From Spirochaetaceae bacterium (GTDB taxonomy: Bacteria; Spirochaetota; Spirochaetia; DSM-2461): DNA of 64,000 bases. A model generated the notes under the pieces. It did no database searches and had not been told where the DNA came from. It saw nothing but the letters and a program-made list of their open reading frames with translations. Made by a program: the position numbers and the translations under genes. Within the stretch, counting starts at the first letter, position 1. Each line of letters opens with the position of its first letter. Below are positions 1 to 64,000 of this stretch, in pieces. The stretch is taken from the NCBI GenBank assembly GCA_016744925.1, contig JADGDJ010000001.1, positions 1 to 64,000 of the forward strand. The letters run 5' to 3'.

Positions 1-1
1 A

Positions 2-85
2 ATATATTATCTCTTTACAGAGATTCCCGAACAAATAGCTCTTAAGAACGAAGAGTTTTATATCAAAATAAACAGGATTAATTAA
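2..85 (+). CDS. C-terminal end of an upstream CDS (partial, truncated by window start)
   Basis: Frame open from base 2 (IYYLFTEIPEQIALKNEEFYIKINRIN*), stop TAA 83-85 immediately before the next ATG at 86. Confidence 0.5.
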   Translation: MYYLFTEIPEQIALKNEEFYIKINRIN

Positions 86-592
86 ATGAATGATACAAAA
101 AATGCCACTGATGTAAATGAAATAGACTGGAACCTGTGGCAGGCTGATAAGCATGCCGTCATAACCTATATTTTTTCGGAAGGAAAAGTTCTGCTGATCA
201 ATAAAAAAAGAGGACTCGGCGCAGGCAAAGTGAATGCGCCGGGAGGTCATATCGAGCCTGGAGAGACAAAAATTGAAGCCGCTGTTCGGGAAACAGAAGA
301 AGAAGTGGGATTGACTCCTCTCGATGCTCACGAGGTGGGACAACTACAATTTCAGTTTACAAATGGACTGAAAATGGAAGGTACCGTTTTTATTGCCGGC
401 AAATACGAAGGGGAATTGATTGAAACAGATGAAGCAGACCCCTTCTGGATAGACATTGATGATATGCCCTATAAACAGATGTGGGAAGATGATCTCTTAT
501 GGCTCCCCCACGTAATTAAGGGGAAAAAAATATCCGGACGATATATATTTGATGAAGATAATATGCTCAGCTATTCTATGGAAATTTACTAA
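86..592 (+). CDS. NUDIX hydrolase (MutT-like)
   Basis: Nudix box GGHIEPGETKIEAAVRETEEEVGL. Confidence 0.9.
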   Translation: MNDTKNATDVNEIDWNLWQADKHAVITYIFSEGKVLLINKKRGLGAGKVNAPGGHIEPGETKIEAAVRETEEEVGLTPLDAHEVGQLQFQFTNGLKMEGTVFIAGKYEGELIETDEADPFWIDIDDMPYKQMWEDDLLWLPHVIKGKKISGRYIFDEDNMLSYSMEIY

Positions 593-1345
593 TTGAGACT
601 CTCGGAACTTCTCTGTATCGAGGACAGGAATTCAATCATTTCCATAGTTGGCGGCGGGGGAAAGACGAGCACACTATTTACCCTGGCGGGTGATTTAAAA
701 GATAAAAAAGTGCTTTTAACTACAACCACTAAAATATTAAAACCTGAGCATTCACGACTTTACGATATCGTCATCGAAGAGAATAGTGAACAACTTCTCG
801 AAATAGTGAATTCTGGTGATTTTAAAAATCACATTGTCTGTGGTGTAGCATCAGAGAAATATCCCGGTAAAATAGTCGGTGTCACTCCGGCCTTCATAGG
901 GAAAGTGAAAGAAGCCTTTGATTTTATTATCATAGAAGCTGATGGTTCTGCCGGTCGTCCAATCAAAGCTCCCGCAGAACATGAACCTGTCATTTCACCG
1001 GAGACGAATTTATTTATTGGTTTAATTGGCTTGGACTGCCTTGGTAATGCGGGAAATGATACATACGTTCACCGCCCTGAATACTTTTCACATATCCGAG
1101 GAAAAAATCAATCTGAGAAAATAACTGTTTCTGATATGATTAAACTCATAAATTCACCTGAGGGATTATTTAAAAATGCTCCCAAGTCCTGTCGTAAAAT
1201 CGCATTGATTAATAAAGGAGACCTGATTCCCTCCACTCTGGGAGTCTCCCTTATCGATCAAATTTTTGAAAAATCAATCTTCCCGATCGAAGTTATCCTC
1301 AACTCGTACAAAGAAAAAGAGTCTGTTCTCTATTATAGGAAATAG
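593..1345 (+). CDS. yqeC: YqeC-like protein (selenium-dependent molybdenum hydroxylase accessory family); TTG start abutting previous stop
   Basis: N-terminal VGGGGKTSTLFTLA P-loop, TTTTKI and EADGSAGRPIKAP motifs typical of YqeC. Confidence 0.8.
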   Translation: MRLSELLCIEDRNSIISIVGGGGKTSTLFTLAGDLKDKKVLLTTTTKILKPEHSRLYDIVIEENSEQLLEIVNSGDFKNHIVCGVASEKYPGKIVGVTPAFIGKVKEAFDFIIIEADGSAGRPIKAPAEHEPVISPETNLFIGLIGLDCLGNAGNDTYVHRPEYFSHIRGKNQSEKITVSDMIKLINSPEGLFKNAPKSCRKIALINKGDLIPSTLGVSLIDQIFEKSIFPIEVILNSYKEKESVLYYRK

Positions 1346-1376
1346 AGAATAACTCGTAGCTCAGCTGCAGGTTTCT

Positions 1377-1661
1377 TTATTTTATGAGGTTTAACATTTT
1401 TCTAAAAGACGATTCCTCTTTTTTCAATTCTTTGGAGCCACGGGTAATTTTACAGAGGCTCAATCCAAGATCTCGAGATATCTGTCTCTGAGTGACACCG
1501 CTGTCGATGAGCTTGACTAAAGCCCAGCGGGAAGAAATTTCATATATTTCATTATCCGTTAAAAGACTTTTCAGGAAGTCTTCGATTAATTCACTGTCTT
1601 CAGTTCTTGAGAGAGCTAGAACCAACTCATTAAAAGCGTGATCTTCATCTTTTTTATCCAT
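1377..1661 (-). CDS. trpR: Trp repressor-family protein
   Basis: LTDNEIYEISSRWALVKLI and HTH GVTQRQISRDLGLSLCKITRGSKELK, TrpR signature. Confidence 0.85.
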   Translation of the reverse strand: MDKKDEDHAFNELVLALSRTEDSELIEDFLKSLLTDNEIYEISSRWALVKLIDSGVTQRQISRDLGLSLCKITRGSKELKKEESSFRKMLNLIK

Positions 1662-1667
1662 TTTTCT

Positions 1668-1696
1668 AATATAGGGAAGGCTTTTTCATCTGTCAA
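1668..1696 (-). promoter_or_regulatory. Predicted trpR sigma70 promoter
   Basis: Minus strand TTGACA (1691-1696), 17-bp spacer, TATATT (1668-1673), six bases before the trpR ATG. Confidence 0.65.
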
Positions 1697-1700
1697 GCTA

Positions 1701-1739
1701 TTAACATAAAAGCATTCCGATCTATAATGCTTTTATGTT
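1701..1739. promoter_or_regulatory. slyX promoter overlapped by a perfect 13-bp inverted repeat
   Basis: TTAACA (1701-1706), 16 bp, TATAAT (1723-1728); AACATAAAAGCAT (1703-1715) / ATGCTTTTATGTT (1727-1739). Confidence 0.7.
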
Positions 1740-1950
1740 GGAAAATGATATATATGATCTACAGGTTAAGATTTCCTATCTCGAAGGATTTGTGAAGGAC
1801 CTAAACAGTGTAATAATAGAGCAGGACAATTCAAACAGTCTATTTAAAAGGGAAATTATTCTTCTCAAATCTAAAGTTGATCAACTTGAAGAGAGGATTG
1901 AAAATAAAGGTGGAGAGTTCAAAGCTGATGAAGCTCCCCCACATTACTGA
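1735..1950 (+). CDS. slyX: SlyX family protein
   Basis: Short coiled coil, heptad pattern, C-terminal PPHY signature. Confidence 0.85.
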   Translation: MLENDIYDLQVKISYLEGFVKDLNSVIIEQDNSNSLFKREIILLKSKVDQLEERIENKGGEFKADEAPPHY

Positions 1951-2040
1951 TTATTTTTTATTCGGCAAACCTGAATACTCCATCATTTACCGCATCATCT
2001 CCAAACACAAATCCCTAAAAAGCGAACCTCTCTACAAAAA

Positions 2041-3435
2041 TTATTGAGTTTTGCTTTGGGGGGTTTTATTGAGGAATTCTTCTTCCAGTCCATAATCATG
2101 GATTTTTCTATGAAGGGTTTTTCTACCGATCCCCAGAATATCGGCTGTTTTACTCTTATTCCCCTTCTCTTGATTTAAAGTATTTCTGATGATGATTTTC
2201 TCAGCTTCAGCCAGGCTGATTCCCATACCGATTTTTATATAATTACCATCGTTGTCTTCAGCAAGAGAAGGCGGTAGATCCTCGATCGTTATTATATGTT
2301 TTCTGCAGAGAACAACAGCACTTTCCATGCAGTTTCTCAATTCACGGACATTTCCCGGCCAACTGTAATTATAGAGAGCCATAGCTGCTTTGGGATCAAT
2401 ACCTTCGATAGACTTGCCATTTTCTTCGGCAAACTCATTGAGAAACGATGCTGATAAAAGCTGTATGTCCTCTTTCCTTTCCCTTAAGGGGGGAATGTGA
2501 ATGTTAACAACATTGAGTCTGTAGAAGAGATCCTCCCGAAAATGGCCCTCTTCTATCTCGCTTTTCAGATCTTTGTTGGTGGCAGAAACGATTCGCACAT
2601 CGGCACTAACCGTTTTTTCACCTCCCACTCTCTCAAAAGATTTTTCCTGAAGTACACGCAGAATTTTTATCTGCACCGACTGATTGATCTCACCGATCTC
2701 ATCGAGAAAAATAGTTCCCTTATCCGCTAGTTCAAAGCGTCCCTTTTTTAATCCCACAGCACCGGTAAATGAACCCTTCTCATGCCCGAACAGCTCGCTT
2801 TCCAGAAGTGATTCAGACAAGGCGGCACAATGCACCTTTACAAAGGGATATTCCCCTCTGTTCGAGAGCTGGTGCAGCGCATCGGCAACGAGTTCCTTAC
2901 CGACACCACTTTCTCCAGTGATAAGAACCGATGCCTTTGAAGGGGCAACCTGAGCCAGGAGTTCAAATATTTTCTGCATTTGAGCGCTCTTGCCGACAAT
3001 ATTGGAGTAATTCCTCTTTTTCTCCAGTTTTTCAACTTCTTCCTTTAAAGCTCTGTGCTGCAGAACCAGTTCTCTTGATGACAGGGCTCTTTTTACGAGC
3101 AATGTAAGTCTGTCGAGATTTACCGGTTTGGTCATAAAATCATAGGCACCATCTCTCATGGCATTAACGGCATTTTCCACAGTTCCGTGGCCCGTGAGAA
3201 TAATGACGGGAACAGTTGGATATGAACTGCTAATTTTTTTCAGGAGCTCTTCTCCCGATAAACCGGGCATCCTCAAGTCAGAAATAACAAGGTCGACTTC
3301 AACTTTGAGCATCACTTTGAGAGCATCATTTCCATCTTCCGCAAGAAAAACGCTGTATCCATCCATCTCAAGCGATTTGCCGAGACCCACACGGATATTT
3401 ATTTCATCGTCTACAACCAGTAAGTTAAAATTCAT
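2041..3435 (-). CDS. Sigma54-dependent response regulator (NtrC family)
   Basis: Receiver (VVDDE, VISDLRMP), AAA+ GESGVGKE and GAFTGA, C-terminal Fis-type HTH; start MNFNLL preferred over the upstream ATG at 3456. Confidence 0.93.
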   Translation of the reverse strand: MNFNLLVVDDEINIRVGLGKSLEMDGYSVFLAEDGNDALKVMLKVEVDLVISDLRMPGLSGEELLKKISSSYPTVPVIILTGHGTVENAVNAMRDGAYDFMTKPVNLDRLTLLVKRALSSRELVLQHRALKEEVEKLEKKRNYSNIVGKSAQMQKIFELLAQVAPSKASVLITGESGVGKELVADALHQLSNRGEYPFVKVHCAALSESLLESELFGHEKGSFTGAVGLKKGRFELADKGTIFLDEIGEINQSVQIKILRVLQEKSFERVGGEKTVSADVRIVSATNKDLKSEIEEGHFREDLFYRLNVVNIHIPPLRERKEDIQLLSASFLNEFAEENGKSIEGIDPKAAMALYNYSWPGNVRELRNCMESAVVLCRKHIITIEDLPPSLAEDNDGNYIKIGMGISLAEAEKIIIRNTLNQEKGNKSKTADILGIGRKTLHRKIHDYGLEEEFLNKTPQSKTQ

Positions 3436-4603
3436 TGTTCTCTCCGTCCCATCCAATCAGCTTCTGTCCTTTTTGGGGAATTGGGAATATAAATGTGAAA
3501 TCCGTCCCCTTCCCCACTATAGAATTCAATCTGATCTCCACAGAATGCTCTTTCATTATCTTATATACAAGGGTCAGTCCCAATCCGGAACCGCTGTCCT
3601 TTGTCGTAAAATAAGGCTCGAAAATTTTATCTTTAATATCGTCGGGAATTCCAGGTCCCGAATCAGTAATTGACACTGCGACCGTATCATTCACCTTATA
3701 GGAACTGATCTTCAAAAGTCCCCCTTTGTCACTCATGGATGCCTGGGCATTTTTGATGATATTGAGAAAAGCCTGTTTGATTAATTTATCATCGAGTTTT
3801 AATTCGGGAAGACCCTCTTCCAAGTTTTTTATTATCTCTATGGAGTCCTGTTCCAGCTCAAAATGGATAAAATCTATCAGTTCTTCGATCAAACCATTAA
3901 TACAGCGGCATTTAGGGTTTGTGTCCATAGGCCGAACGGCGAAGAGATAGTTGACCACAATCTGATTCAGACGGTCAACTTCCTCGTTAACCACATTGAG
4001 ATAGTCCATAAATTCCGCTTTGCAGACTTCATTCTCCGAATTCAGACATTTCTGCATCAATTGAATATGTATACTGATTGATCCCAGGGGATTCTTTATT
4101 TCATGAGCCACACCTGCGGCAAGCGTAGTCAATGAAGCGAGACTTTCGGCACGCCTGAGCCTGAGGGATTCAGCTCTTTTTTCAGTAACATCCTCCAGAG
4201 AGATAAAACTCCCTTTGATTGTACCGCGATCAACCAGAGGCAATATGCTGATCGATAGGATTTTCACTTTATTACCGACCTGTATATTAAAATCCTCGCC
4301 GTCGATCCTCTCCTGCGACAGAAGATTTAACTGAATGAAACGGGAAATATCCTTGTCCTGCACAGCCTTCCATATTTTTTTTTCCAGGAAGTCCCTTCCG
4401 AGTATTTTCAGAAATCGTCTTGCCTGAGTATTGATAAAGAGCAAATCATGATTGATATCGGACACCATGATTCCCGCAGGGAGCGAAGAGAGTACCGTTT
4501 CAAGAACTTTATTGCCATCGACCAGATCATTGACGATGGCTTTTATCTGTTCGGCATTCTGTCTCGGCAGAGCTTTGATAGCCCTTTCAGTCAGCTTTCT
4601 CAT
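3425..4603 (-). CDS. PAS-domain sensor histidine kinase (NtrB-like)
   Basis: H-box AAGVAHEIKNPLGSI, N box IKNAQAS, DSGPGIP, GSGLGLT; overlaps the response regulator. Confidence 0.92.
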   Translation of the reverse strand: MRKLTERAIKALPRQNAEQIKAIVNDLVDGNKVLETVLSSLPAGIMVSDINHDLLFINTQARRFLKILGRDFLEKKIWKAVQDKDISRFIQLNLLSQERIDGEDFNIQVGNKVKILSISILPLVDRGTIKGSFISLEDVTEKRAESLRLRRAESLASLTTLAAGVAHEIKNPLGSISIHIQLMQKCLNSENEVCKAEFMDYLNVVNEEVDRLNQIVVNYLFAVRPMDTNPKCRCINGLIEELIDFIHFELEQDSIEIIKNLEEGLPELKLDDKLIKQAFLNIIKNAQASMSDKGGLLKISSYKVNDTVAVSITDSGPGIPDDIKDKIFEPYFTTKDSGSGLGLTLVYKIMKEHSVEIRLNSIVGKGTDFTFIFPIPQKGQKLIGWDGENNEF

Positions 4604-4605
4604 AT

Positions 4606-5781
4606 TTAGCCTTTCATTTCGTAATAGAGACTTTCCAGTAGAAGAGTATGGCTTTGATTCAAGACTTCAAATCTCTGGGAATAATCTCTGATTTTAACAT
4701 TCCATTTTGTCAGATTCCCCGTAATCCTTGTATTTAAACCGTCGGACTGGGCATCCTTAAGGAACTGATTGAGGACAATGAGCAACTCTTCAAGAAAGGG
4801 GATAAACATATCCTTCTCGAATTTCCCGGGAAATATTTGCTGAAAGAGAATGTTTTTTTTCTGAACTGATGAAATAAATAATTCTGCCTGTTTCCTCAGT
4901 TCACTGTAGTTAATGTCGTGGTGCGATAGAAAAAACTCTCGAAGTGTTTCGTATTCACTCTCTTCATTTTTAAATATTCTCTTGAGAATCATCTGACTCT
5001 GTTCCGAATTCCTTCCGGAAAACCCGTAGGATCTTACTCGTGATTTAATCGTTGGAAGTATGGCTCCCAAACGGGTCGTAACCAGTATGAACTGTAAGTT
5101 AGAAGGTGGTTCCTCGAGAATTTTTAATAGAGCGTTTCGGGCACCCTCCTGCATATGTTCGGCATTTTCTAATATGACAACTTTTTTTTCACCGGCTCGA
5201 TGAGCCCAGGTGGATATTTTTCTGATATGATTAATGGGAGTGGATCCCGGAACTGCCAAAGCCAGTTTTTTACAATCGGAGAGCATCGTATCTATGAGCT
5301 TCAGTTTTTTTTTCTCATTAGATAAATCTTTACCAGGTATAAAGAGTTCGATATTATCACTTACCGAAATGAGTTGAGACTGACATTTTTTCAGTTTTGC
5401 CGTATCTCCTTCCCAGAACACATTGTCAAAACGTTTGAGGAGCTTCCTCACATTCCGCACAAACATATACCGTGCGGCAGGGGCATCATTTTTCCGGAGA
5501 AGGTCCGCCGATGCGGATATTTCTTCATAGAAATAACGACCACCGGTGAGAAGTGTATAAGGGTGGTTCATAAGCCGATGATCCCTGCAGGATCGACAGT
5601 TGCAGTTCCACAGAGCTTCTTCTGTCTGACATGTCAAAGTTCTCGCCAGTTCTAGAGCTGCAGTCATCTTTCCCGAATATGAAGGACCATAAAACAGTAT
5701 CGATGATGGAAGAGAAGAGCTTTTAACATCGTGAATTAAACGTGATTTTACAGCGGGCTGCTCCAGCAGATTTTCGAACAT
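4606..5781 (-). CDS. holB: DNA polymerase III delta-prime-like subunit
   Basis: P-loop GPSYSGKMTAA, Cys cluster CNCRSC, KKVVILENAEHMQEGARNALLKILEEPP. Confidence 0.85.
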   Translation of the reverse strand: MFENLLEQPAVKSRLIHDVKSSSLPSSILFYGPSYSGKMTAALELARTLTCQTEEALWNCNCRSCRDHRLMNHPYTLLTGGRYFYEEISASADLLRKNDAPAARYMFVRNVRKLLKRFDNVFWEGDTAKLKKCQSQLISVSDNIELFIPGKDLSNEKKKLKLIDTMLSDCKKLALAVPGSTPINHIRKISTWAHRAGEKKVVILENAEHMQEGARNALLKILEEPPSNLQFILVTTRLGAILPTIKSRVRSYGFSGRNSEQSQMILKRIFKNEESEYETLREFFLSHHDINYSELRKQAELFISSVQKKNILFQQIFPGKFEKDMFIPFLEELLIVLNQFLKDAQSDGLNTRITGNLTKWNVKIRDYSQRFEVLNQSHTLLLESLYYEMKG

Positions 5782-5793
5782 CTGATCGGACTC

Positions 5794-6288
5794 CTATTTC
5801 TTGATACTGTTCATCATTGCCGATCCTGTACTTTCAAGAAATGGAAAAATCTTCGCCAGGAAAGGAACAAATAAACTGTTTACTAGCATTTTATCTGAAT
5901 TGAACAGTGTCTGAGTATCCATGAAGTATGTCAGAAGTGAACAGAGAATAATACCCTCAAACAAACCGAGAATAAAACCAAGCCCCTTATCTATACTGAA
6001 AGCAGCCGTTTCCTCCATCATCTTGAGAACTATCCTTTCCACCAATTTCAATCCTATAAAAATGACGATGAAAACAAGGAAAAAAGAAAGACCTTCATTC
6101 CAGACATGACTACCGAATTGTTCCGTAAAAAATTCAGCCAGTGTTTTGTAGAAAGCCATGGCTGCCAATAAACCGAAAACAAGGGAACCTAGAGAAAATA
6201 ACTCTTTTATAATCCCATTGAAAAGACCTCGAAAAGCCATGACACCCATCAGTATCAAAAAAACAATATCAATCGTTGTAAAATTCAT
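5794..6288 (-). CDS. cvpA: CvpA family membrane protein
   Basis: Four TM segments, N-terminal IDIVFLILMGVMAFRGLFNGIIKELFSLG. Confidence 0.8.
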   Translation of the reverse strand: MNFTTIDIVFLILMGVMAFRGLFNGIIKELFSLGSLVFGLLAAMAFYKTLAEFFTEQFGSHVWNEGLSFFLVFIVIFIGLKLVERIVLKMMEETAAFSIDKGLGFILGLFEGIILCSLLTYFMDTQTLFNSDKMLVNSLFVPFLAKIFPFLESTGSAMMNSIKK

Positions 6289-7358
6289 CTTATAACCTCT
6301 TGTATCATATCTGAAATTAGCGAAGCACTATCTTTACTGCTCCATTCATGAGCAGCGTCTGTCATCTTCTTCAAATTGTCTTCATTATCCAATATTTTTT
6401 CAATTTCTTCCACAAAAGTTTCAGGTCTAATATCGCCGCGAAGGACGGAAGAGCAACCCTGCTCTTGAAATACCTCGGCATTTTTGACCTGTTCACCACG
6501 CGATCCTGATTCAAGAGGGATCAAAATAGAGGGAAGGCCTGCGGCTGCAAACTCCCAGACAGCTCCCGCACCGGATCGGCTGATAACTAGTGTTGTAATT
6601 TTAAAGATATGGGAGAGTTCTTCATTAAAATAGGGAGCGGAATAATAATTGTTCTGATGTATCTCCTGATAATTTTTTTTCCCTGTCTGATGAATAATGA
6701 AATATTTTTCTGTCAATATATCTAAGTTCGACCGAAGTAAATTATTAATCTGCTCAGCTCCCAGGCTTCCACCCATAACGAGAATAATAGGTAAATCGGT
6801 ACTTATTCCAAGAAATTCTCTGCCTTTGCGGGCATCTCCCCGGAAAAGTTCTGCTCTCACTGGATTTCCCGTGACATAGACTTTGTCTTTCTTGGTACCG
6901 GAAAAAAATTTTCTGCTCTCTTCAGAGGAGACGAGAATACGATCTGCCCAAAGGGCATTAATTTTTGTTGCTAAACCTGGCCCAATATCCGAATCATGTG
7001 TAAATACGGGAATTCCAAGGAGAGATGCAGCCGCAACGGGAGGAACTGTAACAAAACCACCTTTGGAAAAAACAAGAGCCGGTTTTAGTTTTAGTAATAT
7101 AAAGAGAGAACCGAAGAATCCTCCGATTATTTTAAAAATATCTATAAAATTCAGAAATGAAAAATAACGTCTCAATTTACCGCATGGAATGGAATAGAAG
7201 GGAATCTTCCTTTGATCAATGATCTTTTTTTCCATCCCTTTATTGGATCCCAGCCAGAGAATATCCCAGTCTGACCTATCCAATTTATCAATCACGGCCA
7301 AAGCGGGATAGACATGGCCCCCAGTCCCCCCACCGGTAAAGAGTATCTTCTTGTTCAT
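6285..7358 (-). CDS. murG: UDP-N-acetylglucosamine--N-acetylmuramyl-(pentapeptide) pyrophosphoryl-undecaprenol GlcNAc transferase
   Basis: FTGGGTGGHVYPALA, VMGGSLGAEQIN, ISRSGAGAVWEFAAAGLPSILIPL. Confidence 0.95.
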   Translation of the reverse strand: MNKKILFTGGGTGGHVYPALAVIDKLDRSDWDILWLGSNKGMEKKIIDQRKIPFYSIPCGKLRRYFSFLNFIDIFKIIGGFFGSLFILLKLKPALVFSKGGFVTVPPVAAASLLGIPVFTHDSDIGPGLATKINALWADRILVSSEESRKFFSGTKKDKVYVTGNPVRAELFRGDARKGREFLGISTDLPIILVMGGSLGAEQINNLLRSNLDILTEKYFIIHQTGKKNYQEIHQNNYYSAPYFNEELSHIFKITTLVISRSGAGAVWEFAAAGLPSILIPLESGSRGEQVKNAEVFQEQGCSSVLRGDIRPETFVEEIEKILDNEDNLKKMTDAAHEWSSKDSASLISDMIQEVIR

Positions 7359-7510
7359 TAAATCACCTATCTTTTTTCTTTAAGATACCCGAAGAAACAG
7401 ACAGTGGCAATGAGGATAAATTAAATTGTTCAGGCTGCTTTTTTAGTGGAATTCCAGGCAGTACGGCATTATATTTATAACATGAGAACTTAAGAAGGAG
7501 GTCTTAACTG

Positions 7511-7570
7511 ATGATTCCACCTGAAAATTCGACTTCCGGTATTCAAACCGGAGTATCGTTTTATATGTAA
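7511..7570 (+). CDS. Possible 19-aa leader peptide MIPPENSTSGIQTGVSFYM
   Basis: ATG preceded by AAGGAGG (7495-7501) in a hairpin loop; too short for the ORF track. Confidence 0.4.
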   Translation: MIPPENSTSGIQTGVSFYM

Positions 7571-7643
7571 CAGGCATTTAATGCCATGTAAAAACCGTGA
7601 GATCAAGTGATGATCGTTAATTACCGTTTCTGCTTGATCCGAA

Positions 7644-7674
7644 AAGCCGACTTAGACAGTCGGCTTATTTTTTA
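7644..7674 (+). terminator. Rho-independent terminator
   Basis: AAGCCGACT-tagac-AGTCGGCTT followed by a T-rich run. Confidence 0.85.
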
Positions 7675-7712
7675 TACTTTAAAAAAGTTCTAATTATGGT
7701 ATCTTTCAATAT

Positions 7713-8816
7713 ATGTCAGAAGAAAAAAGCAGAATCTGCTATTTAGTTATCAATCCGAACCGGTTCCCCCAGTACGTTAAAATATTAAAAAAAATTGTAA
7801 AGAAGTATTCTTTTTTTCATGTAATAGAATCTCAGGACAGCAATCATTTCCTCGAATCAATCAGTGAATATTATTTCAGTGAAACTCCTTATATCCTTAT
7901 TTGGGGGGGTGATGGTACGGCTCATGCCGCCATAAACAGGCTCACAGAATTGAAAATTGAGCATCCTGATGACCATATAAAAAGATCCATCGGTTTTCTC
8001 CGGGGCGGTTCGGGTAATGGAATACAGGATTCCTATGAAGTTCCTTTCAGCATTTTCAAACAGTTGAAAACGTATATAAACAGTATGAAAAATAACTACT
8101 CCATCGATGTGGATCTGATCAAAGTCGATTACGATGGAAAAACAGATTATACCCAGCTGGCAGGTGTCGGTTTCGATGCGAATATTCTGAACTTGAGAGA
8201 CAATGATAAATACAAAACAGGACGCTTAAAAGGGATCATAAAACCAGGGATGTGGAATTATCTGACAGCTGTCTCAAAAGCGGTTTTCAGCAAACTCGAT
8301 AAAAGTGAAAATATATACGATGTCGAATTGTATTTCGGAAGATATTTATTTCAGGGAACTAGGGTTAATGCTCAGGTAAATTTTGACCATCTGAAGAAAA
8401 ATTGTAATCCACTGATCATCGAAGTGGGAAACCGTCCCTACTTTGCCGCTTTATTCAAGATTTGTCCTCATGTTGTCTGCAATAGTGGTGCAATGAATCT
8501 CTACATTTATCACAAAATGTCAAGAATGACCATAATCAGAAATCTCAGATATTTCTGGACTGGTCAGCACAACAGAATCAATGACCGGTTTGCTATGAAA
8601 AAGAAACCTGTCATTGAAAATTTTGAAGTAAAAAGTAGTCAGATCAGTTCAAAAGTCCCCTTCAACTTCCATATGGACGGTGATCTGAAAAAAGTGAAAA
8701 AAGACGTCAACGGAAACTATACTGTGAAATTCACCATATTGCCGGGATCCATAACTTTTCTCGTTCCCGAAGCCTTTTTCAATAAATTTCATCCCCCGGG
8801 AGTCTATCCGAACTAG
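7713..8816 (+). CDS. Diacylglycerol kinase-family (lipid/sphingosine kinase-like) protein
   Basis: IWGGDGTAHAAINRL, GFLRGGSGNGIQDS. Confidence 0.85.
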   Translation: MSEEKSRICYLVINPNRFPQYVKILKKIVKKYSFFHVIESQDSNHFLESISEYYFSETPYILIWGGDGTAHAAINRLTELKIEHPDDHIKRSIGFLRGGSGNGIQDSYEVPFSIFKQLKTYINSMKNNYSIDVDLIKVDYDGKTDYTQLAGVGFDANILNLRDNDKYKTGRLKGIIKPGMWNYLTAVSKAVFSKLDKSENIYDVELYFGRYLFQGTRVNAQVNFDHLKKNCNPLIIEVGNRPYFAALFKICPHVVCNSGAMNLYIYHKMSRMTIIRNLRYFWTGQHNRINDRFAMKKKPVIENFEVKSSQISSKVPFNFHMDGDLKKVKKDVNGNYTVKFTILPGSITFLVPEAFFNKFHPPGVYPN

Positions 8817-8821
8817 GAGAC

Positions 8822-10495
8822 CTATTTTATCATTGTTTTAGCTTTTTCTATTGAATGCTGAAATGAATCACAGAAATTCTCTTCGGGAACAATTCTACCA
8901 ATATTACTGATGTGTAATTTTTCCAGTACTTCTTCATTCACACCGGAGAAGATTATTGAGATATTCTGTGATTTTAATATTTCCAATGTACTCAGCAATG
9001 CCTGAAGACCTGTCTGATCTATAAATGAAACATGACGCATACGAAGAATCAGGACTTCTCTTTTTATACCCAACTCTCTTATCAACTCAGAATAGCGTCT
9101 TGCTGAAGCAAAAAACAGAGGTCCCCCGATCTCATAAATACCCAGTTGTGAGGGAAGATCCGTATAATCATCAATAACATCAGTATCTATAATATGATCT
9201 ATTCTCTTCTCAGCAATATCGGACATTCTTTTCATAAAAAGCAAACTGGACAATACAATACCGACTTCAATTGCTACAGTTAAATCGACTAAAACTGTGA
9301 GTACAAAAGTCGTCAATAATATAATTTTATCGAAGAGATGCCCCTTTAAAATAGCTCTGAAAGATTTAATTTCACTCATATTAAAGGACACGACAATAAG
9401 AATCCCAGCCAGACAGGACATGGGTATCAGTTTGGCAAATTGGCCAAAGAACAGCATTATTGATAGTAGCGTCAGGGCATGAATAATTCCTGAAACAGGA
9501 GTTCTTCCCCCGTTTTTCACATTCGTAGCCGTCCTGGCAATGGCACCGGTAGCGGGTATCCCACCGAAGAACGGAGTGACTATATTGGCAATCCCCTGTG
9601 CAATTAGTTCTGTATTTGATCGATGATTACCACCGATCATACCATCAGAGACTGTAGCCGATAAGAGAGATTCAATTCCTCCGAGTAAAGCGATTACAAT
9701 AGCCGGTTGTATATATTTAACTATAAATCCCGATTCAAAATGAGGTATCTGAAATTGGAAACTTTTTGGTATGTCACCAAAAAAGGTTTCTATGGTTGGG
9801 ACCTGAATTTTAAAAATAAAAACAACTGCCGTTACAAGAATTATTGCGATAAAAGATCCGGGGATTTTATTGGTGATTTTTTTTGAAAAAACTGTAATGC
9901 CTATGGTGATTAGCGTGATTAATAGTGCTGAAAGTCTCAATTGATCCATATGTGTAAAATAGACATTCCATTTCCCTAAAAAGTCTGCCGGGACCTGCTC
10001 TATGGGAAGCGCCAAAGCATCTTTGATCTGTGTAGAAAAAATGACGAGTGCAATTCCACTTGTAAAACCGACCACCAGAGGATGTGGTATATATTTCAGT
10101 AAATCACCGAATTTCAAGAGGCCGAAAATAACCAGGAGAATTCCCGCCATGATGGTTGATATGATTAAACCGTCGATTCCATACCGACTGACGATTCCAA
10201 ATACAATGACGATAAATGCTCCTGTGGGACCACCGATCTGCACTCTGCTTCCACCGAGTATGGAGATTATCAAACCAGCCACGATTGCTGTAATGAGACC
10301 TTTTTCCGGAGAGACCCCTGAAGCGACTGCGAATGCTATGGCTAGAGGTAATGCGACGATTCCCACGACGATACCGGATAATATATCTTTATAGACCTGC
10401 TCTTTTTGCATACCGCGTTTTAGAAGTGAAAATAATTTGGGTTTAAATATAAATTCCATAGAGAAATCCTCTCTGTTTTCCGATTCGCTTTTCAA
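8822..10495 (-). CDS. SulP family anion transporter with C-terminal STAS domain
   Basis: GIVVGIVALPLAIAFAVASGVSPEKGL, PATGAIARTATN, STAS region VSFIDQTGLQALL. Confidence 0.93.
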   Translation of the reverse strand: MKSESENREDFSMEFIFKPKLFSLLKRGMQKEQVYKDILSGIVVGIVALPLAIAFAVASGVSPEKGLITAIVAGLIISILGGSRVQIGGPTGAFIVIVFGIVSRYGIDGLIISTIMAGILLVIFGLLKFGDLLKYIPHPLVVGFTSGIALVIFSTQIKDALALPIEQVPADFLGKWNVYFTHMDQLRLSALLITLITIGITVFSKKITNKIPGSFIAIILVTAVVFIFKIQVPTIETFFGDIPKSFQFQIPHFESGFIVKYIQPAIVIALLGGIESLLSATVSDGMIGGNHRSNTELIAQGIANIVTPFFGGIPATGAIARTATNVKNGGRTPVSGIIHALTLLSIMLFFGQFAKLIPMSCLAGILIVVSFNMSEIKSFRAILKGHLFDKIILLTTFVLTVLVDLTVAIEVGIVLSSLLFMKRMSDIAEKRIDHIIDTDVIDDYTDLPSQLGIYEIGGPLFFASARRYSELIRELGIKREVLILRMRHVSFIDQTGLQALLSTLEILKSQNISIIFSGVNEEVLEKLHISNIGRIVPEENFCDSFQHSIEKAKTMIK

Positions 10496-10561
10496 CTGTT
10501 TGATTTTGATTGAAACCGACTAATAATATATCGTATATATGCAAAAAGAATACATAGGGAT

Positions 10562-12220
10562 TTATTTTTTCTCAAGGATTATATCACCATTCCAATCAGG
10601 AGCTGGTGGCGTTTCAATATATGTCTGACATCGTTCAATAAACAGTTGTGAGCAATAGTCTTCTTCAATAATAGCTTTTGTCTTTTTGAATAAAGACAGG
10701 GCTTTCACAAAATCTCTATTGTAAAAATGAGTCAAACCCTGCTCATGATAACTCCATGCTATCCCCTGCTGCATAGTCAGTTCTTTGCGCACTGAATAAA
10801 TCTTCACACTTTGGGTTTTTCCTTTGACTACAACATGATCGATCATTCTGCACTTAACCTTATCGTGGACTCTATTATAGAGAGATTCCGATATGAGTAA
10901 GCCTTCCTTATAGACTTTTGTCAGACCTTCAAGCCGTGATGCAAGATTAACCATATCACCTATGACCGTATAATCCATTTTTTTCTCAGATCCTATATTG
11001 CCTATGGTTACGACTCCGTAGTTTATACCTATGCCGAAGCTAAACTCAGCTCTTCCCTTATTTCTCTGCCACTCATTGAACTCCTCTAAAACATCCATCA
11101 TTTCCAATCCTGCCAGAACAGACTGAAGGGCATCATTTTCATGATGAACTGGTGCACCAAAAAAAGCCATTATTGCATCGCCTATGTACTTATCAACAAT
11201 CCCATTATGCTTTGTAATTGCGTCTACCATAATTTCGAAATACTTATTGAGGGACTCCACCAGATCATCGGGCTGCAACCCTTCAGAAATGGTTGTAAAA
11301 TTTCTAATATCTGTAAATAAAATGGCTAAAACTCTGTTTTCACCTACAAGCATTGATTCAGGATCGGAATAGAATCTGTCTATAACATTTTTCGGTACAT
11401 ATTTTTGAAAAATATTTCTAATTTTGGATTCTTTTCTCTTAGCAACGACTGCCTGCAGTGCAAAATGTTTCATTTGCAAATTCGCCCTATCAAGTTCTCC
11501 CGTCATTATATTAAAATAGTGGCCAAGTTTCCCCGTTTCATCTTTATATTGTAGAACAACTTTTGTAGACAGATCATTGGTGGTTATTATTTTCTGAATT
11601 GCATCTACTATATTCTCCAGAGGTTTTGTCAATAATTTTGAGAATAGAAATAACAGAATGACCGAAATGATTAAAGAGGCAATAAAAATCACTAAAATAC
11701 GATAGATGATTTTCGAAATTTCACCGTAAAAGATCTGCCTTTCGACAGATACAACTACATACCAGTCAAAGGGTTCAAAATATGAGATTTCAGCGACATA
11801 TTCTTTTTCATCAAAAAACAATTGATGCCAACCTGTATGAGACTTATCAAAAATTGATTCAAAGACTTTTTTATCTTCTTCGCTCATAAGGAGGTCACTG
11901 CTGGAAATAGGGGTATTCCCAGAATTATCAATTGCGAATATTTGCTCAGAATCCTGCCCTATTAATGTTCTGGAAAAGTCTTCAACAGACTTTTTAGTTA
12001 TCGATATGAATGTCTCATCCTCATCTAAATCATTTTCAACAAGCAGAACCCACTGATCATTCATATAATTCGTCAACACTTTAGATTTAAAAGTAAGGAA
12101 TTCTGTAGTAACAACAGTTATCCCGTTTCTGGCAGATAAAATGGAGACAATTAAAGTAATGATTAAAGGGGTTATAATAAGAGGAATTGTGATCAGGATA
12201 ATTTTAGAGCGTATGTTCAT
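10562..12220 (-). CDS. Membrane class III adenylate/guanylate cyclase (sensor + HAMP + CHD)
   Basis: Two TMs, HAMP-like segment, ILFTDIRNFTTISE, VDKYIGDAIMAFFGAP, GIGINYG, YTVIGDMVNLASRLE. Confidence 0.92.
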   Translation of the reverse strand: MNIRSKIILITIPLIITPLIITLIVSILSARNGITVVTTEFLTFKSKVLTNYMNDQWVLLVENDLDEDETFISITKKSVEDFSRTLIGQDSEQIFAIDNSGNTPISSSDLLMSEEDKKVFESIFDKSHTGWHQLFFDEKEYVAEISYFEPFDWYVVVSVERQIFYGEISKIIYRILVIFIASLIISVILLFLFSKLLTKPLENIVDAIQKIITTNDLSTKVVLQYKDETGKLGHYFNIMTGELDRANLQMKHFALQAVVAKRKESKIRNIFQKYVPKNVIDRFYSDPESMLVGENRVLAILFTDIRNFTTISEGLQPDDLVESLNKYFEIMVDAITKHNGIVDKYIGDAIMAFFGAPVHHENDALQSVLAGLEMMDVLEEFNEWQRNKGRAEFSFGIGINYGVVTIGNIGSEKKMDYTVIGDMVNLASRLEGLTKVYKEGLLISESLYNRVHDKVKCRMIDHVVVKGKTQSVKIYSVRKELTMQQGIAWSYHEQGLTHFYNRDFVKALSLFKKTKAIIEEDYCSQLFIERCQTYIETPPAPDWNGDIILEKK

Positions 12221-12285
12221 TGTATATTCCCCTACTGATAATTATACTGAAAGTAAGGGTAAGAACAACTAAAAATAGTTTAATT

Positions 12286-14124
12286 ATGGTTGGAGTAGCT
12301 ATGGCAAGTTTACTTGATCGGGCAAATCAGGTCAGAGAAAACCTCAAAGAAAAGGCTGAAATTGACGCCATCCCTATGGAAGAGCGAAAAGAAATATTCA
12401 AAGAGATAGATGAAGCTGTCTCTTCCAGAAAACTTATTATCAAAGAAAATACATTTATTTTTAATCCGGTAAAAAAAGACTACAGTTTGCTGATTATCAT
12501 AAATGGGGGTGCTTTTATACTCATACTCCTCGTTTCGTTTCTTTTTTATTATTTTTTAAACCAGGAAGAGATTTCTATTGTATCTAAATCAGAAACGATA
12601 ACTTCTGCACAAAGTGCTTTGATCGAGACTCTCAAACAGGAATCAGAAAAACTGATAAATGCAAAAGAAGAAGAAGTGCTGAATATTCAGATCCGTCTTG
12701 ATGAGATGAAAAGACAACAAAATATATCGCAGTTGAATTCTCAGAAAGAGATTTCTCGTATCGAAGAGGAATTGAGATTATCCTATGCTCAGAAAATAGC
12801 CTCTGAGCGGAGAAAATTGCTCAGCGAAGGTATTTCACCTGAAGAGATCAATGATCGGTTAGAAGCTCTTGAGCAGAACAATCTTCTTGATTTCGAGGTC
12901 CGGTTTACTCTTCTTAAATCAGAATATGAAGAACAGCAACTGGTTAAAGATAATAAGCTGAATGAGCTCATCTCCTCTTATGAATCGGACCTGCAAAAAA
13001 ATGAAGATGAAAAACGATTTATAGAGCAATCTGATGAACAGACTCTGGCTCACAATCAGCTGGCAAGTCTGAACGAGTTAAAAGAAAGAGAAGAGTTTGT
13101 AATCGGCCAGGTCTATTCTCTATATAAATCTGTCAATGAATCACTTATAGATAGTAATTTCGAATCCGCCAATAAGAATCTCACAGTACTGGAAGAATTC
13201 ATTAATAAAGAAACTGTTTCCCCGATACCGGCAATTTCATTCCGTCGTGAAGTGGATCAGTTTTTAATCCGATCTCTTAGAAAACTGGTCAATGTAGCAG
13301 TCGATGATGATGAGACACCGTCTGTACTATTAGAGATTTCTGAAATGTTGAATCAAGGGAATCAATTTTATAACCAGGGAAACCTCAAATCTGCCCGAGA
13401 ATCATATTTGAACCTAATAGCATATATACCAGCTGTAGACCAGGGATTTAGCCAAATTAAAAATATAGATAATCAGGAGTTATTTATAGAGAGAAAAAAA
13501 TTTGCTGAAAGTTTGAGAGATGCAGAAATATCCTTCCAATCGAAAGATTATAGAGTTGCCATACTTCAATATCAGCAGGTGCTTGAACATTTGTCTAATG
13601 ATAGAGAAACTATTTCAAATATTGTGGATAAACTTGTACAGACAGGTGCCGGGTTGGAAAAAGATTCTTTCGCTGAACAGTCAATTATATCTCAGGAAGA
13701 TTTAAACTTCATCAATGATGCCAAACTTCGCGAAGCATCGAGAACGGCACTCATCGAAGAACTTTCAAGTTTTGAGAAAAAATTGATCCTGAAAAATGAA
13801 GCTTCAGAACAAACAACTGACGATATAATATCCTTATTGAATACTAAACTCCTGATAAAGGAAGTGCTGACATCTAACACTGTTAAGGATGAATATCCCG
13901 ATTTACACAACAAATTGGATATGTATCTTGATGCTTATGGTAAAGAGAAAGAGCGTTTTGGAAGAAATATGGCACTAAATGAAATATTATCCATAATGGA
14001 TACATTATCAGATAAAAACCAGAGTGATCCCTTCGCTTTACTGACAACGAATGAGATTGAACAGAAAGAGCTATTCCAATTATTTCTCTCAAATCTTAAG
14101 AATCTGATTGAAAGTGAGGGCTAA
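12286..14124 (+). CDS. Uncharacterised single-TM coiled-coil protein with TPR-like C-terminal part
   Basis: Continuous ORF (called from TTG at 12220; ATG at 12286 or 12301 more plausible); TM LLIIINGGAFILILLVSFLFYYFL followed by a long charged coiled coil. Confidence 0.7.
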   Translation: MVGVAMASLLDRANQVRENLKEKAEIDAIPMEERKEIFKEIDEAVSSRKLIIKENTFIFNPVKKDYSLLIIINGGAFILILLVSFLFYYFLNQEEISIVSKSETITSAQSALIETLKQESEKLINAKEEEVLNIQIRLDEMKRQQNISQLNSQKEISRIEEELRLSYAQKIASERRKLLSEGISPEEINDRLEALEQNNLLDFEVRFTLLKSEYEEQQLVKDNKLNELISSYESDLQKNEDEKRFIEQSDEQTLAHNQLASLNELKEREEFVIGQVYSLYKSVNESLIDSNFESANKNLTVLEEFINKETVSPIPAISFRREVDQFLIRSLRKLVNVAVDDDETPSVLLEISEMLNQGNQFYNQGNLKSARESYLNLIAYIPAVDQGFSQIKNIDNQELFIERKKFAESLRDAEISFQSKDYRVAILQYQQVLEHLSNDRETISNIVDKLVQTGAGLEKDSFAEQSIISQEDLNFINDAKLREASRTALIEELSSFEKKLILKNEASEQTTDDIISLLNTKLLIKEVLTSNTVKDEYPDLHNKLDMYLDAYGKEKERFGRNMALNEILSIMDTLSDKNQSDPFALLTTNEIEQKELFQLFLSNLKNLIESEG

Positions 14125-15176
14125 AACTTGAAGATCATACCAATTGACGGTGAAAAACCTGTTATCAATACAGAGCTCTCTGCATATAAAATATAAATTC
14201 CAGAAAAATACGCGCCCAGTGAAGGTAGAAAATCAATTGTAAGTCCAATACCACCAGATATAAATGGGACTATTGAATTCAAATAGTCTTCATTTTCTTT
14301 TTTGTGCAGAAAAAAAGTCATACCTCCATTGAGTTTAATATTCAAAGTAAGAAGTTTCGTGGATTTAAATCCCAGTTTAATTTCAGGTCCCAATGATATT
14401 AAGCAGTTATCCGATGTATCGAGATTTCCCGATGCTGAAAAAAAGTTAAAAGAAGAAAATAATCCTATTCCCCAGTATCCGAAAGGTGTTTGTCTCTTGT
14501 AAATGAAACTCATTTCAGGAACTAATCCCAATGTAAAGAATTCACTGGCATCACCCGTTGTTAGAAATGGAGAAAATCCAAGAAAAATCTCTAAATGACG
14601 AAAAATATCCTCTTCTTCATCTTCCATTTCAGTGACAACTTCTTTTGTATCAAATATCTCATCTTTATAAATCTCATCTTTGATTATGATAGGTTCAATG
14701 ATCTCGGCTGTTAAGGGTGGATTTTCCATAAAATTTTTCTTAATCTTTGCAATTAATGGCTCTAAGCTTTTTTTTATACGAGAATCAAAATCCAGATTTA
14801 TCGTGCTTTCAAATCGAACTGAATAAATTTCTACACCATTAGCCACACGAATCCCATGCATTTCTATAAAAAGATCATTATCCGTTACACTATAATTACT
14901 TCTGATTAGATAAGTAGCCCCGGAGAGATCTGCATTATGTAGTGCATCATCTAAATCTGTATTCAAATCTATATCAGTACTAAATCTATTGATTTGAAAT
15001 TCCAGAGAAATGCTTTCATTAATTAAATCCAGTAATGAATTGTCATCATTTTTATCGTAAGTTGTCGTCGATATTATTATCTGAGGAGATCCATTATTAG
15101 TTTCCTCTGCTGAAACTATAAAATTACTGGATATGAGAAAAATATAAACCAAAAGCAGAAGCTGTTTTTTAACCAT
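14121..15176 (-). CDS. Uncharacterised secreted/outer-membrane beta-rich protein
   Basis: N-terminal signal peptide (KKQLLLLVYIFLISSNFIVSAE); C-terminal alternating hydrophobic strands ending in IGMIFKF. Confidence 0.6.
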   Translation of the reverse strand: MVKKQLLLLVYIFLISSNFIVSAEETNNGSPQIIISTTTYDKNDDNSLLDLINESISLEFQINRFSTDIDLNTDLDDALHNADLSGATYLIRSNYSVTDNDLFIEMHGIRVANGVEIYSVRFESTINLDFDSRIKKSLEPLIAKIKKNFMENPPLTAEIIEPIIIKDEIYKDEIFDTKEVVTEMEDEEEDIFRHLEIFLGFSPFLTTGDASEFFTLGLVPEMSFIYKRQTPFGYWGIGLFSSFNFFSASGNLDTSDNCLISLGPEIKLGFKSTKLLTLNIKLNGGMTFFLHKKENEDYLNSIVPFISGGIGLTIDFLPSLGAYFSGIYILYAESSVLITGFSPSIGMIFKF

Positions 15177-15298
15177 AATTTCAGATTGATCCTTTTTCCC
15201 TATTTATTAAATATAAAATATTCTCGAGAATTTTGCTAATTACAATTACGGATAGAACAGTTAGATTAGAGCACTGTTTCATTCGTGAAAATATGCCA

Positions 15299-18200
15299 TT
15301 ATCTGCCATTGACTATTATCGAGTACGGAAAACCGGCACCTCCATTCCTGAGAAAATATGCTCCTATATAGTAGGTCGTGTTCGGTGATACAGTGAAACT
15401 GGCAGGTGGTGTAGTCGGATTAGATACAGGCTCACCATCGGGTAACCAATCATTAGAGATCCATTGATTGCTGCTTTCATCCCATAAATACAGATCCAAT
15501 TCATCAAAGGTTGTGCTCCATGTAGCATAAATGTCCAACTCAGTAATTGAGGGTCCTGTAGTTATTTTAAATGTGTCCCACTCAAATTTAAGATCCATAA
15601 TCCCATCTATTTTTACCAATTCCAATAGATTCAGTTCATTAGATTGGAGTGTTGAGTCCACATCAGAAACAAGAGACAAAGGAACTGCTGTTGGTCCAAA
15701 ATTAGAATTGGTTTCTCCAGCTTCTGTAAATAATTCAGGCACAAATAATGGTGTCGGCGAGACATAAGAATTATTCGTAGCATTATCATCATCTCCTGAA
15801 TTAATACTGATGATTATATAGTAATAACTCCCAGATAAAGGCCATAGCGCATCATCAAAAGAAATAGGTCCGGAATCTCCGGAAGCAGTAAGCGCTGAGA
15901 TATTTCCCTCCTTAATCGAGACATCACCCCCATCGAGAATATTGTTATCTGAAACAAAAACTTCCCAGGATACTGGCAGACTTCCATCCACACCGGCAAT
16001 TTCACTAATTGTAAAATCAAAAGTCCCATAAGTACTGAGAGCAGTACCCGGATCTCCTTGAGACTGAATGGTCGTAGAACTAATACTGTAGTCTGGGGGA
16101 TTTTTAACAGTATACAACCCATTAAAACCGGTGTTATTACCAGTTATCGTTTCATCAGTTGATGTTACATCGACAATTAAATAATAATCACCAGCCACTG
16201 CTGGCCAGTTACCGTTAATTGAAATAAACGGAAAACTAGTTCCTGCATTGAGCCCTGAAAAGGGAGTTGTCCCACTGGCGACGAGAAAATCCCCACCAAT
16301 AGACTGATCCAGAGAAGCATAGGCTGTCCAATCGATTGCCGCAGTTCCGTTCAGTCCACCAGTATTACTGAGATCAAATGTTTCGGAAATAAGGCTTCCC
16401 GATGTAACTGTCGGGTAATGTTTAGTTACGTTTGTAACTATATAGTCTATATCTATAGCTGTTGCGCTGATGGTAAAAGGCGCACTGGCTGAAAAGTTGT
16501 TAGAGGGATTTATATCATCGCCTGAAGAAGCCTGAATAATTAAATAGTATTGACCCGATGATGCAGGCCAATTCCCCGTAATATTGATAGAGCCGGAAGT
16601 TGTCAGGGCAGTTAAAAAAGATTCGGACCCGCTGTTCAGTACTGTATCTCCCCCATCGAGAACCTGATCAGCTGAAATAAACGCCGTCCAGTACACGGTC
16701 AGAACACCTGGATCACTGCCTTGATTTCTAAAAGTAAAACTCTGAGAAACAGAAGTACTGACGTCAGCACTTGAAGGACTGTTGCTTATACTTTGTATAA
16801 TATAGTCAATATCTGAAGATACAGGAGCTGTGATCAGAGCCGAAGTATTTCCGCTATTATCCGCTACGGTGATATCATCGGGAGCACTAACTTGTGCTAT
16901 GAGGTAATAAGTCGTATCTGTCACAGGAATAGGCCATGTCCCACTGAAAAAAATATTCGCTGATGTAACACCAAAATTCAAATCGGAGGTAGTACCATCG
17001 TCGATCAAAATATCGCCAGCACCTATTGTATTGTCCAGCGAGGTGTATACTTTCCAGGACACTGAATCGGATCCATTAGCTGTGCCATTATTTGTAAAAA
17101 CAAAAGATCCTGATAAGGGAGCACCTCCAGCTGTTCCTCCTGTATTAGAGACTATTACTGTATTGTAATTTACAGTACTGGTTGAAACCACTACAGATAT
17201 GGAGCAATCTGCTGTATTCCCGATATCATCTGTCAATCTCACCGTATCCGCTCCCACTGAGTTCCCGGCAATATAATTGCCCGTTCCACCATCTATACTC
17301 GGGGTGCCCGATCCACTGGAATTTAGACTATAAATATAGGGAGGCACTCCTCCACTTCCGCTGAAGGAAAAAGCACCACCTGTATTGATCAAAAGCGAGG
17401 CCGGATCTAATACCGGTAAATCGACAATCGTATATACAGCTGCAGATGGGGAGCTATTGTCGCCAGGAAGGGTATCATCACTAGCGGAAAGCCCAATTAT
17501 GATATAGTAAGAACCGGGTGTTCCGGTCCAGTAACCTGAAATATTAATGGGTGCTGAAGAATCTTCCCCGTCGAGAAATGTTCTGCTACCTGAATCAAAA
17601 ACTTGGTCGGCACCTATTTCAAGAGTATCGTTTGTTGATATATAGGCTGTCCAGTATATGACTTGAGAGCCACTATTAAGTCCAATGTTATCAATTGTGA
17701 AGGTTTCTGAAATAGCGCTCAATGTGAGTGCGGTTGAACTGCCAGCAGGAACTGTCCCTATCTGATAGTTTACATCGGGAGCCGGTGCCCCGCTAATGGC
17801 TAATACCCCTGAGTTGTCGACATTATTAACCGTATCAGTTATATCATCAACGGCATATGTTTTAACGATAAAATAGTAAGGACCTGCTGTTAAAGGCCAA
17901 AATCCCGTAAAATTTACCACCGAGAAATCGAGAGATGCCAAAGCAGCTGAATTTCCTGTATCGATTAAATCATCATCTGCACTAAAATTAGTATCATTAG
18001 AGAGATAAACATCCCATTCGATTGTTTTTGTTCCATTTGAGACATCTATATTTGTTAAGGTAAAACTGCCTGTTAATGGATCTCCTCCAATGTTAGTTGA
18101 ACTTGTATCAATAACAGATGACACTTCATAATCGACATTGGTCAAAACATCTAAAATAGTGATCGTGGCTAATTGAGCATCTCCATTATCATCCAGAACC

Positions 18201-18562
18201 TCAATAGTCCCAGTTCCAGCTGTGATTGGAGCAGTATACACTCCAGAGGAATTTATACTGCCAGAACCGGAAACAAGTGAAAACGTGTAGGGAGGCAACC
18301 CACCGGAAGCAGCGAAACTCCCATTACTGCCGATGTATAACCCCATAGATAATGGATTAAGACTCAAAGAATCGGAATCTTCTACTGATAAACTGGTAAT
18401 TTCAGGACCATTTAAACTATCTAACAGGTTGAATGATTGATCACATGAGGAGAACAGCACGATCAGGACTGCAATCCGTAGAACAAGTTTCAGCTCAGAA
18501 GTATGGCTTCTACTCATAGTAGTTTCTCTGAAGGTGAATAATGTTTTTGACTTCTTATTCAT
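15299..18562 (-). CDS. Large surface lipoprotein with CARDB-like and Ig-like repeats
   Basis: Lipobox LIVLFSSC; six modules beginning V/I/PDY or VNY with W.AY.S....GGD and YY.I......DD...NN; two GG.PPY.(F/Y)SL modules. Confidence 0.75.
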   Translation of the reverse strand: MNKKSKTLFTFRETTMSRSHTSELKLVLRIAVLIVLFSSCDQSFNLLDSLNGPEITSLSVEDSDSLSLNPLSMGLYIGSNGSFAASGGLPPYTFSLVSGSGSINSSGVYTAPITAGTGTIEVLDDNGDAQLATITILDVLTNVDYEVSSVIDTSSTNIGGDPLTGSFTLTNIDVSNGTKTIEWDVYLSNDTNFSADDDLIDTGNSAALASLDFSVVNFTGFWPLTAGPYYFIVKTYAVDDITDTVNNVDNSGVLAISGAPAPDVNYQIGTVPAGSSTALTLSAISETFTIDNIGLNSGSQVIYWTAYISTNDTLEIGADQVFDSGSRTFLDGEDSSAPINISGYWTGTPGSYYIIIGLSASDDTLPGDNSSPSAAVYTIVDLPVLDPASLLINTGGAFSFSGSGGVPPYIYSLNSSGSGTPSIDGGTGNYIAGNSVGADTVRLTDDIGNTADCSISVVVSTSTVNYNTVIVSNTGGTAGGAPLSGSFVFTNNGTANGSDSVSWKVYTSLDNTIGAGDILIDDGTTSDLNFGVTSANIFFSGTWPIPVTDTTYYLIAQVSAPDDITVADNSGNTSALITAPVSSDIDYIIQSISNSPSSADVSTSVSQSFTFRNQGSDPGVLTVYWTAFISADQVLDGGDTVLNSGSESFLTALTTSGSINITGNWPASSGQYYLIIQASSGDDINPSNNFSASAPFTISATAIDIDYIVTNVTKHYPTVTSGSLISETFDLSNTGGLNGTAAIDWTAYASLDQSIGGDFLVASGTTPFSGLNAGTSFPFISINGNWPAVAGDYYLIVDVTSTDETITGNNTGFNGLYTVKNPPDYSISSTTIQSQGDPGTALSTYGTFDFTISEIAGVDGSLPVSWEVFVSDNNILDGGDVSIKEGNISALTASGDSGPISFDDALWPLSGSYYYIIISINSGDDDNATNNSYVSPTPLFVPELFTEAGETNSNFGPTAVPLSLVSDVDSTLQSNELNLLELVKIDGIMDLKFEWDTFKITTGPSITELDIYATWSTTFDELDLYLWDESSNQWISNDWLPDGEPVSNPTTPPASFTVSPNTTYYIGAYFLRNGGAGFPYSIIVNGR

Positions 18563-18723
18563 AAATACCTTCTAACTATATAATTTAAGTATATAACAAG
18601 ATTTAAAGTATTTCTTGGGTGATCGACTATTTGTATGTCCGCGCTCATCTGCTGGCGCACCCGTCCCCGGGTGCTTTTCCTCGCCAGTTCGGCGCTACTT
18701 CACAATCAAGTCTCTCAATAGGG

Positions 18724-18758
18724 CAAAAAAAAAGACATAGCATCGTATGCTATGTCTA
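18724..18758 (-). terminator. Rho-independent terminator downstream of tRNA-Val pair
   Basis: Minus strand AGACATAGCAT-acg-ATGCTATGTCT followed by TTTTTTTT. Confidence 0.9.
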
Positions 18759-18767
18759 AAATAATTA

Positions 18768-18840
18768 TGGGCGTTGAGGGACTTGAACCCCCGACATCCT
18801 GCTTGTAAGGCAGGCGCTCTCCCAACTGAGCTAAACACCC
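18768..18840 (-). tRNA. tRNA-Val (TAC), copy 2
   Basis: Reverse complement GGGTGTTTAGCTCAGTTGGGAGAGCGCCTGCCTTACAAGCAGG...GGTTCAAGTCCCTCAACGCCCA; cloverleaf stems intact, anticodon TAC; CCA not encoded. Confidence 0.96.
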
Positions 18841-18947
18841 TTGTTCGAAAGCTTTATCTTTATAGTCCCCGCTTCCGATAGGGACTGTGTTAACGGGCTT
18901 ACTCCCAATAGACTTCATCCTGAAGTCAGAAGCAAGTAATCAACGAA

Positions 18948-19020
18948 TGGGCGTTGAGGGACTTGAACCCCCGACATCCTGCTTGTAAGGCAGGCGCTCT
19001 CCCAACTGAGCTAAACACCC
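18948..19020 (-). tRNA. tRNA-Val (TAC), copy 1
   Basis: Identical to 18768-18840; 180-bp period. Confidence 0.96.
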
Positions 19021-19083
19021 TTGCAACGTTGGTGAATATATCATGATAGAAATTTATGGTCAATATGTTTTATTCAAAATTTA

Positions 19084-19815
19084 TCAACGTATATAGAGAA
19101 AATCTGACATTTTTTTAATCCCTTGAAAATCACCGGAAACAGGAATCAATTTCGGCAATTCCTCCACGGGAAACTGGATTCTGTACTGCCTGTTGGATTT
19201 GTTATCAACCGAAATATCCAATGAGTTAATATGATTGGGAAAGATCAATTCACGCCCCTCAACAGCTTCTATGATTATTTCAATATTCCCATGAAGACTC
19301 TTTTGCTCAAATGAATAAATTTGTGATATTGAAAAGAGAACTACAGCGACTTTGTTTCCGTCAGACTCTGCTATATAGACCCCGATTCTAAGCCATTTCT
19401 CACCGAGAAGAAGCTGATTATGTGTTGGACTGTCCTTCCAGGCATCTATAATAAGAGAGATATCACTCGAAGTTCCAAGGATTTCTCCCGCATCTGTAGA
19501 GGTACCCCCCGATTCCCCATAGCGGTTGAGAACCCGGTGTCCATCAAGGTCTGAATGACTGAGTCTTCCCACCCGGATCAGTTCAAAAGCATACTTCTCT
19601 GCTGTCCTATTGAGTGCATCTTCAACGATAAGTGAAGAAAGTCCCTGTTCTGTGCGATATTGATTAATGAGAGAAACCAGGTCTATATCATTTGAAAATA
19701 CTTCCAGATTAAAAAAACAAAAGACAATGCCCAAAAGCAGAATCTTCCGCAGGAACAGTGTGTTTCTTCTTCTGATGTCCGCTTGAGTATTTTCATTTTT
19801 CAGCCGGGAGGCCAT
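19084..19815 (-). CDS. CAP/SCP-domain (allergen V5/Tpx-1-like) secreted protein
   Basis: INQYRTEQGLSSL, RVGRLSHSDLDG, AWKDSPTHNQLLL; N-terminal hydrophobic signal. Confidence 0.85.
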   Translation of the reverse strand: MASRLKNENTQADIRRRNTLFLRKILLLGIVFCFFNLEVFSNDIDLVSLINQYRTEQGLSSLIVEDALNRTAEKYAFELIRVGRLSHSDLDGHRVLNRYGESGGTSTDAGEILGTSSDISLIIDAWKDSPTHNQLLLGEKWLRIGVYIAESDGNKVAVVLFSISQIYSFEQKSLHGNIEIIIEAVEGRELIFPNHINSLDISVDNKSNRQYRIQFPVEELPKLIPVSGDFQGIKKMSDFLYIR

Positions 19816-20144
19816 TTCATCTGTCTTTCACCAAGAATATGGGCATGTAGATATTCAACAGTCTGCTGTCCATTGGATCCGCAATTGAGAACAATTCTAT
19901 AACCGTCAGCTGCCAATCCCAGAGAAACTGCTACAGTAGAGACTCCATTGAGAAATAATCCCGTCTCTTCAGGGGAGAGATTCTTTAAATCATTAAAGCT
20001 TGTTACTTTTTTTTTGGGGATGACCAGAACATGAACCGGAGCCTGGGGATTGATGTCTTTAAAAGCCAGGACATTGTCATCTTCGTAAACAACGTCCGCA
20101 GGGATATCCCCTTTGATTATCTTATCAAATATGGTTTCTTCCAT
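19800..20144 (-). CDS. HIT family protein
   Basis: FDKIIKGDIPADVVYEDDNVLAFKDINPQAPVHVLVIPKK; HIT motif appears as HAHILG. Confidence 0.9.
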   Translation of the reverse strand: MEETIFDKIIKGDIPADVVYEDDNVLAFKDINPQAPVHVLVIPKKKVTSFNDLKNLSPEETGLFLNGVSTVAVSLGLAADGYRIVLNCGSNGQQTVEYLHAHILGERQMKWPPG

Positions 20145-20175
20145 CTTTTTCCTCCACAATGTGTTTTTCATTATA

Positions 20176-20216
20176 ATAAAAAAACCGCCCGAATCATATT
20201 CATTTTTTCGGGCGGT
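20176..20216 (-). terminator. Terminator downstream of nrdJ
   Basis: ACCGCCCGAA/TTCGGGCGGT stem, U-tract on minus strand. Confidence 0.8.
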
Positions 20217-20234
20217 ATTATGTTTTACATTAGA

Positions 20235-22484
20235 TTATGAGCATTTACTCCATCCGCATTCCTGGCAGACGACACAACCATCGCGGAATATCAGCTTACC
20301 TTCACATTCTGAGCAGAGTTTTTCTCCGGCTATAACCTCTTCTCCATCGATGAGATATTTTTTCAAGACTCTTGAGATCCCTCTCTCACAGTCGGAAAAG
20401 TTGGTATCTTTATTCAGCTGGTCGATAACAAACTGCAGAGGTGTCCCATGGCGCAGTGCCATGGAGATAAATCTGGCAAGTGAGGCATTGGGCGAATCGA
20501 ATGTCTTGGTAAAATTCTTCATTGTCGTTTCTATCGGACCATTAGCCATGACAAGGTCGTACTTCCCTTTGGATGTCTTGCGAACAAATCCTTCAGGGAA
20601 TTTTGACAGATCGAGCACATCCTCAGGGTCATCGATAACAAAGATCTCGTACAAACTACCATTGTACATACCGGCAATGACAATGTATTTCTGTCCTTTT
20701 ACACGAATCTGATGGATTTCGCAGGGAAGCTCTTTTGGCCGGGAAGGAGCCAGATGTCGCATAACAGTTTCTTTTTCTGCTTTTTCACTATACTCGAGAA
20801 TTCCCTTCATACTGCCGTCGGGATTAAATGTTGTAAATCCCTTCAATCCTTTTTTGTAGGCATACATAAAGAGGTTTCTGTACTCTTCAAAACTTGTCCC
20901 GGGGGCCAGATTCAAAGTCTTGGAAATACTGTGGTCAATATACTGCTGAACTGCAGCCTGAACATCAATAGCCTTATAGGCATCGATGGCTGTTGTCGTG
21001 TTGAAATAGTCCGGAGCGACATCAGTTTCTCCGAACATCTCTTTGTAGAGCAACCAGGCATAATCATAAACAGTTTCCGAAGTGGTATTATCATCCTGTC
21101 CGGTTCTCACCTTTCTGTCATACTGAAGGGCAAAGATCGGTTCGATACCCGACGAACAGTTCTGGCCGATTGATAGTGAAGTCGTGCCCGTAGGAGCTAC
21201 AGTATTGAGCTGTATATTTCTCATTCCATGTGTTTTAATTTTTTTCTGAAGGTCCTTATCGAGAGTTTTTATAAACTCTGCATTAGCCAGTTTTTCATTG
21301 TCACATGCAGGGAAAGAACCTTTTTCAATGGCTAGATCAACAGAAGCTTCATAAGAAGCATCTCTGAGAACCTTGGTGATTTCTCCGGCGAAGGTTACGG
21401 ATTTTTCTTCTCCATAAATAATTTTCATCATACACATAGCATCGCCCAATCCCGTGAATCCAAGCCCGACACGACGCCACTGACGAGAAAAATCTTTAAT
21501 TTTATCGAGGGGATAATCTGTGGATTCGAGCACGTTGTCGAGAAATCTGATCCCTGTCTTTATGATTTTTCTATAGCTGTCAAAATCAAAAGCCGCTTCA
21601 TCACTAAAGGGATCAGAGACAAACTTTGAAAGATTGATTGCCGAAAGGCAACATAGAGAATAGGGAGGCATAACCAGCTCACCACAGGGATTGACTCTGT
21701 CCATTTTAAAGGCCCAGTAACCGTTGTTGTACTTTGAAACCGCATCGGTATTGAAGATTCCCGGTTCGTTGTGTGTGTAGGCATTTTTAGCGAGAAGATT
21801 GTAGAGGAATTCCGCTTTGACCGTTTTATATACCTTACCTTTATAGGTAAGATCCCAGTCAGCTTTGTTTTCTACTGCTTTTACAAATTCGTCAGTGATT
21901 TTTACGGAAATATTAAACTGTGTCAGCTCTCCATTTTTTTCACCCTGTTTGATGGTGATAAAATCTTCGATATCGGGGTGTGATACATCGAGCAGAGCAA
22001 TATGGGCGGAACGTCTGTGTCCACCGGTCATTATTGTTTTGGCTGACTGATCGAAAATCTTGAGGAAAGAGATAACACCTGATGACTCGCCGCCACCGGA
22101 GAGCGATTCCCCTTTAGGTCTCAGGTTAGAGATATCAAAACCTACACCTCCTCCCATTTTGGAAATGAGCGCATCCTCTTTCAGGGATTCATAAATCCCC
22201 TCCATTGAATCTTCAATATCGATGGTAAAACAATTATTGTAGTTTTTCATTTCGCTTTCCGGTCTGGCATTGGCCAGGATTCTACCGGCTGGAATCAATT
22301 TTCCGCTTGATAGAGCTTCAAAAAACTCTGTTTCGACTTTCTTCTGTATATCTTTATTCTCAACTGAGGCAATTTCTTCGCTGATTTTTTTAAAAACTTC
22401 TTCGGGGCCACTTTCACCATTGAGCATATACTTTTTTTCAAATATTTCTTTGCTCAATTTCTGCATCCACTTGTAATCCGACAC
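20235..22484 (-). CDS. nrdJ: Adenosylcobalamin-dependent (class II) ribonucleoside-diphosphate reductase
   Basis: PAGRILANARPE, MGGGVGFDISNLRP, NPCGELVMPPYSLCCLSAINLSK, TAPTGTTSLSIGQNCSSGIEP; C-terminal CSEC...CQECGWSKC zinc ribbon. Confidence 0.92.
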   Translation of the reverse strand: MSDYKWMQKLSKEIFEKKYMLNGESGPEEVFKKISEEIASVENKDIQKKVETEFFEALSSGKLIPAGRILANARPESEMKNYNNCFTIDIEDSMEGIYESLKEDALISKMGGGVGFDISNLRPKGESLSGGGESSGVISFLKIFDQSAKTIMTGGHRRSAHIALLDVSHPDIEDFITIKQGEKNGELTQFNISVKITDEFVKAVENKADWDLTYKGKVYKTVKAEFLYNLLAKNAYTHNEPGIFNTDAVSKYNNGYWAFKMDRVNPCGELVMPPYSLCCLSAINLSKFVSDPFSDEAAFDFDSYRKIIKTGIRFLDNVLESTDYPLDKIKDFSRQWRRVGLGFTGLGDAMCMMKIIYGEEKSVTFAGEITKVLRDASYEASVDLAIEKGSFPACDNEKLANAEFIKTLDKDLQKKIKTHGMRNIQLNTVAPTGTTSLSIGQNCSSGIEPIFALQYDRKVRTGQDDNTTSETVYDYAWLLYKEMFGETDVAPDYFNTTTAIDAYKAIDVQAAVQQYIDHSISKTLNLAPGTSFEEYRNLFMYAYKKGLKGFTTFNPDGSMKGILEYSEKAEKETVMRHLAPSRPKELPCEIHQIRVKGQKYIVIAGMYNGSLYEIFVIDDPEDVLDLSKFPEGFVRKTSKGKYDLVMANGPIETTMKNFTKTFDSPNASLARFISMALRHGTPLQFVIDQLNKDTNFSDCERGISRVLKKYLIDGEEVIAGEKLCSECEGKLIFRDGCVVCQECGWSKCS

Positions 22485-22706
22485 TTGAATATCTCCTATT
22501 AACTTCCGGCAATCATACCATATGTAGCGTACATAAAAAAAAACAACGCTATAGAATGTGTATTCTTTCTTATTGTCGCAATTTTTTCAAGGGCTTAGAT
22601 AAATCATTTTCCATTTTTATCTCTTAGATCTAAATCATCAGGACGGGAGATTGAATTTTCAGGATTATTTTGCTATATTCTCATTTGATTTACAAGAGAG
22701 GTGAAA

Positions 22707-24737
22707 ATGTCACAGAAAAACATGCGAAACATCGGAATTATGGCTCATATTGATGCCGGAAAGACAACGACAACCGAGAGAATCCTCTATTATACAGGAA
22801 AAAGTCACCGCATTGGTGAAGTAGATAACGGTAATGCCACAATGGACTGGATGGAGCAGGAGCAAAATAGAGGAATCACTATTGTGTCCGCTGCGACAAC
22901 ATGCTACTGGCAGGAAAAGCAAATCAATATCATAGATACTCCTGGCCATGTGGATTTTACAGCTGAAGTTGAGAGGTCTCTAAGAGTTCTCGATGGCGCC
23001 ATAGCCGTTTTCTGTGCCGTTGGAGGTGTTGAACCCCAGTCGGAAACAGTGTGGCATCAGGCCGATAAATATGAAGTTCCCAGGATAGCCTATATCAATA
23101 AAATGGACAGAACCGGTGCAGATTTTTTCGAAGTGCTCAAAGAACTCACAGAAAAACTGAAAGCCAACGCTGTTCCCCTCGCCCTGCCGATAGGAGCAGA
23201 AACAGAATATGAGGGGAATATCGACCTTCTGAAGATGAAAGAGATTCGATGGAATCAGGAAGATTCAGGTGAGACCTTCACACTCAGCGATATTGCAGAG
23301 GAGAGAAAGGAACTGGCTGATGAATGGCGTGAAAAAATGATCGACTCACTTTCAGCCTTCTCAGACGAAATTACCGAACTCTTTCTCGAAGGGGAGGACG
23401 TTCCACTGGAATTGCTGGAATCTGTCATTAGAGAGGCCACGATAAACCGGCAGATTGTACCGGTTCTGACAGGTTCCTCACTTAAAAACAAAGGCGTTCA
23501 GCCTGTTCTTGATGCCGTAATCAACTACCTCCCCGCTCCGGACGACCTTCCTCCGGTAAAATGTCATCACTCTAAAAAAGATGAAGATATAGAGCTGGCC
23601 CGCGATGTGGACGGACCTCTAGCCGGACTGATATTTAAAATCCAGCAGGACAAGGAAGCAGGTCCTCTTTGTTTTGTAAGAATATATTCAGGAGTGCTCA
23701 AATCGGGTACGGCGATTATGAATATAAATAAAAAGAAAAGAGAAAGAGTTAATCGTCTTTTGAGAATGCACTCAAATAATCACGAACAGATTTCATCAGT
23801 CGAAGCGGGAGACATTGCCGTAGTGATCGGACTGAAAAACGCCCAGACGGGTGATACAATCGGATCTGAGGGTTATCCTGTCATACTGGAAAAGATGGAT
23901 TTCCCGGCACCGGTAATTTCCGTTGCCATCGAGCCGAAAACCATGAGCGACCAGGAAAAACTAAAATCCGCTCTAGACAGCTTGAAAATGGAAGATCCCA
24001 CTTTTACAGCCAAAGAAAATGATGAGACGGGTCAGTTGATTATTTCCGGAATGGGAGAACTACACCTGGATGTTCTGGTAACACGAGTATTGAATGAATA
24101 CAAAGTGGCCGCCAATATCGGTAAGCCTCAGGTCACATATAGAGAATCTATAACAAATTCCATAACCCATACTGAAACGTTCAGTAAAGTACTGGGAGGG
24201 AAAGAGCACAGCGCAGAAATCACGATTAAACTGGAACCCGTAGAACGCGGGACAGGTAACCAGTTTATCAGTGAAGTTAAAAAGAATCTTCTACCTGAAG
24301 AATTCCAGAGATCTGTTAAAGCGGGCATTCTCTCTTCAATGAGTTCGGGAACTCTTATGGGTTATGAGACGATAGATATCGGTGTAACTCTTATCGGTGC
24401 CAAGTTCAACGAATTGACAGCAAGTGAATTGGCATTCCAGACAGTTGCCGCATTGGGATTTGATAACGCCTGTCGTCTAGCTAAGCCGATTCTGCTCGAA
24501 CCGGTTATGAATGTGGATATAATGTGTCCGGCTGATTATGTGGGAGATGTGATCAGTTCCCTCACTCAGAGAGGTGGTCTCGTGAGCAGTATAGAGTCCA
24601 GGCCGGCTTTTGAAATGGTTATATCCCAGGCTCCTTTAGTTAAAATGTTCGGTTATACAACCACCTTGAGAAGTCAAACTCAGGGAAGAGGAACTTTTGC
24701 TATGGAGTTCTCCCACTTTGCCCAGAAAGAGGGGTGA
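22707..24737 (+). CDS. fusA: Elongation factor G
   Basis: [51 protein letters not shown]. Confidence 0.93.
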
Positions 24738-24756
24738 TCTAACCGATTCTCATACA

Positions 24757-24785
24757 GTGCTCCCGAAAGGGGGCATTTTTTTTTC
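24757..24785 (+). terminator. Terminator after EF-G
   Basis: TGCTCCC-gaaa-GGGGGCA + T9. Confidence 0.85.
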
Positions 24786-24904
24786 TTGCATAAAAAGAGT
24801 ACTTCCATTAACTAATTCTTTCCGCAGTATCACTTAAGTTTCAAAATGGCCGAGATAATACCCTGAAAAAAAAGAGACTGTCAATAGGTCCATATTTTTT
24901 TTAT

Positions 24905-24933
24905 TTGACCTACAAAAATTACGGGTCTAACAT
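24905..24933 (+). promoter_or_regulatory. Predicted promoter of the second EF-G
   Basis: TTGACC - 17 bp - TAACAT. Confidence 0.5.
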
Positions 24934-24971
24934 TGAAAACAGATTATAGATAGAAAAGGGAGGAACATAGG

Positions 24972-27029
24972 ATGGCACTAACCACCAATAGTATCCGAAA
25001 CATTGCAATTTGCGGACATGGAGAGACAGGGAAAACTACTTTTGTAGAGCAGGTCCTCTATAACGGAAAGATTATCAGCAAAGCTGAAACTGTTGATTCG
25101 GGCCGCACAGTAAGCGATTATACAGAAGAAGAGATTGAAAGAAAGATTTCAATTCATTCCACATTATCCAACGTCATGTGGAAAGATACAAAGATTAATA
25201 TCTTTGATACACCGGGATCTTCAGACTTTGTAGGAGAAGTTGTTTCCTCCTTCCGTGCTTCTGAAGCTGCTGTAGTTCTTATCGGAGCCCGTTCGGGAAT
25301 CCAAATTGAAACTGTCAAATTGAGAAGAAGATTAAATGACCGGGACATGCCCAGAATCGTTTTTGTAAATAAGATGGATAAAACAAGAGCGGATTTCTAT
25401 AAAGTAGTCCAGGAAATCGAAGATATCGGTAGAACAGCAATTCCCATAACTATTCCCATGGGACAGGCTGAAGAATACAAAGGTGTAATAAACCTTTTAC
25501 GTATGAAAGCCTATCTCAAATCGGGTGATGGCAAAGAAGAAAATGCCATAGAAATCCCAGATGAATATAAAGAAATTGCTGAAGAATATCATCTGAAAAT
25601 GATTGAAATGGCTGCTGAAGGCGATGATGATCTGACTGAAAAGTATTTTGATGAGGGAACACTTTCTCTCGATGATGCAATAAAAGGGCTGAGAGAAGGT
25701 CTATTTGACAATAGATTTACACCGATGTTCTGCGGGAGTGCACTGGAAAATTCAGGGATAACACCTTTAATGAATTTTATCATATACGATTCACCTGCAC
25801 CGGGACGGGTTGAAGAGCCCTGCGTTACCGGTGAAAAATCTGTAATGATCAATGAAGAAAGTGAATTTTCCGGAATCATCTTTAAAACAGCCATAGATAA
25901 ATTCTCAGGAAAAATGTCTTATATCAAAGTCATTACGGGATGCCTCAAGCAGAATATGGAAGTATATCTTGCACGGGAAGAGAGTAAAGAAAAGATTGGT
26001 AAACTCTTTGTGGCTCAGGGAAAAAACCTGAAGGAAGTTCAGGAACTCTGTGCCGGTGATATCGGGATTATAACCAAAAAAGATTCTTTCAGAACAAATG
26101 ATACACTTTGTCAGTCCAACGATATTATCCATTTCCTACCCTTGAAGTTGCCTAATCCGGTTCATTCATTGGCAATTACTGCTGAGAATCAAAAGGATGA
26201 AGACAAACTTTCTCAACTTCTGCACAAAGTAGCTGAAGAGGATTTCACCTTCACAATCAAATACGATGATGAGACCAAAGAGACCGTTATCGCAGGAATG
26301 GGAGAGCAACACATTTCTATTATCCTCGATAGGATTCTGAAAAACTATAAAATCAATGTGAACAGAAAAGTTCCTAGAGTTCCCTATAGAGAAACGATCA
26401 CTAAATCATCCGAAGCTGAGTACACACATAAAAAACAGTCCGGTGGACATGGGCAGTACGGAAGAGTCGCCATCCGGGTAAAACCCCTTCCAAGAGGTGA
26501 ATATTTCATCATGGAAAATGAAATTAAAGGTGGATCGATCAGTAAGGGATACATGCCGGGAATCGAAAAAGGATTGAGAGAGGCAATGGAAGAGGGTTTC
26601 CTTGCAGGATATCCCATGGTTGATGTCGGTGTATCTGTCTATGATGGAAAAGAGCACGATGTGGATTCTTCGGAAATGGCATTTAAACTTGCCGGGAAAC
26701 ACGCGCTGAAAACTGCATTCGAAAAGTGTAAACCGACATTGCTGGAACCAGTTATGAATCTCACAGTTCTCGTAAGTGATCAATATTTGGGAGATGTACT
26801 CTCCGATCTGTCTACCAAACGCGGTAGAGTTACAGATCAGGACAGTATTGGTGGCAGCATTCAGGCGATAAAAGCACAGGTTCCCCAGGGCGAACTCATG
26901 AGATATTCCATCGACTTGAGATCCATTACTTCCGGAACTGGTGCATTTGAAGTAGAATTCAGCCATTACGATCCGGTGACCGGTAAGAATGCGCAGGATA
27001 TTATAAACGCTTCTAAACCAGCTGAATAA
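24972..27029 (+). CDS. EF-G-like GTPase (EFG-II type)
   Basis: GHGETGKTT P-loop, DTPGSSDF (no catalytic His), NKMDKT, EF-G domains II-V including SGGHGQYGRV and GMGEQH. Confidence 0.88.
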   Translation: MALTTNSIRNIAICGHGETGKTTFVEQVLYNGKIISKAETVDSGRTVSDYTEEEIERKISIHSTLSNVMWKDTKINIFDTPGSSDFVGEVVSSFRASEAAVVLIGARSGIQIETVKLRRRLNDRDMPRIVFVNKMDKTRADFYKVVQEIEDIGRTAIPITIPMGQAEEYKGVINLLRMKAYLKSGDGKEENAIEIPDEYKEIAEEYHLKMIEMAAEGDDDLTEKYFDEGTLSLDDAIKGLREGLFDNRFTPMFCGSALENSGITPLMNFIIYDSPAPGRVEEPCVTGEKSVMINEESEFSGIIFKTAIDKFSGKMSYIKVITGCLKQNMEVYLAREESKEKIGKLFVAQGKNLKEVQELCAGDIGIITKKDSFRTNDTLCQSNDIIHFLPLKLPNPVHSLAITAENQKDEDKLSQLLHKVAEEDFTFTIKYDDETKETVIAGMGEQHISIILDRILKNYKINVNRKVPRVPYRETITKSSEAEYTHKKQSGGHGQYGRVAIRVKPLPRGEYFIMENEIKGGSISKGYMPGIEKGLREAMEEGFLAGYPMVDVGVSVYDGKEHDVDSSEMAFKLAGKHALKTAFEKCKPTLLEPVMNLTVLVSDQYLGDVLSDLSTKRGRVTDQDSIGGSIQAIKAQVPQGELMRYSIDLRSITSGTGAFEVEFSHYDPVTGKNAQDIINASKPAE

Positions 27030-27053
27030 TTATTATTCTAAAAAATAGCAATT

Positions 27054-27084
27054 AACCCCTGAATTTTCATCAGGGGTTTTTTTA
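27054..27084 (+). terminator. Rho-independent terminator
   Basis: AACCCCTGA-attttca-TCAGGGGTT + T-run. Confidence 0.85.
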
Positions 27085-27091
27085 GCATTTT

Positions 27092-28447
27092 TTATCTTTC
27101 AGAAAGAGTTGTATAATCTTTCTTTGAACTGACATTCTTATATGCTGGTCGGATAATTCTGCCGCCGCTGACAATTTCTTCTATGCGATGGGCACACCAT
27201 CCTGTAATTCTCGATACGGCAAATATTGGTGTATACAATTCGTTGGGAATATTCAGCATGGAGTAGACAAATCCCGAGAAGAAGTCCACATTGGCACAGA
27301 TACGTTTACCATTACCCTTTATCCTGTCAAAGATCTCCTGGCTGAGACGTTCAACGAGACAATAGAGGTTGTACTCTTCAGTTCTATCGGCTTCTTTGGA
27401 TAAATCCCCCGCTCTTGCTTTCAACAACACAGCTCGAGGATCGGAGATTGTATAAACAGCGTGACCCATACCATAGATAAGCCCTCGATTGTCGAATCTT
27501 TCTTTTCTGAGAATGGCTTCCAGATAGACTGTCACTTCTTCTTCATCAGACCAGTCTTTCACATTCTCCATAAGATCTTCCATCATCCCCCGGACTCGAA
27601 TCGCCGCACCACCATGAAGAGGTCCCTTGAGAGAACCGACTGCTGCCGCCATGGCAGAGTAGGTATCTGTACCGGAAGATGACACTACGTGAGTTGCAAA
27701 AGCAGAGTTATTACCACCACCGTGTTCCGCATGAAGCACAAGCGCCAGGTCCAGGACTTCCGCTTCAAGGGTTGTAAATTTTTTGTCCGGACGAATCATC
27801 AAAAGCAGATTTTCCGCAGTACTCAGAGAGGGAATAGGTGTGTGAATATAGAGGCTTTTTCCATTGAAATAATGCTCTTTAGCCTGAAAAGCATAAGCGA
27901 CAAATGTGGGGAATTGAGCGATGAGATCCATGCTCTGCTTGAGCACGTTGGGAATGGAGTTATCCTCGGCTTTCTCATCAAAACTGTACATGGCGAGAAC
28001 ACTTCTGGCCAATTTATTCATAATATTGCTACTGGGAGCCTTGAGTATCATATCTTCGGCAAAACTGCCGGGAAGCTGACGTCTCTTGCCTAGCTCATCG
28101 TGAAAATCCTCAAGGTCACCAGTTTTGGGAAGGTCGCCAAAGAGAAGAAGGAAGGCAGTCTCTTCAAAACCGTGTCTTCCACAGGCCTGAAACCCTTTAA
28201 CGATATTTTTCACATTATATCCCCGATATCGAAGACGTCCATTAACAGGGATTTTATCACCTTCCTCCATGATATATCCGTGAACATCACCAATCTCAGT
28301 CAGACCGACAAGAACACCGGTTCCATCCTTGTTTCGAAGACCCCTTTTAACATTGTACTTTTCATATAAATCAAGGGGGATTTTACTGTTGTGATTAATT
28401 AAATCCGTATACTCATTCAGATGTTTAATATTAAATCGGTCTTTCAT
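27092..28447 (-). CDS. Citrate synthase family protein
   Basis: LHAEHGGGNNSAFATHVVSSSGTDTYSA, GSLKGPLHGGA, GMGHAVYTISDPRA. Confidence 0.9.
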   Translation of the reverse strand: MKDRFNIKHLNEYTDLINHNSKIPLDLYEKYNVKRGLRNKDGTGVLVGLTEIGDVHGYIMEEGDKIPVNGRLRYRGYNVKNIVKGFQACGRHGFEETAFLLLFGDLPKTGDLEDFHDELGKRRQLPGSFAEDMILKAPSSNIMNKLARSVLAMYSFDEKAEDNSIPNVLKQSMDLIAQFPTFVAYAFQAKEHYFNGKSLYIHTPIPSLSTAENLLLMIRPDKKFTTLEAEVLDLALVLHAEHGGGNNSAFATHVVSSSGTDTYSAMAAAVGSLKGPLHGGAAIRVRGMMEDLMENVKDWSDEEEVTVYLEAILRKERFDNRGLIYGMGHAVYTISDPRAVLLKARAGDLSKEADRTEEYNLYCLVERLSQEIFDRIKGNGKRICANVDFFSGFVYSMLNIPNELYTPIFAVSRITGWCAHRIEEIVSGGRIIRPAYKNVSSKKDYTTLSER

Positions 28448-28462
28448 GGATGTGATCTCCTG

Positions 28463-29137
28463 TTATTCTTTTCGCTTGAAGAAAACCTCCCTGATAAGGT
28501 GGTTTTTCTTCAAACCTTTTCTCTCAAATTTTGTTTCTGTTCGCCATTCAATTGGTTCAGCCCAATCGCTGAACTTATTTTCCAGCATCTCTTCTTCTGA
28601 AAAAACCTGCAGAATCTGCTGTGCATAATCTTCCCAATCGGAAACAGCATACAAATAACCACCCGGTTTTATTTTTGTTGCAATCAGTCTGGTAAAATCG
28701 GGCTGTATTAGTCTTCTTTTATAATGTTTTGTTTTCTGCCACGGATCGGGGAAAAAGATATGAATGCCATCGAGACTTTCATCGGCGATCATATTCGTTA
28801 TAACTTCCACTGCATCGTGTTCAATCACTTTGAGGTTTTTCAGACCTTTTTTGTCAATTTCACTTAACAGCTTCCCTACTCCGGGAGAATGGACCTCTAT
28901 TCCGATATATGCATTTTGCGGGTTCTTTTCAGCAATAGCATGAGTGACATCACCCATACCGAATCCTATTTCAAGGAAATGCTTGCCTGAATCGGGAAAG
29001 ATCTTTTTAAAATCGATCGATTTATCTTCATAGCTCAAACAATGGACGTCTTTGAGTTTCTCATAGGCTAATCTCTGGCCATCACTCATCCGCCCTTTTC
29101 GAAGCATATAGCTCTTAATAAGTTTCTTTTCACTCAT
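28463..29137 (-). CDS. trmB: tRNA (guanine-N7-)-methyltransferase
   Basis: LEIGFGMGDVTHAIA, IHIFFPDPWQKTKHYKRRLIQPDF. Confidence 0.95.
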   Translation of the reverse strand: MSEKKLIKSYMLRKGRMSDGQRLAYEKLKDVHCLSYEDKSIDFKKIFPDSGKHFLEIGFGMGDVTHAIAEKNPQNAYIGIEVHSPGVGKLLSEIDKKGLKNLKVIEHDAVEVITNMIADESLDGIHIFFPDPWQKTKHYKRRLIQPDFTRLIATKIKPGGYLYAVSDWEDYAQQILQVFSEEEMLENKFSDWAEPIEWRTETKFERKGLKKNHLIREVFFKRKE

Positions 29138-29275
29138 TTGCTAATTTTATTTTAATAACCGATAATATTCAATGTATCAAAAAAATGAAAAAAAGGAACT
29201 ACTTATTATATAAAAATAGTATTTATTCAATATTATTAGTTACTTTTTATATCTATATGTAGATAATTATCTAAT

Positions 29276-32047
29276 ATGAAATATTTTCTTTCAATATTCT
29301 TACTATCAATATCAACTTTTTGCTGGAGTGATGACTTTGATGGTTGGAAAAAGATATCAACAGACCACTATACATTCATCTTTGAAGAATATGATAAAAA
29401 TACAGCTTTTGAGCTCGCCGACTATAGTGAAGAAATTTACGACAAAGTTACTCGCTTTTTTGATTTTTATCCCCCTGAAATACATGTATACATAAACAGT
29501 AGAATAGACAGTCCCAATGGTATGTTCTACCCCATCCCCGGCTCGATAAATCTCTATCCCGTTTATCCTCTCAATAGCGAAAACTCTACAAAGGGCAAAT
29601 CCTGGCTCTATGAACTGCTTCTCCATGAAATGGTACACTATGTTCACCTGGAAAACCGCAAGGGATTTTTCGGTGTTTTGAGTTATCCCTTCGGAAAAGA
29701 TCTCGCCGCTGCCAATGGAGCGTTTCTTCCAGCCTGGATGATTGAAGGGATTGCCGTATATCTGGAAACTAAAGAATCCAGCGGCGGCAGGGGCAACAAT
29801 AGATATTTTGAGGCATTTACAAAAGCGGCTGCTATTGATAAGGATTATTTTACTATAAATCAATTGGCATACAGTTCCGATTTCCCGCCATACAATCGGA
29901 TATATTCTGGTGGATATGCTTTAATGAATTATATACTGGAGAATTATGGCGTAGATATTTTTCAAAAAATCTATCTCCGCTATATCAAATTTCCCTTTTT
30001 CGGACCTTTTCGAGCTATCGAACAAGAGACCGGGATTAGTTTGAAAATGATTTATGAAAATTTCAAAACTGAAGAGATAAAAAAATATTCTCACAGGATA
30101 GAACTTCTCGAATTATATCCCTCGGTTAAAAAAAGTACAGATCCCTATGGCAATTGGACTCATCCTATAAAAATCGAACGAGGCATCCTTTTATATCAGA
30201 ATTCACTCGATGAAAATTCACAAATTGTTCTTGTTGATGTCGAAAATGGAAGTGAAACTACTTTAATAGAAACCAGTCTGATGGATAACAGTTCATTTAA
30301 TTCTGATGCAACAGGCGATAAAATTGTTTTTTCATCGGGAGATTACACGGGCTTTCACAGTTACGGCTACTCTTATATATCAAACCTATACCTCTACGAT
30401 AGAGGTGAAACTAAAGTTCTGTCCGAGAATAATTCACTCTTCCATCCTGCCATATCTGCTGACGGGAAAGATATTATTGCAGTCCAGAGAAATGGGTCGT
30501 ACTCAAAATTGGTCACTGTAGATCAGAAGAATGGAGAAGTCTCAGATCTTTTTACCAAAGAACAAACCAATATAATGAATCCTGTTTTTTCTCCTGATTC
30601 AGAGATGATCTCCTTTGTTCTGAATGATCATGGCTATCAGGATATCTACATAATGAATGCTTCTGAACCCCACAATGCCAGACCTCTCATGGGCATAGAC
30701 ATGAACAGTGAGTATTTCCCCCGGTTTACCAATGATGGGAAAATCACCTTTATATCCGACAGAGATGAAGATTTATCTCTATATTCTTATGACCTTGAAA
30801 ATAATTCCATTGAACTTTTATTCAAAGACCCGGTTGGTGTGGCAGATGGTTTTGTTGATGGCCAAACAGTCTATTACAGCAGTTACAGAACAAAGGGTTA
30901 TGAATTTCGAATAGGGACTTTAGATGAAAATATTATTTTTCCTCTAATCCAAAATGATTCATTCCCTCAGGAAAAGTCTATCGGTTCTTACGAAATGGAT
31001 AAATATATAGACTGGGCTTTCCCCTATGTCTGGCTTCCAAAACCCTATTTGCAGGACAGTATTCAAGAGGGCTTAATCTGGGGACTCGGTGCATTAATCT
31101 ATGGTGGATCATATGGTCAATCCGGATTATGGTCATTGGATATGAATTATCTCCCGGGACCGGGACAAATCAGCAGCTCTTTTGATTACAGCCGAAAATT
31201 GGGAGTATCGACCTTCAACTACAGTCTTTCCCAAAGCTTTGAAGAGTATTACAATGGATCACTGTATTTCTGGAGACAGGGAACAGAGCAGTCTGTCTCC
31301 CTGACCATACCCCTCTTTGAACAGAGTCGCTTCAACTGGAGAAATGTGGTAAGAACATATGTCACTTTTAAACACAAACTATTCGTTGACGATTACCAGT
31401 CTTTTACTCTTAACGATTCATTTTCAAAACGAGGGGGGAATTACCTCTATGCAGGAGGTGGGCTCTCCATGAATAACTACAAAATATACTATCCCTCAAA
31501 AGCCCTTTTTGGAGATTTTTCACTGTTCAATCAGTTCGATATCTCCATTTTACTTCCCGCATTATCCTCAAGTAGGACATCTTATATTCTCATGGAATCG
31601 GGTTCGCTGGCACTCCCTCTCGGATCTGAGGGTTTTCTTTTCAAACCGGCATGGCAAGTCGCTTATCACAATAATAATTTATCCTCTGCTGCATTAAACG
31701 CCAGAGGGTGGACATCAACTCTGATCAATTCAGATATTTCAGTCTATTATGCATTGGATTACCTCATGCCCATAGCTCTTGTCGATTGGGGAATGCCGCT
31801 AGGGTTCAACATCCAGAATTTAGCAGCAGCATTGCACCTGGAAGGGATCAGTCATTTTCAGTTTGACGGTTCACCAGCCAATGAATGGTATGCAGGATTT
31901 GAGTTTATCGGGACTTATGGTTTCAACTACGGGGAAACCCCTGCTGGAATCGGAGTAAACCTCCGATTTTACAACAAAGGGTACACCTTTGATCCTGCTG
32001 AGGATATTAAAATCTATATCTTCTTCTCCTTCAGCAGCCTGTTCTAA
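29276..32047 (+). CDS. Putative envelope protein: peptidase MA-like domain + TolB/WD40-like propeller + C-terminal beta barrel
   Basis: Signal peptide; LLHEMVHYVHLE (HExxH) with WMIEGIAVYLE; propeller-like repeats NPVFSPDSEMISFVLND; C-terminal strands ending ...FFSFSSLF. Confidence 0.75.
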   Translation: MKYFLSIFLLSISTFCWSDDFDGWKKISTDHYTFIFEEYDKNTAFELADYSEEIYDKVTRFFDFYPPEIHVYINSRIDSPNGMFYPIPGSINLYPVYPLNSENSTKGKSWLYELLLHEMVHYVHLENRKGFFGVLSYPFGKDLAAANGAFLPAWMIEGIAVYLETKESSGGRGNNRYFEAFTKAAAIDKDYFTINQLAYSSDFPPYNRIYSGGYALMNYILENYGVDIFQKIYLRYIKFPFFGPFRAIEQETGISLKMIYENFKTEEIKKYSHRIELLELYPSVKKSTDPYGNWTHPIKIERGILLYQNSLDENSQIVLVDVENGSETTLIETSLMDNSSFNSDATGDKIVFSSGDYTGFHSYGYSYISNLYLYDRGETKVLSENNSLFHPAISADGKDIIAVQRNGSYSKLVTVDQKNGEVSDLFTKEQTNIMNPVFSPDSEMISFVLNDHGYQDIYIMNASEPHNARPLMGIDMNSEYFPRFTNDGKITFISDRDEDLSLYSYDLENNSIELLFKDPVGVADGFVDGQTVYYSSYRTKGYEFRIGTLDENIIFPLIQNDSFPQEKSIGSYEMDKYIDWAFPYVWLPKPYLQDSIQEGLIWGLGALIYGGSYGQSGLWSLDMNYLPGPGQISSSFDYSRKLGVSTFNYSLSQSFEEYYNGSLYFWRQGTEQSVSLTIPLFEQSRFNWRNVVRTYVTFKHKLFVDDYQSFTLNDSFSKRGGNYLYAGGGLSMNNYKIYYPSKALFGDFSLFNQFDISILLPALSSSRTSYILMESGSLALPLGSEGFLFKPAWQVAYHNNNLSSAALNARGWTSTLINSDISVYYALDYLMPIALVDWGMPLGFNIQNLAAALHLEGISHFQFDGSPANEWYAGFEFIGTYGFNYGETPAGIGVNLRFYNKGYTFDPAEDIKIYIFFSFSSLF

Positions 32048-35000
32048 AGTAAGGTAGAAAGTTTTTCCCGGAGAAACTCCGATTTTTCCTTTAAACCGAT
32101 TTTACCGGTCTCAATGAGTATTCCCGCCTGACTCGCCGGATTAAATTTAACCAGTCCACCACTTTTTCCGGTCATCCTCATGACCTTGTCGATAGACAGT
32201 TTGGCTATTTTTCCAAACTCAACCGTGACGATACCCTTTCGTTCTTTCAGGGATGAGATCCATAATTTCCCGCAGATGATGCGTATTTCTGACAGAGAGA
32301 GAAGGCTTTGAACTTCATCGGGAAGAGGTCCAAACCGGTCGTGAAGTTCACCGTGAACTCGATCGAGATCATCATCGGAAATAACCGATGCAATTTTCTT
32401 ATAAACTTCCATCTTCTCAGTGGGATCTTTGATATAGCCATCGGGAATGAACCCTGTATAATCCAGTTCCAGATAAACTTCAGGTGCTTCATCTTTTTTA
32501 TCATCATCGGTTCTCACAGCAACGGCTTCTTCAAGAAGTTTCAGGTACATATCAAATCCGACAGAAACAATTTCTCCAGACTGTTCACCACCCAGTAAAT
32601 TCCCGGCACCTCGCACTTCCATATCTTTCATGGCAATTTTAAATCCCGATCCCAATTCTGTAAAATCAGAGATTGCCTGAAGCCTTTTCATAGCCAGGTC
32701 GGAAAGTGCTTTCTGCTCAGGATAAAACATATAGGCGTAAGCCAGTTTCCCGGAGCGCCCGACTCTTCCACGAAGCTGATATAACTGGGAAATTCCGTAG
32801 TTATTGGCCCGATCGATAATTATGGTATTAACATTAGGGATGTCGATTCCGTTTTCAATAATAGTTGTTGCCACTAAGACCTGAAAAGCACCATGAATAA
32901 AACGATGCATTACATCTTCCAGTTCTGTTCCGGACATTTTTCCGTGAGCCGTTTCAATAAAGACTTCCGGTACCAGTTCCTGAAGAAACAGCCTGACACT
33001 ATCCAGGCTCTCCACACGGTTGTGGAGAAAGAATACCTGACCGCCCCGTTCCACTTCTCTCCGGATAGCCCCGGCGATTATATCGGGATTATACTCTTGA
33101 ATAAATGTCTCGATAGGCTGCCTGTTGTAGGGTGCCGTTTTCAATACAGACATATCGCGGATCTTCAAAAGAGACATATGGAGGGTACGGGGGATCGGTG
33201 TGGCCGACATGGCAAGACAGTCGATCGACGCCTTTAAATTTTTCAGCTTCTCTTTGTCTTTTACGCCAAATCTCTGCTCTTCATCAATAATCATTAGACC
33301 TAAATTTTTAAACTTGAGGTCTTTAGAGAGGATTCGATGTGTTCCAATGACAATATCGCAAGTACCATCTTCCAGAGATTCAAGAACCGGCTTCTGGTTT
33401 TTTCTGGTAACAAAGCGGGAGAGATGACCCACTTTGATGGGGAATCGTTTAAAACGGTCGGAAAAATTTTCATAATGCTGTTCCGCGAGAATCGTTGTGG
33501 GACAGAGCAATGCCACCTGTTTTCCACCCATGACAGCTTTAAAAGCAGCTCGCATGGCCACTTCGGTCTTCCCATAACCTACATCTCCGCATATCAACCT
33601 ATCCATAGGTGAGGGAGATTCCATATCCTTTTTAACTTCATCGATGCTTATGAGTTGATCCTCGGTCTCCTGATAAGGAAAGGAAGCTTCAAAGGAAATT
33701 TGAAAATCATTATCCGGGGCAAAGGCAAATCCCTTGGCATTTTGTCTTCTCGCGTAGAGTTTGACCAGCATATCCGCCAAGTCCTCAACGGATTTTCGGA
33801 CTTTATTCTTCTTCGTATCCCAGGACTTTCCACCAATTTTATCGAGCCGGGCTGATCGCCCTTCATTACCGATATAGCGCTGTACCAGATTCACCTGTTC
33901 TATAGGAACGAAAATACTATCTTCACCGGCATATTCGATGGAAATATAATCTCTTTCATTACCGGCGGCCTTAATTCTTTCGATCCCTTTAAACCGGCCG
34001 ATACCGTAATTGACATGGACAACCAGATCTCCCGGATTCAATTCAATAAAAGAATCGATGACGGCGCTTTTAACACGTTTAACAGAAGAAGGAACCCTTT
34101 TCCTTCTTCCAAAAATTTCATTTTCCTGAATAACAATAATCTTTTTCAGAGGCAGAGAAAAACCGCTTGAGATGCTTTCGGGGATGACGTTGATGTCATA
34201 TCCGTTGAGCATGTATTGGATTCTCTCAGCCTGTGATTCTGCTTCTGCAAAAACAAAACAGGAATACCCTTCATTCTTTAAGATATCCAATTCTTCTTTG
34301 AGATAACTTATGTTTCCGAAAAATGATCTTCCGGGTTCACATTCCAACTCATAAAAGACTTCATGGTTCTGCCGGTCCTGCTTCAATGAATGGAGATTTA
34401 CCTGCTTGGGTTTGGAAAAGACACTGTTGTCACTGAGAATGTATTCCGGGGAAGGAACGGCGATTTTCTGACGCAGAGCTTCGATATAGAGCTCTTTATA
34501 TTCTTTATATAGAACTTCATAAGTTGTATCGAGTCTCTCTTTAGCAACGAGAAATAGTGCTGATTTTTCTGAAATATAATCGACCAGTGTTGATGGATTG
34601 TCAAAACTGAGAGGAAAGAAAAGTTCCTCACCGCGGATCTCCCTACTGGTTTTTATAGTTTCGAGCATAGGGCCGAAATCGACCTCGTCAATTTTTCCAT
34701 GAGAAATTTGTTCGAGATTTTTCTCTAAAACTTCAATCCTGTCATCTGTCCAGATCACTTCTTTAATAGGATAAAGTGTTATCTGATCTCCCGGAGCTGT
34801 ACTGCTCTGAGAAATGGGATCGAAAAGTTTTATCTCTTCAATTTCATCAAAATCAAATACGATTCGTACGGCCTCAGCCATTCCGGGCATAAATATATCG
34901 AGCACTTCCCCCCGAAGAGCAAACTCCCCGGTAACAGTTACCCGTGGAACCCGGGAATAACCATATTCCTGAAGCACATCTTCCAGTTTTACAGGATCGA

Positions 35001-35451
35001 ACTCATCCCCTTTTTTCAAAGTGAGTTTCTTCGACAGGAGATACTCTTTCGGAGGAAGGTAAGAGAGAGCTGCCTTTTGCGATGCAATGACGATGGTTTT
35101 TCTCTCACTGATCTCGAGAAGAGATTTTACACGGGAACCAAAAATGGAAGCTTGTGCGGAGATCCCTTTGTAAAGCATAGTTCCCCACCAGGGAAAGAGT
35201 ATTGTATCATGGACAAAGAGATCCAGATCGGCCTGCAGCTCTTCAGCATCCCGTTCTGTCGGGGTGACAATGAGGAGAGAATCTTTTGTATATTTGAAAA
35301 GATCCGCAACAACCGCAGCGAGATAAGCCCCTTTGGGTCCTGAAAGGTTAAGCGGAGTCCCAGAAGTACTGCAATACTGCTGCAGGAGATTCTGCCATTC
35401 TTTATTTTTCTTTAGAGAGTCTGAAATTTCATTTATGAATAATGTAATCAT
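32044..35451 (-). CDS. mfd: Transcription-repair coupling factor
   Basis: RID-like GDLVVHVNYGIGRFKGIE, CGDVGYGKTEVAMRAAF, DEEQRFGV, QLRGRVGRSGKLAYAYM. Confidence 0.97.
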   Translation of the reverse strand: MITLFINEISDSLKKNKEWQNLLQQYCSTSGTPLNLSGPKGAYLAAVVADLFKYTKDSLLIVTPTERDAEELQADLDLFVHDTILFPWWGTMLYKGISAQASIFGSRVKSLLEISERKTIVIASQKAALSYLPPKEYLLSKKLTLKKGDEFDPVKLEDVLQEYGYSRVPRVTVTGEFALRGEVLDIFMPGMAEAVRIVFDFDEIEEIKLFDPISQSSTAPGDQITLYPIKEVIWTDDRIEVLEKNLEQISHGKIDEVDFGPMLETIKTSREIRGEELFFPLSFDNPSTLVDYISEKSALFLVAKERLDTTYEVLYKEYKELYIEALRQKIAVPSPEYILSDNSVFSKPKQVNLHSLKQDRQNHEVFYELECEPGRSFFGNISYLKEELDILKNEGYSCFVFAEAESQAERIQYMLNGYDINVIPESISSGFSLPLKKIIVIQENEIFGRRKRVPSSVKRVKSAVIDSFIELNPGDLVVHVNYGIGRFKGIERIKAAGNERDYISIEYAGEDSIFVPIEQVNLVQRYIGNEGRSARLDKIGGKSWDTKKNKVRKSVEDLADMLVKLYARRQNAKGFAFAPDNDFQISFEASFPYQETEDQLISIDEVKKDMESPSPMDRLICGDVGYGKTEVAMRAAFKAVMGGKQVALLCPTTILAEQHYENFSDRFKRFPIKVGHLSRFVTRKNQKPVLESLEDGTCDIVIGTHRILSKDLKFKNLGLMIIDEEQRFGVKDKEKLKNLKASIDCLAMSATPIPRTLHMSLLKIRDMSVLKTAPYNRQPIETFIQEYNPDIIAGAIRREVERGGQVFFLHNRVESLDSVRLFLQELVPEVFIETAHGKMSGTELEDVMHRFIHGAFQVLVATTIIENGIDIPNVNTIIIDRANNYGISQLYQLRGRVGRSGKLAYAYMFYPEQKALSDLAMKRLQAISDFTELGSGFKIAMKDMEVRGAGNLLGGEQSGEIVSVGFDMYLKLLEEAVAVRTDDDKKDEAPEVYLELDYTGFIPDGYIKDPTEKMEVYKKIASVISDDDLDRVHGELHDRFGPLPDEVQSLLSLSEIRIICGKLWISSLKERKGIVTVEFGKIAKLSIDKVMRMTGKSGGLVKFNPASQAGILIETGKIGLKEKSEFLREKLSTLL

Positions 35452-35501
35452 TTAAAAGTACCGAAGTTATAAAAGTATAATTATTACCGGCCGGAGTTCA
35501 T

Positions 35502-36449
35502 ATGTATTTAAGAAAATTGTTAATAATAGCGTTTTTACTCACAACATCTCATATTTACTCAGCAGAATATAATAAAATTAATTTTAGCATACGCTACTTC
35601 GATAAGAAAATCTATTACCCTGGGGACAGTGTCCAGATAAAAGCATCTATCATAAACGATACACCTGAGGAATTTAGTTTTAATCTGTCGGAAAACAAGA
35701 TTTTCAATATAAAGCTCAATGTTAAAACAATGAATAATCAAGTTCTCGATCCTTCAGAAAATTTTATTATAAACAGCAGTAGAAACAGCAATACGTTTTA
35801 TCGCGAAATAATTCTCGATCCTGGAGAAGAATTCAGTTTTATTGTCGATCTCGATGATTACACCGATATTAGCAAACCGGGAATGTATGTCATCGATGGT
35901 TCGTTTACAACTGATTTAAATAGTAACGGGAACTTTCTCCTAATATCAAACCGGCTCCCCCTTTCTGTAAGACCGGGAAGCGCTGAAAGAGAGTTCACTG
36001 AATATTTAGATTACGAAACAGGAGAAATCCTGAAAGCCAATCCTATACCTCCCGATGAAGCGGTTCAATACATGCTGGAGTCCAGACAGAAAAGCATATG
36101 GCCCCGTTTTTTCCTCTACCTCGATATAAAAGAACTGTTGCTCAGTGATAGTAATATGAAAAGAAAGTTTGAGCGAAGTACTGAAGAGGAGCAACAGCTG
36201 CTCATAAGAAACTTTAAAAAACAGATGGAAGGTGAAAGATTGCAGTCTGACCAGTCAATCGTTTTAATCCCTTCTGACTTTGAAATACTTCATACGTCAT
36301 ACAGCGCCGATAGAGCCACAGTGATTGTCCGGGAAGAATTTCTACAGACCGGGTATACAGCTGTTAAAAGTTATACCTACTACCTGCATAGGCTCGATGG
36401 GATATGGAAAATTTATAACTACGAAGTGAAAAATATCGGGACAAAGTAA
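35502..36449 (+). CDS. Uncharacterised secreted protein
   Basis: Signal peptide, beta-rich N-terminal half (YPGDSVQIKASIIND); adjoins the next gene directly. Confidence 0.65.
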   Translation: MYLRKLLIIAFLLTTSHIYSAEYNKINFSIRYFDKKIYYPGDSVQIKASIINDTPEEFSFNLSENKIFNIKLNVKTMNNQVLDPSENFIINSSRNSNTFYREIILDPGEEFSFIVDLDDYTDISKPGMYVIDGSFTTDLNSNGNFLLISNRLPLSVRPGSAEREFTEYLDYETGEILKANPIPPDEAVQYMLESRQKSIWPRFFLYLDIKELLLSDSNMKRKFERSTEEEQQLLIRNFKKQMEGERLQSDQSIVLIPSDFEILHTSYSADRATVIVREEFLQTGYTAVKSYTYYLHRLDGIWKIYNYEVKNIGTK

Positions 36450-37154
36450 ATGAAAATACTCCTCATCGCTGAAGATGATCAGCTAAAAAAAACAATATCG
36501 AATCATTTCAAACCAAAAGGTTATTCGATAATTCACTACAAAAATCCTTTAAAAGGTATGAGTAATTTTGAAGAGATAGAACCGGAATTTGTCATATTCA
36601 ACTCAACGGACTATCCTAGGCACTGGAAAATTGCCAACTATTTCCTAAAGCAGGACATACCTCATATCAATCCTGTATTTATACTCCTTGTAAATAAAAA
36701 CTTTCCTATGGAAGAGGTTTGCAAAGGGGTCTATGTGGGTGTTGATGCCATTATTTCCGATGAATATGAAAGTGAAGACTATTTGAAGCGTCTCGATGAT
36801 CTTTTCGCCCGTTTCTATTCATCTCAGACATCCATAACCACACCCCTATTACTCGAAACGCCTGAAAATAGAATCGATTTTATGTTTATGAACCCGGAAA
36901 ATTTTGAACTGGCCACAGGAAAACTATCGGAACTATCTCTTTCCGGGGCCGGATTTAAGCCAGATAAGCCAAAATCCGTGTTTCCCCTGACAAAAGGGAC
37001 AATTCTTGAAGGATGTTCATTGAGAACTGACGATGGAATAATTACAATTAAAGCAGAGATTGTTAATAACAGCGGTATAATGGATCTCAGCTTTATTTCA
37101 TTCTCTGAAAATGGTGAGGATCTGTTAAAAAACTACATTTTTAGCAAGGAGTAG
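36450..37154 (+). CDS. Degenerate receiver + PilZ-like protein
   Basis: N-terminal ILLIAEDDQLKKTISNHF; EPEFVIFNSTDYP in place of the phosphoacceptor Asp; PilZ-like LSELSLSGAGF. Confidence 0.55.
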   Translation: MKILLIAEDDQLKKTISNHFKPKGYSIIHYKNPLKGMSNFEEIEPEFVIFNSTDYPRHWKIANYFLKQDIPHINPVFILLVNKNFPMEEVCKGVYVGVDAIISDEYESEDYLKRLDDLFARFYSSQTSITTPLLLETPENRIDFMFMNPENFELATGKLSELSLSGAGFKPDKPKSVFPLTKGTILEGCSLRTDDGIITIKAEIVNNSGIMDLSFISFSENGEDLLKNYIFSKE

Positions 37155-37156
37155 AC

Positions 37157-37477
37157 ATGAGTGATTTGAAATATCTCACAACCAGTCAGTTGAATGAAAT
37201 TATCAAATACGAAAGTTCAGGCAATTACGAAAAAGATTGTGTCCCCATAATCGGAAATCCCCGAAAACATCCCTATGATAAAAGCAGACTGATTCTCATC
37301 CTTGAAAGCCATGATGACAGAACTGTTTTTCACGATTTTAAGCTCAACGATATAGCACACATTAAAGAATTACCCAACATTTCCAAAGGTGAAGGAGTCA
37401 GTCTCAGACAGGTTCAACTATGGGTCAAAAAAAATAGTTGGATTATAAGATCAGAAGCCTACAAATGTGCTAATTAA
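37157..37477 (+). CDS. Conserved small protein of unknown function
   Basis: 106-aa ORF closely spaced (2 bp) after the PilZ-like gene. Confidence 0.55.
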   Translation: MSDLKYLTTSQLNEIIKYESSGNYEKDCVPIIGNPRKHPYDKSRLILILESHDDRTVFHDFKLNDIAHIKELPNISKGEGVSLRQVQLWVKKNSWIIRSEAYKCAN

Positions 37478-37494
37478 TTCCATAGTCCTCTATA

Positions 37495-37523
37495 TTGACA
37501 AATATAGTAGAGATTACTATATT
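37495..37523 (+). promoter_or_regulatory. Predicted metK promoter
   Basis: TTGACA - 17 bp - TATATT; imperfect inverted repeat 37482-37520 spans it. Confidence 0.7.
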
Positions 37524-37558
37524 TTATATTAAATTAAGATGAAAATGGGGAGGATACC

Positions 37559-38722
37559 TTGAAAGACAGGCTCAATTATAAATTTACCTCAGAAAGTGTG
37601 GGAGAGGGACATCCGGATAAGGTCTGTGACCTAATCTCCGATGCCGTACTCGATAAAGCATTGGAAAAAGATCCAGATTCGAGAGTCGCATGTGAGACTT
37701 TCGCTTCCACAGGGTTGGTTCTTGTCGGTGGAGAAATTACCACGGACTGCTATATAGATATAATCCAGACCGCGAAAGATACTTTACACGATATTGGATA
37801 CACAAATCCCGAGTTTGGAATTGATGCCAAATCCTGTGCGGTTATGTCCATGATAAAACCTCAATCGAAAGATATCTCACAGGGTGTAACAGCCGGAGAG
37901 GGACTCCACAAAGAACAGGGAGCCGGAGATCAGGGAATGATGTTCGGGTTTGCCTGTAGGGATACAAAAGAGCTCATGCCCGCCCCTATTCAGTTTTCTC
38001 ATTCCATTATGAGAAGAGCGGCAACTGTTAGGAAAAATGGTGTTCTCGAATTTCTAAGACCCGACGGAAAATGTCAGGTGACCGTAGAGTATAAAAACGG
38101 AAAACCGGACAATATTTCAACTGTAGTTCTTTCACATCAGCACAACGACAATGTTTCCTATGAAACAATTCGTGAAGGTCTTATTGAAGAAGTTGTCAAA
38201 AAAAGTCTACCGGCAGAATTACTCACAAAAGACACGGTTTACCACATCAACCCCACAGGAAGATTTGTTATTGGTGGACCTGAAGGAGATGCGGGACTTA
38301 CTGGTAGAAAAATTATAGTGGACACTTATGGTGGCGCAGCTGCACACGGTGGAGGAGCTTTTTCAGGAAAGGATCCTTCTAAAGTTGATAGATCAGCCGC
38401 TTATATGGCTCGATATATTGCAAAAAATATCGTTGCCGCAGATCTCTGTGATACTTGTGAAGTGGAGCTGGCCTATGCAATCGGTGTTGCGGAACCTGTC
38501 TCAATTTTCGTCAATACATATGGAACGGCTAAAGTTGATGAGCTCCTTATTGAAGCAGCTGTGAGCAAGCATTTTGATCTAACTCCCGCTGGTATTATCA
38601 GAACTCTGGACCTAAAGCGTCCTATCTACAAGGAAACAGCTGCCTATGGTCATTTCGGACGAGACATATTCCCCTGGGAAAAATTAAATGTGGTTCCTGC
38701 GTTACAGGCAGAACTACTCTAA
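37559..38722 (+). CDS. metK: S-adenosylmethionine synthetase (TTG start)
   Basis: [51 protein letters not shown]. Confidence 0.97.
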
Positions 38723-38740
38723 TTATAAATGAATTAATGA

Positions 38741-38769
38741 GAACCGGATCTATTGATCCGGTTTTTTTT
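38741..38769 (+). terminator. metK terminator
   Basis: AACCGGATctattgATCCGGTT + T-run. Confidence 0.88.
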
Positions 38770-38838
38770 AGCATAAATATACGATTCTGTTGACATAAAA
38801 AGCGTACTGAGATAAATTAACCAGCGTTGAACAAACTT

Positions 38839-38911
38839 TCCCTTGTAGCTCAGTTGGTAGAGCGGGTGACTGTTAATCACTAGGTCTGCGGTTCGAGTCC
38901 GTACGAGGGAG
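38839..38911 (+). tRNA. tRNA-Asn (GTT)
   Basis: TCCCTTGTAGCTCAGTTGGTAGAGCGGGTGACTGTTAATCACTAGGTCTGCGGTTCGAGTCCGTACGAGGGAG; intact acceptor/anticodon stems. Confidence 0.96.
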
Positions 38912-38927
38912 CTCATCAATTTAAGAT

Positions 38928-39434
38928 TCATGCATTAGCGTGGATCTTTTTTTTTGCCAATTTAAAGACCAGACCCTTGCCATCATGATCACTGGATTTA
39001 AAATAATTATTCTCCAGAACTTTAATTGATCCGGTATTGTTATAATCTGTATAGGCAACAATTGCTGAAAGATCTAATTCATTAAAAGCATATTCAACGA
39101 CCAAAGGAACAACTTCAGTCATTATGCCCCTGCGGCGATATTTTTCTTTTAATACATATCCAATTTCACCTGTATTATTTTCAAAACCCCGATAGAAACC
39201 AATATTTCCGATGAGATTTCCATTTGGTTTTAAATAGATACCCCAATGAAGAGATTCTTCATTTGTTATATCATTTTCTATTTTTCCAAGAATCTCATAC
39301 ACATCTTCTTTCGTCTTTGCCTGAAAACCATCATACATAGAAATTTCAATGATTGATTCAGCCTCCGAATATGCAATTTTTTTTAATCTGTATATTTCAT
39401 TTTCCAGTTCGGGAATATCTTGTATGCTTTTCAT
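38928..39434 (-). CDS. GNAT family N-acetyltransferase (RimJ/RimL-like)
   Basis: GEIGYVLKEKYRRRGIMTEVV, YTDYNNTGSIKVLENNYF. Confidence 0.88.
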   Translation of the reverse strand: MKSIQDIPELENEIYRLKKIAYSEAESIIEISMYDGFQAKTKEDVYEILGKIENDITNEESLHWGIYLKPNGNLIGNIGFYRGFENNTGEIGYVLKEKYRRRGIMTEVVPLVVEYAFNELDLSAIVAYTDYNNTGSIKVLENNYFKSSDHDGKGLVFKLAKKKIHANA

Positions 39435-39528
39435 ATATTTTGATTATATAACAAAAATCTATGAAAAAGCATATTAAACATTTTTCCAATGATGTTTCAG
39501 AATAAGCCCACTTGAAAATTTATGAACA

Positions 39529-41442
39529 TCAACTCAATATTTCTGCTGCCGCTTTCAAATTCAATTCATTTACATGAACTTTTCCCTGCTCGGAATACAT
39601 ATAGTCAATTCTATCGCGGTAGGTTTCTGTAATTTTATAACGAACCATTTTCATGGTCGAATTAATCATTTTATTCTGCTCACTGAAAGATTCGGTTATC
39701 AGCTGGAACGTAGAGGGTGTCCATAATGAGGGAAACTTTAAAGAACCTTCCGAATTATTTTTCCAGGCATTTAAATTATTCCAGATCGCTTCCAGCAATT
39801 CCTTTTCACCGGAAAGTTTTAAAGCTCTTGCCGCTGATGTATCGATAGTCAATAAACAGCTAGTATAGTTACTATGATCGCAATAGAGCATTATCTGACT
39901 GATAAGGTCTTGAGTGCTAACAACAGTCTCCTCGATCTCCTCAGGCGAATATTTCTCGCCATCCTGAGAGATGAGCAATGCTTTAGCACGGCCCGTAACC
40001 TGGAGAAAATCATCTTCATCGACATATCCCAGATCTCCTGTATAAAGCCAGTTATCCCGGATTGCGTCTACTGTCGCTTTATCATTTTTCAGATAACCTT
40101 TCATGACATTGTCACCTTGAATGACAATTTCGCCTTTCACTCCACGGGAGACTTCTACACCGTCGCCATTCATAATTTTCAGCTTGATATTACCAAGAAT
40201 ATTTCCCGAGGAACCGAATTTATGCCTGTGAGAGGCATTTGTCGATATGATGGGTGTTGCTTCAGACAAACCGTATCCCTGATAGACCGGAGCACCTATG
40301 GCATTGAAGAACTCCTGCTGATTCACATCGAGTAACGCACCTCCTCCAATACAAAAATGGAAATTACTTCCAAATACCTTTTGAAGTTTTGGATAAATAA
40401 GAAGCTGAGAGAGTCTGTAAGCCCACATCCCACTTATAAAATATTTCTTTTTCTCAAAGCCGTTTCCGTGATGTGTTATTCCGGCTCTCAAACCGGTTTC
40501 AAACATTTTAGCAATAAAACCGCCCTTGGCTTTTACACCGGATTTCATCTTTTTCATAAAATTCCCTGTGATTGCCGGTACTGTTAAAATGAAATAAGGA
40601 TTTGATTCTTCGAGGTTTTTGGGTATGTTTCTCAGAATTGTGCTGGCCCCTCCTCTGGCATCGACAAAATACAATGTCAGCCCTATGAGATAAGCTGTGT
40701 ATAAAGCCACAGTATGAGCAAAGGAATGATCGATGGGAAGAATTACTAGTGTGGTTATTTTCTCAGGGAGCTGTGCCATCTCCACCCCTGCGGAGCAGTT
40801 CGCCCAGTAGTTTTTATGCGTGAGCATTATACCTTTGGGATTCCCCGTCGTTCCCGATGTGTAACATATCGTTATAACATCATCCTCTTCAGCCGCTTCA
40901 ATTGTCTGAGAAAGAGTATTAGAGATCTCTTCCTGCGCCGCTCTCCCCTCTTTTAAAAGGTCGCTATAAGTGATGAGGTTTTTTCCGTATTCCAATCCTT
41001 CCACATCTTTCAGTCTCAAGAGATTTTTTTCATCATTATCGAGGTAAACATAAAAGAGATCGTTTTCAAATGTATCTTTTGCTTTGATGACTTTTTCCAT
41101 TGTGATGTGAGAAAAGAATATGACTTTACTCTCAGAGTGATTGACCCGGAAGGGAATCTCTTCTGCCAGAAGTTTCAGGGATAGAGGGACCGAAATTCCA
41201 CCGATCATAATGGCGGCGAGCTCACTCAAAACCCATTCACTTCTCCCTTCTGAAATTATCGTAAAGGGATCATTTTTTTTAAATCCCCTGATGAGCAACG
41301 CCTTTGCCAGTTCTTTGGCAATATTCTCAGCTTCTGAAAAACTGATTTGATCCCATCCGTCATCTGATTTATTAGCCAGATAGGGATGTTCTCCGTATCG
41401 TGTAACGGCCTGTTTCATCATTGATAATACTGTCTGCTTCAT
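39529..41442 (-). CDS. Long-chain acyl-CoA synthetase (AMP-forming)
   Basis: ITICYTSGTTGNPKGIMLTHKN, QGYGLSEATPIIS, WLYTGDLGYVDEDDFLQVTGRAKALLISQDGEKYSPEEIEE. Confidence 0.93.
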   Translation of the reverse strand: MKQTVLSMMKQAVTRYGEHPYLANKSDDGWDQISFSEAENIAKELAKALLIRGFKKNDPFTIISEGRSEWVLSELAAIMIGGISVPLSLKLLAEEIPFRVNHSESKVIFFSHITMEKVIKAKDTFENDLFYVYLDNDEKNLLRLKDVEGLEYGKNLITYSDLLKEGRAAQEEISNTLSQTIEAAEEDDVITICYTSGTTGNPKGIMLTHKNYWANCSAGVEMAQLPEKITTLVILPIDHSFAHTVALYTAYLIGLTLYFVDARGGASTILRNIPKNLEESNPYFILTVPAITGNFMKKMKSGVKAKGGFIAKMFETGLRAGITHHGNGFEKKKYFISGMWAYRLSQLLIYPKLQKVFGSNFHFCIGGGALLDVNQQEFFNAIGAPVYQGYGLSEATPIISTNASHRHKFGSSGNILGNIKLKIMNGDGVEVSRGVKGEIVIQGDNVMKGYLKNDKATVDAIRDNWLYTGDLGYVDEDDFLQVTGRAKALLISQDGEKYSPEEIEETVVSTQDLISQIMLYCDHSNYTSCLLTIDTSAARALKLSGEKELLEAIWNNLNAWKNNSEGSLKFPSLWTPSTFQLITESFSEQNKMINSTMKMVRYKITETYRDRIDYMYSEQGKVHVNELNLKAAAEILS

Positions 41443-41545
41443 TTATACACCTCGTAAAAAAATAATAACATGGTTTTTAATTATTTGCCCTCATCGAAAT
41501 TCTGTTTTAACCTTAAACTAAACTCATAAAACATTGGAGCAGTAT

Positions 41546-42715
41546 ATGTTAAATATCGCACTATTCGGCCCTCCGGGAGCCGGCAAGGGAACTCAGTCGG
41601 AATTTCTAATCAAAGAATACAATCTCTTTTATATTTCCACTGGAGATATATTGCGCAATGAACTGGCTAATGAAACAAAACTAGGTCTTGAAGCTAAGAA
41701 CATTATTGCATCCGGTGGTCTCGTTTCCGACGAAATCATTGTTCAAATAATTGAGAAAACCATTATCAACAATCCATTTTCCAATGGTTTTCTCTTTGAT
41801 GGTTTTCCCAGAACCTACATCCAGGCCTATATTCTCGAAGGGCTGATGATAAAACTCAATACGTCTCTTAATTGCCTTATAAGCCTGGAAGTAGAAGAAG
41901 AGGAATCTGTAACAAGATTGCTGAACAGAGGAAAAACCTCCGGCAGAATGGATGACAATGAAACCGTCATCCGAAACCGTTTGAAAGAATACTACGACAA
42001 AACACTTCCTGTATTGCAGTTTTATAAAGACAAAGGTGTTTTGAGGGAAGTCAATGGAAATCAGATCATAGAAAAAGTTACAGTGGACATCAAAGATGTT
42101 ATCAGAGAGGAATTAAAAAACAGTCTATTCAATGTTGTTCTCTTTGGATATCCCGGATCGGGACGGGGAACGCAGGGAAAAGCTCTGGCGGAAAAATTCG
42201 GTCTGGAATATGTAGCTACAGGTAATATGCTCGATGAAGAGATAAAAAAAGGCTCAGAAATAGGAGAAAAAATACAGGAAATCTACGATAACGGATTGTT
42301 GGTTTCCGATGAAATCGTTGTTCAGTTAATTGAAAAGAAACTCGAAGAGTCAAAAGATGTAAAGGGATTTATTTTTAAAGGTTTTCCCAGAACACTTGTT
42401 CAATCCTATATTCTGGACGGTCTTCTCAAGAAACACGGTTCCTTTATCTCTCAGGTCATTGAGATAGAAGTACCCACACTCGATCTGATAAGCAGACTCG
42501 ATGCACGGAGAAAAACCGATGACAAACGCCCCTATGATAGTGAGACTTCTAAGATAGTTCAGAGACTGGCAGACCATCAGGACAAAACAGTGCCTGTTAT
42601 CGAAAAATACAATGAGCAGCACGGGGTGAAAAAAATAGATGGAAGAGGAACCTTCGAAGATGTCTTTGATTTGATCTCCAATGAGATAAAAAGCGGAATG
42701 CAGAATATGCGTTAA
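41546..42715 (+). CDS. adk: Tandem adenylate kinase: active-looking domain 1 + degenerate domain 2
   Basis: Domain 1 FGPPGAGKGTQ, FLFDGFPRT, GRMDD; domain 2 FGYPGSGRGTQ, FIFKGFPRT; start MLNIALF at 41546. Confidence 0.9.
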   Translation: MLNIALFGPPGAGKGTQSEFLIKEYNLFYISTGDILRNELANETKLGLEAKNIIASGGLVSDEIIVQIIEKTIINNPFSNGFLFDGFPRTYIQAYILEGLMIKLNTSLNCLISLEVEEEESVTRLLNRGKTSGRMDDNETVIRNRLKEYYDKTLPVLQFYKDKGVLREVNGNQIIEKVTVDIKDVIREELKNSLFNVVLFGYPGSGRGTQGKALAEKFGLEYVATGNMLDEEIKKGSEIGEKIQEIYDNGLLVSDEIVVQLIEKKLEESKDVKGFIFKGFPRTLVQSYILDGLLKKHGSFISQVIEIEVPTLDLISRLDARRKTDDKRPYDSETSKIVQRLADHQDKTVPVIEKYNEQHGVKKIDGRGTFEDVFDLISNEIKSGMQNMR

Positions 42716-42747
42716 ATGAAGAGGGTTGCAGGAGCAACCCTCTTCAT
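42716..42747. terminator. Bidirectional terminator-like inverted repeat between convergent genes
   Basis: ATGAAGAGGGTTGC-agga-GCAACCCTCTTCAT perfect 14-bp stem. Confidence 0.75.
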
Positions 42748-42749
42748 AT

Positions 42750-44237
42750 TTATTGTCCTTTTTTCAGGACATGCTGCGAATAAACAGCACTGGCACAAAG
42801 CGTCAGAAACTTGGTCATGTCATTATCGCTTCTCGATGTGAGAATTACAGGAACTCTAGCACCTAGAACGACATTCGCTACATCTGCCCCCATGGTCATC
42901 GCCCATGCTTTGTAGAGAAAATTTCCCCCGGCTATATGGGGAACGATAAGTATATCCGCTTTTCCCGCAACGGGAAGATCTGTCATACCCTTGTGTTTGA
43001 CAGCCTCATCATACAAAGCCAGATCATAAGAAAGAGGTCCGAAAACAGTGGCATTTCCCCATTCCATATCCGAAAGCTGTTTGGCAAAAATACTTGTGGG
43101 TATTTTCTCTGAGGGTTTCTCATTGGCATCGAGAATAGCGACATTTGGCTGATCGACCCCCATGCTTTGTGCAACGTCGATAGCATTGAGTATGATATCT
43201 TTTGAGGCCATCACATCATTGGCAACAGTAAGAGCCGGATTGATTCCCGGATCCGTCAAAAAAACTAAACGGTCGACTTCCGGAAGTTCAAAAATACTAA
43301 CAAGTGATAAGCGTCTTCCCGTTCCTATCCCCTTATCCTTGTTGAGAATGGCTTTCATAAAGACAGCCGTATTAATCTTGCCTTTCATAAGCATATGGCC
43401 TTCTCCTGAATGGATCAGTTCAATGGCTTTCTCAGCAGAAGCTTTGTCAAAATCATCTTCTGCGGGATCGATTTCAATAAATTTATAGAATTCCGCATAT
43501 TTTAAGAGTTCCATAGGATAAGTGGAACTGTCTCCGACGAAATAAGCATATTTTACAACCTTTTCTTCTAGAGCCCGATTCACCGCTTCTATAGCCGTCG
43601 AGTTAGGCATTACGACGACCACATTCATGCCTCCGATTAATTTTGCCCCTTGAATAAGATTTGACATTAAAGGACTGCGGGAAATATTCATCATGGCCTT
43701 TTCATTGTATATGGTCACAAGAATTCGGGCATTGCCGCCTATGGCATTTAAAGCGTGTTTAAATGATGAATCAAAATAGAGAGTATCACCTTGATTGAGA
43801 ATATATTCACGATTATCGACAATGATTTTAAGAGAACCCTCGATGACGTAATGGAATTCCTCACCTTCATGGCTGCTGTATTCAAGATTTTCATCATCCT
43901 GTTCAAATACTTCAACGAGGAAAGGCTCAATATGCCGACCACTGTAATCCGGTGCGAGACTTTCGTACTTGTGCCTCTTTCGCCGTTCTACGATTTTTCT
44001 GCTTTCAGGTCTGGTGACTGTAATTCCGGCATCATGAAACTCTTTCCCATAAATCAAAGCAGAAATATCAGTTTCCAGGGCCGCAGAAATTTTTAAAAGT
44101 TCAGAGACTGAAGCCTCAACATCTTTCTCTTCCAGTTCTTTCAAATAATCCGCATCCATTCCGACAATGTCCGCCAGCTTCTCAATGGAATAGGATTTCC
44201 GTTTCCGGAGTACTTCAATATTGTTCCCAGTATGCAT
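42750..44237 (-). CDS. XRE-HTH + cupin + phosphate acetyl/butyryltransferase fusion
   Basis: HTH IEVLRKRKSYSIEKLADIVGMDADYLKELE; cupin SSHEGEEFHYVIEGSLKIIVDNREYILNQGDTLYFDSSFKHAL; PTA/PTB VFLTDPGINPALTVANDV, GKADILIVPHIAGGNFLYKAW, in one uninterrupted frame. Confidence 0.88.
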   Translation of the reverse strand: MHTGNNIEVLRKRKSYSIEKLADIVGMDADYLKELEEKDVEASVSELLKISAALETDISALIYGKEFHDAGITVTRPESRKIVERRKRHKYESLAPDYSGRHIEPFLVEVFEQDDENLEYSSHEGEEFHYVIEGSLKIIVDNREYILNQGDTLYFDSSFKHALNAIGGNARILVTIYNEKAMMNISRSPLMSNLIQGAKLIGGMNVVVVMPNSTAIEAVNRALEEKVVKYAYFVGDSSTYPMELLKYAEFYKFIEIDPAEDDFDKASAEKAIELIHSGEGHMLMKGKINTAVFMKAILNKDKGIGTGRRLSLVSIFELPEVDRLVFLTDPGINPALTVANDVMASKDIILNAIDVAQSMGVDQPNVAILDANEKPSEKIPTSIFAKQLSDMEWGNATVFGPLSYDLALYDEAVKHKGMTDLPVAGKADILIVPHIAGGNFLYKAWAMTMGADVANVVLGARVPVILTSRSDNDMTKFLTLCASAVYSQHVLKKGQ

Positions 44238-44379
44238 TATGCCCCACTTTATAATATTTTCGTTAATATTGAGTTATATTATACGGCACATAATGATTTT
44301 TTGCGAGAAAAACTCGAAAATCGTAAATAAAGAGAGAAGCTTGACGTCAATTGAATAGCTCATCCAACCTTTGGAAGAT

Positions 44380-45147
44380 CTACTTCCAGGGGAAAATAGT
44401 ATTTCGTAAAGTCCGGGGTCCTATTTTCTCGTTATCTTCAAGAAAAAGAGCTCTCCAGGGGATTTTTCGCCCTGCATCGGGGTTTTCCTCGAGATAATCA
44501 TATTTATAAATGAGCAGTCTTAGATTATTATCGATCCAAAGAAGTGCTCCTCCGGGACCTGGTATGAGAAAAACTGTCAGCAGAGAAAATACCATGTTAA
44601 TGATTAAACCCAGAAATACACCTACTGTCAAAAAGGGATTATCTATAAAAATTAGAAAACTCTTTTTTAACATTTTGGGGAATGTACTGGGGAGTCGGCT
44701 CATAACTGGAAAATAGTAAAGAGATGCCAAGCTAACAGTGACAAATATCCAGAATAGGAAGATAGTTCCGATCAAACCGATAACACCTCCGAGAGATGAA
44801 TAAAATCTCATCCCCAGCAGTGTTAAAAACATTACGGCTGAGAATACGAGTCCGCCTCCGAGAGAATATTTCCAGGTATTTTTCAGTCCTTGAAACAATG
44901 TCTTTACTTCGGGAGCCTTAAAATCATTAACCTCTTTGATATATGCGGAAACACATCCCAAATAGAGAAAGAATACCATCAATAAAACTAGCAGTAAAAC
45001 TAACGCCGTTGCCAACGAATACTTTGCCAGCGTCATAGTTCCATACACTGCCAATAAAATTACTGTGAACAGGAGATTTGATACTAAAACCCGTCCCATA
45101 TTATCCCATAAATCCCAAAAGGATTTTTTTATTAAAAAACCATACAT
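44380..45147 (-). CDS. Multi-pass membrane protein of unknown function
   Basis: Several TM segments throughout; no motif recognised. Confidence 0.65.
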   Translation of the reverse strand: MYGFLIKKSFWDLWDNMGRVLVSNLLFTVILLAVYGTMTLAKYSLATALVLLLVLLMVFFLYLGCVSAYIKEVNDFKAPEVKTLFQGLKNTWKYSLGGGLVFSAVMFLTLLGMRFYSSLGGVIGLIGTIFLFWIFVTVSLASLYYFPVMSRLPSTFPKMLKKSFLIFIDNPFLTVGVFLGLIINMVFSLLTVFLIPGPGGALLWIDNNLRLLIYKYDYLEENPDAGRKIPWRALFLEDNEKIGPRTLRNTIFPWK

Positions 45148-45197
45148 GGGTGTATTATATATTTTAGATTAAGCAGAGACAAGCTCTTTGTTTAATA

Positions 45198-47324
45198 TCA
45201 ACCTTTCATGGACAAAGAAATCCTCTTTCGCTGCATATCCACTTCCAAGACTGTGACACTTACTTTTTGCCCGACTTTTACAATATCATTGGGATCACTC
45301 ACATAGGAGTCGGATAATTGACTTATATGAACAAGTCCATCCTGATGAACGCCCACATCGACAAAAGCACCGAAGGCGGTCACATTGGTCACAACACCGG
45401 GGAGTCTCATCCCTGTAGATAGGTCTTCGGGGACTGCTATAGTGTCATCGAAACTGAAAGCTTCAAAACTTTCCCGGGGATCTCTTCCAGGCTGACCCAG
45501 TTCATCCATAATATCTTTTAATGTTGGTAAACCCGTAGTTCCTGTAACGTAGTCGTTGAGACGAATCTCCTTCCGGATTGATGGATCATGCATCAGATCA
45601 ATAATAGTACACTTCATATTTTGAGCCATCAGTTTTACAATTCCATAACTCTCAGGATGAACAGCCGAAGAATCGAGCCTATTTTTACCATTGGATATTT
45701 TAAGAAATCCTGCAGCCTGTTCAAAAACCTTTGGCCCCAGACCTTTTACTTTTTTAAGTTCCGTCCGGCTTGAAAAGGGACCGTTTTCATTTCGGTAGGC
45801 TACTATATTGTTGGCAATTTTACTATTGCATCCCGAAACATAGGAGAGTAGCTTGGGGCTGGCTGTATTGAGCTCTACACCAACAGCATTAACACAGCTA
45901 CTCACCCTGTCATCCAGTGCCGATTTAAGCATTTTCTGATCTACATCGTGCTGATACTGACCAACTCCAATTGATTTGGGATCAATTTTGACAAGCTCTG
46001 CCAGGGGGTCCATCAATCGTCTTCCTATAGATACAGCTCCACGAACAGTAATATCATGGTCGGGAAACTCTTCTCGGGCGATTTCCGATGCGGAGTACAC
46101 TGATGCCCCGCTTTCATTAACCATAATTACAGGAATTTTTGTACCAAAATCAATGGTTCGACAGAAGGCCTCTGATTCTCTTCCACCAGTTCCGTTACCC
46201 ACGGCTATGGCTTCATAAGAATACTTGTCGTAGAGTCTTTTCAGAATTCTCTCAGATTCAACCTCTTTGTTGTGTGGAGCTAAAGGATATATGACAGTGT
46301 GTTCAAGTAGTTTCCCCTGCTTATCGAGGACAACCAGTTTGGAACCGGTTCTCAGACCGGGGTCAAGAGCCAGAATAGATTTCCTCCCCAGAGGTGCTGC
46401 AAGAAGCAGTTCTTTGAGGTTATCAGAAAAGACTGAAACGGCTTTCTCATCGGCTTTTTTTTTCAATTCATGTTTTATTTCATTTTCAAGAGACGATGAA
46501 AGCAAACGTTTATATGAATCTTTAAGAGCCTCATCAACGACAGGATTCAAAGATCCGGAATTGTTAAAAAAAGATTTTTTTACACGGTCGAGACTCTCAT
46601 CCTCCTCAGGTAGAAAATGTACATTGAGCAAACCCTCATTCACTCCTCTCAAAACAGCGAGAATTCTATGTGACGGCGCTCTATTAATATTTTCACTCCA
46701 ATCAAAGTAATCTTTGTATTTGGAAGCCTCTTTTTCTTTTTTCTTTATCAGTTTGCTGGAAAATACGGCATTTTTATGAAAATGATGCCTAAGGTTTTCT
46801 CTAACTCTTTTATCCTCATTTATCTTTTCAGCAATTATATCGGAAGCACCTTTCAGAGCCTCTTCAAGGCTATTTACACCCTTATCCGCATCGATGAAGG
46901 CTTTGCCGTCACTACTTGAATTATATCGTCCGCTGAGTAACATCTGCGCCAGAGGTTCAAGCCCTTTTTCTCTTGCGATGGAAGCTCTGGTTTTTCTCTT
47001 TGGCTTATATGGCAGGTAGATATCTTCCAATTTTGCCATCGTTTGGGCATTTCCTATTGCCTGAGACAATTCATCAGTAAATTGTCCGCTTTCTTTAAGG
47101 GTCTTTATTATGGCGGCAGACCGCTTATCAAGCTCTTTCAGTGATAGAAGATTATCACGAATATCGATTATCTGGACTTCATCCAGTCCACCTGTAACTT
47201 CCTTTCTATATCTTGCGATAAAGGGGACAGTACAATCCTGTTCAAGAAGTTCTATAGTATTCTCAACTTTTTTTTGACTAATATTTAATTTTATTGAGAT
47301 AGGATTTGCATAATTTTTTTTCAT
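45198..47324 (-). CDS. tex: Tex-family RNA-binding transcription accessory protein
   Basis: IARYRKEVTGGLDEVQI, DPGLRTGSKLVVLD, GNGTGGRESE, C-terminal S1 domain. Confidence 0.95.
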   Translation of the reverse strand: MKKNYANPISIKLNISQKKVENTIELLEQDCTVPFIARYRKEVTGGLDEVQIIDIRDNLLSLKELDKRSAAIIKTLKESGQFTDELSQAIGNAQTMAKLEDIYLPYKPKRKTRASIAREKGLEPLAQMLLSGRYNSSSDGKAFIDADKGVNSLEEALKGASDIIAEKINEDKRVRENLRHHFHKNAVFSSKLIKKKEKEASKYKDYFDWSENINRAPSHRILAVLRGVNEGLLNVHFLPEEDESLDRVKKSFFNNSGSLNPVVDEALKDSYKRLLSSSLENEIKHELKKKADEKAVSVFSDNLKELLLAAPLGRKSILALDPGLRTGSKLVVLDKQGKLLEHTVIYPLAPHNKEVESERILKRLYDKYSYEAIAVGNGTGGRESEAFCRTIDFGTKIPVIMVNESGASVYSASEIAREEFPDHDITVRGAVSIGRRLMDPLAELVKIDPKSIGVGQYQHDVDQKMLKSALDDRVSSCVNAVGVELNTASPKLLSYVSGCNSKIANNIVAYRNENGPFSSRTELKKVKGLGPKVFEQAAGFLKISNGKNRLDSSAVHPESYGIVKLMAQNMKCTIIDLMHDPSIRKEIRLNDYVTGTTGLPTLKDIMDELGQPGRDPRESFEAFSFDDTIAVPEDLSTGMRLPGVVTNVTAFGAFVDVGVHQDGLVHISQLSDSYVSDPNDIVKVGQKVSVTVLEVDMQRKRISLSMKG

Positions 47325-47414
47325 TTTAACAGTATACCCCTCTGCAGGTATAAGGTCAAAATGATTATCTCAATGGCTATGGCCAATAGAACTCAAAATA
47401 AAAGATAGGTTTTG

Positions 47415-48695
47415 TTAAATTCTAGATTTATTATCGTGTAACAGTACAAGCCTATGTGCCAGAATCCGGGATAAAAGAATTCCATAATAGGGCTTCTTCT
47501 TCATGGCATTGATAAAATCTTCTTTTGTTATCTTTAATAAAACGCCATTTCTCACTGCTTTAACTGTGGCGGATCTCTCATTATTCAGGAGAAAGGACAT
47601 TTCACCTAAAAAAAGGTCAGCAGGTGTCAAACTGGTGATGACAGTTTTATTGGCTATGATTTCATATACTCCCGAAACGATGTAATAGAGATAGTTGGAC
47701 TCATCGCCCTGGTGAAAAACAATATCATTTTCTTCAAATTCAACTTCATCTCTTTCTGAGAAGAAAGTGGGATACTCATTACTCTGATGTTGAATATGCT
47801 CCAGATGAAATGTTACCTCGTTGCCTTTTTTATTATATGTAAGATCTTTCAGGTAATGGCGGGCCATCAGGATACCGCGACCATGCTGCTCTTCCAGCCC
47901 CATTTGGCCAGTTGTAGACTTGTAATTTTTCCAGTCAAAACCATCTCCCTCATCTTTAATTGTGAATGAAGATTGAAGGGGTGTAATTCTGTAATGAAGA
48001 TTAACTTTTCTGTTTCCGATCTTCCGATCTTCATTTTTTTTATTGATCAGATCGAAGATATTACCATCCTTGTTAAGATATTCCGACTTCTCACTAAAGC
48101 TTATAGAACAGTTTCCATGTTCTATCGCATTCATAAACAGTTCCATAATAGCTATATAAAAACCCTCTTTCCTTTCAGCATCCACAAGACCGGAATTGTA
48201 GAGGAAATTGGCAATCAGATTGGAATAGGTAATGAGATCGAAGGGATCGTTGTTTAATATAAATTCTCCCGACATAGAGGACTTGAGCAGCGAATGAATC
48301 TCCCTTTGAAATAAAACCCAGCGATTTTCACCAATTATACGAAAAGCTCTGGGAAGATTAAATTCAAGCTTTGCAAAAGGGATCAGTGTAATGATGTTGA
48401 TGCCCTTTAGTTCTCTTATAATATCTCTTTCATCACGTTTATTGTATAGAATGATCGTGCCACCGAAATGAAGCCATGGATCCTTTTTAATTGATTTGAT
48501 TGCTGCAGTCGTATTTGTTTTAAGATCATCTATATAAATTATATTAATAGAAGGCAGTTCAAAATTTAAAAACTCAATAAAATTCTTACTCTCTTCGAAA
48601 AAATGACACTTAAAATCACTGAGATATGTTGAGCAGTTATAGTTAATGAGGAAGTTAACCTGATCATCGCTGCATAATACTGCAATATCCGCCAT
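47415..48695 (-). CDS. Signalling protein: N-terminal uncharacterised/receiver-like region + RsbW-like HATPase + C-terminal cyclic-nucleotide-binding domain
   Basis: N box MELFMNAIEHGN, KDEGDGFDW, HGRGILMARHY; CNB VFHQGDESNYLYYIVSG ... LGEMSFLLNNERSATV. Confidence 0.82.
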   Translation of the reverse strand: MADIAVLCSDDQVNFLINYNCSTYLSDFKCHFFEESKNFIEFLNFELPSINIIYIDDLKTNTTAAIKSIKKDPWLHFGGTIILYNKRDERDIIRELKGINIITLIPFAKLEFNLPRAFRIIGENRWVLFQREIHSLLKSSMSGEFILNNDPFDLITYSNLIANFLYNSGLVDAERKEGFYIAIMELFMNAIEHGNCSISFSEKSEYLNKDGNIFDLINKKNEDRKIGNRKVNLHYRITPLQSSFTIKDEGDGFDWKNYKSTTGQMGLEEQHGRGILMARHYLKDLTYNKKGNEVTFHLEHIQHQSNEYPTFFSERDEVEFEENDIVFHQGDESNYLYYIVSGVYEIIANKTVITSLTPADLFLGEMSFLLNNERSATVKAVRNGVLLKITKEDFINAMKKKPYYGILLSRILAHRLVLLHDNKSRI

Positions 48696-48851
48696 ATCTT
48701 AAGTTTAAGAGAAATAGTAGATGACCGCTACAATAAAAATCCCTGGAGCAGAACTCCGGGGAATTTATGTTCGGAAAGGAAGCGGCAAGCCGAAAAGAAT
48801 ACAAAGCCTTAATCCCCGCAGCAAGCTACGGAGCATTCTGACCCGACGAAT

Positions 48852-48880
48852 AAAAAAAGCGGAGATAAAATCTCCGCTTT
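48852..48880 (-). terminator. Terminator of the nucleoside ABC operon
   Basis: GCGGAGAT-aaa-ATCTCCGC with T7 on minus strand. Confidence 0.88.
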
Positions 48881-48903
48881 ATTAAAATTATATAAATAGT
48901 GCT

Positions 48904-49851
48904 TTATCGTTTCCCGTGCTCAAAGGGTTCACCGGCAGCTTTAGGAGCCTGCGATGATTTTGAGAACAGGATCAATGCGATCAGCGTAACGACATAAGGG
49001 AAACTCTTCAAAATAAAACCGGGTATCAATGCGAACGCCGGAACGACCTGAGAAACATTGGCCAGTGTACTTGCAAATCCAAAAAAGAAAGCGGCCCCGA
49101 GTATTCCCAAAGGTTTCCACTGTCCAAAAATAAGGCATGCAAGGGAGAGGAAACCAAGCCCGGCAACAGAACCGTTGAATTCACCGGAATATGTCACAAG
49201 AATAGCAGCGCCACCCAATCCGGCAAAAGCACCGGAGAGCATAACACCTACATATCGGACAAAATATACATTGACACCGGCAGCATCTGCTGCGTGAGGA
49301 TGCTCGCCGCAGGCTCTCAAACGGAGACCAAAAGCCGTCTTGTAGATAACAAACCATGACCCGAGTAGAATGAGCAGTACAAGCCATGTCGAGGCATAAG
49401 TCTGGGTGAAAAACAATTTCCCCAGTATGGGGATTTTAGACAGTAAAGGAATATCAAAACGGGTTAATCCGCTTCGAATGTGTATATTTCCACTACCTGT
49501 CATTGTTCTGGCTATGAAGACTGTCAGAGCACCGGCAATCATATTGATAGCAGTACCGCTGATAACCTGATTGGCATTGAGATTGATGCTGGCAAATGCG
49601 TGAAGCAGGGAAAATAAGGCTCCCACAACCATAGCCGCAATAAGACCTATCCAGATGGCACCTTCCGGGAGAAAAGGTTGTAGAGTAGATATGACCAGAG
49701 CGCTTGTAAATGATCCGACGACCATAAGCCCTTCTAAACCGATATTGACTACACCGCTTCGCTCACTGAAAAGTCCACCGAGAGATGTTATGAGCAAAGG
49801 AATGGTAAATGCTATAGCATAGGGGAATATTTGTGAAATTATAGCCCACAT
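48904..49851 (-). CDS. ABC transporter permease (BMP/nucleoside type)
   Basis: GGLFSERSGVVNIGLEGLMVVG, LRACGEHPHAADAAGVNV. Confidence 0.92.
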   Translation of the reverse strand: MWAIISQIFPYAIAFTIPLLITSLGGLFSERSGVVNIGLEGLMVVGSFTSALVISTLQPFLPEGAIWIGLIAAMVVGALFSLLHAFASINLNANQVISGTAINMIAGALTVFIARTMTGSGNIHIRSGLTRFDIPLLSKIPILGKLFFTQTYASTWLVLLILLGSWFVIYKTAFGLRLRACGEHPHAADAAGVNVYFVRYVGVMLSGAFAGLGGAAILVTYSGEFNGSVAGLGFLSLACLIFGQWKPLGILGAAFFFGFASTLANVSQVVPAFALIPGFILKSFPYVVTLIALILFSKSSQAPKAAGEPFEHGKR

Positions 49852-49852
49852 A

Positions 49853-50920
49853 TTATTTATCTCCTTTTAACTTTTTACGGACAGTGTTTATTGCCCTTTC
49901 GATAAGAATACTGGTCGCGGCAAAATAGATTATTGTAGCGATAATAGTATCTCCGACTTCCGGTGGTATGGATGTCATGGCATTCATAAACCCCTTACCG
50001 GAATGAAGAATACCGAAGAAAATCGATCCTATAAGAACACCATAAGGGGAATTCGCTCCTAAAAGGGCTACAGCGATACCATCAAATCCGATAGTTGGAA
50101 GTTTACCGATCTGCATACTTGAGGAATATCCCACATAATACGTAGCTCCGGCCAATCCTGCGAGAACTCCCGCTATGACCATGGAAAGAACAATATTTTT
50201 ATTGACTTTCATTCCCGCATATTCTGCACCGTACCGATTAAATCCTGCGGCTTTCAACTCAAAACCGAGGACTGTTTTATTGAGAATAATAGCCACGACA
50301 ACAACGGCAATCAATGCGAGGAATAGGCCGTAATTGACAAATGACCCGTTAAAAAGATCAGTTAACCAGGGTGCTTTTAAAGAAGCTGCGTCGGGTATGG
50401 CTCTCGATTCCGTATCATATGCACCCCGAAAATAGGCAGGTACCGCATAATAGGCGACCCAGACGCTGATCCAGTTCATCATAATGGTTGAAACAACCTC
50501 ATGAACATTGAATTTTGCCTTTAAAATACCGGGAACCACTGCCCATAATCCACCACCAATCATTGCGGCGAACATCATGGCTGTCAGCAGGAGTGGCCTG
50601 GGAATCTGGAAAGTGAGTCCTACAGCAGTAGCACAAAGCCCTCCGAAAAGCATCTGCCCCGAAGCTCCGATATTAAATAGACCTGTCTTAAAAGCGAAGG
50701 CAACGGATAATCCGGCAAAAATTAATGGCGTAGCTGTAGCAAGGGTATTACCGATACGTTCAACACTCATCAAACCGCCGCGGAAAAGATAGGAAAACCC
50801 CAGAAAGGGGTTATTTCCTGTAAAGATCATCAGTATTCCACCGGCGATCAAGCCCATCAGAACAGTGATGATACCAATCAATAACTGTCTGTTTATTTCA
50901 AATTTAAATGGTTTTTTCAT
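49853..50920 (-). CDS. ABC transporter permease (BMP/nucleoside type)
   Basis: KTGLFNIGASGQMLFGG, ELKAAGFNRYGAEYAGMKV. Confidence 0.92.
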   Translation of the reverse strand: MKKPFKFEINRQLLIGIITVLMGLIAGGILMIFTGNNPFLGFSYLFRGGLMSVERIGNTLATATPLIFAGLSVAFAFKTGLFNIGASGQMLFGGLCATAVGLTFQIPRPLLLTAMMFAAMIGGGLWAVVPGILKAKFNVHEVVSTIMMNWISVWVAYYAVPAYFRGAYDTESRAIPDAASLKAPWLTDLFNGSFVNYGLFLALIAVVVVAIILNKTVLGFELKAAGFNRYGAEYAGMKVNKNIVLSMVIAGVLAGLAGATYYVGYSSSMQIGKLPTIGFDGIAVALLGANSPYGVLIGSIFFGILHSGKGFMNAMTSIPPEVGDTIIATIIYFAATSILIERAINTVRKKLKGDK

Positions 50921-52434
50921 TTGCCTACTCCAGCCATCATCAATCCGACTTCATTTTCATCCGTTTCCGATGCCTTAACCAATCCCACGAGTTCACCACT
51001 ATTGATAATGGCAATTCTATCAGACAGGTCAAGAACTTCATCGAGTTCCAGAGAGATGAGCAGCACGGCTTTTCCATTGTCTCTCTGTTCAATAAGTCTT
51101 TTGTGTATATATTCGATTGACCCCACATCGAGACCTCTTGTCGGCTGGACAGCAATGAGAAGGTTCGGATTGTGATCCACTTCCCTTCCGACTATAGCCT
51201 TCTGCTGATTTCCACCGGACATAGATCGCGTAATTGTAATAGGACCTTCCCCGGATCGGACATCAAAGTCTTTAATTATTTTATCAGCATGTTTTCTGAT
51301 TTCATCTTTTTTCAAGAACCCGTTTTTTGAATAGGGTGCTTTGTTATATACTTCAAGTACCATATTCTCTTCAAGAGAATAATCGAGAATTAATCCATGC
51401 TTGTGGCGATCTTCAGGGATATGTGCCATTCCCGATTCTATTCTATCGCGGATGGAACTCCTGGATAAGTCAATATCATCGAGTAGTATATTTCCCGATT
51501 CAACTTTCCTCAATCCGGTTAATGCCTCTACCAGTTCTGTCTGACCGTTCCCATCAACACCGGCGACTCCGACAATTTCACCGGCATGCACTGTAAGTGA
51601 AAAGTTTTTCAACCCCAACACACCGTGGTTACCCTGAACAGAGAGATTTTTTACTTCGAGAACTTTATCTCCCGCGTCCTGATTTTTTTTATCAACTGTA
51701 AAAGAAACAACACGGCCGACCATCATTTCTGCCATACCCGCTTCATCAGTATCGGCGACATCTACAGTACCGATGACCTTACCTCTACGAATAACAGTAC
51801 ATCGATTAGCCGCGGCTTTAATCTCTTTTAATTTATGCGTAATCAGAAGAATGGATTTTCCCTCTTCCGTCAGATTTTTCATGATTTTCATAAGTTCCAG
51901 GATTTCCTGGGGTGTCAATACAGCTGTAGGTTCATCAAAAATGAGAATCTCGGCATTTCTGTACAACATTTTCAATATCTCAACTCTCTGCTGCATTCCA
52001 ACAGAAATATTTTCGATAAGAGCATCGGGATCAACATCGAGTTTATATTTTTCAGACAATTCTTTGATTCTTTTAGATGCTGACTTTAAGTTGAGTGTAA
52101 GTCCCTGCTTAGGTTCAAGACCCAAAATGATATTTTCTGTTACAGTGAAGTTATGAACGAGTTTAAAGTGCTGATGCACCATACCGATCCCTAAATCATT
52201 TGCCTGATTGGGATTACTGATATTCACTGCCTTGCCATTTACTTTAATCTCACCTCTATCGGGTTTATACAATCCGAAAAGGATACTCATAAGTGTGGAT
52301 TTTCCCGCTCCGTTCTCTCCGAGCAGTGCAAGAATTTCACCTTTCTTAAGATTGATAGATATATCGTCGTTTGCAACGATACCGGGAAATTCCTTCCTGA
52401 CATCAATCATTTCCACAACATAATCCATATTCAA
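50917..52434 (-). CDS. Sugar/nucleoside ABC transporter ATP-binding protein (two ABC cassettes)
   Basis: GENGAGKSTLMSILFG, ISVGMQQRVEILKMLYR, second cassette GVDGNGQTELVEALTG and SGGNQQKAIVGRE. Confidence 0.95.
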   Translation of the reverse strand: MNMDYVVEMIDVRKEFPGIVANDDISINLKKGEILALLGENGAGKSTLMSILFGLYKPDRGEIKVNGKAVNISNPNQANDLGIGMVHQHFKLVHNFTVTENIILGLEPKQGLTLNLKSASKRIKELSEKYKLDVDPDALIENISVGMQQRVEILKMLYRNAEILIFDEPTAVLTPQEILELMKIMKNLTEEGKSILLITHKLKEIKAAANRCTVIRRGKVIGTVDVADTDEAGMAEMMVGRVVSFTVDKKNQDAGDKVLEVKNLSVQGNHGVLGLKNFSLTVHAGEIVGVAGVDGNGQTELVEALTGLRKVESGNILLDDIDLSRSSIRDRIESGMAHIPEDRHKHGLILDYSLEENMVLEVYNKAPYSKNGFLKKDEIRKHADKIIKDFDVRSGEGPITITRSMSGGNQQKAIVGREVDHNPNLLIAVQPTRGLDVGSIEYIHKRLIEQRDNGKAVLLISLELDEVLDLSDRIAIINSGELVGLVKASETDENEVGLMMAGVGK

Positions 52435-52667
52435 CCTCCTTTTTTGTATTTTATCTTTTTTAAATGTTAAACAATTTTAAAATATGATTCCATAAATATC
52501 GAATATTAAATCGATCTGTCCCAAAACAGAATATCGTTTATCTGATAATTTTGTATAAATCTATTAGCTTCACTATTATGGTTTTTAAAATGAATAAAAT
52601 TGCTGGAACGCGATTATATCCAAACAGTCGCTACGTAAAATTGTCAGAAGATGACTGGTTATCAATA

Positions 52668-52697
52668 AAAAAAGGGGCGAAAATCACCCCTTTTATG
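52668..52697 (-). terminator. Terminator between the BMP lipoprotein gene and the ABC genes
   Basis: AAAAGGGGTGA-tttt-CGCCCCTTTTTTT on minus strand. Confidence 0.75.
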
Positions 52698-52715
52698 TCA
52701 ATAATGAAGACAATC

Positions 52716-53807
52716 CTATTTGATAAGATTTCCCTGCTCAGCAGCAACGACAATTGAACCATCCTGAAGCAATGCAAATACTTTTGCAACTTCAGCTTCA
52801 ACTGATGCATCGAGGTTTGGATTCTCGGCAGGTATTCCAACACCATTGTTTGAGGCATCAAAAATAAGAGTTTCCCCACCAGGGAACGCTCCGTCGAGAA
52901 CAGCTTTGATCATGTCGTATGCAGATGTGTCGATTCTTTTCATAGCAGAAGTGAGAATGATTGAAGTATCACCCTCATAGATTCCGTCTGCGTACTGATT
53001 AACGTCTACACCGACGATCCATGCAGCTTCACCAGTTTTTGCTCTTGATTTTGCTTCGTTGATAGCACCAACTCCAACACCACCCGCTGCAGCAAAGATC
53101 ACATCAACACCTTTATCAAACATCTGTGCAGCGAGCTGCTGTCCAGCGGCAACATCACTGAATGTTCCCTGATAAATTATATTAGCAGCATCCAGGACAA
53201 TTTTTGTTCCCAGGTTATCATTTGCATATGTTACACCCTGCTGGAATCCCCAGTTAAATTTCTGTACGGGGGGAATTTCCATTCCACCGATAAATCCCAT
53301 TTCTCCCTCTTTGATCTGAAGAGCCGAAGCTACACCAGCAAGGAATCCGGACTCATGCTCAGCGAAGAAAATTGAAACTACATTTGCTTCAGATCTGAAC
53401 TCACTGTAGTCAGCACTGTGAGGAGTACCATCGATAAGGATGAATTTTGCATCTGCATATTTATCCTGAGCAGCAAAGATTGCCGATTCGAATTTAAATC
53501 CGGGAGTAACTATTGTTTTAAAACCAGCATCGATTAAGTTGCCGATCTCTTTCAAATAATCCGCTTCAGTTTCACCGACAGGCTTGAGATATTTAGTTGT
53601 AATTCCGAGATCTTTTTCAGCTTCGAGAATTCCTTCCCAAGTACCCTGGTTGAAAGACTTATCATCAATTGTTCCTGAGTCTGTAACCATACCAACTTTT
53701 AATGCTGGTTTAGCTTCAACAGTCTTCTCAGCAGCTTCATCAGCTTTTTTTGAACATCCCGTTAGAATAATTGCAGCAATTGATAATGCAAGTATTACTT
53801 TTTTCAT
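52716..53807 (-). CDS. BMP family substrate-binding lipoprotein (PnrA/TmpC-like)
   Basis: Lipobox IILTGC; KVGMVTDSGTIDDKSFNQGTWEGI; AAAGGVGVGAINEAK. Confidence 0.95.
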   Translation of the reverse strand: MKKVILALSIAAIILTGCSKKADEAAEKTVEAKPALKVGMVTDSGTIDDKSFNQGTWEGILEAEKDLGITTKYLKPVGETEADYLKEIGNLIDAGFKTIVTPGFKFESAIFAAQDKYADAKFILIDGTPHSADYSEFRSEANVVSIFFAEHESGFLAGVASALQIKEGEMGFIGGMEIPPVQKFNWGFQQGVTYANDNLGTKIVLDAANIIYQGTFSDVAAGQQLAAQMFDKGVDVIFAAAGGVGVGAINEAKSRAKTGEAAWIVGVDVNQYADGIYEGDTSIILTSAMKRIDTSAYDMIKAVLDGAFPGGETLIFDASNNGVGIPAENPNLDASVEAEVAKVFALLQDGSIVVAAEQGNLIK

Positions 53808-53846
53808 TTTAGCTCCTAATTCCTTTTTTCTAATATGACAACTTTT

Positions 53847-53875
53847 AATTTAGACCTACCAAGTATTGTTGTCAA
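53847..53875 (-). promoter_or_regulatory. Predicted promoter of the BMP lipoprotein gene
   Basis: Minus strand TTGACA (53870-53875) - 17 bp - TAAATT (53847-53852). Confidence 0.65.
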
Positions 53876-53886
53876 GTAAAAAAACA

Positions 53887-53901
53887 GATTGTCAGACAAT
53901 C
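53887..53901. promoter_or_regulatory. Perfect palindrome, candidate operator
   Basis: GATTGTC-a-GACAATC, 11 bp upstream of the -35. Confidence 0.5.
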
Positions 53902-53950
53902 AGTCAATACGTCCACTCTCCACAACATCTCGGTTGAGTAAAAAATCTAT

Positions 53951-55132
53951 TTACAACATGGATTGACCGTTTTTCACAGGGGGGACTTTAAAGTAGTCAG
54001 CAAGCGTCTGTGCCAGGTCGGCAAAAGTTGTTCTTATACCCAAATTCCCCGATTTACCACCTTTTGAATACATAAGCATAGGGATGTGTTCTCGTGTGTG
54101 GTCTGTTCCTTTATAGGAGGGATCGCAACCGTGATCGGCTGTTATAAACATAAGATCACCCTCTTCCATTTTTTCAATAAATCCCCTGAGACGGCTATCC
54201 ACTCTCGAAACTTCATCACAATAGCCCTGAGGGTCTCTTCTGTGGCCATAAACCATATCCGTATCGACAAAATTAACGAATATAAATCTGTCTTTATCAC
54301 TTTGTTCATTGAGAATGAGATCTGTCCTGTCCATACAGGCTGGATTACCCGAATCGTGATGGCTGATGTCTATCCCCTGTTCGTCAAAAATTGAACCGAT
54401 TTTTCCAACGGCTACAGTTTCAACGCCATTCTTCTGGAGATGATCCAGGATCGTGTCCTCCGGCAGTGCTATGCTGTAATCATGCCTGTCTTTAGTTCGA
54501 AAAAATTCTCCAGGTTTCCCATCAAATGGTCTGGCAATAACACGCCCAACAGCGTACTCATCACAGAGCCTTCTCGCTATTTCGCACATTTCATAAAGCT
54601 TCTCTATGGGATACAAATCATTATGGGCACAAATCTGAAAAACAGAATCTCCCGATGTGTACACTATGGGAAAGCCGGTTTTAAGATGTTCTTCTCCCAA
54701 TTCTTTGATTATCTCTGTACCTGAAGCAGCCTTATTGCCCAGAATACCTTTACAACCAGTTTCTTCAATAAAATCCTTGAGTAATTTTTCCGGAAATGAA
54801 GGATATTCCCCTGGAAAAATGGTAAATGCCTTCTCCAGCTCTATACCCGCCAGTTCCCAGTGACCAGTCGTTGTATCCTTGCCCGGTGAGACTTCCCTCA
54901 TAACACCGTAAGATGCTGTAGGGTTTTCTACAGCTTCGCACCCCGGCAGCTCATTGCCCAAAAGCATAGAGGCATTACCCAGTCCCAATTCTTTCAAAAC
55001 AGGCCACTTAGGACCTTGAACGGCTTCACAGATATGAAGGGCCGTATTGGATCCTATATCGCCAAATTGCCGCGCATCGGGCAGTTCTCCGATACCAAAA
55101 CTATCTATAACTATAACTGTAGCTTTTTTCAT
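53951..55132 (-). CDS. deoB: Phosphopentomutase
   Basis: VIVIDSFGIGELPDA, PGKDTTTGHWELAG, ADHGCDPSYKGTDHTREHIP. Confidence 0.96.
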   Translation of the reverse strand: MKKATVIVIDSFGIGELPDARQFGDIGSNTALHICEAVQGPKWPVLKELGLGNASMLLGNELPGCEAVENPTASYGVMREVSPGKDTTTGHWELAGIELEKAFTIFPGEYPSFPEKLLKDFIEETGCKGILGNKAASGTEIIKELGEEHLKTGFPIVYTSGDSVFQICAHNDLYPIEKLYEMCEIARRLCDEYAVGRVIARPFDGKPGEFFRTKDRHDYSIALPEDTILDHLQKNGVETVAVGKIGSIFDEQGIDISHHDSGNPACMDRTDLILNEQSDKDRFIFVNFVDTDMVYGHRRDPQGYCDEVSRVDSRLRGFIEKMEEGDLMFITADHGCDPSYKGTDHTREHIPMLMYSKGGKSGNLGIRTTFADLAQTLADYFKVPPVKNGQSML

Positions 55133-55220
55133 ATTTTTTATTCTCCTATGGAATCATCTCAATCAGTTTACTTTTCGATTATGATTTCCTTTTATTTAAT
55201 ATAAGCAAGAGTCTTTTAGA

Positions 55221-56348
55221 TTACAAATCTAAATATCTTTTATTATCCGACAAACGAACCTTCAAATAAGATCGATTTAGACTCAGATCTGTTGTAATTG
55301 AACGAAATAATTCTTCCTTGATCAGATTGTGTTCTGCATATAGATAAATAAGTGCTTTCTCTGCTATATAGGGTACTTTTAAAGAATTGAGATTCATGGT
55401 TTTCATATCAAATGTTCCGGAGATAGGTTCTGATATATTCTTGTATAGTTCAGATTTCCCAATATTGTTCTTTAATAATTCCAATTCTGCGATCAGAGGC
55501 TCCGGATCTCCCGATGATGCCATTTCTCCCAGCGGTTTTAAAGTAAAAAAAGTATATTCTTTACCGGGAAGATAATGATGTTCATCACAGCGGGTGCAGT
55601 AATCGGGCTCACCGGAATCTTTCTTTTCCCTATCGCCTCCAATTATTATCAGAGGATCGAAATAGAGTGCGGGACACTCTGTTCCGTTAACCGTGTAATA
55701 ACGATATGTGTAAAATGAATCTTTAATACAGTCTGAGTGATCGCAATATGCCGTAAGAGGAAAAACATCGCTGGCAGTTTCCAAAAGGAGACCTGCAGTG
55801 GAATTGAATATTTCTCTTCGAAAATTCAAGACGAGAGTTGGATAGATAAAAATCAGGCCCCTTTTTTCTGATGCGTATTTTATAACATAAGCCAATCGCT
55901 CATCATAAAAAGAGGCCTCATCAATAATCCAGGTCCCCACATGAGGGTAATCTTCTATAAGCTTTTCAAGATCAAATGAATTCTTTATAAAAGCGATATT
56001 GGAACCGCAGCGTTCATAACCTCCTCTATACCCGAGAGCATCTTTGGGATATTCACTGAAACGCTGTTGATCGAGTATGGAACGAACAAAGAATACATTT
56101 CTTCTATCGGCTCCTGATGTTGTTGTTTTTTCCGATAGAGATTCCGATTTATTTAAAACGACCCGGGAATCTCTCCAGACGCGGGCTGAATACTCTGTTT
56201 TCCCCGAACCCATTGGCCCGATAACCAGTATTCGTCTTCCTGGTCTTGTAAAATCGAAGTGATTAAATGAGTGGTGGACTGATACGGAAGGGAATCCCAG
56301 GCTTTTAAGGAAATTGTCTGTTTCCCGGTCTTTATTTACTTCTAACAA
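55221..56348 (-). CDS. Divergent thymidine kinase (TK1)-like P-loop protein
   Basis: GPMGSGKTEYSAR, IIDEASFYDERL, NFRREIF, paired Cys CDHSDC and CTRCDEHH. Confidence 0.65.
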   Translation of the reverse strand: MLEVNKDRETDNFLKSLGFPSVSVHHSFNHFDFTRPGRRILVIGPMGSGKTEYSARVWRDSRVVLNKSESLSEKTTTSGADRRNVFFVRSILDQQRFSEYPKDALGYRGGYERCGSNIAFIKNSFDLEKLIEDYPHVGTWIIDEASFYDERLAYVIKYASEKRGLIFIYPTLVLNFRREIFNSTAGLLLETASDVFPLTAYCDHSDCIKDSFYTYRYYTVNGTECPALYFDPLIIIGGDREKKDSGEPDYCTRCDEHHYLPGKEYTFFTLKPLGEMASSGDPEPLIAELELLKNNIGKSELYKNISEPISGTFDMKTMNLNSLKVPYIAEKALIYLYAEHNLIKEELFRSITTDLSLNRSYLKVRLSDNKRYLDL

Positions 56349-56459
56349 TATGAATCTCCCGGATATGAAGGTAACGAATATTATCTGTTCTTAAGATGAA
56401 AGTTTCAATAGCAAATTTATATTTTGCAAGGTAGCGAAAAAGAATATACTATATCTATT

Positions 56460-57539
56460 ATGATAACGAAAGAAATAATTAAACGATTACCCAAAGTGGA
56501 GCTCCACCATCACCTCGACGGTGCTGTCAGACCGTCGACAATTATAGAGTTAGCTCGAGAATATAAAGTTGAATTACCTGAAACTGAACCGGGAAAACTT
56601 GCTGACTGGTTTCACAGAGGAGCCGATAGAAAAAATCTGGGATTGTACCTCGAGGGGTTCGGTCTGGTTCTCGAAGTGATGCAGACCGCAGAAGCTCTAA
56701 CAAGAATAGCAAGAGAAAACCTTGAAGACCTGGCTGAGCATAATGTAGCCTATGCGGAGATTCGATTTGCACCTGAACTATGCGTACAACAGGGGTTAAA
56801 CCTGGAATCCGTCGTTGAAGCAGTGTTGGATGGTCTTAATCAGGGAAAGCAGAAAGCAGATGTTGCATTCGGACTTATACTCTGTGCCATGCGGGACAGA
56901 CAAAACTCCCTGGAAATAGCCGAGTTAGCCGTTTCATTTAGAAGCAAAGGCGTTGTGGGATTTGATATCGCGGGAGACGAACACGGTCATCCTCCCAAAA
57001 AACACCTTGAAGCATTTCACTACATCCAAAATAGAAATTTCAATATAACCATACATGCAGGAGAGGCATTCGGAGTTGAGTCCATATGGCAGAGCCTGCA
57101 GGTGTGCGGTGCTCATAGAATAGGTCATGGAACCAGACTACTGGAAGATATGTCTATAACGGGAACCCACATCGACAGAATGGGAACACTTTCCCATTTT
57201 ATAAGAGACAGAAGAATACCTCTTGAGGTCTGCCTATCTTCCAATGTACAGACAGGAGCAGCCGAATCGATTGATAAACACCCTTTTATCATTTTCTATA
57301 GAAATAATTTCAGAGTTCTCCTTTGTTCTGACAATCCTCTGATGAGCAATACGACTATCACTAAAGAACACATAATTGCGGCTGAACACTATCATCTAGG
57401 TATCGCAGACTTTGAGAAATTGACCATAAATGCCATGAAGTCCGCTTTTGCCCACTACGATGAGAGAGTGCGTATCATATACGATATTCTCAAACCGGGC
57501 TTCAAGAGAATAAAGGAAGAAATACATCACATAGATTAA
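56460..57539 (+). CDS. add: Adenosine deaminase family protein
   Basis: LPKVELHHHLDGAVRP, ITIHAGEAFG, RIGHGTRL, VLLCSDNPLMSNTT. Confidence 0.95.
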   Translation: MITKEIIKRLPKVELHHHLDGAVRPSTIIELAREYKVELPETEPGKLADWFHRGADRKNLGLYLEGFGLVLEVMQTAEALTRIARENLEDLAEHNVAYAEIRFAPELCVQQGLNLESVVEAVLDGLNQGKQKADVAFGLILCAMRDRQNSLEIAELAVSFRSKGVVGFDIAGDEHGHPPKKHLEAFHYIQNRNFNITIHAGEAFGVESIWQSLQVCGAHRIGHGTRLLEDMSITGTHIDRMGTLSHFIRDRRIPLEVCLSSNVQTGAAESIDKHPFIIFYRNNFRVLLCSDNPLMSNTTITKEHIIAAEHYHLGIADFEKLTINAMKSAFAHYDERVRIIYDILKPGFKRIKEEIHHID

Positions 57540-57545
57540 ATTAAT

Positions 57546-57575
57546 AAAAAGACTGCCACGGCGGTCTTTTTTTTG
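57546..57575 (+). terminator. Terminator after adenosine deaminase
   Basis: AAAGACTGC-cacg-GCGGTCTTT + T-run (one G-T pair in stem). Confidence 0.8.
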
Positions 57576-57735
57576 CATATTATTTCAAGATTTACCGTCG
57601 GAAACGAAGAAAAAAGAAGCCAGCCCCGTTCTTGAGGAACATAAAAAATGCGAATAAGCATTTTTTTGCTATCAATCAATTTGAGTTCCCGCCGAAAATT
57701 ATATAATAGTAGAGCAAATTTTTAAGGATTAAAAA

Positions 57736-60252
57736 ATGAGACTATTCAAATCACTTCTGGTATCTGTAGCTTTCAGTTTACTTATCACCTCATGTGCCAC
57801 AGTACCCGATCCAGCCCCGGTAGAGGTTGAAGAAGTTCAAGATCAGGGACCTGAGGAGCCTCTTCTTCACAGTCTTATTGCTGAGAACAACAATAAAGAA
57901 CTATCAGACATGTTCAATATGGATATGAATGTTAATGAAAAAGATTCACAGGGAAGAACAGCTCTTCATATTGCCGCCATAAAAGGCAATATACAGATGA
58001 TAGAGAGACTCCTGCTCTATGGTGCGGAAATTGACACCAGGGACAATGAGGGAAAAACCCCATTGATACAGGCAATCGATAATATTCAATATAGTGCCGC
58101 AGGACTGCTTGTAAAAAGCCATGCAGATATCTTTATTGCCGACAATAGCGGGAAATCAACTGCCGATTACTCGGTTGAGAAAGGTTTATCTGCTATGGAA
58201 CAAATTGTCAGTGATGAAAATAAAGACAATTTGAATGACCAGGGTCTTGGATTAATTCATATGGCCGCTCAAAAAGGGATCTATCAGCTTGTAGATTTCC
58301 TCATAGAAAAAGAGGTTAACGTCAATAAACGCACTGAAGAGGGTAAACTCGCACTGGACTACTCTCTGGAAAATAAAATGGATCTGGATTTTGCAAAAGT
58401 TTCGGCATCACTCATCACAGCCGGTTCATCAAGAAGCAAATATACAGACTTCAATTATATCTATACAGTTTTTCAACTCTCCGATTTTAATATCCGCGAC
58501 GAGTATGGAAAAACGCCTCTCCACAAAGCAGCTGAGTTGGGACATGAAGGATTTGTACGATATTTTCTTCAGAATGAAGCCAGCCTCGATATTAGGGACA
58601 AACCGGGAAATACTCCGCTGCACGAAGCTGTGAGAAGCGGTTACATCAATATTGTAAAATTACTTCTCCATGCGGGAGCTAATGTCAATGCAGAGGATTT
58701 TAATGAAAACACACCATTGCATGTTTCTCTTTCTGTAGAAAAAAACAGTGATATAGCAGAGCTTTTAATCGATGAAGGGGCTGATGTCAACTCAAAGAAC
58801 AGTTTTGGAAATACACCTCTTCACCTGACTGTATCGCTGCAGGAATCAAAAGATATGGCTGAAATCCTCATCGAGAATGGTGCTTTTATTGATTCGAGAA
58901 ATAAATCGGGGAATACACCTCTCATGCTCTCTGTAGATAAGGAACACAAAGATATTGCTCTGTTGCTCATTCGAATGGGAGCAGATATCTACGCTGTAAA
59001 TATCGACCAGAAAACACCTGTAGAACTGGCTCTCGATAAAGGTCCGGAAGTGATTCAGTGGCTGATTACTCCGGCGAATGTCAATAAGAGTGACAACAGT
59101 GGGAACACTATCCTTCATCTGGCAATACTATTATCAAAAGAATCGACTGTAATAAGTCAGTTACTGGAGATTGGTGCCATTGCCGATATAAGAAATATGC
59201 AGGGCAACACTCCATTTCATGAAGCGGTAACACTTAGAAACAGCGAAAACAGCAGGACTCTGATGGCTGCCGGTTCTTCTTTATTTATCACGAATAACAG
59301 TGGAGAGTCTCCACTGCTTCTCTCTTTCAAAAATGGTCCGGAATACGTCAGGGAGGTTCTCACTCCTCAATATATCAATCTGACTGATGCCATGAATAAT
59401 ACTCCTCTGTTCTGGGCTGTTAACTGGAGTACACCGGAAATGGTTCAGCTTCTCATTACACTGGGAGCTCAGGTCAATATTCGAAATATGAACGGTTCAA
59501 CTCCTCTTCACGAGGTAGTTCGTTCCGGCTCCATGGAAAGCGCAGAGATACTTATAGAAAACGGTGCCGATATGACAGCAGTAGATGCTACTGGCAATAC
59601 AGCTCTTCACGAGGTAGTTTTCTGGGATGCCATGGATGTAGGGAATTTACTTCTTGTGAAAGGAGCCGATATCGATGCCAAAAATAATGCGGGAAGAACA
59701 GCCTTACTCGAAGCAGTAAATCTGGGTAGAGAGTCTGTAGTAAACTTCTTTCTTCAGAGAGGAGCCGATATAAACACCACCGACAATACTGGAAAAACGC
59801 CTCTTTTCGATGCTTCTATTGCTGGTCATTACGATATTGTAAAACTACTCTTGGAAAATAAAGCATCTCTAAACCGCAGAGATAATAAGGGAAATACAGT
59901 CCTCCATGTCGCTCTTATTTCAGAGCGCAAAGAGATTACTCAATTGCTGATAAAAAACAACACGGATATTTTCGCAATGAACAGAAATGGGAAATCGCCT
60001 CTTTCCATAGCCCTCGATCAAGGATCGGAGACTCTCAAGTGGTTTCTCAATGAATTTAATGTCAATTCTGTTAACAATAGTGGAATGACACCTCTCCATT
60101 TTGCTGTCAAGAACAGATCAGGAAGAGATGTTATAACACAACTTATAAACAGCGGTGCCGATACAAATGTTCGAAACTCCTATGGTTTAACACCGGCGGA
60201 ATATGCGCAAGAGGAAAACTACAGCGAAGTTCTGGATTTGTTGAGAGAATAA
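57736..60252 (+). CDS. Long ankyrin-repeat lipoprotein
   Basis: Lipobox LLITSC; many G.TPLH.A...G....V..LL..GA.(I/V)N repeats across about 750 aa. Confidence 0.92.
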   Translation: MRLFKSLLVSVAFSLLITSCATVPDPAPVEVEEVQDQGPEEPLLHSLIAENNNKELSDMFNMDMNVNEKDSQGRTALHIAAIKGNIQMIERLLLYGAEIDTRDNEGKTPLIQAIDNIQYSAAGLLVKSHADIFIADNSGKSTADYSVEKGLSAMEQIVSDENKDNLNDQGLGLIHMAAQKGIYQLVDFLIEKEVNVNKRTEEGKLALDYSLENKMDLDFAKVSASLITAGSSRSKYTDFNYIYTVFQLSDFNIRDEYGKTPLHKAAELGHEGFVRYFLQNEASLDIRDKPGNTPLHEAVRSGYINIVKLLLHAGANVNAEDFNENTPLHVSLSVEKNSDIAELLIDEGADVNSKNSFGNTPLHLTVSLQESKDMAEILIENGAFIDSRNKSGNTPLMLSVDKEHKDIALLLIRMGADIYAVNIDQKTPVELALDKGPEVIQWLITPANVNKSDNSGNTILHLAILLSKESTVISQLLEIGAIADIRNMQGNTPFHEAVTLRNSENSRTLMAAGSSLFITNNSGESPLLLSFKNGPEYVREVLTPQYINLTDAMNNTPLFWAVNWSTPEMVQLLITLGAQVNIRNMNGSTPLHEVVRSGSMESAEILIENGADMTAVDATGNTALHEVVFWDAMDVGNLLLVKGADIDAKNNAGRTALLEAVNLGRESVVNFFLQRGADINTTDNTGKTPLFDASIAGHYDIVKLLLENKASLNRRDNKGNTVLHVALISERKEITQLLIKNNTDIFAMNRNGKSPLSIALDQGSETLKWFLNEFNVNSVNNSGMTPLHFAVKNRSGRDVITQLINSGADTNVRNSYGLTPAEYAQEENYSEVLDLLRE

Positions 60253-60290
60253 AAATCCGGCAGATAATAATCCTTTAAATTTTTTAAATA

Positions 60291-60328
60291 AAAAAGAAGC
60301 TAAACCTCTCGGTTAGCTTCTTTTTTTA
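60291..60328. terminator. Bidirectional-type terminator
   Basis: AAAGAAGCTAA-acctctcgg-TTAGCTTCTTT flanked by A- and T-runs. Confidence 0.82.
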
Positions 60329-60412
60329 TGACGATTATTAATTACAGCTCTATAGAGAGATCATCAGGTAAGAAAAACAAAAGAGCATATAATCTCTTCT
60401 CCTGCTTCCCGC

Positions 60413-61054
60413 TTAAGAATTAGACTCTCCGCCATTGGCAGCAATATCCTTCATAAATGAGGCTAGCACCTGGAGAGCACCTGTATTAAATCCCCCTTCG
60501 GGAATAATAATATCGGCATAGTTTTTAGTCGGTTCGATAAACTCATAATGTCCCGGGCGAACCACATTCATATACTGATTGATGACCGATTCGTGAGTTC
60601 TCCCTCTCTCTTCAACATCGCGCTGAAGCCTTCTGATAAAACGAATATCATCAGGTGTGTCTACAAAGATTTTTAAGTCCAGAATATCCCGGATTCTCTT
60701 ATCCGTAAGAACCATAATACCCTCGAGAATTATGACATTTTTTGGTTCCACACGGATGGTCTCATCTTTTCTTCTATGATGGACAAAATCGTACTGGGGC
60801 ATCTCTATGACTTTGCCGTTTTTCAGGGCGGTCAACTGCTCTTTCAACAGATCAGTATCAAATGCCTCGGGATGGTCAAAGTTAAATGCCGTAATATTGC
60901 TATTGGATATAAACTCAGCTGATTTGTAATAGTTATCCTGAGGAATAAAAACAAAATCAGGTATTATTTCCGATATTTTTCTAACGATTGTTGTCTTCCC
61001 CGATCCTGAACCACCGGTAATACCTATAAGTTGCGGTCTATTCTTAATATCCAC
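60413..61054 (-). CDS. udk: Uridine kinase
   Basis: IGITGGSGSGKTTIVRKI, PQDNYYKS, FDHPEAFDTDLL, VILEGIMVL, RRLQRDVEERGRTHESV. Confidence 0.95.
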   Translation of the reverse strand: MDIKNRPQLIGITGGSGSGKTTIVRKISEIIPDFVFIPQDNYYKSAEFISNSNITAFNFDHPEAFDTDLLKEQLTALKNGKVIEMPQYDFVHHRRKDETIRVEPKNVIILEGIMVLTDKRIRDILDLKIFVDTPDDIRFIRRLQRDVEERGRTHESVINQYMNVVRPGHYEFIEPTKNYADIIIPEGGFNTGALQVLASFMKDIAANGGESNS

Positions 61055-61057
61055 AGT

Positions 61058-61861
61058 CTACTCCTGCTCATGCTTGAAATCATCAATTTGCATCTCTATA
61101 TCAGCCAATTTCTGCTGAAGATTGTGCATGCTTGTTTCGAGCCGTTTTTTTTGAGATTCCAGTCTGGGGAGAGTCACATCGGGAACGCCTTTTGATTCTT
61201 TAATGGCGGCTTTCACCATATCGGGACTCTGGCCTTCTTCAAAAGAATGCTCAACAACTTTCCTCTGTTTTTCCTCTTTTATCCCTGCGACAATCTTCAT
61301 ATTGTCGAAACCGATTTCCGGTTTTACATCCATGGCATAGACTTTCATGATAGACTTGGCGGCAGTTCTGTTCAATCCAAGTTCTCTATCTACGTAGTCT
61401 TCAAAATTGGCATGGTTCTGCTGACAGAGGTCGAGTGCTTCGATGAGAAGTTTACCAAACTCTTTCATCAGACTTCCATTTTTATGAAGATAATCTGATT
61501 TTATACGTTTTGTCAGGTTGATAAATCTCTCGTCAGTAGCGAATAGATTCTGATAGATCCCTTTCTCTTCCGCTTCTATAAGCAGTTTGTGAAAGATATC
61601 CCAAAACATCACCGTATGAGAGCGGCTGGTAATTTCAGCCTCTTTCTGAGTGAACTGTATATGATGTGCAAATTCATGAATCGCTGTATAAACAAGGGGA
61701 TTTTCTTCGGTGAAATTCTTATTGTGAATGATAATTTCCTGTTTTTCCGGATGGTATAAGCCGTCTACTTTTTTGCTTACCTTTCCCGAAAATATTAATG
61801 TAAAGTCTTCAACGTCGCTGTTTAATTCCAGCAGTAGTGTTTTTACCTGATCCTGATTCAT
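61058..61861 (-). CDS. Putative HExxH zinc-metallopeptidase-like protein with C-terminal coiled coil
   Basis: YTAIHEFAHHIQFTQKEAE; C-terminal heptads. Confidence 0.55.
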   Translation of the reverse strand: MNQDQVKTLLLELNSDVEDFTLIFSGKVSKKVDGLYHPEKQEIIIHNKNFTEENPLVYTAIHEFAHHIQFTQKEAEITSRSHTVMFWDIFHKLLIEAEEKGIYQNLFATDERFINLTKRIKSDYLHKNGSLMKEFGKLLIEALDLCQQNHANFEDYVDRELGLNRTAAKSIMKVYAMDVKPEIGFDNMKIVAGIKEEKQRKVVEHSFEEGQSPDMVKAAIKESKGVPDVTLPRLESQKKRLETSMHNLQQKLADIEMQIDDFKHEQE

Positions 61862-61948
61862 TGTAATCCAGACTTCGAATATGTCTGAGTCTCCTCTTTT
61901 TATCTGGTCTATAATATAACATATGAATCGGCCTTGTGAAGATCTCTT

Positions 61949-62404
61949 TTATCCTTTAATACGCACCTCGGCCCGGAACATAGCTCCCTCGGCATTAAAA
62001 ATAAAATTGAGCCGGTCATGACTTGCCATGATTTCATCATCATCAAAAAATAGTCGGGGAAATGACATACGGACTTTCAGATCTTTCCCATAGAGATTTT
62101 TGAGAAAATCGCCCGCCAGAACATTGAGGATCTCTAGCAGACAGTCATCTATCTCCATATCATTGAGAATTATCCAGTCTTCCCCATAAATATTTTCGAC
62201 TAGCTGTTTCTTGCACTCTTTTGTCATATAAAAGTACATTCCACCTTCTCCGGGGACAGTAAATTCCAATCCAAGAATACTGCTATAGTTGATTTCGCCC
62301 TCATAGTTCTCTTCAGTAATGACGTCGATAAACGCCATTTCAGCAAAAGTATCGACTACCGAATCTATAAAGGACTTTTTTATCTGAATTTTATCAAAAC
62401 TCAT
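61949..62404 (-). CDS. cheX: CheX-like CheY-P phosphatase
   Basis: D-CLL-E-IL-N-x21-P motif (DDCLLEILNVLAGDFLKNLYGKDLKVRMSFP). Confidence 0.75.
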   Translation of the reverse strand: MSFDKIQIKKSFIDSVVDTFAEMAFIDVITEENYEGEINYSSILGLEFTVPGEGGMYFYMTKECKKQLVENIYGEDWIILNDMEIDDCLLEILNVLAGDFLKNLYGKDLKVRMSFPRLFFDDDEIMASHDRLNFIFNAEGAMFRAEVRIKG

Positions 62405-62786
62405 CGTCACCCACCTCACCTCCTCCAAGAGCATCTAAAATTTTAGTTGGTGAAAGAGGTTTTCGAATAACTGCGAAAAGATTAGGTCCCGCGAGCTCTT
62501 CTTTAATTTTATCGTTACCTATACTGGATATGACCATAACAGGAATATGGCTCATATCCTCTTTCATCTTCAATCTTCTAATAAAAGTTCCCCCATCCAT
62601 GCGGGGCATATTCAAATCGGAAACAATGAGATCCACTTGATGATCTTTGAGCAAATTCAATGCCGCCAAACCATCTTCGGCTTCAAAATATTGAGAATCT
62701 TCATATCCCGCAATAAAGAAACACCTTTTTATAATCATCCTCGAAGTAGATGAATCATCTACAATCATTATCCTTTCATAAGCCAT
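62394..62786 (-). CDS. CheY-like single-domain response regulator
   Basis: IMIVDDSSTSRMIIKR, VSDLNMPRMDG, VISSIG, IRKPLSP. Confidence 0.93.
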   Translation of the reverse strand: MAYERIMIVDDSSTSRMIIKRCFFIAGYEDSQYFEAEDGLAALNLLKDHQVDLIVSDLNMPRMDGGTFIRRLKMKEDMSHIPVMVISSIGNDKIKEELAGPNLFAVIRKPLSPTKILDALGGGEVGDDEF

Positions 62787-62799
62787 ATCTCTTACCTAC

Positions 62800-63279
62800 C
62801 TATAGGTTCCAGTTTTTACCGGAATTTGACAGTGTAACTGTCCCGTCAGAAATATCCAGGGTGACTGTACGGCTGAAGTCCCCTCCAACATCATCTTTTT
62901 TTATGCCCAATTTTTTATTCCAGAGGATCTTTCTAATTGCCAATATATTTCTCTTTCCTATATCAAAGGATTCACAGCTCTTGATCACCGAAGCTCCTCC
63001 AGCTATTTTAATCCAACTATTTTTCCTCGTGGCTCCCAATTCATTCATTTTTTTAAATAGGATCGGTAATCCTGTATTAGCAAAATACGCCGGAAGTTTT
63101 TCCGCTTTTTCTCTATTAATTTCTGAATCGGGCAAAGCTATATGAATCATACCGCCAACTTTCTTGACCGAGTCATAAATAATGACCGCAACGCACGAGC
63201 CCAGAGCATAGGTTTTAATATGACTGTCCAATTGAGAAGACACCTGCATTTCCCCTATTCCGACCTCTATGAGATTCAT
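62800..63279 (-). CDS. cheD: Chemoreceptor glutamine deamidase
   Basis: YALGSCVAVIIYDSVKKVGGMIHIALPDS. Confidence 0.93.
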   Translation of the reverse strand: MNLIEVGIGEMQVSSQLDSHIKTYALGSCVAVIIYDSVKKVGGMIHIALPDSEINREKAEKLPAYFANTGLPILFKKMNELGATRKNSWIKIAGGASVIKSCESFDIGKRNILAIRKILWNKKLGIKKDDVGGDFSRTVTLDISDGTVTLSNSGKNWNL

Positions 63280-64000
63280 ACCATCTCTCCAATATAGCTT
63301 ATAATCTGTTCTGTAATTCTATCGATGGGAACCAGTTTCTCCGCTCCACCACGGATATAAGCTTCGTTGGGCATTCCGAAAACGACTGATGTTTCCTTAT
63401 CCTGGGCCATTGTTCTGGCACCGGATGCCTTCAGTCGAACCATAGCATCGGCTCCGTCGGCTCCCATGCCGGTAAGCATAACTCCGATAGTATTAGATCC
63501 CGAGTATCTGGCAGCCGAATCAAAGAGAGGTTCTACTGAAGGGCAATGGCCATTGATTCTCTCTTCTTCAACACAGGAAACCATGTAATTACCACCGCTT
63601 CTTTTCAGATAAATCTGTTTATTTCCAGGAGCTATCAGCACACGTCCTGCATAGACACGATCTCCACTCTCAGCTTCTTTGACTTCCACAAGACATGTCT
63701 TATTGAGTTTTTCCGCAAACATCTTTGTAAATCCTTCAGGCATATGCTGCACAATAACACAGCCGGGCATATCGGGAGGGAATTCCTCAAGGACCTTGCG
63801 CAAGGCGACAGTACCTCCTGTAGAGGCTCCGATGACAATAACTTTACTTGTAGAGCCCTTCAGAACAGTGCGTCCTCTCTTTATGGAATAATTGTAATTT
63901 CTCTTGATTTTATGAACATTAACATCGGCGGCACAAATAATTTTCCGGTGTAATTCCTCCATCATATCCATCAGTTTATTACCAAAGCGGGAAGATGGTT
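63276..64000 (-). CDS. cheB: Chemotaxis response regulator protein-glutamate methylesterase (N-terminal receiver outside window)
   Basis: VIGASTGGTVALRKVL, IVQHMPEGFTKMFAEKLN, GVMLTGMGADGADAM; frame stays open past 63971 to the window edge (...PSSRFGNKLMDMMEEL). Confidence 0.93.
   Translation of the reverse strand, partial: PSSRFGNKLMDMMEELHRKIICAADVNVHKIKRNYNYSIKRGRTVLKGSTSKVIVIGASTGGTVALRKVLEEFPPDMPGCVIVQHMPEGFTKMFAEKLNKTCLVEVKEAESGDRVYAGRVLIAPGNKQIYLKRSGGNYMVSCVEEERINGHCPSVEPLFDSAARYSGSNTIGVMLTGMGADGADAMVRLKASGARTMAQDKETSVVFGMPNEAYIRGGAEKLVPIDRITEQIISYIGEMV

Follow-up and report, generated by a model that had tools for sequence, protein, structure and literature searches.

The fusion gene and its domain layout

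The window analysed here is a 64,000-nucleotide stretch of contig JADGDJ010000001.1 from a Spirochaetaceae bacterium (assembly GCA_016744925.1). One uninterrupted open reading frame of this stretch, with an ATG start, codes for a 495-residue protein made of an XRE helix-turn-helix (HTH), a Cupin_2 domain and a phosphate acetyl/butyryltransferase (PTA/PTB) domain (Table 1). In Pfam, HTH_3 at residues 10–59 scores 26.7 bits (cut-off 23), Cupin_2 at residues 119–174 scores 45.9 bits (cut-off 27.2) and PTA_PTB (PF01515) at residues 266–476 scores 85.2 bits (cut-off 24); HTH_3 followed by Cupin_2, each over its cut-off, is the domain order of XRE-cupin proteins. The last domain is stretched to about residues 182–490 by the NCBIfam PTB profiles, and in phmmer it aligns to the solved phosphate butyryltransferase 7vg9 with an E-value of 2e-45, and also to 3tng and 1yco. 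Both the uninterrupted three-domain frame and the domain limits given by an earlier sequence-only reading of this DNA are borne out by these searches.

Table 1. Features of the fusion locus, in window coordinates.
Feature	Position	Strand	Basis or remark
XRE-cupin-PTB fusion gene, 495 aa	42750..44237	-	single ORF; full-length orthologues without stops
HTH_3 (XRE) domain, residues 10–59, acidic, net -4	44061..44210	-	Pfam; charge count
Cupin_2 domain core, residues 119–174	43716..43883	-	Pfam; orthologue alignment
PTA/PTB domain, ~residues 190–488	42774..43670	-	Pfam, NCBIfam, phmmer, residue comparison
Conserved promoter-proximal element TTACGATTTTCGAGTTTTTCTCG	44304..44326	-	one exact copy per genome, 4/4 species of genus
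TATAAT, probable -10 box	44278..44283	-	conserved in 4 species
AATATT-N6-AATATT of the sequence-only reading	44253..44270	-	present, not conserved in relatives
14-bp hairpin, terminator-like, between convergent adk-adk and fusion genes	42716..42747	.	

The cupin residues H123, E127, H129 and H161 are invariant in the orthologue alignment (A1). A separately started PTB, beginning at the conserved internal Met182, was considered and rejected because no conserved Shine-Dalgarno sequence precedes this codon in the fused genes. An AlphaFold model built from a 12-sequence alignment reached a pLDDT of 54.6 and was too poor to use.

Distribution and origin

Eleven orthologous loci, one of them cut by a contig end, are found in GTDB contigs, all in spirochaete metagenome-assembled genomes. 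They share the same three domains, contain no internal stop or frameshift, and align at 62–84% identity without a gap at the domain joints. A whole-genome search of 395 genomes of the class finds the fusion in 16: the window's genome and 15 further spirochaete genomes from four families, which carry full-length versions (51–84% identity). It is present in all 4 species of the window's genus, in all 8 genomes of a second family, in 3 of the 4 genomes of a third (the fourth genome is 68% complete) and, at 51% identity, in a single genome of a fourth; among 393 genomes drawn from the phylum it occurs in only 4. One of its carriers, G371, is a one-contig chromosome of 4,653,970 bp.

The window belongs to a 413-contig draft assembly, and a missed stop, a frameshift or a chimeric assembly might in principle have joined the domains. 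The chance of such an artefact is practically nil, since full-length frames are present in four families whose genomes were assembled independently, the one-contig chromosome among them; the fault at the cupin/PTB junction against which the sequence-only reading had cautioned is refuted by the orthologues. The fusion is real and conserved. Phyla other than the spirochaetes were covered only by the close-relative scan of GTDB contigs, and the fusion possibly occurs there as well.

In a tree of 65 PTBs the fused domains group together in a single clade (support 100/99), as do the fused XRE-cupin halves in a tree of 35 XRE-cupins (97/91), so that one old fusion event would be sufficient to explain all fused proteins. 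A literature search found no paper that combines XRE, cupin and PTA/PTB domains; as far as the searched papers show, the fusion is undescribed.

The PTB domain

Residues referred to here as active-site or conserved are those of the structure paper on the Clostridium acetobutylicum PTB, CaPTB (PMC9706017). In window protein numbering, the fused PTB keeps K285, D329, D405, K416, N439, K443, S468, R469, D471 and T475. CaPTB residues D217, K228, N250, K254, S279, R280, D282 and T286 are kept in 16 of 16 fused proteins and K186 in 15 of 16, while M or A stands in place of E285, at a position that varies in stand-alone PTBs too. In a comparison with 52 stand-alone PTBs (49 from the searched genomes and 3 from PDB alignments), the 16 fused proteins retain most of the highly conserved PTB positions. 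The active site is intact, in line with the complete PTA/PTB domain of the sequence-only reading, and the fused PTB is therefore expected to catalyse, possibly with altered specificity.

Two changes run throughout the fused clade. The TDxxxN..P..K loop has four extra residues and is without its P and K, which are present in 50 of the 52 stand-alone PTBs, and G455 is replaced by N or S. The remodelled loop indicates that the specificity or rate of the fused enzyme may differ. The phosphate butyryltransferase equivalog profile TIGR02706 gives 208.4 bits, below its cut-off of 410.5, and the substrate should for this reason not be named butyryl-CoA; the two stand-alone PTBs of the window genome, at 287.0 and 308.5 bits, are also under this cut-off. 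Fusion-bearing genomes hold other PTB-family genes as well, so the fused enzyme need not be indispensable.

The altered loop, the substitution of G455 and the additional PTB-family genes would also fit a PTB domain that binds its ligand without useful catalysis and acts as a pure sensor for a transcription or protein-protein regulator. This is improbable given that the active-site residues are invariant, that the PTB is the best conserved domain of the fused proteins (74% mean identity) and that a butyrate kinase gene (buk) directly overlaps the fusion in one genome, G501.

Gene neighbourhood

In two genomes (G371 and G377) the fusion is the last gene of an operon iorA-iorB-ptb-buk-fusion. The overlap of buk and fusion in G501 is of 4 bp, and no buk adjoins the other PTB found there. 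In the second family the fusion lies 3' of leuA (2-isopropylmalate synthase) in three genomes (L047, L008 and L013), and its neighbours at locus L079 are a Glu/Leu/Phe/Val dehydrogenase and an H+-pyrophosphatase. In the genus of the window, the fusion gene ends at a hairpin shared with a double adenylate kinase gene; ior-ptb-buk-aminotransferase is located elsewhere in the window genome.

None of the neighbours recurs in every fusion-bearing family, and what the neighbourhoods share is acyl-CoA derived from 2-oxoacids. For ptb/buk homologues next to 2-oxoacid:ferredoxin oxidoreductases, formation of ATP from acyl-CoA in amino-acid fermentation has been proposed (PMC13285125, PMC13290082). The ior-ptb-buk, buk and leuA neighbours tie the fusion to 2-oxoacid-derived acyl-CoA metabolism, and they support the link to acyl-CoA or acyl-phosphate that the sequence-only reading had drawn.

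Elsewhere in the window genome (L049, 8721-15142) a 2-oxoacid:ferredoxin oxidoreductase operon contains a PTB, a GntR-type regulator and an aminotransferase, with no adjacent kinase. The double adenylate kinase of the window (41534-42715) is a 393-residue protein with two adenylate kinase domains, and it is kept beside the fusion in the genus.

The XRE-cupin module

Counted over residues 10–59 (window protein numbering), the HTH is acidic in every fused member, with a net charge of -3 to -9 and a mean of -5.1. Among nine other HTH_3 domains of the window genome the mean is about +1.4 and the range -3 to +5, the lower end being one ordinary HTH_3 with a net charge of -3. The HTH of SinR and that of PuuR carry a charge of +3, and those of C.BclI and 1y9q, as read from printed alignments, +2 and +3. 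The matching HTH region of the fosfomycin epoxidase HppE has a net charge of -4, and the XRE-cupin module as a whole resembles HppE about as well as it does a solved HTH_3 regulator.

Conservation within the fused proteins is lowest over the recognition helix, with 45% mean identity against 71% for the cupin and 74% for the PTB. A basic HTH with a conserved recognition helix is usual among DNA binders, though no formal criterion, and is not what the fused proteins have. The acidic HTH and the drifting recognition helix argue against ordinary sequence-specific DNA binding; the HTH looks wrong for gripping DNA, which makes such a role doubtful, charge being an indirect sign.

Promoter and gene end

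The sequence TTACGWTTTTCGRKTTWTTCTCG followed by TATAAT is kept upstream of the fusion gene in all four species of the genus. A pattern search with this element finds a single exact match per genome in all four, located at the fusion gene, and as a further match one site with 3 mismatches in G000. The element is not a palindrome, and none like it was seen before iorA or upstream of the fusion in the other families; likewise, no operator common to the promoters of the fusion and of the ior operon was seen in the four species, and Rfam gave nothing at the fusion promoter. The element may serve autoregulation or be bound by some other factor.

The sequence-only reading had proposed a trigger enzyme that reports acyl-CoA or acyl-phosphate status at its promoter. 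In this account, which is the main rival to the one favoured below, the PTB is active and the XRE-cupin part binds its own promoter at 44304–44326, repressing or activating it according to the level of acyl-CoA or acyl-phosphate. Pseudomonas XRE-cupin proteins act as repressors of neighbouring genes (PMC7901475), most XRE regulators are autoregulated (PMC12565409), and the fusion gene belongs, in G371 and G377, to an operon that it could control. The 23-bp element upstream of the -10 box, exact and unique in each of the four species, also leaves room for autoregulation. Against these points stand the acidic HTH with its drifting recognition helix, the asymmetry and genus-limited sightings of the element, and the lack of conservation of the AATATT pair, and control of this kind appears possible but rather unlikely. 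The fusion, the intact PTB site and the metabolic links of the earlier proposal thus hold, while readout by the HTH at a promoter is doubtful. The two AATATT hexamers lie exactly where they had been placed (44253-44258 and 44265-44270), but they are changed or absent in the three congeners and were rejected as an operator.

The terminator-like hairpin downstream suggests that the fusion gene is probably monocistronic in the window genome, and the same probably applies to the genus. In two species only, a long inverted repeat that contains TGATCA (ATAACTGATCAC...GTGATCAGTTAT) overlaps the fusion promoter, approximately at 9360-9420 of L083 and 3640-3705 of L013.

Stand-alone XRE-cupin relatives

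A gene for an AMP-forming acyl-CoA synthetase adjoins, on the same strand, 22 of 23 stand-alone XRE-cupin genes of the phylum; these 23 were drawn from the strongest matches to the window protein and are hence no random sample of XRE-cupins. The exceptional one has a gene nearby that matches VorB, a subunit of 2-oxoisovalerate oxidoreductase. Of three synthetases profiled, two have MbcS (branched short-chain) as their best-fitting profile, with scores under its cut-off. At five loci (L089, L090, L094, L095 and L097) synthetase and XRE-cupin genes alternate within one operon, with one XRE-cupin per enzyme. Such alternation of acyl-CoA synthetase and XRE-cupin genes is seen over loci L088-L107.

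The stand-alone proteins fall into two clades, 5 with a basic and 18 with an acidic HTH, the labels being set from the charge. In L090 and L094 the basic XRE-cupin is the first of the series and the acidic ones come after. On the unrooted tree, the basic-HTH stand-alone clade lies closer to the fused clade than the acidic-HTH one does, which suggests that the acidic HTH may have arisen twice. With a dedicated acidic XRE-cupin beside each enzyme, a role as protein partner seems more readily explained than one as second or third transcription factor. Tentatively, a branch of the XRE-cupins may have dropped DNA binding and now serve as dedicated protein modules for the gating of acyl-CoA enzymes, with the fusion as a clue to physical partnership.

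Proposed function and known systems

The best reading of the fusion, which we hold at about even weight, is an active phosphotransacylase whose fused cupin module would tune the enzyme. The PTB would catalyse the reversible reaction acyl-CoA + Pi <-> acyl-phosphate + CoA on acyl groups that are derived from 2-oxoacids and are probably branched-chain or aryl, and the acyl-phosphate product would feed butyrate kinase to give ATP. The XRE-cupin part would be a ligand-sensing, dimer-forming module that adjusts the attached enzyme, and not mainly a DNA-binding switch. We infer from the comparisons above the catalysis, the class of substrate and the action of the cupin on the enzyme in cis rather than on the promoter.

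The phosphate butyryltransferase Ptb, known from C. acetobutylicum and L. monocytogenes (3u9e), is like the fusion in its PTA_PTB active-site residues and, in some genomes, in lying near buk. Known Ptb is, however, a stand-alone protein of about 300 residues, to which the fusion adds a 190-residue XRE-cupin module and a remodelled TDxxxN..P..K loop. A PTB-like domain is C-terminal in a fusion also in PRK08190, a bifunctional enoyl-CoA hydratase/phosphate acetyltransferase, but its N-terminal partner is an enzyme and not an XRE-cupin.

The XRE-cupin transcription factors PuuR, ErfA, PsdR and PauR (PMC7901475) have the same HTH_3 and Cupin_2 order, the length and the metabolic context of the N-terminal half; unlike them, the fusion has an acidic HTH, no conserved palindromic operator that could be found, and a covalently joined enzyme. 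The stand-alone XRE-cupins of Spirochaetota, relatives of this half, also have an acyl-CoA enzyme as partner, although in their case the two are separate genes and the AMP-forming synthetase is another enzyme. HppE (1zz6) is an enzyme whose chain consists of an HTH-like part and a cupin, with a matched HTH region that is also acidic; its catalyst is the cupin itself, whereas in the fusion it is a third domain.

Gene regulation by "XRE-cupin transcription factors" is usually inferred from the HTH alone, and with a conserved fusion of XRE-cupin and enzyme whose HTH is acidic, direct control of an enzyme becomes a testable alternative. In anaerobic spirochaetes the fusion is also a likely point of control in amino-acid fermentation, on the route from 2-oxoacid through acyl-CoA and acyl-phosphate to ATP.

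The leuA leader

A leucine-rich leader ORF with the core LNLLLSxLLS precedes leuA in L047 (leuA at 8061), in L008 (before 974) and in L013 (before 1880), and in L047 it is followed by a terminator-like hairpin. The leader in this spirochaete family is likely a leucine attenuator, judging from these sequence features. Rfam gave only sub-threshold matches at the leader, which were taken as chance. At approximately 7850-8000 of L012, a LeuA-like C-terminal tail lies just upstream of the fusion; unrelated genes, helicase- and methylase-like on reading, now stand between, and leuA seems to have been lost there.
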